Positions 1-34,998 of a stretch of 34,998 bases of DNA are shown one piece after another; position 1 is the stretch's first letter, and each line of letters opens with the position of its first letter. The notes beneath the pieces are model-generated. The model was not told the DNA's origin. It searched no databases and saw nothing but the letters and a program-made list of their open reading frames with translations. The stretch is taken from positions 1 through 34,998 of IMG/VR virus record IMGVR_UViG_3300042988_001196; one strand, given 5' to 3'. A program made the position numbers and the translations under genes. The DNA is from a virus.

Positions 1-671
1 ATCATTGGTTTGACATCTTTTTCGAGTTCCTTAATTATAGGGCTATCATAGCTATCAAACACTTTCATACTATCGTTATTAATATTAATCAACAATGTGG
101 CATGATTATCTTGTATACCAAGAGGTCTATAATACCTGCCTTTCTCATTTATATACCAAGCTGGAACAGAAATCATAAGAGGTGAACATTTAAGAGCGAT
201 GTCTAAATGTTCGACATCAACATATTCATGCTTGAATTCATATTTATCATTAAATTCTTTGGCAAGTTCATACAATTTTGGTGATACTGGTTTATAGAAA
301 TCATCAAATGATTTTATATCCTTATTAAATGGCCACAAATCTTGTGATACTACACCAATTTTTCTTAGGAATTCACATACCACCTGTGGCGAGTTGCCAC
401 CCTCTTTAGTTCCTGACACTGAAGCCAAGAAACGATCTGAAAAATTCTCCTCAATTCCATACTGATATCGTATTAATATTTCAATAGCATTGAGTAGTGA
501 AAAACTTACGCAAGCAAATGGCTCTATTCCGTTCAAGTTTTGTACCTCCGTTGTTGGCAAATAATTCTCCCAGTTGCCACTATTATTTATTACCTCAATT
601 GAAACAGGTGATGAACCGAAGATATAATCCTCTGGTTTAATCGGATCTATTTTAAGACCATAATTTCTCAT
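1..671 (-). CDS. Papain-like cysteine peptidase, C-terminus cut by window edge
   Basis: Reading leftward from ATG 669-671 the frame stays open for about 223 codons and runs off the window. The translation has a papain-like layout: a buried Cys at residue 54 in PFACVSFSLLNA, a His near residue 190 in DNHATLLI, and then VFDSYD, which can supply the third catalytic residue. Such C1-like peptidases serve in phages as lysis or virion-associated enzymes; which applies here is unknown. The start overlaps the stop of the preceding gene by ATGA (668-671), so the two are probably translationally coupled. The family call is by motif only. Confidence 0.6.
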   Translation of the reverse strand, partial: MRNYGLKIDPIKPEDYIFGSSPVSIEVINNSGNWENYLPTTEVQNLNGIEPFACVSFSLLNAIEILIRYQYGIEENFSDRFLASVSGTKEGGNSPQVVCEFLRKIGVVSQDLWPFNKDIKSFDDFYKPVSPKLYELAKEFNDKYEFKHEYVDVEHLDIALKCSPLMISVPAWYINEKGRYYRPLGIQDNHATLLININNDSMKVFDSYDSPIIKELEKDVKPM

Positions 672-922
672 GGTTGCAAATTATTGGCTACAAGCAATTT
701 AACTATATTTTTATCCATACGATCTAGTTTCAAAGTTAATGATTTTATTTCATCTGCTTGTGTTATCTGATCATGTTTTAACACTTCTACATCTTTATTA
801 ATCGAAGCTATAGCAATTTGTGATTGCTGTGGTGATGATAAAAGATAATTACCCAACCATGAGGCGACAAATGATACTACAGCTACGATTGCAACAGGTA
901 TTACTTGCACTTGTTTCGTCAT
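668..922 (-). CDS. Small protein: one membrane segment plus coiled coil
   Basis: 84 residues. Residues 5-28 form one hydrophobic membrane segment, followed by a charged heptad-like helix (residues 40-75). This layout is seen in i-spanins, XhlA-like lysis accessory proteins and some holin partners. It sits after the tail fibre and just before a peptidase, as lysis genes do in T7-like phages. The stop overlaps the peptidase start by ATGA. Exact role unknown; a lysis accessory protein is the best guess. Confidence 0.6.
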   Translation of the reverse strand: MTKQVQVIPVAIVAVVSFVASWLGNYLLSSPQQSQIAIASINKDVEVLKHDQITQADEIKSLTLKLDRMDKNIVKLLVANNLQP

Positions 923-925
923 TTA

Positions 926-1165
926 TTAATTAATATTCCTAAGAGCGTCTACGACTTTTGGCTCGTTGAATTTTGATAATTTTGCGAGTACTTCGTTTCT
1001 TTTTACTAAAGAACTATCGATCATCTTTTGAAAATTTACTATCTCATCATTGATCATTTTTAATTCTGCATTTAATTGGTTACGATCATAGACTATAGTC
1101 TGTGGTACTAATACTTCTTCCTCGATCCTATCCTCTGAAATAAATTTAAATGTTTCTTTTTCCAT
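926..1165 (-). CDS. Small coiled-coil protein of unknown function
   Basis: 79 residues, charged, with a helical stretch in the middle (residues 28-70) that looks like a coiled coil; no membrane segment or known motif. It lies 3 nt upstream of the membrane/coiled-coil gene and just after the tail fibre gene, so it may be a fibre chaperone, minor virion protein or lysis-cassette member. The ATG follows an A/T-only leader without Shine-Dalgarno, as is usual in this genome. Confidence 0.55.
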   Translation of the reverse strand: MEKETFKFISEDRIEEEVLVPQTIVYDRNQLNAELKMINDEIVNFQKMIDSSLVKRNEVLAKLSKFNEPKVVDALRNIN

Positions 1166-1195
1166 AATGATTTTATTAATTAATAATTTTAATAA

Positions 1196-3673
1196 TTATT
1201 GAGCTTCACCTATATAGATAAAGTTCAAGTTGGAATACTCTGTTGTTATAGTCACAGCTGAACCGTTATCATGTCTATACCGAACATCGAATACTGATGT
1301 TGATGTTGCTGTCACTATTCCTACAAATGGGATAGTTTCAATTGCACCTGCTGGCAAATATGTTGATCCATGAACTTGTCCTTGTTCAACACCATCTCTA
1401 AAAACGGTTGCTTTTAATACAATATTTGGCGTAGCCGAAGTAACTGAAATTTGTCCTGTAACCAAATATTTACCTGCCTTTGTTATTGTTATATTCGAAT
1501 TTGTCGGAGAAGGGTTACAGTATCGTGATTTAGTTAAAGTACTTGAAGCAAAATCGGTTGATTTAGTATATGTCGTTCCGCTAGGAATAGATTGCGTAGC
1601 TGTCGAGTCAGCTACATATATTTCACAATATATACCGTACTTAGTATCATTTATTCCGTAAGTATCGATGTTAAAAGCCGATCTAGCCGATGTCGTTGCT
1701 ACAGTAAAACCAGTATTAATTGTCGTTGAAGCATTTATTGCTAAAGTCTGTTTGGTTTCATCAGTATCCATGACACCATACATTAATGACTTTGTTCTAT
1801 CGCCAGTTATATTTGTTCTATCAATAGAGTTTACATAAAATCGCTGGTTGGCAGTTTCATATTTACCAGCGTATGAACCGATAGCGATACTTTTATCTGA
1901 TGATGTAGCAGTATAAAGTGATTGTACTCCCATGGCCACATTATATTCACCGTCTGTATTGTAAAACATAGCTTGAGTACCGAAAGCGGAGTTTAAGTCT
2001 CCGGTAGTATCAGAATATAATGTCTGATAACCGAAAGCATTATTTTGAGAACCGTCAGTAGCGTTATATAATGCTTGATAACCAACAGCATTATTTAATC
2101 CGGCAGAAGTGACAGAATAAAGTGCCGATGATCCTATTCCCACATTGTTTGAACCTGTCATTCCACTAGCACCCCTCAAAGTATTAAAGCCAATTCCGAT
2201 ATTTTGCGAACCATTTACATTGTACCCAGAACCATCACCAATAAATGTATTTAGATATCCGTCAGTTAAATTATACAAAGTACTGTATCCAATGGCTACA
2301 TTGTCATATCCTGATGTTAAATTATACAGTGATGAATTACCGATAGAAGTATTGTATGTACCAGTTAGGTTAGATGTTTGTGAATACCCTCCGATAGCAG
2401 TGTTATATGATGAGTTTCTTAAGTTGGTTAAAGCCAAATATCCAATTGCCAAGTTTGCGTCACCGATAGTCAATTCTTTCAATGCTTGTGAACCAATTGC
2501 CAAGTTATTATTTGCTGACATTGCCGAGTATAACGCTTCATTTCCATACGCAAGATTATCAGTACCATCATAGTTGTGCAAAAAACTAAGTCTACCAAAT
2601 GCTAGGTTGTTTTCTCCTTGTCTACCTATGGTTATTCCTGCACCAATATCATTAACACCGCCTTGTTCATTATAATTTATTGATATATCCGCTGGATAAC
2701 CATTTTCTAAATGTTTAAGAGATACATTATCTAAATATTCGGCATAATCTGCTACGATAGAATAATCAAATGATACTTCACCAGTTGACGCACCACTTAC
2801 AGGAGCAACAAAATAACAAACCATAGACGGTTGACAATACATATTAGATCCGTCAATAGAAACATTCATCGTACCACTATTCATCGCAGTAAAATCATAA
2901 TAGAGAGCATAGGCTTCTCCATCAATAACAGTACCAGTCAAATTAGTTAAACTTCCTGAAGCGTCTGACCCAGCAGAATATAGTTCCAAATCTGGAGTAC
3001 CAAATGCTTGAACAGAATTATCCCAATATGAATTTGAACCACTATCAGTCCACCCTGTTATATCGGTATCAAAAGTTCCATTAGTTATCATTTCAGTACC
3101 TAAGGTTGTTGTTTTAGACGATGAAGCCATTACAGTCATGTCACCAAAAATATTCAAGGTACTACCACCTACAGTACCCTCAAGACCTCTACCAATTCCT
3201 ACTGTACTATTATCTCTTACCCAAAAATCAATATTGCCATCACGATCATGACTTTTTATCTGAAATGTAGGACTTAGTCTGTCCATAGTTTCTGCGGTAG
3301 TGCTACCAAAAATAAACAGTCTTTCAGTTGTTAAATCCTCATATCCGGGCATATAAGCAGTATCAACCCCTATAGCAACAGGACTTTGAAATTGTGACCA
3401 CTTAGAACCATTGACCCACAGATTGCCCTCCAAGACATTTCTCTTAGTTGAAGTAGCAACAAAATATGAAGCCATCAATGGATCAGTTGAAGTCACTAAA
3501 CCTACACCAGAAACAGGTGACCATGATGATTTTGAACCATCAGTAGTCAAATAATATCCATTAACTGGATTAGTACCTACTTGTTTTGAAGTAAATACAT
3601 TTGGATCAGCACCATTTGCTACCTTACAAACTGATAATCCAATAATTAAAAACAAAAGTATTTTTTTCATCAT
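1196..3673 (-). CDS. Tail fibre/adhesin with signal peptide, YadA-like repeats and C1q-like tip
   Basis: 825 residues. The N-terminus (MMKKILLFLIIGLSVCKVANG, then ADPN) looks like a Sec signal peptide, unusual for a phage fibre. Residues of about 200-320 contain NGTFDTDITGW, typical of galactose-binding-like carbohydrate modules. Residues of about 340-600 are serial repeats of the type NxAIGxxxLxxLTxG, the pattern of YadA-head-like trimeric beta-roll adhesins. The last 150 residues resemble a C1q/TNF-like jelly roll (AGKYLVTGQISV, then FIYIGEAQ), a common trimeric fibre tip. Its ATG overlaps the stop of the collagen-like gene (3670-3673). Probably the receptor-binding fibre, although the signal peptide leaves display on the host surface possible. 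Confidence 0.75.
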   Translation of the reverse strand: MMKKILLFLIIGLSVCKVANGADPNVFTSKQVGTNPVNGYYLTTDGSKSSWSPVSGVGLVTSTDPLMASYFVATSTKRNVLEGNLWVNGSKWSQFQSPVAIGVDTAYMPGYEDLTTERLFIFGSTTAETMDRLSPTFQIKSHDRDGNIDFWVRDNSTVGIGRGLEGTVGGSTLNIFGDMTVMASSSKTTTLGTEMITNGTFDTDITGWTDSGSNSYWDNSVQAFGTPDLELYSAGSDASGSLTNLTGTVIDGEAYALYYDFTAMNSGTMNVSIDGSNMYCQPSMVCYFVAPVSGASTGEVSFDYSIVADYAEYLDNVSLKHLENGYPADISINYNEQGGVNDIGAGITIGRQGENNLAFGRLSFLHNYDGTDNLAYGNEALYSAMSANNNLAIGSQALKELTIGDANLAIGYLALTNLRNSSYNTAIGGYSQTSNLTGTYNTSIGNSSLYNLTSGYDNVAIGYSTLYNLTDGYLNTFIGDGSGYNVNGSQNIGIGFNTLRGASGMTGSNNVGIGSSALYSVTSAGLNNAVGYQALYNATDGSQNNAFGYQTLYSDTTGDLNSAFGTQAMFYNTDGEYNVAMGVQSLYTATSSDKSIAIGSYAGKYETANQRFYVNSIDRTNITGDRTKSLMYGVMDTDETKQTLAINASTTINTGFTVATTSARSAFNIDTYGINDTKYGIYCEIYVADSTATQSIPSGTTYTKSTDFASSTLTKSRYCNPSPTNSNITITKAGKYLVTGQISVTSATPNIVLKATVFRDGVEQGQVHGSTYLPAGAIETIPFVGIVTATSTSVFDVRYRHDNGSAVTITTEYSNLNFIYIGEAQ

Positions 3674-4473
3674 ATTATAAGAAAACCATTTATGACAGTA
3701 TCACTTTCTGGTGTCCATGCCTTACATGATAATGTCTTGCCTATAATTTCTATCTGTTCACCAATTTGTAAATGTTGCCCTTGATAATATGCCCATATAG
3801 CATACCCCTTAGCACCAGGGACTTGTGGTAATGAAAAGGTTGATGTCATACCGTCACCATTAAAGCTAAATGTGACCATTCTCAATTGTCTACCACCACT
3901 TATCGTACCTTGTACCCTTTCACGAATTTCATTGAGTTCATTTACTAGTCCCTTAATTGCTTTTTTATCTAGCTTTCTGTTTTCCTCTTGAATCGACTCT
4001 AACTTGGATACAATTTCATCAGGAGTGTCCTTGAGAGCTTTTTCTTTTACTATTTCAGTAATAATAGGTTTCTCTACTATTGTTTCAATTTTTTCTATAA
4101 CCTTTTCAATCGTAGGAACTTTAATTGACTTTAATATATCCTCTTTATCCTTTTCTGTTAGTGAATAACTATCCCCCTTTTCTCCCTTTAATCTTTCCAT
4201 AAAATATGGCATACCTGATAACAGTTTTGCCACTTCTTCGGGATCAGCACTATCGCCTTTTTCACCGTCTTTACCGTCTTTACCTTTTACCTGTTCAAGA
4301 ATTGAATTGAAGTCTGGTTTATATGTTTCAATCAGTTCTTTTACTGTTTCTTCAGTTTCCTCAAGTTTTTCCTCAATTTCCAATAGATACTCCAAAATAG
4401 CCAATTCGCCATTTTCTACTATTTTTGACAACTTATTTATTTTTTTCTGTTGTTGTGGCGTTAAGTTTTCCAT
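3670..4473 (-). CDS. Collagen-like/coiled-coil fibre protein
   Basis: 267 residues. Residues 1-60 are a highly charged coiled coil, followed by short collagen-like Gly-X-Y runs (GKDGKDGEKGD and LKGEKGDS), a second coiled coil (about residues 110-190), and a compact C-terminal beta domain starting near RMVTFSFNGDGMTSTF. Coiled coil plus collagen plus beta tip is typical of trimeric phage fibres. It is translationally coupled to the large fibre gene by an ATGA overlap and probably forms part of the same host-contact apparatus. Confidence 0.65.
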   Translation of the reverse strand: MENLTPQQQKKINKLSKIVENGELAILEYLLEIEEKLEETEETVKELIETYKPDFNSILEQVKGKDGKDGEKGDSADPEEVAKLLSGMPYFMERLKGEKGDSYSLTEKDKEDILKSIKVPTIEKVIEKIETIVEKPIITEIVKEKALKDTPDEIVSKLESIQEENRKLDKKAIKGLVNELNEIRERVQGTISGGRQLRMVTFSFNGDGMTSTFSLPQVPGAKGYAIWAYYQGQHLQIGEQIEIIGKTLSCKAWTPESDTVINGFLII

Positions 4474-4567
4474 TTTTTTTAATTAATGCTATTATTCTTT
4501 ATATGGGAATATTATTTTTTATTCTTTTTATTATTATAGTAGCTATTTTTGCTTGGCGTTCTTAAAA

Positions 4568-6115
4568 TCATTGGCGATTTATAATTTGTGCTGGTGGTTC
4601 TATTGTTGATTGCCCTCTTAATTCAATGGGGATATTTACCTGTTTTACAGGACTTGTTCCTTCTGTAAGTTGTAATGGAGTGCCACTTGGCCATACTTTT
4701 CTAAAAGCATTTTCAATCGTTGGTTGATAAACAGGTGTTATAAGTTCATTAACTGGTTTACCAATATTTAGCATTTCTGCTACTTTTGCTTGAACAGCAC
4801 GACTAGAAAAGAATTTTTTAGTTAAAAATCCTGCTACTGCCTCCGGAGATCCTCCAGCTAATACAATCCAATCGGTAAGACCAATATTATTTAAGGCACT
4901 TTGTCCAATTGTTTTTTTACCCAATTCATTAATAATAAATTTGGATAATTGTGTTTGTCTATTTATATCAGCAATATTCTTAAAACCTAAATCTCCAGCT
5001 TTTTTGACCTGCCAATCATGTATAGCTTTATCTATATATGTTGCTTTTTCGACTGCTGGAGCATTTATTTGTGCGCCGACCCCCTTATAACCAAGTTTTA
5101 CTTCTCTTTCAAATAATCCTTTTGCCTGATTTATTTCATTCATTGTAAGACCACCAGCATTATATTTTTTAATTAAATCTTGTACTTGACCCTTAAATGG
5201 AGCTGAAACATTATCAGAAGAAACAATGCTAACTTTTTTATTAAGTTCAGTAAGAGCGTCAGCAATAGAACCATCTTTATAAACTCCAGGAAGTTGTGCC
5301 AACTGTTCATCAACCATTTTTTTTGATTGTACAAACTTTTGTGATTCTTTCAAAATGATTTTATCCGGAGCACCATAATTTCCAGTATCAACCAAATATT
5401 GTCCTATATTTTTTCCAGATAATCTTTTAAATTCATTTAATTTAGTTGGATCTAATCTAGCCACACGATTCATTATGCTAGCTGGAGTATCCTCTATTGT
5501 TTTTTTAACTGCTGTTTCTGTACTAGAAATTAATGGTTTTATTGATTTTTCTGCTATTTTTTCTCCCTTAGATAATACTTGTTCTACACCTGTCTTTATA
5601 GCAGTTTCAGAAAGTTTTTTACCTCCACCAACGGTAGCAACATCAGTAGCAAGAGAAACTAAACCAAGAGCTGAATCAACATTTCTTTTTGTTCTTTCAT
5701 CAAGTGAATTATATTTCTCAATAACACCTTTGACTAAATCAGTATTAACAACTGGCTCAAGAGCAGAACCTAAACCAGTCTTTATAGCTGTTTCTGCACT
5801 TTGAGGTAATACTGCTTTAACTCCACCCTTTATAACTGATCCAAAAATATCTGAAATAAATCCAGCTGTTTGTCCTCCTGTTTGGAATATAGTTTCTGGA
5901 ATACTTTGTTTGCCCTCAAGTAATGCTTTTACACCTGAAGAAAAACTACCTAATCTATTTTGAGCGGAACTGGCTATATCAGTGCCTATTTGTGCTATAT
6001 CTTCACCAGTTTCTTGCAAAAAAGATGGCTCAACATTATTTTGTTCTTTATCAAAAAGTGATACAGCATGTTCTCCATAAGTATTTTTGAATTGTTCTGA
6101 TGATATTGTTTTCAT
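4568..6115 (-). CDS. Putative internal virion/ejection protein
   Basis: 515 residues. The first 120 are rich in Gly, Ala and Ser with amphipathic or hydrophobic stretches (QTAGFISDIFGSVIKGG); the remainder is helical, with a SLASLATDVAT-like hydrophobic patch near residue 150. No enzymatic motif is visible. It follows the nozzle-like and 575-residue proteins, where T7-like phages keep ejection proteins (gp14-16). It overlaps the upstream gene by 4 nt (6112-6115). The role is inferred from position and composition. Confidence 0.5.
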   Translation of the reverse strand: MKTISSEQFKNTYGEHAVSLFDKEQNNVEPSFLQETGEDIAQIGTDIASSAQNRLGSFSSGVKALLEGKQSIPETIFQTGGQTAGFISDIFGSVIKGGVKAVLPQSAETAIKTGLGSALEPVVNTDLVKGVIEKYNSLDERTKRNVDSALGLVSLATDVATVGGGKKLSETAIKTGVEQVLSKGEKIAEKSIKPLISSTETAVKKTIEDTPASIMNRVARLDPTKLNEFKRLSGKNIGQYLVDTGNYGAPDKIILKESQKFVQSKKMVDEQLAQLPGVYKDGSIADALTELNKKVSIVSSDNVSAPFKGQVQDLIKKYNAGGLTMNEINQAKGLFEREVKLGYKGVGAQINAPAVEKATYIDKAIHDWQVKKAGDLGFKNIADINRQTQLSKFIINELGKKTIGQSALNNIGLTDWIVLAGGSPEAVAGFLTKKFFSSRAVQAKVAEMLNIGKPVNELITPVYQPTIENAFRKVWPSGTPLQLTEGTSPVKQVNIPIELRGQSTIEPPAQIINRQ

Positions 6116-7839
6116 TTTATTTGTGTATAAGTTCCATCACTATTTTTTGTCCAGACAGAACCATCTGCTTGTAATTGAGCATTAATATCCATTGGATCAC
6201 CACCTTTTATAATATAATCAAGTTTTGCATAATTATTAATTTTATCTAATTCCTTTCTCATATTTTCCTCTGTTGTATTGTATCCGATAACCTGGCCATT
6301 ACTATCTTTAATTGCCCATGTACCAATTTTTGTCGCAGCAGAAGCCAAAACATTTAATTCCTGATCAGACAAAGCGCCAAAGGTTGCACCACGAGATTTT
6401 GCTTGTATTAAAGTATCAAGATTTAGATTAGATCTAAGTTGTTCAACTCCAGCAATAAAGTTTTGATATTCTCCAGTAAGTCTTTGTTTTGCACCAATTA
6501 GAGCTTGTGGAGCACCAACTCCTGTCAATAATTTACCAGTATTTCTCATAAATCCAGGCTGTGATCTTGATAGTGGTGATGTACCAACCGCACTTGACGC
6601 CATATTTTGTGATAATTGAGTTATGTTTTCAATATTATCTCGTGCTTGTGCTTGTGATAATAAATTAGTACCACTGGCAGTTGCACCTACATCTGTACCT
6701 GTTGGAGTTATCCATCTTCCAGTTGTAGAATCCCATTGCATTTCAACACCATTAATTTTTTGTATCGTAGGCGCTTTACCACTTGTTCCCAAAGCACCAA
6801 TTTGTCCTAATTTATATCTATCTTCAATACTTATTCCATAATTTCCTGCCAATTTTATTTTATCTTCTGTTGTTGTTGCCCTTGAAACAGCGTCTTTTAT
6901 TGACTGTGGAGCACCATTTAGTGCCATATTCTTTTGCAACTCTATATTGGTATCATTTAATTGTTTTAATTCATTCTCTTTTCTTTGGATAGCAAATTCT
7001 CTATCTTTTGCCATTAATTCGAATTGTCTTTGTTCGGCTTTTGTGAAAAATTCCTTATTATCATTATAAGTTGCCAAAAATCTATCGTAGTCCATTTTAT
7101 CTTGTTCCATTTGAACAGCTACTTTTCTATCGGCAATTGATTTAGCTGAATCATAATCACCTTGTGCCATTAATTTGTCTATATATAAATCTGCTTTTGC
7201 TGTTGTAGCATTTCTATTAATGGCATTAATAGAATCTTGCATTCCTGATGTCGTACCTCTAAATGTACTTCTTAATTGCTTAATTTGTTCATTAGTACTT
7301 ATATCAATAGCATTAATTTGATTATTTATATTCCTTAACTTTCTCGAAGTTTCATCAACTGTTGTTCCAAGTAAATTTCTTTCAGTATAAGCAGTATCGG
7401 TTAAGGCAGTTTCGCCTTTTCTCATACCAAGAAAATCAAGTAAATTTTTCTTTGATTTTTCTGTCTCTGTTTGCCTTTTTTGCGTTTCTAATTTTTGCTG
7501 TTTCAACAATTCATCTTCTGCATTCATTTGTTGAACAGAAGAATTTGATAGACTTGTTATTTCTGATCCAAGACCAATTGCTGTCGTTGGTGTATTTGCT
7601 ACTGGCAATGTCATCTTCTCTGCTGTAGTTCCAAGAGTTTGTGTTGAAATAGTATCTGGTACTACTGGTTTAGGAGTTGTAGCAACTGTAGTTGTTTCTG
7701 GTGTTGCCACTGGAGCAGGAGTAGTGACAGTTTCTACTGGTTGAGATGATGTTTCATTATTTTGATTCAATAGTGAGCTTGAAATACTTGGTGTTGTACT
7801 CGATATATTGAATTGCAAATTATCTTTAGTATTAAACAT
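6112..7839 (-). CDS. Putative internal virion/ejection protein, coiled coil
   Basis: 575 residues. The N-terminal 120 residues are low-complexity Thr/Ser/Pro/Val; residues of about 120-330 are a long charged helical region (KQQKLETQKRQTETEKSKKN, then many Glu/Lys/Gln heptads) predicted as coiled coil; the C-terminus is mixed, with a QTNxNLDTLIQAKSRG-like helical part. No enzymatic motif. Its place after the nozzle candidate and before another large helical protein fits ejection proteins. An extended -10 box (TGGTATAAT) lies 8 nt before its ATG and overlaps the end of the upstream gene, so an internal leaderless transcript is possible. Confidence 0.5.
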   Translation of the reverse strand: MFNTKDNLQFNISSTTPSISSSLLNQNNETSSQPVETVTTPAPVATPETTTVATTPKPVVPDTISTQTLGTTAEKMTLPVANTPTTAIGLGSEITSLSNSSVQQMNAEDELLKQQKLETQKRQTETEKSKKNLLDFLGMRKGETALTDTAYTERNLLGTTVDETSRKLRNINNQINAIDISTNEQIKQLRSTFRGTTSGMQDSINAINRNATTAKADLYIDKLMAQGDYDSAKSIADRKVAVQMEQDKMDYDRFLATYNDNKEFFTKAEQRQFELMAKDREFAIQRKENELKQLNDTNIELQKNMALNGAPQSIKDAVSRATTTEDKIKLAGNYGISIEDRYKLGQIGALGTSGKAPTIQKINGVEMQWDSTTGRWITPTGTDVGATASGTNLLSQAQARDNIENITQLSQNMASSAVGTSPLSRSQPGFMRNTGKLLTGVGAPQALIGAKQRLTGEYQNFIAGVEQLRSNLNLDTLIQAKSRGATFGALSDQELNVLASAATKIGTWAIKDSNGQVIGYNTTEENMRKELDKINNYAKLDYIIKGGDPMDINAQLQADGSVWTKNSDGTYTQIK

Positions 7840-7848
7840 TTGATTATA

Positions 7849-9678
7849 TTATACCATTAATTCTTTATTTTTATTAATTAAAGCGAGTTCAAATAACTCA
7901 TCATCACCAGTAAATTCCATATAACATTTTATTTGTATTCTTTCAGAAGATAATCCTACTGGGATTATCGAAGATTCATTTGTCTGATTAGAAACATCAG
8001 ACAATTTTATCCATTTCTGAACCCTTACCTTTGATGTACCTGTTGTTATTCCATCAACAGCAGAATCAATGTCAACAATATATGTATTGCTATCACCCTC
8101 TTGTAAAGTAGTAATATGTGCACATTTCCCTGAACCCAAACCAGATAATATTTCTATCTCATCACCTATAGAATATGCTGACAAATCAGTAGAGGTCGTA
8201 AATGATGTGTTATTAATCCAATTTGCTGTCATTTCTGTTGAGTCTGTTTCTCTGATCCTAATTTTTATCGTAATTTTATCAGTTGCTGACAATAACTGTT
8301 TGTATTTCAAAACTATTTTATTCCAAGTATCTTTGACTTGTTCAGAATTAATAAATTGAGTGACAAAATATCCGACTTTTTTACCCTCTGGCACAAAACT
8401 ATTGTATGGAAATGGGGAAGCCAAAAATATTCCATTAGCTGTCGTTGTAGCATTTTTATAATATGAAGCACCGCATAAAATTTCACTTCTTCCGTTTGAT
8501 GATGTTGTCTGAATATTTCCTACTTTGAGAGCGCCGACACTCGCCAACCTATTTTGGCCATAATCTGTTAGTGTAGATGATGTAATACCTAAAAATGAAA
8601 GCGGATGTTTATGATATAAACCATGGGTATCAGAATATGCCCAAATACCAGACGGTATTTGTTCTATTACAGTTGCCGATGAATCTGACATCGCATTATT
8701 AATCAACATCAATATTTCTCCGTCTTTACTTATATCAATCCCATTTGGGTGAATAAAACGAGAATCAGTACCTAGTGTTGAGGTAGCATTATTTAATAAA
8801 TATTTATCAATAGGAAACGAATTTATTTTTTGAAAAGAATAACCAGTAAACTTTAATATATTTCCATTGCTATCAATAGCATACGGAACATCATTTTTTA
8901 CTATTAAAGCCAAAACTCCATGAGCGTCTACCTTATATTCATTACTTATAGTACTTGATTGACCATCCCATTCGAGTATAGAAGCTCTCATTGATGAATC
9001 ATCAGAACCTGAAGCTATATTTGATGGGTGTAATGTGGCAATCCAAATAGCTCTACTAGATGAGGCAATTGTTGTGATGATACCAAGAGAAGAACCGATA
9101 TCGAGATAACCATCTGGACTGGCGTCTGTTGTTAAACCACCTGACCACCCAGCTTCTGCTGAACGAATTTTTGTAGAATTATCAACAACATATAATTTAT
9201 CAAACTTCTTAAAGTATGCCATTTTGTGTAATCCCTCAGCACTTAATGTCACACCTCTATCTGTCCATGCTCCAGTTCCAGAACCGTTTGCTACCTTTGT
9301 ATATATCTTATTACTCTTGGACACCACCAGTTCACCATTAAATTGGATCATATCAGAATATGCTACCGATAGACCTGTTGGAACTCCTGCTGATAAGGTG
9401 TCTTCTGTAAATGATGAAGTAAAATTATTTTGACCATTCTTAAATACTTTTGTTCCAGCAAGACAAAACATTCTTAAATCAAAGTTAGCAATAGCATAAG
9501 GCAATCCAAGATTTGTTTCAGAATCTGAACTTGTATTTATTTTCATCTTTGAACCAAGTCTTATAGCACCTAAATTGCTGTTCAAGTCAATTCCAAAAGA
9601 TGACCATAAATCACCAAGAAAGTTTCCTGAATTTAATTGAGTCAATGTTTTTGTTTGTCTATTTGGATATGTAATCAT
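7849..9678 (-). CDS. Putative tail nozzle/stopper protein, beta-rich
   Basis: 609 residues, almost entirely beta-type sequence with recurring short blocks such as YFKKFDKLYVVDN, RAIWIATLHP and NDVPYAIDSNGNILKF, the look of a beta-propeller. In T7 the tail nozzle gp12 contains a beta-propeller and follows the adaptor gp11; here the gene lies three genes after the adaptor-like protein and before the internal-virion candidates. A jelly-roll-like C-terminus follows. It overlaps the 107-residue gene by 4 nt. Function is inferred from order and fold impression. Confidence 0.5.
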   Translation of the reverse strand: MITYPNRQTKTLTQLNSGNFLGDLWSSFGIDLNSNLGAIRLGSKMKINTSSDSETNLGLPYAIANFDLRMFCLAGTKVFKNGQNNFTSSFTEDTLSAGVPTGLSVAYSDMIQFNGELVVSKSNKIYTKVANGSGTGAWTDRGVTLSAEGLHKMAYFKKFDKLYVVDNSTKIRSAEAGWSGGLTTDASPDGYLDIGSSLGIITTIASSSRAIWIATLHPSNIASGSDDSSMRASILEWDGQSSTISNEYKVDAHGVLALIVKNDVPYAIDSNGNILKFTGYSFQKINSFPIDKYLLNNATSTLGTDSRFIHPNGIDISKDGEILMLINNAMSDSSATVIEQIPSGIWAYSDTHGLYHKHPLSFLGITSSTLTDYGQNRLASVGALKVGNIQTTSSNGRSEILCGASYYKNATTTANGIFLASPFPYNSFVPEGKKVGYFVTQFINSEQVKDTWNKIVLKYKQLLSATDKITIKIRIRETDSTEMTANWINNTSFTTSTDLSAYSIGDEIEILSGLGSGKCAHITTLQEGDSNTYIVDIDSAVDGITTGTSKVRVQKWIKLSDVSNQTNESSIIPVGLSSERIQIKCYMEFTGDDELFELALINKNKELMV

Positions 9679-9998
9679 AGAAAAAATATAGGAATATAAA
9701 TTGGCGTTCCTTGATAATTTTTACTCTTAACCTTTAGAAACTTTGTAGGAAAAGCAGGAATTGATATTGTCTGCTCTTCTCCTGTTAATCCTATTTCATC
9801 AATAAATCCATGACCTGCTATTTCTGCTCCTGACGGAGCGTCTTCTGGATTAAAAGTGGTTAAAAAATCCCTACCCTCTAATGCACCAGATATTTCGTAT
9901 GGAATCGATGAAGTTTCTTTCAACTGTGAAATTTCTTTTTGCAAATCCATTACTTGTTTTTCAAGTTTTGCTATTCTATTTTGATTTTCATTATTCAT
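9675..9998 (-). CDS. Short coiled-coil tail protein of unknown function
   Basis: 107 residues: residues 1-35 form a coiled coil (IAKLEKQVMDLQKEISQLKE), followed by a small beta domain ending hydrophobically (YIPIFFL). Overlaps by 4 nt at both ends place it in one translationally coupled run with the glycine-rich protein and the nozzle candidate. Likely a trimeric tail accessory or fibre-attachment protein; no specific family recognised. Confidence 0.5.
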   Translation of the reverse strand: MNNENQNRIAKLEKQVMDLQKEISQLKETSSIPYEISGALEGRDFLTTFNPEDAPSGAEIAGHGFIDEIGLTGEEQTISIPAFPTKFLKVKSKNYQGTPIYIPIFFL

Positions 9999-10927
9999 GA
10001 TTTTGATTCATTTTCCCATGATGGAACATTTTTTGTATCATTTACCCAACCAAATTTTGTCACTTGGCTATCAGACTGATTAATAGTATCTGATACTGAT
10101 AACGTTGTTGTCTTATTCATACTATACGCATCATCTTGATACATAGTATCTGATACTGATACAGTTATCGGAAGTGGTTCAAAGGTTATAACTATCAGTC
10201 CGTCTTTACCTACACCATTTGATCCGCCAATACCAGCACCACCTCCACCACCACCATATAAACCGCCATTACCAGCACTTAGACCACTAGGATAAGCACC
10301 ACCACCACCACCACCACCTGAACCTACAGTTGTCCATTCAACCCCATCACCACCAGCAGTTCCATCTACGCCACCTGTAGCACCTGTGCCACCTGTACCA
10401 CCAAGACCAGCATCTCCTGAACCACCATTAGCACCCTGACCTGCTGATGTTGGTGATGAACCATTATTTCCATTTCCATTTAATCCACCTGCGCCACCTC
10501 CACCACCTCCACTAGCATAACTTGTACTACCTCCATTACCACCAGAATATTTTGTGTCACCAATACCATCAGAAGCTTGACCACCCTGACCGCCAGCATA
10601 TGGTGGGCCACTAAGTGACCCTGTTGCACCACCCTTTGCACCAACTATTGATGAAGCATAATCAGCGCCACCAAACCAAGTATCACCACCATTATTTCCT
10701 CCACCACCTCCAGCTCCTATTCCAATATTTATAGTAGCACCTAGAGTCAAAATGACATTTGTCTTTTTTGAATATCCACCACCACCTCCGCCGCCACCAC
10801 CACCACCACCTCCTCCTCGATTACCACCACCGCCAGCACCAATTACCTCAATTGAGTTATTTGAATTATTCCAACTATATGGAACACTCCATGTGCTTCC
10901 TGATGTTAAGATAATTTTACGAGACAT
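9995..10927 (-). CDS. Glycine-rich fibre-tip-like protein (candidate adhesin)
   Basis: 310 residues. Residues of about 30-245 are extremely Gly-rich, including an uninterrupted run of 14 Gly near residues 38-51 and many GGxGG blocks separated by short polar loops. Gly-rich domains like this form polyglycine-II sandwiches in phage receptor-binding tips (the S16 gp38 type) and glycine-rich fibre ends. The C-terminus carries two copies of a SVSDTxxQxD block, also visible as a short DNA repeat (about 10084-10105 and 10144-10161). The CCA-rich DNA of the tract is simple-sequence and may vary in length. Adhesin role is inference. Confidence 0.55.
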   Translation of the reverse strand: MSRKIILTSGSTWSVPYSWNNSNNSIEVIGAGGGGNRGGGGGGGGGGGGGGYSKKTNVILTLGATINIGIGAGGGGGNNGGDTWFGGADYASSIVGAKGGATGSLSGPPYAGGQGGQASDGIGDTKYSGGNGGSTSYASGGGGGGAGGLNGNGNNGSSPTSAGQGANGGSGDAGLGGTGGTGATGGVDGTAGGDGVEWTTVGSGGGGGGGAYPSGLSAGNGGLYGGGGGGAGIGGSNGVGKDGLIVITFEPLPITVSVSDTMYQDDAYSMNKTTTLSVSDTINQSDSQVTKFGWVNDTKNVPSWENESKS

Positions 10928-10928
10928 T

Positions 10929-11399
10929 TTATGAAATTACTCCGAAGATTATTTTATAAGTTGCTACCAAAGTATCTCCTGAAACAAGAGCTCTACTACC
11001 AGTGACTTTTCTACCTGCCATTACTCCGGTTGAAGCGCTGTTAAACACTCCTATTTCTTCAATAGTTTTTGAAGCACTAGCTGTCCATGTGTAGTCAAGT
11101 TGTAGAGTATCATTTGTCTGTGTTGTCGTACTTCTTGTCACTGTAGCCGAATGTCTTGCAAGACCGCTATCAACTATTTCGGCCAGTAATGCTGTTTGTG
11201 AAGCCAAAGCAGGAGTCGAATCTGTACCTACTGCTAAATATGTGAAAGCAGTTTGTGAACCAACATTTCCTGCTAACCCTGAAAAGACAGCAAGAGAAGC
11301 GTTTGTAATAGCATTTTGCATAAAGCCAGTATCATCTTTTATATTACCGTCTTTATCTTTTATTACTAACCTGACCATTCCTTTTATTTTTATATCCAT
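10929..11399 (-). CDS. Phage tail/fibre-base structural protein
   Basis: 156 residues, beta-rich. The pattern TYLAVGTDSTPALASQTALL, then RHSATVTRSTT, then IEEIGVFN, then GDTLVATYKI is a recurrent phage structural module in tail-fibre or baseplate proteins. It is located 4 nt after the tail adaptor and 1 nt before the glycine-rich fibre gene, supporting a linker or tail decoration role. The leader consists only of A and T. Confidence 0.6.
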   Translation of the reverse strand: MDIKIKGMVRLVIKDKDGNIKDDTGFMQNAITNASLAVFSGLAGNVGSQTAFTYLAVGTDSTPALASQTALLAEIVDSGLARHSATVTRSTTTQTNDTLQLDYTWTASASKTIEEIGVFNSASTGVMAGRKVTGSRALVSGDTLVATYKIIFGVIS

Positions 11400-11403
11400 A
11401 TTT

Positions 11404-12162
11404 TTATATATATAATATTTTTTTATTAGTAATTTGTTTCTTTACATCTCTTTCCCTTGAACCAAAAAATTCTTGTATTTTTCCTTTTATACGCAGTCTT
11501 TCGCTACCCTCCAAATCTATTATTTCCTTTTCTAATTGTGCCAAATTGGCATGGTTATTAATTCTTGCGTATTCATAAGCAGGTTTGAGATACATATATT
11601 CTGGATATACAGGAACTCCAATAACTTTTGTAGTATCAGAAGTTGTAAAATATGAACCAGCACGATTAATTACAATTTTTATACCTTTTGAAACTGTGTA
11701 GTCTGGTATTACATCAAAAAGAATTGAGTTGCCTAATTTTGCGTATCTACTAGGTGTTCCTGTAGTTGAATCTGTCAATATTCCATTAATATCAGTATTC
11801 AATTCATCAACTGGAGATATTGGAGTGTACTCAGTAGCAGTTGCTGATGTTTTTATCAAAACCTTTGACACATCAAATATGCGATTATTATTTTCATCTG
11901 TAGTAAAAACATAATCTCTTTTACCTGATTCTATTGTTGTCGAAATAATCTGGAAATCAGAATGATTGATATCATCGCCTTGCCATGTACCAGCACTTTT
12001 TGCCCACAATAATAAATAATTATCCAAGGCCATGTTAGACCGAGCAATGAATTCAGCTAATAGTTCGCTATTACCTGAAACATCTCCATATCTAAATCCC
12101 AATTCCTTTTCATAAAACTGGACTATCCCATTTTTTGTTGTTGTGTTTGATACTTGAAGCAT
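11404..12162 (-). CDS. Tail adaptor / head-tail connector (gp11-like)
   Basis: 252 residues. It starts with a helical segment followed by a beta-rich core and ends in a long helical tail (YEYARINNHANLAQLEKEII). The pattern NSELLAEFIARSNMALDNYL, then RYAKLGNSILFDVIPDY, then YPEYMYLKPAYEYARINN is characteristic of podovirus adaptor proteins that bind below the portal. The position right after the major capsid gene matches T7 gp10-gp11 order. A stem-loop (12191-12206) lies between it and the capsid gene. Confidence 0.65.
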   Translation of the reverse strand: MLQVSNTTTKNGIVQFYEKELGFRYGDVSGNSELLAEFIARSNMALDNYLLLWAKSAGTWQGDDINHSDFQIISTTIESGKRDYVFTTDENNNRIFDVSKVLIKTSATATEYTPISPVDELNTDINGILTDSTTGTPSRYAKLGNSILFDVIPDYTVSKGIKIVINRAGSYFTTSDTTKVIGVPVYPEYMYLKPAYEYARINNHANLAQLEKEIIDLEGSERLRIKGKIQEFFGSRERDVKKQITNKKILYI

Positions 12163-12188
12163 GTTTTTATTGTTAATTTACTCATCTT

Positions 12189-12208
12189 AACCACCTAATA
12201 AGGTGGCT
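12189..12208 (-). terminator. Stem-loop after capsid gene (processing or weak terminator)
   Basis: CCACCT (12191-12196), a 4-nt loop and AGGTGG (12201-12206) form a GC-rich hairpin in the 57-nt gap between capsid and adaptor genes. No T-tract follows on either strand, so it more likely stabilises the capsid mRNA 3' end or causes partial termination that lowers adaptor expression. Confidence 0.45.
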
Positions 12209-12219
12209 AAGTGAATCAA

Positions 12220-13041
12220 CTAAGCTACATTCACATCAAAGACAAGTCCTTTATGTGCTGTTGGCGTAAGATGTCCAATGTCTACTCGGCTATAGAATGC
12301 CTGACCTGAAAGGAAGTTATTTTCCGAGCTGGCTGGGAAATCAATAACATGTGAGCGACCATATGTACCTCTTAGGATACCAAGTCCTTGGATCCTCTTT
12401 ACACCTGCAAACAAGTGACCAGATGTGTGGTTGTTTGACCAATAGTGATCAACTCCAAGGTATCTGAAGCCCTCAACAGTTCCCTCTTTCAATGCCTTAT
12501 CGGCAGTAGTGAAACCATTAGCTTGTACGAATGCTTCGAGGATTTCAAAATCCGCAGCGCGCCATACAATTCCGACTCCGTTAGTCATCATCATTGTCTG
12601 ACCATTAGCTTCTCTGATCTCTCTCTTAATACCTCTTATAATGTCATCAATGTTGCTTGCTGAAACTGTAATATTTCCAGCAGAACCACCAATAGAAGCA
12701 TTATCAAAGTCTGTCCATGAAGCATGCTGTGCGAGAACACCTGACTCAATGTATTCATTGAGCAATGAACCAATTCTATCGAACAATTCGGCTGGCTTTG
12801 TCCAAGGAGATTGAGCCAAGTCTGCCCAGTCTACGAACAAACCAATATCACGACCTGTCGAAATAGTCATGGTTTCAGCAGTTTCCTCAAACAACTGAAG
12901 ATCATGTCCTGTTCCTCTTGTAACTGTTTGAACAGACGGAGAAGTAGACATGTATGATGATGAAATAACTCTTGTATCAGTTATTGTGACATCACACATC
13001 TCTTTCCAAGTCTGTGGTGCGTCTAACCTATCTTGCAACAC
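12220..13041 (-). CDS. Major capsid protein (N-terminus probably extends upstream)
   Basis: At least 273 residues from a GTG at 13041. The sequence has the look of a major capsid protein: an N-terminal arm, alternating helices and beta segments, NDIIRGIKREIREANG-like spine-helix, and a TAHKGLVFDVNVA end. It follows the scaffold gene, is unusually rich in GC-ending codons for this genome and precedes the adaptor. The same frame continues without a stop for 36 codons upstream (to TAA 13150-13152), and that stretch reads like real protein (LSSLTYLNVKNEGLRKF), yet it has no ATG, GTG or TTG. The true start is therefore unresolved. Confidence 0.7.
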   Translation of the reverse strand: MLQDRLDAPQTWKEMCDVTITDTRVISSSYMSTSPSVQTVTRGTGHDLQLFEETAETMTISTGRDIGLFVDWADLAQSPWTKPAELFDRIGSLLNEYIESGVLAQHASWTDFDNASIGGSAGNITVSASNIDDIIRGIKREIREANGQTMMMTNGVGIVWRAADFEILEAFVQANGFTTADKALKEGTVEGFRYLGVDHYWSNNHTSGHLFAGVKRIQGLGILRGTYGRSHVIDFPASSENNFLSGQAFYSRVDIGHLTPTAHKGLVFDVNVA

Positions 13042-13173
13042 ATCTTCATACAGTGTCTTATATGTAATTACATTTACGGTATCTGTAATAAATTTCCTTA
13101 GTCCTTCATTTTTAACATTTAAATATGTTAAAGAACTTAAACTAAGTTGTTAAAATTAATAATACCGAATGAT

Positions 13174-13755
13174 TTAATCGTTATAGAACTTTTTAGAATT
13201 CTTAGCGTTGTTCATCATCGCTCTTGCAATAGTAGCTCTTACCTTTCGGTCCGGAACATCTGATGAAGTAGGCGGTACACCTTTGGCAATCCAATATTCT
13301 GGAGTATTTTTGGCTTGAGAAGCATTACTTGAACCAGATTTAATGTTCGATATTGCCTCAAGATTACTCCTTGAATCTTGTTGTCGTTTTAACTTTACTT
13401 GGAAGTCTTCATCGAATAGAACATCTTCAATGTCCATATTCCATTTTTTAGCAAGATTTCTAGCTAAAGTTATATCATCCTCATGTGAGATATTCGCTTG
13501 TTTAAGAGCCATTTTCTCTATTCTTTCAAGTGTGCGATTATCATCCGGTGACTTACTTTGATTTTTTACGGAGTTATCTAGCGTTTCATCTTTAGACTTT
13601 TTCAAGTCTTTTAATTCACGCTTTAGTGAACCAAGTGTCTGATTCAGTTTTTCATATTCCATTTTAGGAATTGAAACTGTATCAACTTGTGTCTCACCCT
13701 CTCCTGTGTTGTTTTGAAGATCAACACTTACTTCTTGACTGTTGGTATCTGTCAT
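13174..13755 (-). CDS. Putative scaffold protein
   Basis: 193 residues from ATG 13755 (MTDTNSQ). Alternative ATG 13785 adds MIIVKKITNL; a still longer frame to 13872 crosses the attenuator hairpins and is unlikely. The protein is acidic to mixed-charge, with a coiled coil (YEKLNQTLGSLKRELKDLKK), a helical middle and a C-terminal basic helix (IARAMMNNAKNSKKF), the usual scaffold design in which the C-terminus touches capsid. It lies directly upstream of the major capsid gene and directly downstream of the candidate attenuator, which may set its expression. Confidence 0.6.
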   Translation of the reverse strand: MTDTNSQEVSVDLQNNTGEGETQVDTVSIPKMEYEKLNQTLGSLKRELKDLKKSKDETLDNSVKNQSKSPDDNRTLERIEKMALKQANISHEDDITLARNLAKKWNMDIEDVLFDEDFQVKLKRQQDSRSNLEAISNIKSGSSNASQAKNTPEYWIAKGVPPTSSDVPDRKVRATIARAMMNNAKNSKKFYND

Positions 13756-13833
13756 AAGATTAGTGATTTTTTTAACGATAATCATAAACGCCTTTCGTTT
13801 GTTATAGTAATTGGTTTGTAGTAAACGATAACT

Positions 13834-13862
13834 AAAAACCGATTGCTTGTGAGCAATCGGTT
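13834..13862 (-). terminator. Intrinsic terminator hairpin within the attenuator
   Basis: Stem AACCGATTGCT/AGCAATCGGTT (13837-13847 with 13852-13862), loop of 4 nt, then TTT on the leftward strand (five T in a row counting the end of the stem). It would stop leftward transcription coming from the peptidoglycan-binding-protein gene before the scaffold gene unless the alternative B:G pairing forms. Confidence 0.6.
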
Positions 13863-13937
13863 GATATTCCAAGAGGAAAACTTCTACATAAACCTCTTAG
13901 AACATCGGCCGATTGCTCCAAGCATGTAGAAGTTTTT
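13834..13937 (-). promoter_or_regulatory. Candidate two-state attenuator RNA upstream of scaffold and capsid
   Basis: Read leftward, the segments are: A (13924-13936), B (13909-13918), C (13893-13898), D (13877-13889), E (13871-13876), G (13851-13862) and H (13837-13847). A pairs with D (13 bp perfect) and G with H (11 bp, 4-nt loop, followed by a T run), giving a terminator state. Alternatively B pairs with G (10 bp, GAGCAATCGG with CCGATTGCTC) and C pairs with E (6 bp), nested with each other and excluding both A:D and the G:H terminator. Mutually exclusive pairing is the signature of attenuators. Ligand or trigger unknown; no match to a named riboswitch class recognised. Confidence 0.55.
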
Positions 13938-13952
13938 AATTGTCAAAATACT

Positions 13953-14663
13953 TTAGTCCGCTTCTGTGAATTCATTAAACAAAACTGAAACCTTATTCGT
14001 TGTTTGTCTGATGATTGTCAATTGACCCCAGTCAAGACCAGCTAGTACCAAGTCACCACCTGTAGCTTCTACAAATTGGAGATCAAGATTAGTATCAACC
14101 GCAGCCAAAGTTATTGTTGCACCTGCTGTCGATGAAGCATTTAGTAAGTAAATTACTGCTGTATCGCCAACATTAGGAACATAAGGGAATGTCGATGTAC
14201 TACTCAATGAAACTGTTGTATTCACATTTGGTGTCCACAAAATCACTGATGGCGTTGCCGAAAATTCCTTTGATGTGGTTGTAAATGTTGAAGCAGTCGA
14301 TGATGTTGACATTACTCCACCATTTGTTGAACCTCTCTGGAAGAAGAACCTCTCATAGTTTACTGGATTAGTGACTGCACCAAGTTTTGGTGTTCTATAA
14401 GAATTTGAATCAATAACACCTGTTGTTTCAACACCTTGGCTTTCCTGATACATCATGACAGCATTCTGTGTCTGTTCTCCAAAATATCCCTTTTTAGCAC
14501 CATTCTCAATGGCAGGAATAGGGAAACCTTGATCTATAAGAAATGTTTGCAATAAAGCAACATCAGAACCCTTTGAACCAAAAGATAATTCCTTTGCTTC
14601 AACTGTTGATACTAAACAAAAAACTGAAAATATTGCTGATAATATAATTAAACTTTTTTTCAT
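13953..14663 (-). CDS. Exported peptidoglycan-binding protein (PG_binding_1)
   Basis: 236 residues. Residues 1-23 are a Sec signal peptide ending VEA. Residues of about 27-95 are a PG_binding_1 domain (GSKGSDVALLQTFL, IPAI, GYFGEQTQNAVMMYQ, GVIDSNS). This exact style of repeat is highly frequent in Patescibacteria surface proteins. The C-terminal 130 residues are Thr/Ser-rich and beta-type, probably a display or virion-surface domain. It sits between portal and scaffold, where decoration proteins may occur. Peptidoglycan attachment is known for the family; whether it is packaged in the virion or left on the host surface cannot be told from sequence. Confidence 0.7.
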   Translation of the reverse strand: MKKSLIILSAIFSVFCLVSTVEAKELSFGSKGSDVALLQTFLIDQGFPIPAIENGAKKGYFGEQTQNAVMMYQESQGVETTGVIDSNSYRTPKLGAVTNPVNYERFFFQRGSTNGGVMSTSSTASTFTTTSKEFSATPSVILWTPNVNTTVSLSSTSTFPYVPNVGDTAVIYLLNASSTAGATITLAAVDTNLDLQFVEATGGDLVLAGLDWGQLTIIRQTTNKVSVLFNEFTEAD

Positions 14664-14673
14664 AATTTTTTTA

Positions 14674-14802
14674 TTATTTATTTAATCTTCGACCTTTTTT
14701 AATTTCGACCTCATCAACCTCTTCAACTTTCTCTTCTTCTTTTACATCCTGCTTGATGATTTTATCTTTCAAGCTCGGCATTCTTTTTTCAAAAATACTC
14801 AT
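14674..14802 (-). CDS. Small charged protein, 42 residues
   Basis: An ATG at 14802 opens a 42-codon frame (MSIFEKRMPSLKDK, then a Lys/Glu-rich tail ending GRRLNK) between the two exported structural-cluster proteins. It keeps the genome's usual A/T leader (TTAAAAACAATG) and fits its gap neatly, with 10 nt to the next gene. No known domain. Probably a real small gene of the portal-capsid region. Confidence 0.5.
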   Translation of the reverse strand: MSIFEKRMPSLKDKIIKQDVKEEEKVEEVDEVEIKKGRRLNK

Positions 14803-14859
14803 TGTTTTTAATTAATTAATAATCTCAATTCAAAGCCACGATAAAGGAACAAAGAATTG

Positions 14860-15261
14860 TTATTTATAAGTCACTGTGTACCTACCTACGAACGAAGCTG
14901 GAAATACCATTGAAAGACCTCTATCAAAGCCGACATCAAGAGTTAGTGTAGAACCGATAGCTGGAGAAGCTGACATTGACAACAATGTCGTTGAAGCGGT
15001 ATCTGTTGTTGATGTAGCATTTCTCAATTCAAATGTTGTATTTGATGTGACACCAATAACTACTGAACCAACTACTCCTTGACCTGTCTTGAGCATTAAA
15101 ATCGTACTTGAAATACTTGGCGTTGTTGTCGATTTATAAGCGTCATAACCATTAATTGAACCAAGAGAAAGAGTATTCTGATTTGAATAAATATTAATTC
15201 CTATAATTACTATAAGAGCCAATATTATTAATGACGATATTATTGTGATTACTTTTTTCAT
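14860..15261 (-). CDS. Membrane-anchored or exported beta-sandwich protein
   Basis: 133 residues. Residues 5-25 form one strongly hydrophobic segment preceded by Lys (signal anchor or uncleaved signal). The rest is Thr/Ser-rich beta sequence (GSVVIGVTSNTTFELRN, SASPAIGSTLTLDVG) resembling a small immunoglobulin-like or decoration domain. It lies between portal and scaffold genes and ahead of another exported protein. An extended -10 box (TGTTATAAT) lies 7 nt before its ATG, suggesting its own leaderless transcript. Role unknown; possible virion decoration or host-surface protein. Confidence 0.55.
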   Translation of the reverse strand: MKKVITIISSLIILALIVIIGINIYSNQNTLSLGSINGYDAYKSTTTPSISSTILMLKTGQGVVGSVVIGVTSNTTFELRNATSTTDTASTTLLSMSASPAIGSTLTLDVGFDRGLSMVFPASFVGRYTVTYK

Positions 15262-15268
15262 GTTGTTA

Positions 15269-15277
15269 ATTATAACA
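15269..15277 (-). promoter_or_regulatory. Extended -10 promoter, probably leaderless
   Basis: On the leftward strand TGTTATAAT is followed by only 7 nt and then the ATG at 15261. No good -35 is present, as expected for extended -10 promoters. The same nonamer recurs at 23324 and 33347 ahead of leftward transcripts. Confidence 0.5.
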
Positions 15278-15290
15278 TATTTTTAATCAA

Positions 15291-15530
15291 CTATAATCCA
15301 ACTTGAACTATTTGCTTATTTTCTTGTTGAACTTTAGTTTTATTTTTTAATAAACTTTTCCATGCTTCATCAAAGTACATAATTGCCAAGCGTTCCGCAG
15401 CCAAAACATTGACTTCCATACAATTGTGCGATTTTAACAATTCCTTTTTTATTTCAGAATAAATAACCTCGACCAATGTTTCATCATTTAGAAATTTATC
15501 TATCTTTGATTGTTTAATATCGTTAAACAT
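15291..15530 (-). CDS. Small helical protein of unknown function, portal-associated position
   Basis: 79 residues, helical and charged (FNDIKQSKIDKFLND, AAERLAIMYFDEAWKSLL). No known domain recognised. It overlaps the portal gene end by 8 nt (15523-15530), implying translational coupling. A minor head-completion or portal-accessory role is suggested by position only. Confidence 0.5.
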   Translation of the reverse strand: MFNDIKQSKIDKFLNDETLVEVIYSEIKKELLKSHNCMEVNVLAAERLAIMYFDEAWKSLLKNKTKVQQENKQIVQVGL

Positions 15531-17364
15531 TTATTTGTGGTGCTTCCTGACCTGTTGTTAATTGAGCTGGTTGCAACTGTGCTTGTGCTTCCATGGTTGG
15601 AGTTTCCTGTATTTGTGAAGACATTAATGAATTAAAGTCTGAAACATTCATACCTCCGTATTCCAAAATATTATTAAACGCCTTAGACATAGCTGGTATC
15701 TGCATAGCATTTTTGAATGAATCTGGATTAGCAATTATAAACTGGAATATTGAAAGTAATTTATCACTTAATCCTGCAATATCTTTTTGTTTACCAGCGA
15801 TATTGATACCAATAGTTAATTCAATATCATCAAATTCTTTTTTGAGAATTTCTATCATCTGCTTATTTCCCTTTTTAATAATTCCCTCTTTAATTGTTTT
15901 AATCAACAAATCTTGTTCATCTTGAGAAATAGCTTTACCTGTTTCCAATAATTTTTTCTTAATAATCTTATTGGTTTCATTTATGGAAATCTGCTCGGCA
16001 ATCCAATTTAATTCATCCATTGAAAGATTACCAATAAACTTTTTACCTTTCAGAATTTCTTTCTTAATATCTGGAATTATAATATCTCTGTAAATTTCTT
16101 CTATGAACTTTGCTCTTTGTCCACGCCTCTTATTGTGCATTCCAGTACCTTGCGCAACCAATCTTTCTTGACCTCTAAATGTTGTACCAGATGATGACTC
16201 TTTACCCATGACAGGATCGTAAGCTGAACCGATAGCTTGAGCATGTTCATACCATGAATTAATTTCATTTTGGAATAATTGAATATTTGCTGAAGCAACA
16301 TTAGGAATTTGTCTTATAGACTTATTGTCATCAACATAGGCAATCTGAAGATTATCCATTTCATTTAGATTTTGTCTTTCGGCCAATGTTCTATCATCAG
16401 TTTGCAACAATATCTTTGAAGCAGATTCAAGCAAATTAGTTTTATGGATATTCAAGAAGTTTGTCCAAATCTGATCACCTAAAATATCTTCACCAATACC
16501 CTCCCCTAATCCTCTCTGGAATACCTTTTTAGTTGTATAAAATTTGAAATTCTTATCATCAAAATCTTTCCTATAAAGAACTACTCCTTGCTTGTTTTTA
16601 TTGCTATCAGTATATTCGGCAACAATTTGTATCTGATAAATATAATCTTCCATATTGTTGTCATCATTGAGGTAATGACTAGGCATGTCGCCAATAACAA
16701 CATATACATCAATAGTTTTTGCTGTGCTTTTATTTTTTCTATCACCCAATGTTCCAGACTCTTTTTCAAATGACGCTAAGGTAATAAGATCATCGATAGA
16801 AATAGTCGCACCATTCTTTTCATCTCCCCAGCCATACTGCTTCATTGACATCAATTTGGTTGGTGAAAAATTATGTCTGAAACCTAAAGCACCAGACAAA
16901 ATATCACTCTGATCACAAAATGCTATGGAATTTAATGGAATAACCACAGGGACTTTTACTCCCTTTTGCACCAACACGCCACCATAGTCAATATCGCTTT
17001 CTGTTATCTCATCGAATAGCAAATCAAGATTATTCTCCTTGGTATAAAAATCATCATGATATTTCTTTATCAAAAACGAAGCTACTTTATCAATTCCATT
17101 GTCGCCAGTAGCGTAGAACAAAACATCTTTGACTTCCAAATCTTCAGTCCAATAACATAAGTTTAGAATTGGCTTCATTATCTTTCTGAAAGATCTTAAC
17201 CATTGATTTTCTCCAGTAAAAAATATCCCATGTTTCAAATGGTATATCATTTGAATATGTCTTCTCATATTCCAGTACCAATTATCGCCTAATGTTATCT
17301 CCTCTGTTTCATATTGGTTTTCTTGTTCTTTAATCCAAGAAAAAATATTTGGTGATTGAATCAT
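15523..17364 (-). CDS. Portal protein
   Basis: 613 residues, the usual size for a podovirus portal. It follows the terminases in the leftward packaging-head order. Features visible: a helical N-terminal part, a beta-rich wing with YGGVLVQKGVKVPVV, a central block (DPVMGKESSSGTTFRGQERL, then NKRRGQRAKFIEEIYRDI) typical of phage portals, and a Gln/Thr-rich C-terminal tail (QLQPAQLTTGQEAPQ). It forms the dodecameric DNA gate of the capsid. The ATG at 17364 has no Shine-Dalgarno and a TATATAAAA leader. Confidence 0.75.
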   Translation of the reverse strand: MIQSPNIFSWIKEQENQYETEEITLGDNWYWNMRRHIQMIYHLKHGIFFTGENQWLRSFRKIMKPILNLCYWTEDLEVKDVLFYATGDNGIDKVASFLIKKYHDDFYTKENNLDLLFDEITESDIDYGGVLVQKGVKVPVVIPLNSIAFCDQSDILSGALGFRHNFSPTKLMSMKQYGWGDEKNGATISIDDLITLASFEKESGTLGDRKNKSTAKTIDVYVVIGDMPSHYLNDDNNMEDYIYQIQIVAEYTDSNKNKQGVVLYRKDFDDKNFKFYTTKKVFQRGLGEGIGEDILGDQIWTNFLNIHKTNLLESASKILLQTDDRTLAERQNLNEMDNLQIAYVDDNKSIRQIPNVASANIQLFQNEINSWYEHAQAIGSAYDPVMGKESSSGTTFRGQERLVAQGTGMHNKRRGQRAKFIEEIYRDIIIPDIKKEILKGKKFIGNLSMDELNWIAEQISINETNKIIKKKLLETGKAISQDEQDLLIKTIKEGIIKKGNKQMIEILKKEFDDIELTIGINIAGKQKDIAGLSDKLLSIFQFIIANPDSFKNAMQIPAMSKAFNNILEYGGMNVSDFNSLMSSQIQETPTMEAQAQLQPAQLTTGQEAPQINV

Positions 17365-17366
17365 TT

Positions 17367-17657
17367 TTATATAAATAATGAAGTAATATTTTTAATAGCC
17401 AAATCCTTGGTAAACCCATTCAAGTTTAACAACCTATGCATCATTACATAATTCATTAATCTTGATTTAATTTTGTCGCCATTTTTTATAGTCAAAATTG
17501 CTCTAGAAATTTTGGTATAATTTTTTATGTTTATATTAGATATTGCCTCCTCAACTGTATTTCCTGAGAAAGTAAACATTTTGCCATTGATACTTAATTC
17601 AGCTATTACAGGTATTTGTTCTCCAAGTTTTGTATTTTTATTGGTTGTTTTTTTCAC
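17367..17657 (-). CDS. Small protein of unknown function
   Basis: 96 residues, basic, with a beta-type middle (PVIAELSINGKMFTFSG) and a helical C-terminus. No recognised domain. It lies 2 nt upstream of the portal gene and overlaps the zinc-ribbon gene stop by 4 nt (17654-17657), so it is co-translated with the packaging genes. Confidence 0.5.
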   Translation of the reverse strand: MKKTTNKNTKLGEQIPVIAELSINGKMFTFSGNTVEEAISNINIKNYTKISRAILTIKNGDKIKSRLMNYVMMHRLLNLNGFTKDLAIKNITSLFI

Positions 17658-17887
17658 AGTTTTATTCCTAGTTTTTTAATCGAAGGAAATCTCGAGCCAC
17701 CTTTTGCCTGATCATATAATTGTAAATCTGAAACAGTTTGCTTTTTTGGAATACTAGCTATTTTTTTATCAACCTCTTTTGCAATTATCTTTTTTTGTTC
17801 AAGACATGAATCACAATAATATGGATCTGGCTCGTTGCTTTTATATTCTAGTGAACACTTAATACAGTTGTGAGAATATTCCTGCAT
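17654..17887 (-). CDS. Zinc-ribbon protein
   Basis: 77 residues with two CxxC knuckles (CIKCSLEY and YCDSC, about 17 residues apart), a zinc ribbon that usually binds nucleic acid or protein, followed by a helical Lys-rich region. Its ATG is 6 nt after TGATATAAT, an extended -10 formed partly by the stop region of the preceding gene, so a leaderless internal transcript is possible. Specific role unknown. Confidence 0.55.
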   Translation of the reverse strand: MQEYSHNCIKCSLEYKSNEPDPYYCDSCLEQKKIIAKEVDKKIASIPKKQTVSDLQLYDQAKGGSRFPSIKKLGIKL

Positions 17888-17894
17888 ATAATAA

Positions 17895-18290
17895 TTATAT
17901 CATACTTTTCCTAATCAATGTATGTGCTTCGTATTTAGTAATGCCCAAATCATACATTGATGACAATTGTTGTGCAAATAAGTCAAGGAATTGAGAATAT
18001 ATTTTCTCCGTAGTTCTTAATTTAATGAAATTATATTGAACTTTATATGCTTCTACTTCCTGATTTTTTCTAAATTCTTTATCAACAAGATATTTATTCC
18101 ACCATGTCTCTGGATCACCATTTTGCTGTAATCTATGCACATTTTCATGAACCAAGATATGCTCCTCTAATTTATTTCCAGACGGATTATATAAATCATC
18201 ACCATAGCAATAACATGCGGATTCTGGTGGATTAAAAACCTCTTTTATCTTTTCATAATTCGGTGGATAATCCTTGATTATTTTAGCCAT
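17895..18290 (-). CDS. Minimal HExxH zinc-peptidase-like protein
   Basis: 131 residues. H48-E49-N-V-H52 matches the HExxH zinc-peptidase signature, with candidate third ligands E78/E80 in NQEVEAY downstream, the gluzincin spacing. Small HExxH proteins without a signal peptide occur in phage accessory regions; targets are unknown. It sits between the SET-domain gene (13-nt overlap) and the zinc-ribbon gene. The match could also describe an inactive scaffold; enzymatic function is inferred from the motif alone. Confidence 0.5.
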   Translation of the reverse strand: MAKIIKDYPPNYEKIKEVFNPPESACYCYGDDLYNPSGNKLEEHILVHENVHRLQQNGDPETWWNKYLVDKEFRKNQEVEAYKVQYNFIKLRTTEKIYSQFLDLFAQQLSSMYDLGITKYEAHTLIRKSMI

Positions 18291-18712
18291 TTGAATATTT
18301 TTTCCGAATTTTTGTATAACTTATAATTTATAGTTATCTCATCACCTGACTTTATATCAGCAAGTGCTACATCTTTATTGATGTCATAGTTTGGTTTTTC
18401 ACTATGATTAATAAATGCTGTCATCTTAGTTATTGGATACAAAAAATGAGCGCCATTATAAATATTTGGCCAACTATTCAATATTAATTCCGAAACTTCT
18501 TTATCAAGTTTATTAAACATCTTATAAGGTAAATCGAAAGCATGAGGGATAACATCAGTATATAATTTTTCATCTTTTTTAATATCACGAATAGCAAATA
18601 CTCCAACCCCATGAATATTTGATGGCCTCAATTTTATTTTGACAATGTCATTGAGCAAATTAATTTGGTTATTAAATTGTTGCTCAATATTTTTTTTAGA
18701 AACTTTTTTCAT
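18278..18712 (-). CDS. SET-domain protein (putative lysine methyltransferase)
   Basis: 144 residues, the size of a minimal SET domain. Motifs in order: HGVGVFA (34-40), the SAM-contacting start; FINHSEKPN (100-108), matching the NHSxxPN knot; GDEITINY (123-130), matching the GEELTxxY catalytic-tyrosine end. SET proteins transfer methyl groups from S-adenosylmethionine to lysines; the substrate here is unknown and could be a virion or host protein. The gene is coupled to its neighbours by short overlaps in the packaging operon. All hallmark motifs are intact. Confidence 0.75.
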   Translation of the reverse strand: MKKVSKKNIEQQFNNQINLLNDIVKIKLRPSNIHGVGVFAIRDIKKDEKLYTDVIPHAFDLPYKMFNKLDKEVSELILNSWPNIYNGAHFLYPITKMTAFINHSEKPNYDINKDVALADIKSGDEITINYKLYKNSEKIFKWLK

Positions 18713-19017
18713 TTTAATTGAAATGATTTTTTATTTTTAATGATTGTCATTATTTTTTTCCACTCAAAATATTGAGATAGATTAGAAAAACCTATCTCTT
18801 TCATCTTTTTCTTTCTTTCCTCTCTCTTTAATTGACACTCATTACATTTCATATAAGAGGATGCAGTCTTATGTTTATGATCAGTCTTTAATATTTCAAC
18901 TAATTTATTTTCAACTTCATCAAAGATAGCCACATCTTTTAGATACTTAGGTAATCCTTTGAATATAGGATTTGGTTTCAATTTCTTTGGTACAGTTTTT
19001 AAGTCTAGTTTTTGCAT
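18709..19017 (-). CDS. Small basic protein with CxxC, function unknown
   Basis: 102 residues, rich in Lys, mostly helical, with one CNEC knuckle near residue 60. It overlaps the SET-domain gene by 4 nt and begins 1 nt after the 49-residue Cys protein. No family recognised. Conserved-looking but unassigned packaging-region protein. Confidence 0.5.
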   Translation of the reverse strand: MQKLDLKTVPKKLKPNPIFKGLPKYLKDVAIFDEVENKLVEILKTDHKHKTASSYMKCNECQLKREERKKKMKEIGFSNLSQYFEWKKIMTIIKNKKSFQLK

Positions 19018-19018
19018 T

Positions 19019-19168
19019 TTATAAACCGATATTTTTTTTAACTGGTTTTGGTTTGTTCAAAACATGTGGACAACTAGCCCACCCCTCTCGGCAACACTCC
19101 GGGATAATAAAAATATTTTTACCCTCAATTATTTTTTCTTTCCCTTTTTGTTCTTCTTTGTTTTGCAT
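19019..19168 (-). CDS. Small Cys-rich protein, 49 residues (PECCREGWxxCPHV motif)
   Basis: ATG at 19168 opens a 49-codon frame ending 1 nt before the next gene's start. The core PECCREGWASCPHV followed by a basic tail ending NIGL looks like a conserved phage mini-protein that binds metal through Cys/Cys/Cys/His. It fills an otherwise empty gap after the large terminase. Function unknown. Confidence 0.55.
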   Translation of the reverse strand: MQNKEEQKGKEKIIEGKNIFIIPECCREGWASCPHVLNKPKPVKKNIGL

Positions 19169-19182
19169 GCCATATGTAATAA

Positions 19183-20460
19183 TTATATCGCTATATTAGT
19201 TTTCTGTCTATAAGGATTTTTCCTAACAACATCTGTTGACTTATTATGCAACGAAACTATTGGATACATAACACTGTCCATAGCATGTGACCATGTGTGG
19301 TCTGGCTCACCTGTTGGATTGCCATCTCTATCTTCTTTCCATGCGTAATTTTCATAAGACTTCCAAACATTAGTACTTCTTCGTGTCACATATATTTTTT
19401 TCTGCGAAGTCACTTTTATTCGATAAGAAACACTATCAGCACCTTTTTCTGAACCCTTAACTCTTATGCCATATTTATTTTGTTCAGCAATACTTTTTGG
19501 CTCTGCACCGTCAGCAATAACCAATTCATCTCCACCTACTTCTTTTATCTTACTGGCTAAGAATTCATTAGATAATTCTGTCCCATAAGCAAGTTCATCA
19601 ACAATATAGGAGCCATTCCAATAATAAAGTGCTACAACGCACGCCGGATCGGGAAACCAACCATAGTCCTCTCCAAATCTAACTAGACGAGCTTCGCTAG
19701 GGATAACGTCAATAAGTTGCCAACCTGTAAATATTTTTCCTCTAACTTCTTCTGGCGACAAACCCTCAATGACCTGCCAATAGTATGCTGGGTTAGTATA
19801 CAAATATTGTTTGTATCTTTCGATAGTGTGCTTATCTAAATTAACATCATTTTGTTTCCAATTACCGCCAATATATAAAACATCTTTTATATTTTCCTTT
19901 AACTTAGGAATATAAAAACCTTGTGTATCACTAGGTATCATGTCGAACCAACGCCTTAGTATCCAGTGATTTTTCGCTGGAGTATTTAATGTCAAAATTA
20001 TTTTAATATTTCCTTTAACTGTTCTTAATGTATCATCAAGTGTCCTAAATTCTTCTTCACCTATTTCTTCAGCTTCTTCTATCCAAACAATGTTATAGTT
20101 TGCCAACGATTTAAGTCTAGCTGTTAGAGAACCAGATGAAGCTCTAAAGCCATGAGCCCTCAAACTGTTTTCACCTTTTTCAATGTACATCTCATTGTCT
20201 GTAATTTTAAACAGTGGCTCTATTTTTTGTTCGATTAACCTATCTCTTATTTCTCGAAAACAAGAAGCACGAATATCAGCATGGACAGCTCTCATTATCG
20301 CCCCACGAACATAATCTTTACTCAACATCTTTGACACCAAATATCTTGAAGCTGTACCAGACCTACCATTGGCTCTACCACCCATTAAAATTACATAACG
20401 ACAATTGTCGTTTTCCCATAAAGGAATATGTGATTCGTGTACCTCAAATGAAACTTTCAT
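19183..20460 (-). CDS. terL: Large terminase subunit (DNA-packaging ATPase/nuclease)
   Basis: 425 residues. Walker A region GGRANGRSGT (27-36; note Arg in place of the usual Lys before Ser), Walker B NIVWIEEAEE (123-132), a coupling LNTPAKNH motif, and a C-terminal RNase H-like nuclease domain starting at VRFGEDYGWFPDPACVV and ending TWSHAMDSVMYP. The layout fits the Terminase_3/PBSX-type family, which pairs with a small terminase for headful-type packaging. Overlaps the small terminase by 4 nt. Confidence 0.92.
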   Translation of the reverse strand: MKVSFEVHESHIPLWENDNCRYVILMGGRANGRSGTASRYLVSKMLSKDYVRGAIMRAVHADIRASCFREIRDRLIEQKIEPLFKITDNEMYIEKGENSLRAHGFRASSGSLTARLKSLANYNIVWIEEAEEIGEEEFRTLDDTLRTVKGNIKIILTLNTPAKNHWILRRWFDMIPSDTQGFYIPKLKENIKDVLYIGGNWKQNDVNLDKHTIERYKQYLYTNPAYYWQVIEGLSPEEVRGKIFTGWQLIDVIPSEARLVRFGEDYGWFPDPACVVALYYWNGSYIVDELAYGTELSNEFLASKIKEVGGDELVIADGAEPKSIAEQNKYGIRVKGSEKGADSVSYRIKVTSQKKIYVTRRSTNVWKSYENYAWKEDRDGNPTGEPDHTWSHAMDSVMYPIVSLHNKSTDVVRKNPYRQKTNIAI

Positions 20461-20813
20461 TTTCTGATTGATATATCAATACCAGACAATTCAATTGGCG
20501 AACCATTAGATCCACTAAGTTCAGTTCTTTGTGCAAATTCATTTTTCTTTTTTCTTTCCAAATATTTAAAAGCGTACTCTGGTTGATCTAATGATTTTAC
20601 GACTGTCTGTCTAGCTTTTAGAACAGGTCGCTCACGAAGACGCTTGAAACGCTCGGATAGTTCTGGTTTTTCTTTAACCCAACGATAATAAGTATCAGGA
20701 CTAATATTCGCATAATAACACGCTTCTTCTATACTCCCGTCAATAGCAAAAACCTCATCTAACTTTCTGAGAGTCTCCTCTGTCATTTTCTGCTTTATTT
20801 GCCCTTTTGCCAT
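20457..20813 (-). CDS. terS: Small terminase subunit
   Basis: 118 residues from ATG 20813 (MAKGQIKQK); a longer frame to 20834 would need a TTG start and is not preferred. Residues 15-55 form a helix-turn-helix (SIEEACYYANISPDTYYRWVKE), followed by helices (PVLKARQTVVKSL, YLERKKKNEFAQR), the classic small-terminase layout. It recognises viral DNA for packaging and partners with the large subunit, to which it is coupled by an ATGA overlap. Confidence 0.88.
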   Translation of the reverse strand: MAKGQIKQKMTEETLRKLDEVFAIDGSIEEACYYANISPDTYYRWVKEKPELSERFKRLRERPVLKARQTVVKSLDQPEYAFKYLERKKKNEFAQRTELSGSNGSPIELSGIDISIRK

Positions 20814-20824
20814 AATTTTTATAA

Positions 20825-20911
20825 TTAAAACCAATAATCACCTAAATGAACTAATTTATGACATTCACAACAAAGAGTAACCCCATTTTTCTTTGAGAAG
20901 TCGGATAAAAA
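20825..20911 (-). pseudogene. HNH endonuclease C-terminal remnant
   Basis: A frame of about 28 codons reading GVTLCCECHKLVHLGDYW ends at 20825. This is the C-terminal HNH signature (LCxxCHxxxH), but no start or N-terminal half is present; an in-frame TAA precedes it. HNH genes often sit beside terminases, so this is probably the stub of a former HNH gene. It continues the same frame as the upstream zinc-ribbon gene beyond that gene's stop. Confidence 0.5.
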
Positions 20912-21052
20912 TTATTTATTTCCTTTTCCTCGTTGCATTTTGTACAAGTCTTCTTTTTCATACATACATTTAATACATAACCATAACCTATTCAATCTAT
21001 CTAACATTACTTGACCAACAACCTTTTTGCATTTATCACATGTATAACTCAT
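20912..21052 (-). CDS. Small zinc-ribbon protein, 46 residues
   Basis: ATG at 21052 overlaps the preceding gene's stop by ATGA. Two CxxC knuckles (CDKC and CIKC) 17 residues apart form a zinc ribbon; the tail is basic. It may be an independent mini-protein or the N-terminal half of a broken HNH nuclease whose end is still readable in frame downstream. Confidence 0.5.
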   Translation of the reverse strand: MSYTCDKCKKVVGQVMLDRLNRLWLCIKCMYEKEDLYKMQRGKGNK

Positions 21053-21174
21053 TTTCTTTTTCTTGAAGCTGACATAGCAATTGCAATAATTTGTTTCCTC
21101 GATCTATTTTTACCAGATTTATATAATTCTCTAATATTTGCACTTATATTTTTCTTTCCTTTTTTTAATGGCAT
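21049..21174 (-). CDS. Small basic phage protein (MPLKKG...KQxIAIAMSxxRK type)
   Basis: 41 residues starting MPLKKGKKNISANIRELY and ending KQIIAIAMSASRKRK. This matches a widespread phage/plasmid mini-protein pattern (MPLKKG, then KQAVAIALSKARK) whose function is unknown to me; the basic helical character suggests nucleic-acid binding. Coupled downstream to the zinc-ribbon gene. Confidence 0.65.
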   Translation of the reverse strand: MPLKKGKKNISANIRELYKSGKNRSRKQIIAIAMSASRKRK

Positions 21175-21183
21175 ATATTTTTA

Positions 21184-21357
21184 TTAAGCACATTTTTCAT
21201 CTTCACAAGGATAAAACGGAACACTATCTTTGGTATCATTAAATTTTAATTCAATAACTCGTTCACTAGTATTTTTATTAACCACAAAATAATAAACTAG
21301 AAACAAAGCAACTAATGAAAAGAAAACAATAATAATTCCTTTTAAGTCAAACCTCAT
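21184..21357 (-). CDS. Single-membrane-segment small protein
   Basis: 57 residues from ATG 21357 (MRFDLKG). Residues 7-27 are strongly hydrophobic (IIIVFFSLVALFLVYYFVV), followed by a polar tail ending CEDEKCA. A start at 21375 is excluded because it lies upstream of the predicted -10. The promoter TTGCGG-17-TATAAT places the transcription start at or just before the ATG. Topology N-in/C-out with a Cys-containing tail; role unknown. Confidence 0.5.
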   Translation of the reverse strand: MRFDLKGIIIVFFSLVALFLVYYFVVNKNTSERVIELKFNDTKDSVPFYPCEDEKCA

Positions 21358-21363
21358 GGAACA

Positions 21364-21392
21364 ATTATACTTCAAATAAAAAACAACCGCAA
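21364..21392 (-). promoter_or_regulatory. Promoter, likely leaderless, overlapping a terminator arm
   Basis: TTGCGG (21387-21392) and TATAAT (21364-21369) are separated by 17 bp; the ATG follows 6 nt after the -10. The -35 lies within the 3' arm of the upstream terminator hairpin, so termination and re-initiation share sequence. Confidence 0.6.
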
Positions 21393-21411
21393 GTGTGTGC
21401 GGTTGCTTTTT
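21377..21411 (-). terminator. Intrinsic terminator (bidirectional)
   Basis: CAACCGCA (21384-21391), 6-nt loop and TGCGGTTG (21398-21405), flanked by A and T runs on both sides. It ends the leftward transcript of the coiled-coil/transglycosylase genes after the 38-residue gene. Confidence 0.75.
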
Positions 21412-21422
21412 ATTAATTTCTA

Positions 21423-21539
21423 TTAAACCTCTTTCAATTCTTGAGCTATCTGATCATAACCATTGTCATCATAGTTAGGATCATCAATTTCTTTGTATTC
21501 AATCAAATCTTCATTCAATGAAAATATATTATTATCCAT
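21423..21539 (-). CDS. Small acidic protein, 38 residues
   Basis: From ATG 21539 (MDNNIFSLNEDLIEYKEIDD) to 21423. Highly acidic, no Cys or membrane segment. The A/T leader (AATAATAAAAATAATATGG) matches the genome's start context, whereas a longer upstream frame overlaps the transglycosylase gene and is rejected. It is the last gene before the terminator. Function unknown; acidic mini-proteins of phages often inhibit host DNA-binding proteins, but this is speculation. Confidence 0.5.
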   Translation of the reverse strand: MDNNIFSLNEDLIEYKEIDDPNYDDNGYDQIAQELKEV

Positions 21540-21549
21540 ATTATTTTTA

Positions 21550-22056
21550 TTATTTATTCCAGCAATTCTTAGATGAGTACCATGGTTCAGTCCCATGAGT
21601 TTTGTACAAATACATGGCAAACATTTCATTGTCCTTTTCCTCTGACAAATTATAACCAAGTTCTGTAGCTTTCTTATTCCAGATAGAATTTATCTGATAC
21701 TTACCTTGATCATAAGTCCCATTTTTATTAACATTTACGATAACCTGACCATTTTTGTAATGAGTATTACCACTCTCACATTTGGCAATCCTAGACATGA
21801 CCGCAGGTATAATTTCAACAGGCACTTCCTTGATAACCTCGGCTTTAACGAAAATAGTCTCTGAATGACTCAAACCATACGAAATTGACCCATAAACTAT
21901 CCAACCGAGGGAACATAGCGCTACACCTGCTAAAATCGTTCTACGGGCAATTTTACGCGTTTTAAGCACTATCCTCTGCCACTTAGTATATCTCTTACCG
22001 TCACAATTGAACGAACCTATGTACTGATTACCAAAGAACATTCTTGTTTTTTTCAT
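21550..22056 (-). CDS. Membrane-anchored lytic transglycosylase-like protein
   Basis: 168 residues. A basic cytoplasmic N-terminus (1-39), a membrane segment (about 40-60), a short linker, and an SLT-like domain: catalytic Glu94 in AKCESG, then NGTYDQGKYQIN and a YLYKTHGTEPWYSSKNCW end. Lytic transglycosylases cleave glycan strands of peptidoglycan. Topology puts the catalytic domain outside the cytoplasmic membrane. It lies in the first leftward operon, away from the lysin, so a role in wall remodelling during infection or entry is possible as well as lysis. Confidence 0.7.
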   Translation of the reverse strand: MKKTRMFFGNQYIGSFNCDGKRYTKWQRIVLKTRKIARRTILAGVALCSLGWIVYGSISYGLSHSETIFVKAEVIKEVPVEIIPAVMSRIAKCESGNTHYKNGQVIVNVNKNGTYDQGKYQINSIWNKKATELGYNLSEEKDNEMFAMYLYKTHGTEPWYSSKNCWNK

Positions 22057-22104
22057 AATTAGATTAATTAATTTCTAAACGATAGAAATTCGGTAGGTGT
22101 TATT

Positions 22105-22133
22105 ATCATAACAAATAACCAACTGTATGTAAA
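22105..22133 (-). promoter_or_regulatory. Promoter for the transglycosylase gene, with DnaA box upstream
   Basis: TTTACA (22128-22133), 17-bp spacer and TATGAT (22105-22110) preceded by TGT, an extended -10. A perfect DnaA box (22142-22150) lies 8 bp upstream of the -35. The predicted leader is about 40 nt. Confidence 0.65.
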
Positions 22134-22141
22134 CTAGTACC

Positions 22142-22150
22142 TGTGGATAA
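22142..22150 (-). promoter_or_regulatory. Perfect DnaA box
   Basis: TGTGGATAA on the top strand, i.e. TTATCCACA leftward, positioned just upstream of the promoter at 22105-22133. Same word at five other sites in the window. Confidence 0.65.
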
Positions 22151-22154
22151 CTTT

Positions 22155-22739
22155 TTACCTGTAGTTCACAGGTACTTGTTCAACAAAATAGCGAACACCC
22201 TTAATCTCAATGTTATCTTTCATTGCCTTAGTGATCATCTGTTCGTTAGCCATATGGTATTCAATAGGGAGTTCCTTAATATCAATAACCTCAAATCTCT
22301 TGACCTCTCTAAACTGGACTAACCCACTATCAGTCGCTACTTCTTTTTCAACCTCTGATAAGTTTTCAATCTTTTTGACAGCAGTATTTATTTTTATTTT
22401 TCCCTCAATTAACTTCTTAGCAATCTTTTCTTCTTCTTCCTTTCTAATCCTAACCTGTTCAGTTTGGTAAACAGTCATCTTCAACCTAAGTGAAGAGATA
22501 GCATTTTCATATACCTCTTCAACTGGTTTGAATAATGCTCTGGCACTCTTTAGAGCATTGTTGATAGGTTTGGTAATCTCTTCCTTTTTCTCCTTAACCT
22601 TGTCCGCATATTTATTCATCTCTGACAACATCGCAGTAGCCATTTTAAGATCATCATTTGACTTGATACTAAATGACCCGACAGCAACAGCTATCGACTC
22701 AATTTTTTCTTTCAAAGGAACTAGTGATTTTTCGTTCAT
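22155..22739 (-). CDS. Coiled-coil phage early protein
   Basis: 194 residues; a long helical central part (YADKVKEKKEEITKPIN, ARALFKPVEEVYENAI, EEEEKIAKKLIEGK) and a small C-terminal domain (RFEVIDIKELPIEYHMAN, then GVRYFVEQVPV). This architecture is common in phage early regions, often next to single-strand annealing or replication genes, but the biochemical role is not established to my knowledge. It is the first gene leftward of the origin region and is preceded by an extended -10 promoter and a DnaA box. Confidence 0.6.
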   Translation of the reverse strand: MNEKSLVPLKEKIESIAVAVGSFSIKSNDDLKMATAMLSEMNKYADKVKEKKEEITKPINNALKSARALFKPVEEVYENAISSLRLKMTVYQTEQVRIRKEEEEKIAKKLIEGKIKINTAVKKIENLSEVEKEVATDSGLVQFREVKRFEVIDIKELPIEYHMANEQMITKAMKDNIEIKGVRYFVEQVPVNYR

Positions 22740-22776
22740 TGTGATTTTTATTTATTTAATAATAACTTATATTGAA

Positions 22777-22804
22777 AATATAACATGCTGTATGTAAAAA
22801 TCAA
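22777..22804 (-). promoter_or_regulatory. Leftward early promoter
   Basis: TTGATT (22799-22804), 16-bp spacer and TATATT (22777-22782) preceded by TGT (extended -10). A perfect DnaA box (22813-22821) lies 8 bp upstream. Drives the coiled-coil protein gene. Confidence 0.55.
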
Positions 22805-22812
22805 AGAAACCC

Positions 22813-22821
22813 TGTGGATAA
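22813..22821 (-). promoter_or_regulatory. Perfect DnaA box
   Basis: TTATCCACA leftward, with the same flanks (AGTTATCCACAGG) as the box at 22142, and next to the leftward early promoter. Confidence 0.65.
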
Positions 22822-22883
22822 CTCGATAGCTACCATGATCAGGACAAAGTCATCGACGAAAGTTAGCCATATTTTAGCGGTCA

Positions 22884-23180
22884 GAAAATGCAGACAGCAA
22901 GCGTTGCTGTCTGCATTTTCAAACTATGGCTCAACATAGCCCTACTTTTGCAGACAGCAAAAATCATTTTTCGGGGGGAAAAAAAATTACTGGCACGAGA
23001 GAAGTGTATTATATATAGGGATATATACATATACCTATATATATACTTTTACCTATTAAATATATCTGTCTATCTGTCTGCATTTGATTTTATCCTTATT
23101 CTTAGCCCTACTTTTGCAGACAGCAATTTGAAAACATTGCTGTCTGCACTCAAAAATTGCTGTCTGCTGTCTGCATTTTC
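22884..23180. repeat. Origin module 1: GCAGACAGCAA iterons around an AT-palindromic core
   Basis: A perfect 17-bp inverted repeat with 3-nt loop (22884-22900, 22904-22920), a 23-bp direct repeat (22938-22960 and 23104-23126) and further copies of TTGCTGTCTGC at 23137-23147, 23157-23167 and, overlapping, 23166-23174, plus a partial copy at 23074-23081. The centre (23006-23060) is A/T-only palindromic sequence with TATATATAGG/CCTATATATA arms. Copies on the left point rightward and most copies on the right point leftward. Confidence 0.75.
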
Positions 23181-23323
23181 TCCCCTGGTTATTGATCGTT
23201 TTTTGAATAAAAATGTCAAAAAAAGTAACTATAAACAAAAAAATCCATCTCATCGGTACACAGATAAAGACAGATGTTTTTGTTGTCGGCATAATTAAAT
23301 TCAATTAATTTATGCTTAAAAAA

Positions 23324-23353
23324 ATTATAACAAAGTTATCCACATTTTGACAA
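23324..23353 (-). promoter_or_regulatory. Leftward promoter inside the origin, DnaA box in the spacer
   Basis: TTGTCA (23348-23353), 18-bp spacer and TATAAT (23324-23329) preceded by TGT. The DnaA box 23336-23344 lies between -35 and -10, so DnaA binding would block it. The transcript would run through module 1 without a credible gene: a possible origin RNA or primer. Confidence 0.45.
23336..23344 (+). promoter_or_regulatory. Perfect DnaA box
   Basis: TTATCCACA on the top strand, between the two repeat modules and inside the spacer of a leftward promoter. Confidence 0.65.
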
Positions 23354-23403
23354 CAAGAAAATGAAAAAAACAATTATATTTTAAAAAATCAGTATAACCA
23401 ACA

Positions 23404-23835
23404 TATAAACAGCATATGACCAGCATGACCAGCATGACCAGCATATGACCAGCATGTTTTTCGAGTGCTGGTGTCAAACCAAGGCTACACATAGCCATAT
23501 TTTCGTTATGACCAGCATTTTTCAAAAAAATCGACCTAAAAAAGAAAAAACCCCATAGTATACTATACTATATAGTACCTATATTATATTATATATATAC
23601 TTTACCCCTATAAAAATACTGGTTATGCTGGTCATAGCGTTTTTACGGCTCTGTGTAGCCCCAGTTTGACACCAGCATTTTTAAAAATGCTGGTCATAAT
23701 TCTCAATATAACCATTTTAATCATTTTATGGCTCTGTGTAGCCCCAGTTTGACACCAGCACTGTTTTTTTTAATTTTATCAATCTATTTTATGGCTCTGT
23801 GTAGCCCCAGTTTGACACCAGCATTTTGCTGGTCA
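23404..23835. repeat. Origin module 2: ATGACCAGCAT iterons and 31-bp stem-loop repeats around an AT core
   Basis: Four head-to-tail ATGACCAGCAT words in 23416-23455, a fifth at 23508-23518, then inverted copies at 23625-23635 and 23687-23697 and TGCTGGTCA at 23827-23835. A 31-bp repeat beginning GGCTCTGTGTAGCC and ending GACACCAGCA occurs at 23647-23677, 23730-23760 and 23793-23823, with a diverged inverted copy at 23466-23498. A perfect 24-bp palindrome lies at 23671-23694. The AT-palindromic core is at 23556-23602. Repeats left and right of the core mostly face opposite ways, as in module 1. Confidence 0.8.
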
Positions 23836-23846
23836 AATGTTTTTTT

Positions 23847-23905
23847 GTTTTCACATGAAACATATTTTAAAAAAGATATTAATGTTTTCACATGAAACAT
23901 ATTTT
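23847..23905. repeat. Pair of 22-bp direct repeats, operator-like
   Basis: Identical 22-mers at 23847-23868 and 23884-23905, centre to centre 37 bp, each containing the dyad TTTCAcaTGAAA. Located upstream of the primase-polymerase promoter, so they could be binding sites for a regulator or initiator. Confidence 0.6.
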
Positions 23906-23919
23906 TTTAAAAAAAACAA

Positions 23920-23964
23920 AAATACCACAACTTATCCAGCACGCTGGCAAGTAGTGGTCTTTTT
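23920..23964. terminator. Terminator-like imperfect hairpin, T-runs on both sides
   Basis: ACCAC...ACTT..CCAGC (23924-23940) pairs with GCTGG.AAGT.GTGGT (23943-23958) with two small internal mismatches, followed by CTTTTT rightward and ATTTTT leftward. It would insulate the primase-polymerase promoter from origin transcripts. Confidence 0.5.
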
Positions 23965-24012
23965 GTTACAAAACATAATTATTAAAATTATGCTCTTATA
24001 TTTTAGCATACG

Positions 24013-24021
24013 TTATCCACA
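24013..24021 (+). promoter_or_regulatory. Perfect DnaA box
   Basis: TTATCCACA ending 1 bp before the -35 of the primase-polymerase promoter. Confidence 0.65.
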
Positions 24022-24022
24022 T

Positions 24023-24050
24023 TTGCACTCGCTCTGATCCAAGGTATAAT
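24023..24050 (+). promoter_or_regulatory. Promoter of the replication operon
   Basis: TTGCAC (24023-24028), 16-bp spacer, TATAAT (24045-24050); ATG at 24081. A DnaA box abuts the -35, so replication genes may respond to host DnaA. Confidence 0.65.
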
Positions 24051-24080
24051 TGTTTCATTACAAAACAATAATAATTATTT

Positions 24081-24959
24081 ATGCAACATTTTATAAAAAG
24101 ATACATTGATAGAGGATACAGTTTTTTTAATACAGCTTCTAGAGAAAAAAAGATTTTAACAGTTTGGAAAGACTTTCAAAAAAGGAAACCAACTGAAAAA
24201 GAGATAACAGCATGGTTACGTTCACCTATACAAAATTACGCAATTGTTTGTGGTGAGATATCTAATCTTGTTGTCTTTGACGTTGATACCAAAAACGGAG
24301 GAGATCCAACTCCTTTTTTAAATAGAGGTTTACATGAAATAAGAACACCCTCTGGTGGCTATCATTTCTACACTCTTTATGATCCGCTACTAAAATCAAC
24401 TAAACATAAGAAAAATCTTCACAAGGGAATATTGCATGCTGTTGATGTCCAATCAAATGGTTCAATAGTTTTTTGTCCACCAACAATTTTTAGCAATGGT
24501 AAATACATCATTGAGAACGATGTTCCTATAACCAAATTACCTGATGACCTTTTAATTAAAGTCCTTGAAGAATTACAGCCAGAAAAAGAATCAACAGATT
24601 ATACCCCATATAAAGGACATTCATCTCCTCTACTTGGAAGACCAGGAGATGTCTTTAATGCTTTTGCTACGTGGGAAGATGTCCTTATACCTCATGGTTG
24701 GAAAAAGATAGGTGACGGTCGTACAGGTGTCCAATACTGGAAACGCCCTGGAAAAACAGATGATGGCGTTTCAGCTTCAACAAATTATAAAGGATATGAT
24801 TTATTTTTTTGTTTCACCACTTCTGTACCAGAAATTACTCCTCTTAAAGGATATACAAAATTTTCATTACTAACTGCCTTAAAATATAATGGAGATTTTT
24901 CTAGAGCTTCAAAAGAATTAGTTATTGAAAATTATAAACTATTACACAATCGAATATGA
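24081..24959 (+). CDS. Bifunctional primase-polymerase (AEP family)
   Basis: 292 residues. AEP motifs in order: VFDVDTKNGG with metal-binding D67 and D69; SGGYHFY with H95; AVDVQSNGSIVF with D122. A small C-terminal domain follows (RPGDVFNAFATWEDVLIPHGW, then FSLLTALKYNGDFSRASKEL), typical of phage/plasmid prim-pols partnered with D5-like helicases. It makes primers and may extend DNA. First gene of the rightward operon, coupled to the helicase by ATGA. No Shine-Dalgarno. Confidence 0.87.
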   Translation: MQHFIKRYIDRGYSFFNTASREKKILTVWKDFQKRKPTEKEITAWLRSPIQNYAIVCGEISNLVVFDVDTKNGGDPTPFLNRGLHEIRTPSGGYHFYTLYDPLLKSTKHKKNLHKGILHAVDVQSNGSIVFCPPTIFSNGKYIIENDVPITKLPDDLLIKVLEELQPEKESTDYTPYKGHSSPLLGRPGDVFNAFATWEDVLIPHGWKKIGDGRTGVQYWKRPGKTDDGVSASTNYKGYDLFFCFTTSVPEITPLKGYTKFSLLTALKYNGDFSRASKELVIENYKLLHNRI

Positions 24960-26545
24960 ATAAGACAAAAAAGCCGGCTTCTAAGTTCTACACAGCGGTT
25001 ACTTATGCCTTGGCAAGAGGATTGCCCGTTGAATCTATAACAGATTTTGCAAAAGATTTTGATATTTCTGATGAAAAAATAAATGAATTTATAAAAAATA
25101 AGTCTTTATCTAGAGCAATTTCTGGTGCGGTTGTTGCCAGTAAAGATGAAAAAGAGATGATTTATAATATGCTTGATCAGAAGTTTATCGATCATCATTC
25201 AAATATAGTTATCTTTAGGAGAGGAGAAAATACCGATTTCTATGAATACATAAATGGTGTCTATCGTATGATTACAAGGCAGGAAATGTACGATTATATT
25301 GACTCCCTGATGTCAAAATTCTCATTATTCGATTATCGAACATCGTCACGAACTATTAATGACACAATTAATCGTATAGGTTCGTTACTTTCAAGGACTA
25401 AAGATAGATTTTTTACAGATACGATGATTAATTCACAAAAATGGTTTTTAAATTTAAAAAATGGTTTATTAGATTTAAATAATTTTGAATTAAAACCGCA
25501 CGAAAAATCATATTTTTCGACAGTTCAAGTCCCTTTTGTGTATGATCCTACTCAAAATTGTCCAGAATTTTTAAAATTTATTGAAAAAATTTCTGGTAAT
25601 AATGAATCTACTGCCCTTATGTTACAAGAAATGTACGGTTATTGTCTTATGGATGGTAATCCTAAGCATAAAGTTTTTTATCTTTATGGTGATACTGCAA
25701 GAAACGGAAAATCGACAACCGCTAAAATACTTTGTGGCTTAATAGGCTGGGGTAATATATCAACACTTTCACTTTTGCAAATAGCTGGAGAAAATTCATC
25801 AATTCTTACTTCAATTGTAGGAAAACAATTAAATTTCTCTGATGAAATTTCATCAAAGTTTATAGAATCATCAAGACTAACAGCTATGTCTGCTGAGGGT
25901 ATTATTGAAATAAATCCAAAATATAAACATAGTTATTTATACCAAGTAAAAGCTAAATTTATAATTGCCTGTAATGATTTGCCACGTTTTAAAGATTCAC
26001 AGGGCATGAAACACCGAATGATACCAATACCTTTTCCATACCAGTTAAGAGAAGATGAACGAATAGAAAAGTATGATGAAATTTTGTTAGCCAAGGAGGG
26101 ATCTGGAATATTAAATTGGGCTATTAAAGGTGCTATTATGATAAGAAATAATAAGGTCTTTACTACTAATGAAGAAAGCCAAGAAGATATGTTGGATAAT
26201 TTATATCAAAGTAATTCAACTTACGCTTATCTTGAAAATGAATTTTTATTCTCAGATGAACATGATACAGAATATTCGGTAATGGACTTATATGGAGAAA
26301 AGGGAGATAAAGATAGTCAAGCCACTGGTTTTCGCTTATTCTGTCTCCGTAATGGTATTGGAGAAACATCGTTATTTAATTTTCAAAGAGAATTAAAGCG
26401 ATTTGCAAATGAAACTAAGAAAATTAAACAAGTTAGAAAATTGGTAAAAAATAAATATAAACGTGTATACGTTGGCTTGAAGTTAAGAAAGGAGGATGAA
26501 GATGAGGAAGTTCTGAATAATTTTGTTAATTCAATTGATATATGA
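24956..26545 (+). CDS. SF3 replicative helicase (D5/P4-like)
   Basis: 529 residues. Walker A GDTARNGKST (about 244-253), Walker B LNFSDEI (about 291-297) and sensor IIACNDLPR (about 335-343) mark a superfamily 3 ATPase; the block before it (SYFSTVQVPFVYDPTQNCPEF) is the usual D5_N linker. The C-terminus is a winged-helix-like region rich in Lys. It unwinds DNA at the fork or origin with the prim-pol; together they could serve as the iteron-binding initiator, but that is inference. Confidence 0.88.
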   Translation: MNKTKKPASKFYTAVTYALARGLPVESITDFAKDFDISDEKINEFIKNKSLSRAISGAVVASKDEKEMIYNMLDQKFIDHHSNIVIFRRGENTDFYEYINGVYRMITRQEMYDYIDSLMSKFSLFDYRTSSRTINDTINRIGSLLSRTKDRFFTDTMINSQKWFLNLKNGLLDLNNFELKPHEKSYFSTVQVPFVYDPTQNCPEFLKFIEKISGNNESTALMLQEMYGYCLMDGNPKHKVFYLYGDTARNGKSTTAKILCGLIGWGNISTLSLLQIAGENSSILTSIVGKQLNFSDEISSKFIESSRLTAMSAEGIIEINPKYKHSYLYQVKAKFIIACNDLPRFKDSQGMKHRMIPIPFPYQLREDERIEKYDEILLAKEGSGILNWAIKGAIMIRNNKVFTTNEESQEDMLDNLYQSNSTYAYLENEFLFSDEHDTEYSVMDLYGEKGDKDSQATGFRLFCLRNGIGETSLFNFQRELKRFANETKKIKQVRKLVKNKYKRVYVGLKLRKEDEDEEVLNNFVNSIDI

Positions 26546-27168
26546 AAATAAACTTTGAAAAACGCCCATTGTCGTGGTCGCAGGTTAATTCGTTTCTCTA
26601 TGATCCGAAACAGTGGTATGACCGCTATATCCTTGGCAAAAAGAGTGAAGATACTCCTGAATTGATTTTCGGCAAGAGATTTTCTGACTCTATCATTGAG
26701 GGTAAACCTCTAGCACCTATAACACTATTGCCTAAAAATGAGTTTGAGTTTCAGTTTAGGGTATGTGGCATTAAATGTATTGGTTTCGCTGACGGATTTG
26801 ATGATGTGTCTAAAAAGAACCTGATTGAATACAAGACAGGCGTTAAGGAGTGGACACACGATAGAGTAAAAAAGCATGGGCAAATAGATTTCTATTTGTT
26901 GGCAAATTATGTCTTGTATAAAATTAAACCAGAAGATGTTTCGGTAGCTCTTGAGTGGATACCTACGAAGAAAATACATACACAGAAAATGGGATTATCG
27001 AACAATGAGTACAGTATCGATTTTGCTACCAATCCACCAGAGGTTGTCCGCTTTGAGACAAAAAGGACACTGCCAGAAATACTGACATTTGCTGGCTTTT
27101 TGGGTAAAACAATTGGGGAAATGCAAAAATATGTGGATAACTACCATTTGCATACCGTAAGTGAATAA
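26542..27168 (+). CDS. PD-(D/E)XK nuclease (RecB/Cas4-like exonuclease)
   Basis: 208 residues. Opens with LSWSQVNSFLYDPKQWYDRY, the start motif of PDDEXK_1 nucleases; catalytic D84 (GFADGF), E96-Y-K98 (LIEYKTG) and a Gln-Tyr motif (HGQIDFY) follow. No Cys cluster is evident, so it resembles the RecB-type phage exonuclease rather than Cas4 with an iron-sulphur cluster. Likely in viral recombination or end processing. A DnaA box and the next promoter lie inside its 3' end. Confidence 0.82.
   Translation: MKINFEKRPLSWSQVNSFLYDPKQWYDRYILGKKSEDTPELIFGKRFSDSIIEGKPLAPITLLPKNEFEFQFRVCGIKCIGFADGFDDVSKKNLIEYKTGVKEWTHDRVKKHGQIDFYLLANYVLYKIKPEDVSVALEWIPTKKIHTQKMGLSNNEYSIDFATNPPEVVRFETKRTLPEILTFAGFLGKTIGEMQKYVDNYHLHTVSE
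27132..27140 (-). promoter_or_regulatory. Perfect DnaA box inside nuclease gene end
   Basis: TGTGGATAA on the top strand, 7 bp upstream of the -35 of the next promoter. Confidence 0.6.
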
Positions 27169-27176
27169 TCTATAAT
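27148..27176 (+). promoter_or_regulatory. Promoter for the ssDNA-binding-like gene
   Basis: TTGCAT (27148-27153), 17-bp spacer, TATAAT (27171-27176). A second TATAAT at 27200-27205 could give another start. Leader before ATG 27251 is A/T-rich. Confidence 0.6.
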
Positions 27177-27250
27177 TATCATAGTCATTATTGGGTCGGT
27201 ATAATGAAAAATAAATAAATAAAAATTAAAAAAATAACAAGTAAAAAAAT

Positions 27251-27910
27251 ATGGCGCTCACAAATAATAAAAAAGATAATAAGTTTGTATCAATATTATC
27301 TGACGGCACAATTCGTCTGCCAGCAGAAGCTGAAGCTGAGGGAGCAATAAAAAGAACTTACGAAACATCTGACGGTAAAACAGGAGAGAAGTGGGAATAT
27401 GTATACACAGAACTCACTGGTTTGATTACTAAATTATCATTCTATGAGGGTGATTATGGCAAGTTGCTACAGATTAAGGTTGAGGATGGCTCGGATAAGC
27501 CAATCATTTTATCAGTAGGAACGGAGACACCTTTTGGTGAGGATATAATGAAGAAATTGCCAGCTATTGATTTAACTAAGCCGGTAAAGTTCGTACCTTT
27601 CTCATTCGAAACAGAAGCTGGCAAGAAAAAGAGAGGCGTGACTATTTATCAGAATGTTGGCGATGCTGATGTCAAGATAAATAATTATTATTACGATCCG
27701 GAGAAGAAACAGAATACCAATGGTTATCCTGACCCTGAATTAAAGAAAGGCAAGAAGCCAACTAAAGAAGAATGGAAACTCTACTTTATGAAAGCTCGCC
27801 TATTTCTCATAGAGGAAACAGCTAAGCGTTTTTGTGCCGATGAGATTAAAGACAATGACGACGAACTCGATAGTTTCGTCGAAGACGCTGTCAAAGCATT
27901 AGAAAAGTAA
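27251..27910 (+). CDS. Putative single-stranded DNA-binding protein
   Basis: 219 residues. The first 145 residues look OB-fold-like (FVSILSDGTIRL, YTELTGLITKLSFYEGDYG, LLQIKVEDGSDKPIILSVG), then a linker and a strongly acidic C-terminus (DNDDELDSFVEDAVKALEK), the tail by which phage SSBs recruit partners. It lies among replication genes with its own promoter, as expected of an abundant SSB. Not a standard bacterial SSB; assignment by layout and context. Confidence 0.6.
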   Translation: MALTNNKKDNKFVSILSDGTIRLPAEAEAEGAIKRTYETSDGKTGEKWEYVYTELTGLITKLSFYEGDYGKLLQIKVEDGSDKPIILSVGTETPFGEDIMKKLPAIDLTKPVKFVPFSFETEAGKKKRGVTIYQNVGDADVKINNYYYDPEKKQNTNGYPDPELKKGKKPTKEEWKLYFMKARLFLIEETAKRFCADEIKDNDDELDSFVEDAVKALEK

Positions 27911-27924
27911 TCACCTCTCCTTTG

Positions 27925-27948
27925 CACCATGTCATCGCCGACATGGTG
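27925..27948 (+). promoter_or_regulatory. Stem-loop before the SF2 helicase gene
   Basis: CACCATGTC (27925-27933), 6-nt loop and GACATGGTG (27940-27948), a perfect 9-bp stem ending 11 nt before the helicase ATG. No T-run follows, so more likely an mRNA processing/stability or translation-modulating element than a terminator. Confidence 0.5.
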
Positions 27949-27959
27949 TTATAGGAAAT

Positions 27960-29144
27960 ATGATTTATAAACATCAAGAAAGATTTGCCAAGACCGCACC
28001 AAATAAGTGCCTCGTAGCCCATGCGACAGGTACAGGTAAAACATACACCGCCATTTATACAGTCCTCTACCGCAAGATAAAAAACTGTCTTATCATTTCA
28101 CCTAAAGGTGTTGTATCCAAATGGGAGGAAACATTGGAGGAGTTTCCTAAAGTAGACTGGCGTGTCATTTCTAAGGAAACATTTAGGCGTGACTGGCATA
28201 TGTTGTCTAAATATGACGCCATTGTCATAGATGAGGTACATCATTTTTCATCTATTAAGTCACAACTCCATAAGTTTTTACTCAAGTACATCAAAAAACA
28301 TTCTGTAGAATATATTTGGGGACTTACCGCAACACCTTACCGCAGAGAGCCATTGAATATCTATGCGTTGGCTAAAATCCATGGGCATGAGTGGAATTTC
28401 TTGAAGTTTAGAATGCTCTTTTATAGAGAACAATACTTCGGTAGCCGAAGTGTGTGGTTGCCTAAAAAAGGTATAGAAAAAGAGGTAGCTAAATTGGTTT
28501 CAAAAATTGGCGATGTCGTATCATTCGATGAGTGTTCTGATCTCCCTGAAATAACTCACAAGGTAGTCAACATAACAATGACCGAAGAACAGAAGAAAGC
28601 CATTGAGGAAGTATCATTAAACGAACCAAATAATCTTACACTAGCTATAAGAGAACATCAGATTTGCTCTGGCATAGGAGTTAAGACTAACAAAACAGAT
28701 TATATCATTGGCATATTAGATACCACTCCTAAAATGGCGATCTTTTGTCGCTTTCTTGCGGAGATAGAACACTATAAAAATATCCTAAGAGAATATGATA
28801 TCCCGGTGTATATAATAAATGGGGCGACTAATAATAAAAACCAAGTAGCGAAAAGTGTTGAGGCAGTTGAAAAATGTGTCGTACTTATTCAATCAGATTC
28901 TGCTGAAGGGTTCGAGCTACCGTCGATAAATGTTGTAGTGTTCTCTAGTATGTCGTATTCGTATCTATCGTATACCCAAAGCCTTGGCAGATTTATTAGA
29001 ATTAACAAAAAAAATAATCCCAAATTATTTATATATCTTTTAACAGATGATTCGATAGACGAAAGTGTCTATGAAAATCTACTAAAAAAGAAAGATTTTG
29101 ACATCGCCATATATGCAAAAAAGAGAACAAAAATTTCAAACTAA
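27960..29144 (+). CDS. SF2 DEAD/H-box helicase
   Basis: 394 residues. Motif I ATGTGKT (22-28), motif II DEVHH (91-95), motif III TATPYRR (about 123-129) and motif VI QSLGRFIRINKK (about 340-351) define a compact superfamily 2 helicase or translocase of the type found in phage recombination modules. It uses ATP to remodel DNA or branched intermediates. The end overlaps the resolvase start by 32 nt, linking the two functionally (branch migration plus resolution is a reasonable inference). Confidence 0.85.
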   Translation: MIYKHQERFAKTAPNKCLVAHATGTGKTYTAIYTVLYRKIKNCLIISPKGVVSKWEETLEEFPKVDWRVISKETFRRDWHMLSKYDAIVIDEVHHFSSIKSQLHKFLLKYIKKHSVEYIWGLTATPYRREPLNIYALAKIHGHEWNFLKFRMLFYREQYFGSRSVWLPKKGIEKEVAKLVSKIGDVVSFDECSDLPEITHKVVNITMTEEQKKAIEEVSLNEPNNLTLAIREHQICSGIGVKTNKTDYIIGILDTTPKMAIFCRFLAEIEHYKNILREYDIPVYIINGATNNKNQVAKSVEAVEKCVVLIQSDSAEGFELPSINVVVFSSMSYSYLSYTQSLGRFIRINKKNNPKLFIYLLTDDSIDESVYENLLKKKDFDIAIYAKKRTKISN

Positions 29145-29481
29145 GTTTAACCAATATCTTCGTGACTATGGTGAGGTTGGTGCTTATGAGTTAAAACACT
29201 CTCATGGTAAAACATGGTTCGATCTCAAAAAAGTTAGCAGACATCAGAAACGCGCGTTGCTTATGGTAAAAAAGCGAGGATACTGGACTAAACATTCCGA
29301 TTCCGCTATTGGCTACAAACCATTTGATTGCTATTTTCTAAAAGGTGTCGCTTATGTTGTCATACAGTTTCCTACGCTCGTCACCTTAATTGATATAGAA
29401 AAAATAATCGAATTAGGTGATAAGAGGATAACAGAAAGTGAAGCCGAAATGATAGCTACTAAGAATTTATATTATTATTAA
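29113..29481 (+). CDS. RecU-like Holliday junction resolvase
   Basis: 122 residues from ATG 29113 (a start at 29098 is possible). Motifs: E26-L-K28 in YELKHSHG, HQ (44-45) in VSRHQKRALL and D72 in YKPFDCYF, the layout of RecU/archaeal-Hjc-type nucleases, where E and K of ExK and the Asp form the active site. It would cut Holliday junctions before packaging. It follows the SF2 helicase. The family call is by motif and needs a profile search to separate RecU from VRR-NUC-type nucleases. Confidence 0.65.
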   Translation: MQKREQKFQTKFNQYLRDYGEVGAYELKHSHGKTWFDLKKVSRHQKRALLMVKKRGYWTKHSDSAIGYKPFDCYFLKGVAYVVIQFPTLVTLIDIEKIIELGDKRITESEAEMIATKNLYYY

Positions 29482-29493
29482 TTAAACAATATT

Positions 29494-29649
29494 ATGAAAG
29501 TAAACGAAAAAACGATTAGAAAAGTTATGAGTGAGCTAGGCAAGCGATCATGGGAGAAAAAACCTGACCACATGAAAACTCGTGAATATTTTGTGGCTAT
29601 AAATAAGAAAAGTATTGAGGCAAGGAGGAAGAATAAAGAGAATAAATAG
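29494..29649 (+). CDS. Small basic helical protein, 51 residues
   Basis: ATG 29494 to TAG 29649: MKVNEKTIRKVMSELGKRSW, then a Lys/Arg-rich helix ending ARRKNKENK. The usual A/T leader (AATATTATG) precedes it. Resembles bacterial and phage mini-proteins of the type SELGRxGGxxR and may bind nucleic acid; function unknown. A DnaA box starts 1 nt after its stop codon. Confidence 0.55.
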   Translation: MKVNEKTIRKVMSELGKRSWEKKPDHMKTREYFVAINKKSIEARRKNKENK

Positions 29650-29658
29650 TTATCCACA
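29650..29658 (+). promoter_or_regulatory. Perfect DnaA box
   Basis: TTATCCACA directly after the small basic gene and upstream of the promoter at 29671-29699, with the same AGTTATCCACAGG flanks as boxes 22142 and 22813. Confidence 0.65.
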
Positions 29659-29670
29659 GGTATATTTGCC

Positions 29671-29699
29671 TTAACATACGGTTTGCATTACTATATAGA
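29671..29699 (+). promoter_or_regulatory. Promoter of the DUF6745-type cassette
   Basis: TTAACA (29671-29676), 17-bp spacer, TATAGA (29694-29699). The region resembles the two leftward early promoters, with an ACATAC word at the -35 and a DnaA box upstream. Confidence 0.55.
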
Positions 29700-29721
29700 C
29701 ATATTAGTAATAACAAAAAAT

Positions 29722-29823
29722 ATGATCTGCCATAAACAAACACAAGAGTTATTGTCGAAGACACAACAAGGTTTTCGCTTAAGAAATTTTATAAATAAGA
29801 TTATTAAATTAATATTTAACTAA
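29722..29823 (+). CDS. Small ORF, 33 residues (possible leader peptide)
   Basis: ATG 29722 to TAA 29823 (MICHKQTQELLSK, then a basic hydrophobic end). It is the first frame after the promoter and ends 1 nt before the next gene's ATG, so it could be a leader peptide coupling translation, or a small gene of its own. No domain recognised. Confidence 0.4.
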   Translation: MICHKQTQELLSKTQQGFRLRNFINKIIKLIFN

Positions 29824-29824
29824 C

Positions 29825-30172
29825 ATGTCTAAATACAAAAGAAGTGGAGACCATTACTTGATAAAAGTAAATAAGATGATTGAAGGTAAGGAGATTGCCC
29901 ATAATGGCAGTTTCGTATTCGGAATTGGTGAAGCGTCAAATCATAATCACACTATTACAGTTGATAAGCCTGCCGATTTAATCATCAAGAGAGATAACAA
30001 TGGAGATTATTATTTTGAACTCAAAACAGACGGCTTTTTGAAACACCTAGTCGGTGATAGTGGTAAAGTCGCTGACCATAAGACAATACCAATCAAGAAA
30101 GGTATTTATAGGCAAATCCATGAAAGAGAAGTTGATATTTTTAGTCAAGCCGTTCGACGTGTAATTGACTAA
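29825..30172 (+). CDS. Small beta-rich protein, partner of DUF6745-type gene
   Basis: 115 residues with a GDHYLIKVNKM opening, a GIGEASNHNHTI centre and a KGIYRQIHEREVDIF end. I recognise this pattern (GDVLxIPV, GEATGHSHxI, PxGxYxVxxQREYD) from small proteins commonly encoded next to DUF6745 proteins in bacteria and phages. The adjacent downstream gene is such a protein, so the pair is kept together here. Biochemical role unknown; the His-rich centre might bind a metal or ligand. Confidence 0.55.
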   Translation: MSKYKRSGDHYLIKVNKMIEGKEIAHNGSFVFGIGEASNHNHTITVDKPADLIIKRDNNGDYYFELKTDGFLKHLVGDSGKVADHKTIPIKKGIYRQIHEREVDIFSQAVRRVID

Positions 30173-30180
30173 CAAAAAAC

Positions 30181-31719
30181 ATGACTATTAAAAGAACAAA
30201 AACTAGACTTGAAGGTGGTATCACTCCAGAGGAAAAAATAAAGTTAGATGAACACGCTAAAAAGTGGATAAAGATTATTGAAAGAACTGACCCTATTGAT
30301 AAAGTCAAAATCACAAAAGCTATTAAGGAACTCTATAAGGTTTCAGGATTAAAAGAACCGAGGGTCGTCATTGTTGATAGTCCTTATATAATGGCACTGG
30401 CAGGTGGGCTAGCTTCAGCAGTCTGGTATTTAAGGAAAAATAATAATATAAAATCAGTATCAGATGCTACCTATTCTGCTACCGATTCTGCTACCCGTTC
30501 TGCTACCTATTCTGCTACCTATTTTGCTACCAGTTCTGCTACCTATTCTGCTACCGATTCTGCTACCCGTTCTGCTACCAGTTCTGCTACCTATTTTGCT
30601 ACCCGTTCTGCTACCCGTTCTGCTACCGATTCTGCTACCGATTCTGCTACCGATTCTGCTACCCGTTCTGCTACCCGTTCTGCTACCGATTCTGCTACCC
30701 GTTCTGCTACCCGTTCTGCTACCCGTTCTGCTACCCGTTCTGCTACCGATTCTGCTACCCGTTCTGCTACCTATTCTGCTACCTATTTTGCTACCAGTTC
30801 TGCTACCTATTTTGCTACCGATTCTGCTACCCGTTCTGCTACCGATTCTGCTACCCGTTCTGCTACCGAGTTGGCTACCGATTCTGCTACCCGTTCTGCT
30901 ACCTATTCTGCTACCTATTCTGCTACCAACAAATCTATTAAAGAAAATTGGCTACTTCAGTTATGTGAAGAATTTGTTGGCAAAGAAAATGTTGCTTTCG
31001 CCCTCTCTTGTATAAAGAATTATAGAAATATGCTACAAAGCGGAAATATGTGGGGACAATATAATAGTTTTCTTACTGCCTTTCGTGATGTCCTCGGACT
31101 TGAATTGCCAGAATATGAGAAATTTAAAGCGTGGGAGGAGTGTGCCAAAGAGGGAGGTTATAGAATAATGCGCCCAGAATTCTGTATCGTTTCAAACTTT
31201 CCAAAATGGATAAAAAAAGACTCTCAAAACAGATCTCACTGCACCACAGGTTCTCAAATGGAATGGCGAGATGGTTTCGCTACCTATTACATTTCAGGTA
31301 TCAGATTTGAAAAGGAAATGTTCACAAAGCTCATCAATAAACAAATGTCTTTCCAAGAGATTTTGTCAATCGTAGATGTTGACCAGAGAAATCAGGCGAT
31401 GAGATTTGTTGGCGAGGGCGAGCGAGAAAAGTTCCTTGAACATGTAAAAGCTAAAGTCATTGATGAAAGAGTAAAAGAATCTATAAATGGCAACAAGGTA
31501 TTTTATAAACTATATGAGTTGCCCGCAGGTGAATTATTTAGTAAAGCGGTGAAAGCTATGTGGTATACATGTCCTAGCACTGGTATGAGCAACTTTTCAG
31601 GCGTGCCAGAGGATATGAAAACCGTAGCCGAAGCTATGGCATGGAAAGGTTCTAATGATGAAGTAAAGATTACCCCTAAAATGTGGGAGATGTGTATTCC
31701 TCTACAAGATGAAGCGTAA
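30181..31719 (+). CDS. DUF6745-like protein with a 39-unit SATX repeat insertion
   Basis: 512 residues. The N-terminus (GITPEEKIKLDEHAKKWIKI, then YKVSGLKEPRVVIVDSPY at about 57-73) and the C-terminal half (YRIMRPEFCIVSNFPKWIK, WRDGFATYYISGIRF) match the DUF6745 pattern as I remember it. Between them residues 95-250 are 39 tetrapeptides SATX with X nearly always D, R, Y or S, coded by a 12-bp repeat. Many relatives carry Ala/Ser-rich helical linkers with alternating R/D/Y/W at this place, but such a pure and long tract is exceptional. Function unknown; a helical spacer or interaction surface is likely. Confidence 0.65.
   Translation: MTIKRTKTRLEGGITPEEKIKLDEHAKKWIKIIERTDPIDKVKITKAIKELYKVSGLKEPRVVIVDSPYIMALAGGLASAVWYLRKNNNIKSVSDATYSATDSATRSATYSATYFATSSATYSATDSATRSATSSATYFATRSATRSATDSATDSATDSATRSATRSATDSATRSATRSATRSATRSATDSATRSATYSATYFATSSATYFATDSATRSATDSATRSATELATDSATRSATYSATYSATNKSIKENWLLQLCEEFVGKENVAFALSCIKNYRNMLQSGNMWGQYNSFLTAFRDVLGLELPEYEKFKAWEECAKEGGYRIMRPEFCIVSNFPKWIKKDSQNRSHCTTGSQMEWRDGFATYYISGIRFEKEMFTKLINKQMSFQEILSIVDVDQRNQAMRFVGEGEREKFLEHVKAKVIDERVKESINGNKVFYKLYELPAGELFSKAVKAMWYTCPSTGMSNFSGVPEDMKTVAEAMAWKGSNDEVKITPKMWEMCIPLQDEA
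30463..30930 (+). repeat. 12-bp tandem repeat tract, 39 units, in frame
   Basis: Unit TCTGCTACCNNN, where NNN is TAT, GAT, CGT or AGT in all but two units (GAG in unit 34, AAC in unit 39). The first codon is TTT in four units (6, 12, 28, 30). Units 2-9 and 24-31 read the same at the variable position (D,R,Y,Y,S,Y,D,R), a sign of segmental duplication within the array. The 12-bp period keeps the frame when copies are gained or lost. Confidence 0.95.
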
Positions 31720-31741
31720 AATTATAAATAATTAAAACAAC

Positions 31742-32077
31742 ATGAAAAACAAAACATTAGGTATTATATTTTTATTAACATTAGGTGCGTTTATTCTAGG
31801 AATAATTGACACGATAAAAATATCAGAAGAAGGTATTCTTATTACTGGTTGTGCCATATATGTGATTGCCTTTATTATGGGCTTCAGGGCAAGAAAAAAT
31901 GAACAGACAAAGTTTGTGGGGAATTATACTGTCTGGCTATCAGCTATCACTCTTGCTTCAAGTTTTATTTTTCCAGATACTGCCCTTGTAGCTGTGCTTG
32001 CGGTAATAATGCTTGTGTTCTCATCAGTTTGTGCTTATCAGTTGATAAAAAGCGAGAATGATATAATAAATTATTAA
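31742..32077 (+). CDS. Small membrane protein with four membrane segments
   Basis: 111 residues with hydrophobic stretches at about 5-24, 32-48, 63-78 and 81-103 separated by short charged loops. No signature of a known holin or transporter. Follows the DUF6745-like gene by 22 nt. Function unknown; superinfection exclusion or envelope modification are generic possibilities only. Confidence 0.5.
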   Translation: MKNKTLGIIFLLTLGAFILGIIDTIKISEEGILITGCAIYVIAFIMGFRARKNEQTKFVGNYTVWLSAITLASSFIFPDTALVAVLAVIMLVFSSVCAYQLIKSENDIINY

Positions 32078-32078
32078 A

Positions 32079-32351
32079 ATGGATAAAGAAACACTCAAAA
32101 CTGATGATCTTGCTGAACTACTACCTTTCAGAATAATGAATAACAGAAAATATTATAGTTTAACAATCAGAAAACATAGTCATGGGTGGGAAGTTGGTTA
32201 TGCAACTGCTTCTGATATTAGTGGACTTGATTTATTGAATGACGACACAATTTTCTCTCCCAAACTAGCTGATGCGTTAGCTAAAATGTTCATTTATCTT
32301 AAAGAAAATAAGCTGTATGAAAATGAAAAAAATATCTCAAATATAGATTAA
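32079..32351 (+). CDS. Small protein of unknown function
   Basis: 90 residues, mixed alpha/beta (YYSLTIRKHSHGWEVGYATA, then FSPKLADALAKMFIYLKEN). No domain recognised. It starts 1 nt after the membrane-protein gene, indicating co-translation. Confidence 0.5.
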   Translation: MDKETLKTDDLAELLPFRIMNNRKYYSLTIRKHSHGWEVGYATASDISGLDLLNDDTIFSPKLADALAKMFIYLKENKLYENEKNISNID

Positions 32352-32366
32352 AAATAAAAATATAAT

Positions 32367-32615
32367 ATGAAAAGTAAAATACTTAAATATAAATTAGAAA
32401 TAAAAATCTGGGATATTGAAGTAAAAGAATTTGAACATTATCCAGAAGGGCGTGGAAAAGGTATGTATTATTTCAATTACTCAATAAAAAATAATGGTGG
32501 TAAAGAGAAGAAGGGGGAATATAGTTCTTCGTGGAGTTCTCAAACAAAGAGAGAAATTACTAGGAAATTAAAAAATGGATATGCTTCAGAATTGGTATTT
32601 GAACAAATAAAATAA
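32367..32615 (+). CDS. Small basic protein of unknown function
   Basis: 82 residues, Lys/Tyr-rich with beta-type N-terminus (YKLEIKIWDIEVKEFEHYPE) and helical C-terminus. No family recognised. Fifteen nt after the previous gene, in the same rightward transcript. Confidence 0.45.
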   Translation: MKSKILKYKLEIKIWDIEVKEFEHYPEGRGKGMYYFNYSIKNNGGKEKKGEYSSSWSSQTKREITRKLKNGYASELVFEQIK

Positions 32616-32861
32616 CAAAATTGAAATTCATGAGAACTTATGAACAAGAAACAAATTCAACAGATAGTCTAACTGGTTATTCAAGAATAATGACAAAATG
32701 ATTGGATTATCTGAATACCCACCTGAATGTCTCAAAATAGAAGGTCATGAAAAAATAATATGACCGAGAAACTAATGAAGAAGTGTTCGCTTATTTTCAA
32801 GGATATTTTATGGAGAAAATAATCAAGGCATTTATTATGTATAAATAACCTCTATAACTCA
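32616..32861 (+). pseudogene. Region of short broken frames, possibly a decayed gene
   Basis: No frame longer than 29 codons. Three tiny frames follow each other with ATGA overlaps (32630-32701, 32698-32763, 32760-32822), and a better-looking stretch (YDRETNEEVFAYFQGYFMEK) is open from about 32759 to 32848 in another frame without a proper start. The pieces read like protein but need frame changes to join, which suggests a small gene broken by indels. I cannot assign a function. Confidence 0.35.
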
Positions 32862-33095
32862 ATGATTTCTATAACATCATTACAAATCCTTTATTTAGAA
32901 ACACAAGGTGATCGTGGTTTTAACGATCTTGTCATCAATGATAAAGGTGAAATAGGTTATCTGATAGACACCCAATGGGCTAAAAATGATTTTGTTCGCC
33001 TGCCTAGTGACAAATCAATATTACAAAATTATTATTTGAAATATAAAAAGCATGGTGTTCAAAAACTACGATTGCGATTAAAATCGTTATCATAA
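32862..33095 (+). CDS. Small protein of unknown function, last of the rightward block
   Basis: 77 residues (SLQILYLETQGDRGFNDLVI, then a basic helical end QKLRLRLKSL). No domain recognised. It ends immediately before the bidirectional terminator that separates the converging blocks. Confidence 0.5.
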   Translation: MISITSLQILYLETQGDRGFNDLVINDKGEIGYLIDTQWAKNDFVRLPSDKSILQNYYLKYKKHGVQKLRLRLKSLS

Positions 33096-33096
33096 T

Positions 33097-33122
33097 AAAA
33101 ATCCCCTAACTGGGGATTTTTT
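33097..33122. terminator. Bidirectional intrinsic terminator between converging blocks
   Basis: ATCCCC (33101-33106), 5-nt loop and GGGGAT (33112-33117), flanked by AAAA and TTTTTT so both strands give a T-tract. It stops the rightward replication block and the leftward holin transcript. Confidence 0.85.
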
Positions 33123-33125
33123 ATA

Positions 33126-33320
33126 CTATCGTCTGACTCCGAAGATGTTGACATCTCCACGAAGCCATCTCTTATACACAAGGTATAGACCAGATATAAT
33201 TGTGGCAAGAGTTGATATGGTTGTCGTTAGCATTTCGCTACCTACTTCGATACCAAGTTTTGGCAACACTTGAGCTAGAATCATCACGATCACTGATACA
33301 TATGTAGTTGAATAATTCAT
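33126..33320 (-). CDS. Holin candidate, two membrane segments
   Basis: 64 residues: hydrophobic segments at about 6-23 (VSVIVMILAQVLPKLGI) and 30-48 (LTTTISTLATIISGLYLVY) with a short loop, then a basic tail (KRWLRGDVNIFGVRR). This is the two-segment holin layout. It lies in the same short leftward block as the cysteine-peptidase lysin, under its own extended -10 promoter. Holin identity is inferred from topology and context. Confidence 0.6.
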   Translation of the reverse strand: MNYSTTYVSVIVMILAQVLPKLGIEVGSEMLTTTISTLATIISGLYLVYKRWLRGDVNIFGVRR

Positions 33321-33346
33321 AATGAATTAATTACTTATAATATGAA

Positions 33347-33355
33347 ATTATAACA
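33347..33355 (-). promoter_or_regulatory. Extended -10 promoter of the holin gene
   Basis: TGTTATAAT leftward (TATAAT 33347-33352), predicted leader about 20 nt; same nonamer as at 15269 and 23324. A large stem-loop lies just upstream. Confidence 0.5.
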
Positions 33356-33356
33356 C

Positions 33357-33410
33357 GAAACCACCTTATTCGATAAGGATTGCTTCGACGGCAATCTATA
33401 AGGTGGTTCG
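33357..33410 (-). other. Large stem-loop upstream of the holin promoter
   Basis: AACCACCTTAT (33359-33369) pairs with ATAAGGTGGTT (33398-33408); inside, GATTGC (33378-33383) pairs with GCAATC (33391-33396), leaving an 8-nt bulge on one side. No clear T-run. It could be a terminator variant, RNA processing site or structured end of the tRNA-like transcript. Confidence 0.5.
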
Positions 33411-33465
33411 TGCTGTTATTTATTCACCATAGGGTCGCATACCCCTCTAGGTTTAATTATATAAT

Positions 33466-33494
33466 AAAAAACTGCCTATATAAAGACAGTTTTT
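33466..33494 (-). terminator. Terminator after the tRNA-like element
   Basis: AAAAACTG (33467-33474) pairs with CAGTTTTT (33487-33494), 12-nt loop; leftward it ends in a T-run. It lies 3 nt downstream of the tRNA-like element. Confidence 0.65.
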
Positions 33495-33497
33495 GAA

Positions 33498-33567
33498 CGA
33501 AGTGGAGTGATTTGAACACTCACCTTTTGTCTTATGCGGACAAGTGTGCTACTTACACCACACTTCG
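33498..33567 (-). tRNA. tRNA-like element, anticodon CAU, degenerate
   Basis: Leftward cloverleaf: perfect 7-bp acceptor (CGAAGTG/CACTTCG), 4-bp D-stem (GTGT/ACAC), 5-bp anticodon stem (TTGTC/GACAA) with loop CGCATAA (anticodon CAT at 33534-33536), 5-nt variable loop, and 5-bp T-stem (GAGTG/CACTC) around TTCAAAT. Stems are perfect, but position 33 is G instead of the universal U, the D-loop lacks GG, base 26 is missing, and no CCA is encoded. Either an aberrant phage tRNA-Met/Ile-like gene or a tRNA mimic. Confidence 0.6.
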
Positions 33568-33568
33568 A

Positions 33569-33598
33569 TAAAAAAGGGCTACCACTAAGATAGCCCTT
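33569..33598 (-). terminator. Intrinsic terminator of the zinc-ribbon gene
   Basis: AAGGGCTA (33574-33581) and TAGCCCTT (33591-33598) form an 8-bp stem with 9-nt loop and a T-tract leftward. It separates the zinc-ribbon gene from the tRNA-like element. Confidence 0.8.
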
Positions 33599-33607
33599 GC
33601 ACAGACA

Positions 33608-33814
33608 CTATCGTAATTGACGAAGAATGTTCTCTGAAACAGCTTGAGGAATATTCTTGTCAAAAACAATAGCCAGTCGTTCCCTGTATTTATGATAACA
33701 ACTAGGGCAACAAAAAAATTTACCGTTGCGTTCTAGTGCTTCTTTCTTCCAGACCCACTCACGAGGGAATGTGGAATGACACGTATCACAGACTGCATAA
33801 GGTGAGCCGTTCAT
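33608..33814 (-). CDS. Zinc-ribbon protein in a moron-like unit
   Basis: 68 residues with CDTC and CPSC knuckles (about 24 residues apart) forming a treble-clef/zinc-ribbon, then a helical tail (ENILRQLR). Unlike every other gene checked here it has a strong Shine-Dalgarno (AAAGGAG, 5 nt before ATG) and a structured leader; it is bounded by its own -10-like box (TATAAT at 33939-33944) and its own terminator. That self-contained layout suggests recent acquisition as a moron. Molecular role unknown; zinc-ribbon proteins of this size often bind nucleic acid. Confidence 0.6.
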   Translation of the reverse strand: MNGSPYAVCDTCHSTFPREWVWKKEALERNGKFFCCPSCYHKYRERLAIVFDKNIPQAVSENILRQLR

Positions 33815-33950
33815 ATTACTCCTTTCTTCGTTAGATTGTGAATGTACTACCTAGTTTATCTCTAGGCAGAAGAGAGCTGAAGGATCATTTTATAAAAATA
33901 TTTTTGGATCTCAGCTCTCGCCTCCCGAGGGATAATATATTATACACTAA
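33815..33950 (-). promoter_or_regulatory. Structured leader of the zinc-ribbon gene
   Basis: Below TATAAT (33939-33944), the leader holds a GAGAGCTGA/TCAGCTCTC long-range stem (with GATC/GATC extension), CCTCGGGAGG, and a CCTAG/CTAGG hairpin, then the Shine-Dalgarno. No named riboswitch class recognised. Confidence 0.4.
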
Positions 33951-33983
33951 AAAATTATTTTTTTTAGCGGTGTGGATATTTGT

Positions 33984-34979
33984 TTATGGATACAAGGTAG
34001 TTAGTTTAGCTTTTGTTTCATCATTTAATATACCAGTTTGAGATAAACCATATCGTTTCTGAAATTCAAGGACAGCACCTCTAGTTATTTTTCCATAATT
34101 TTCTACAAAAGAAATATTTATCGGAAATAATCCCTCTTGTCGTAAACATTTTTGTAATGAAATTATTGATAAACCGTCATAACTTTCACCTGATGATTTA
34201 GCAAATTTGAAATTCATAGGGTATCCAGCACCTAAAATTCGCCTCTTGACCCAGTCTTCTGTGAGGTATCTATCAGCTATGCCACCAAACCACGCACTGT
34301 CCTCAATTTTGAGCGTTTTTACCCCATTTTTAATGCCATAATCAGTTGCTACAACAAAATGGCGTAATGCCGAGTCATAAGATAGATTATTGTCATTAAT
34401 TACTGGTATTTCTCTTGACCATTCATCAGAATTAAAATATGTTAGCAAAATTACTCCTTTTCCGGTGGTTTGGATTATCGAAGCAATAGTATCAATGTTA
34501 TTTGGTGTCGATAATATTATTCCACCAGATATCTTAAATACATTTCCTACATCAATCATGAATGATTTAATATCAGTGTTATCTATATCTTCATCAGTTA
34601 CCAAATCCTTAGGTGTTAGAGCTTCTAAGGTAACTCCTTTTGTGGCTATGCTAAACATGTCATACATAGTCATACCTGCTGTTGGCTTATTAGATCTGCT
34701 TTTATATATATGTCTTCGTGAAAATGGTATATATGAACCGTATTTGTTTTCATACATAATTCCCAATGCTTTTGCCAGTGCATTAGCGCCACAAGTCATT
34801 GTCATGTTTTGATTTAACTTAGGAAATGTTCTGAATGTATTTTTTTGCCAATCAACAAGATTAGCCATTGCGACAATGTCTTCAAAGAAAAAGTCATCTT
34901 TAATTTTGCGATCATCTAGTAGCGCACCTGTTTGTGTTATTTCCTTTTTGTAAAAAAATCTTTTAAGAAGTTCCAACAT
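33984..34979 (-). CDS. Lysin: papain-like cysteine peptidase with peptidoglycan-binding domain
   Basis: 331 residues. Cys63 in NMTMTCGANALAKALG, His near residue 206 in LRHFVVATDYG and an Asp in KIEDSAW (about 225) give a C1-like catalytic set. The last 65 residues are a PG_binding_1 domain (ISLQKCLRQEG, KITRGAVLEFQKRYGLSQTG, ETKAKLTTLYP). Together they form a wall-peptide-cleaving endolysin or virion lysin. No signal peptide, so it needs a holin, and a two-segment holin candidate is found in the same block. Confidence 0.75.
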   Translation of the reverse strand: MLELLKRFFYKKEITQTGALLDDRKIKDDFFFEDIVAMANLVDWQKNTFRTFPKLNQNMTMTCGANALAKALGIMYENKYGSYIPFSRRHIYKSRSNKPTAGMTMYDMFSIATKGVTLEALTPKDLVTDEDIDNTDIKSFMIDVGNVFKISGGIILSTPNNIDTIASIIQTTGKGVILLTYFNSDEWSREIPVINDNNLSYDSALRHFVVATDYGIKNGVKTLKIEDSAWFGGIADRYLTEDWVKRRILGAGYPMNFKFAKSSGESYDGLSIISLQKCLRQEGLFPINISFVENYGKITRGAVLEFQKRYGLSQTGILNDETKAKLTTLYP

Positions 34980-34998
34980 GTTTTTTTAGTTTTAACTT

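Follow-up and report, generated by a model that had tools for sequence, protein, structure and literature searches.

The window, that is, the whole 34,998-base stretch analyzed here, is an IMG/VR virus record in which two gene blocks diverge. To the left of about 22.7 kb, minus-strand genes encode a terminase large subunit, a protein weakly matching major head proteins, and tail and virion proteins, and to the right of 24.08 kb, plus-strand genes encode a Prim-Pol (PF09250, E 8e-17; 24081–24959), a D5-type SF3 helicase (D5_N, DUF5906; 24956–26545), an exonuclease-like protein and an SNF2-like helicase. Elsewhere in the window, a tRNA-Met gene lies on the minus strand (33497–33567), and an ORF at 30181–31719 contains about 36 tandem 12-base units that translate into SATxSAT repeats and, in a second frame, into LLPVLLPI repeats. 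The gap separating the two gene blocks holds two putative origin modules. Module 1, the distal one (22860–23185), features seven exact copies of the word GCAGACAGCA, boxes of the form TAGCCNNANTTT at 22864, 22937 and 23103, one GGCT-N6-AGCC and an AT-rich palindromic core (23008–23049) that ends in TATATATATACTTT. Module 2, proximal to the Prim-Pol gene (23400–23840), features the words ATGACCAGCA and GACACCAGCA, 12 copies of ACCAGCA, four GGCT-N6-AGCC, boxes at 23492, 23656, 23739 and 23802, and an AT-rich palindromic core of its own (23555–23603). Each module is followed on the plus strand by a right flank (23185–23403 and 23840–24080, respectively) containing the DnaA-box-like sequence TTATCCACA (at 23336 and 24013), and a further exact TTATCCACA lies on the minus strand to the left of module 1 (22813–22821). 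A promoter-like TTTGCA-17-TATAAT precedes prim-pol (24022–24050), but promoter-like matches in the region do not exceed chance (10 vs. 9.3 expected). The cumulative G-C minimum, a check of the kind named in an earlier note on this DNA, falls at 24,633, in agreement with an origin nearby, but it is confounded by the orientation of the gene blocks, which diverge at the modules, so that GC skew provides no independent proof of an origin.

The recognition words are cleanly partitioned between the two modules. All seven exact copies of GCAGACAGCA in the window fall within 22890–23174, and the eight copies found at one mismatch (1.1 expected) were reached by none of 100 shuffles. Conversely, 12 of the 20 window copies of ACCAGCA lie within 23419–23833, against a whole-window expectation of 3.1 (0/100 shuffles). 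At one mismatch, the distribution between modules 1 and 2 is 7/0 for GCAGACAGCA and 0/8 for ATGACCAGCA, as the earlier note had anticipated in describing different recognition words, although the words have AGCA in common and usually GAC too. Its description of two paralogous modules likewise holds: they have matching AT cores and no word in common, their mutual alignment scores z = 13.5 relative to dinucleotide shuffles (0/200), the copy counts far exceed chance, and TATATATATACTTT is present in both cores, at 23036 and 23590. The box TAGCCNNANTTT occurs seven times (0.55 expected), always within the modules or at their edge. The two right flanks are also paralogous, matching each other at z 4.0 and the single right flank of a related locus, L131, at z 14.2 (flank 1) and z 15.1 (flank 2), and the left edge of module 1 displays ACGAAAGTTAGCCATATTTT, common to L131 at 20/20 positions. 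Because the right flanks are homologous, the cassette formed by iterons, AT core, iterons, flank and exact TTATCCACA is present twice in the window, upstream of a single Prim-Pol/SF3 helicase pair, and the repeated unit is hence larger than the modules first delimited. Exact TTATCCACA is itself overrepresented, with six copies in the window against 0.5 expected (0/100 shuffles), three of them around the modules; the other three lie at 22142, 27132 and 29650, and 22138–22157 and 29643–29662 form a 20-base inverted pair (95%). Two parS-like palindromes, TTTTCACATGAAAC, are found right of module 2 (23848–23861 and 23885–23898), with two mismatches to GTTTCACGTGAAAC, and a third, TTTCACGTGAAA, near 8433 in the origin region of the related locus L150; of the five sites of this kind across 1.56 Mb of loci, three are inside the window and L150 origin regions. 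The origin-region DNA yielded no match in searches against phages and plasmids or against Rfam.

Other aspects of the module design put forward in the earlier note require revision. Module 2 contains the stem-loop word GGCT-N6-AGCC four times, whereas module 1 contains it only once, its remaining boxes having no GGCT arm. The CCnA-TTTG said to follow it is not exact, since module 1 has CTACTTTT at this place and most of module 2 has CCAGTTTG, and iterons are found in mixed orientation on either side of the core, rather than oppositely oriented across it. We considered the stem-loop word as a universal element and rejected it, since the related locus L125 has TAGCCATATTTT without a GGCT arm. 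The constant element is the box and not the hairpin: 6.5 kb of origin DNA contain 14 copies of TAGCCATAT and 13 of TTAGCCATAT, against a single copy of each in 135 kb elsewhere.

Searches with the Prim-Pol and SF3 proteins provided twelve related loci (L122–L126, L131–L135, L149 and L150, where L125 and L126 are near-copies of each other, as are L133 and L135), and the region upstream of Prim-Pol was compared among them. At least one AT-cored repeat module lies upstream of Prim-Pol in all twelve, with weak repeats in L150. In the window, as in 12/12 loci, the modules are located 5′ of prim-pol. Nearly every lineage has its own iteron word: CTGTCAGCAT and CTCACCCAGC in L122 and L124, CCGACAGAT in L123, TCTGCCAGAT in L125, L126 and L132, ATCCCCTAT in L133 and L135, CTACACTAAA in L134, and ATGACAGAC in L149. 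In L131, five GCGGACAGCA and three GTGACCAGCA-type words surround one core, thereby placing both window words in one module that is served by one initiator. Similar layouts are seen in two more distant loci, MW202577.1, with ATGACGGATA beside an SF3-type helicase, and L047, where AGGTATGCA and ATGACGGAAG surround one AT core in an origin-like region (7000–7440); the second of these words resembles that of MW202577.1. A word-specific search for GCAGACAGCA returned six single matches, none of them in an origin, and the unit pattern GGCT-N6-AGCC...CAGCA returned 33 single matches in viral contigs, none in a comparable iteron cluster. No match was obtained when genome contigs were searched with the Prim-Pol.

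The D5-type SF3 helicase is the probable initiator of this system. Its C-terminus (about residues 420–512; 26213–26491, plus strand) is predicted to fold as a winged helix, with pLDDT about 90 over residues 31–120 of the modelled domain, and constitutes a candidate iteron-binding domain. The structure search was limited to this C-terminal model because the full-length SF3 model is poor over the ATPase; by sequence, the SF3 profile matched one solved DNA primase (7ola). The matches of the winged-helix model include the DNA-binding domain of RFX at Z 8.6, the C-terminus of the African swine fever virus PrimPol at Z 7.8 and, at Z 6.6 with 83 aligned residues and rmsd 3.5, the origin-binding domain of phage P4 (1ka8). 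The last of these is a middling score for a common fold, and since such Z values are frequent for these folds, the match supports, but does not prove, origin binding; it is consistent with kinship to the P4 domain without proving it, and we infer from the model that the SF3 winged helix may bind the iterons. The window proteins scanned include one recognizable Prim-Pol and one recognizable SF3, in line with the single initiator-like pair initially reported, and the SF3 search revealed a single SF3 copy per record in nine relatives. These observations give no sign of the two initiator specificities that, according to the earlier note, one virus may carry.

The comparison of L122 and L124 bears on how two-module arrangements may arise. 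These loci are 99% identical across 8.7 kb on the left and again from the SF3 end onward, whereas identity in the Prim-Pol/SF3 block drops to 42–86% per 100 bases. Both loci contain module I (98%) and module II (95%), but in reverse order: reading towards prim-pol, I comes before II in L122 and after it in L124. Each record encodes one SF3. The distal modules have hardly changed, apart from an altered iteron in module II of L124. The left part of module II in L122 also contains a direct repeat of about 35 bases (TACCCATGTTGTGATGGGGTAAAGACC...; 9411–9445 and 9515–9551). The reversed order and the exchanged initiator block suggest that these phages swapped initiator genes and kept the old origin. 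Together with the paralogy of the window modules and the one-module relatives, the two-module L122 and L124 lend good support to the view of a duplicated origin whose copies carry different words. In L125 and L132, which have the same word, the SF3 C-terminal protein region is 99% identical, while Prim-Pol and the SF3 N-terminal part are 76–93% identical in DNA. In a comparison of nine replicons, the similarity of the words follows identity in the SF3 C-terminus most closely (Mantel rho 0.43, p 0.005), but the partial correlation on the ATPase is 0.30 (p 0.046; p 0.076 without L132), and this covariation is weak and suggestive only.

We interpret the two modules as paralogous origins of the iteron type, similar to those of PICIs and SaPIs, in a phage replicon with Prim-Pol and SF3 in which initiator genes were exchanged and the former origin was left as a distal second module, a reading that we hold to be somewhat more probable than not. 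In such an origin, the SF3 C-terminal winged helix would bind the iterons and load helicase rings onto the AT-rich core that they flank, which would be melted, and Prim-Pol would then prime synthesis. The TAGCCATAT box would represent the constant part of the origin, and the iteron word a fast-changing part that follows the SF3 C-terminus. A foreign cassette comprising origin, flank, primpol and SF3 would have recombined in beside the resident origin, replacing the resident initiator genes and leaving the old origin as the distal module, and L122 and L124 would be two outcomes of such a replacement with the roles reversed. Initiator-cassette replacement is the simplest history for a two-module phage, and the relatives suggest that each word belongs to a different initiator allele, with the distal module as the retained origin. 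Its position next to prim-pol makes module 2 the most likely cognate origin of the window, which would leave module 1 as the retained origin. Several observations weigh against this interpretation. Module 1 displays no decay, with 7/7 words exact, which is unexpected in an old relic; between the window modules, no remnant was found of a replaced prim-pol or of SF3; and no relative turned up that uses GCAGACAGCA as its cognate word.

Caution is called for above all by L131, which has both window words around one core and the SF3 C-terminus closest to that of the window (53%). Its mixed words imply that one initiator may read both window words through their common part, GAC(C)AGCA, in which case the modules would form a redundant or bipartite origin, derived by duplication of a mixed, L131-like ancestor and sorting of the words between the copies. 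The intactness of both window modules and the AGCA, usually with GAC, common to both words make this a serious rival, but the clean partition of the window words (7/0 and 0/8) fits it poorly, and common specificity does not predict that the order of modules in L122 and L124 should change with the initiator block; on balance, we consider it possible but distinctly less probable than initiator exchange. A further reading, which we regard as unlikely, is that the modules are tandem live origins of different specificity with one encoded initiator, such that populations flip between initiator alleles and the spare origin is driven by, or competes for, the initiator of a co-infecting relative. Less likely still is that the distal module is maintained by selection for co-infection itself, be it to replicate with a relative's initiator or to titrate it. 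L122 and L124 each hold, nearly intact, the module that adjoins the initiator of the other, and there is a published precedent for the exchange of replication modules under antagonism in PLE, where origin and RepA swap under the pressure of ICP1 Odn (PMC8263062); a recent scar, however, would look alike, and the distal module II of L124 already has a changed iteron.

Two other explanations do without origins or without a second module in any one genome. The repeats might instead act as operators of the divergent operons or as a partition region that controls them, as their location between the gene blocks and the parS-like palindromes (two right of module 2, one in the L150 origin region) would allow. 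Yet iterons on either side of an AT core by a Prim-Pol/SF3 pair constitute a known origin layout, exact TTATCCACA boxes stand on both sides of the modules, and no ParB-like gene was recognized among the window proteins scanned. We deem this very improbable, and the partition role raised in the earlier note finds little support beyond the two palindromes right of module 2. Finally, the relatives are metagenomic contigs from mixed populations, and the tandem modules could in principle be an assembly chimera of two strains. The two-module arrangement is seen, however, in three contigs (the window, L122 and L124), and because the window right flanks have clearly diverged there is little common sequence to misjoin, making a chimera the least credible of the explanations considered.

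The arrangement in the window has partial parallels in several known systems. The alpha protein of phage P4 has primase and SF3 helicase activities and acts on two iteron-bearing cis regions, ori and crr, that use one common word and lie kilobases apart. The window resembles P4 in its primase and SF3 helicase and its two iteron regions, and its predicted winged helix has a middling match to the P4 origin-binding domain (1ka8), but its modules are adjacent, each has its own AT core, and their words differ. In Sulfolobus, the chromosome has multiple origins, each with its own initiator; the window similarly shows more than one putative origin of different recognition per replicon, but a single visible initiator pair. 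In PICI origins, an AT region is flanked by iterons on either side, a layout described as common to PICIs but to "no other known bacterial replicon" (PMC6092414), and the C-termini of SaPI Rep and SCC Cch2 bind iterons (PMC7581432). Both window modules likewise have two iteron sets flanking an AT-rich core, linked to a primase and an initiator helicase, with words that differ among elements (PMC6092414, PMC7581432), and the C-terminal DNA-binding domain published for SaPI Rep is predicted here by fold only. On the other hand, the PICI/SaPI origin is immediately 3′ of rep and not 5′ of prim-pol, PICIs are satellites that do not have the capsid and tail genes indicated in the window, and the window adds two tandem modules with different words, the constant TAGCCATAT box and DnaA-like boxes. 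In PLE, as described in the part of the source drawn upon, antagonism by ICP1 Odn can drive swaps of replication modules, so that the initiator DNA-binding domain and the origin change together, as would be the case here, but the initiator is of the RepA_N type and that part describes no retained second origin (PMC8263062). pRN1 and BIP-1 also encode Prim-Pol, SF3 and winged-helix initiators, but their origin is one large stem-loop without iterons (PMC4234260).

The survival of a replicon requires that origin and initiator change together, and the window, L122 and L124 would capture the step at which two origins occupy one genome. Two-origin genomes thus make testable both how specificity can change without loss of viability and whether a spare origin is used in phage competition. 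The comparison also extends the PICI-type origin layout to phages that have packaging genes of their own, and tells apart the constant box from the variable word in these origins. In terms of genome context, terL relatives of the window mostly have other replication modules, with an SF3-family match in only 3 of the 22 virus records searched; in the set L041–L100, closely related terminase and capsid genes are accompanied by different replication regions, and the other 19 of these 22 records are without an SF3-family match. Against genome contigs, terL produced mostly distant matches in gut-type MAGs, together with one match at 72% in a MAG (bacterium isolate nzgw467).
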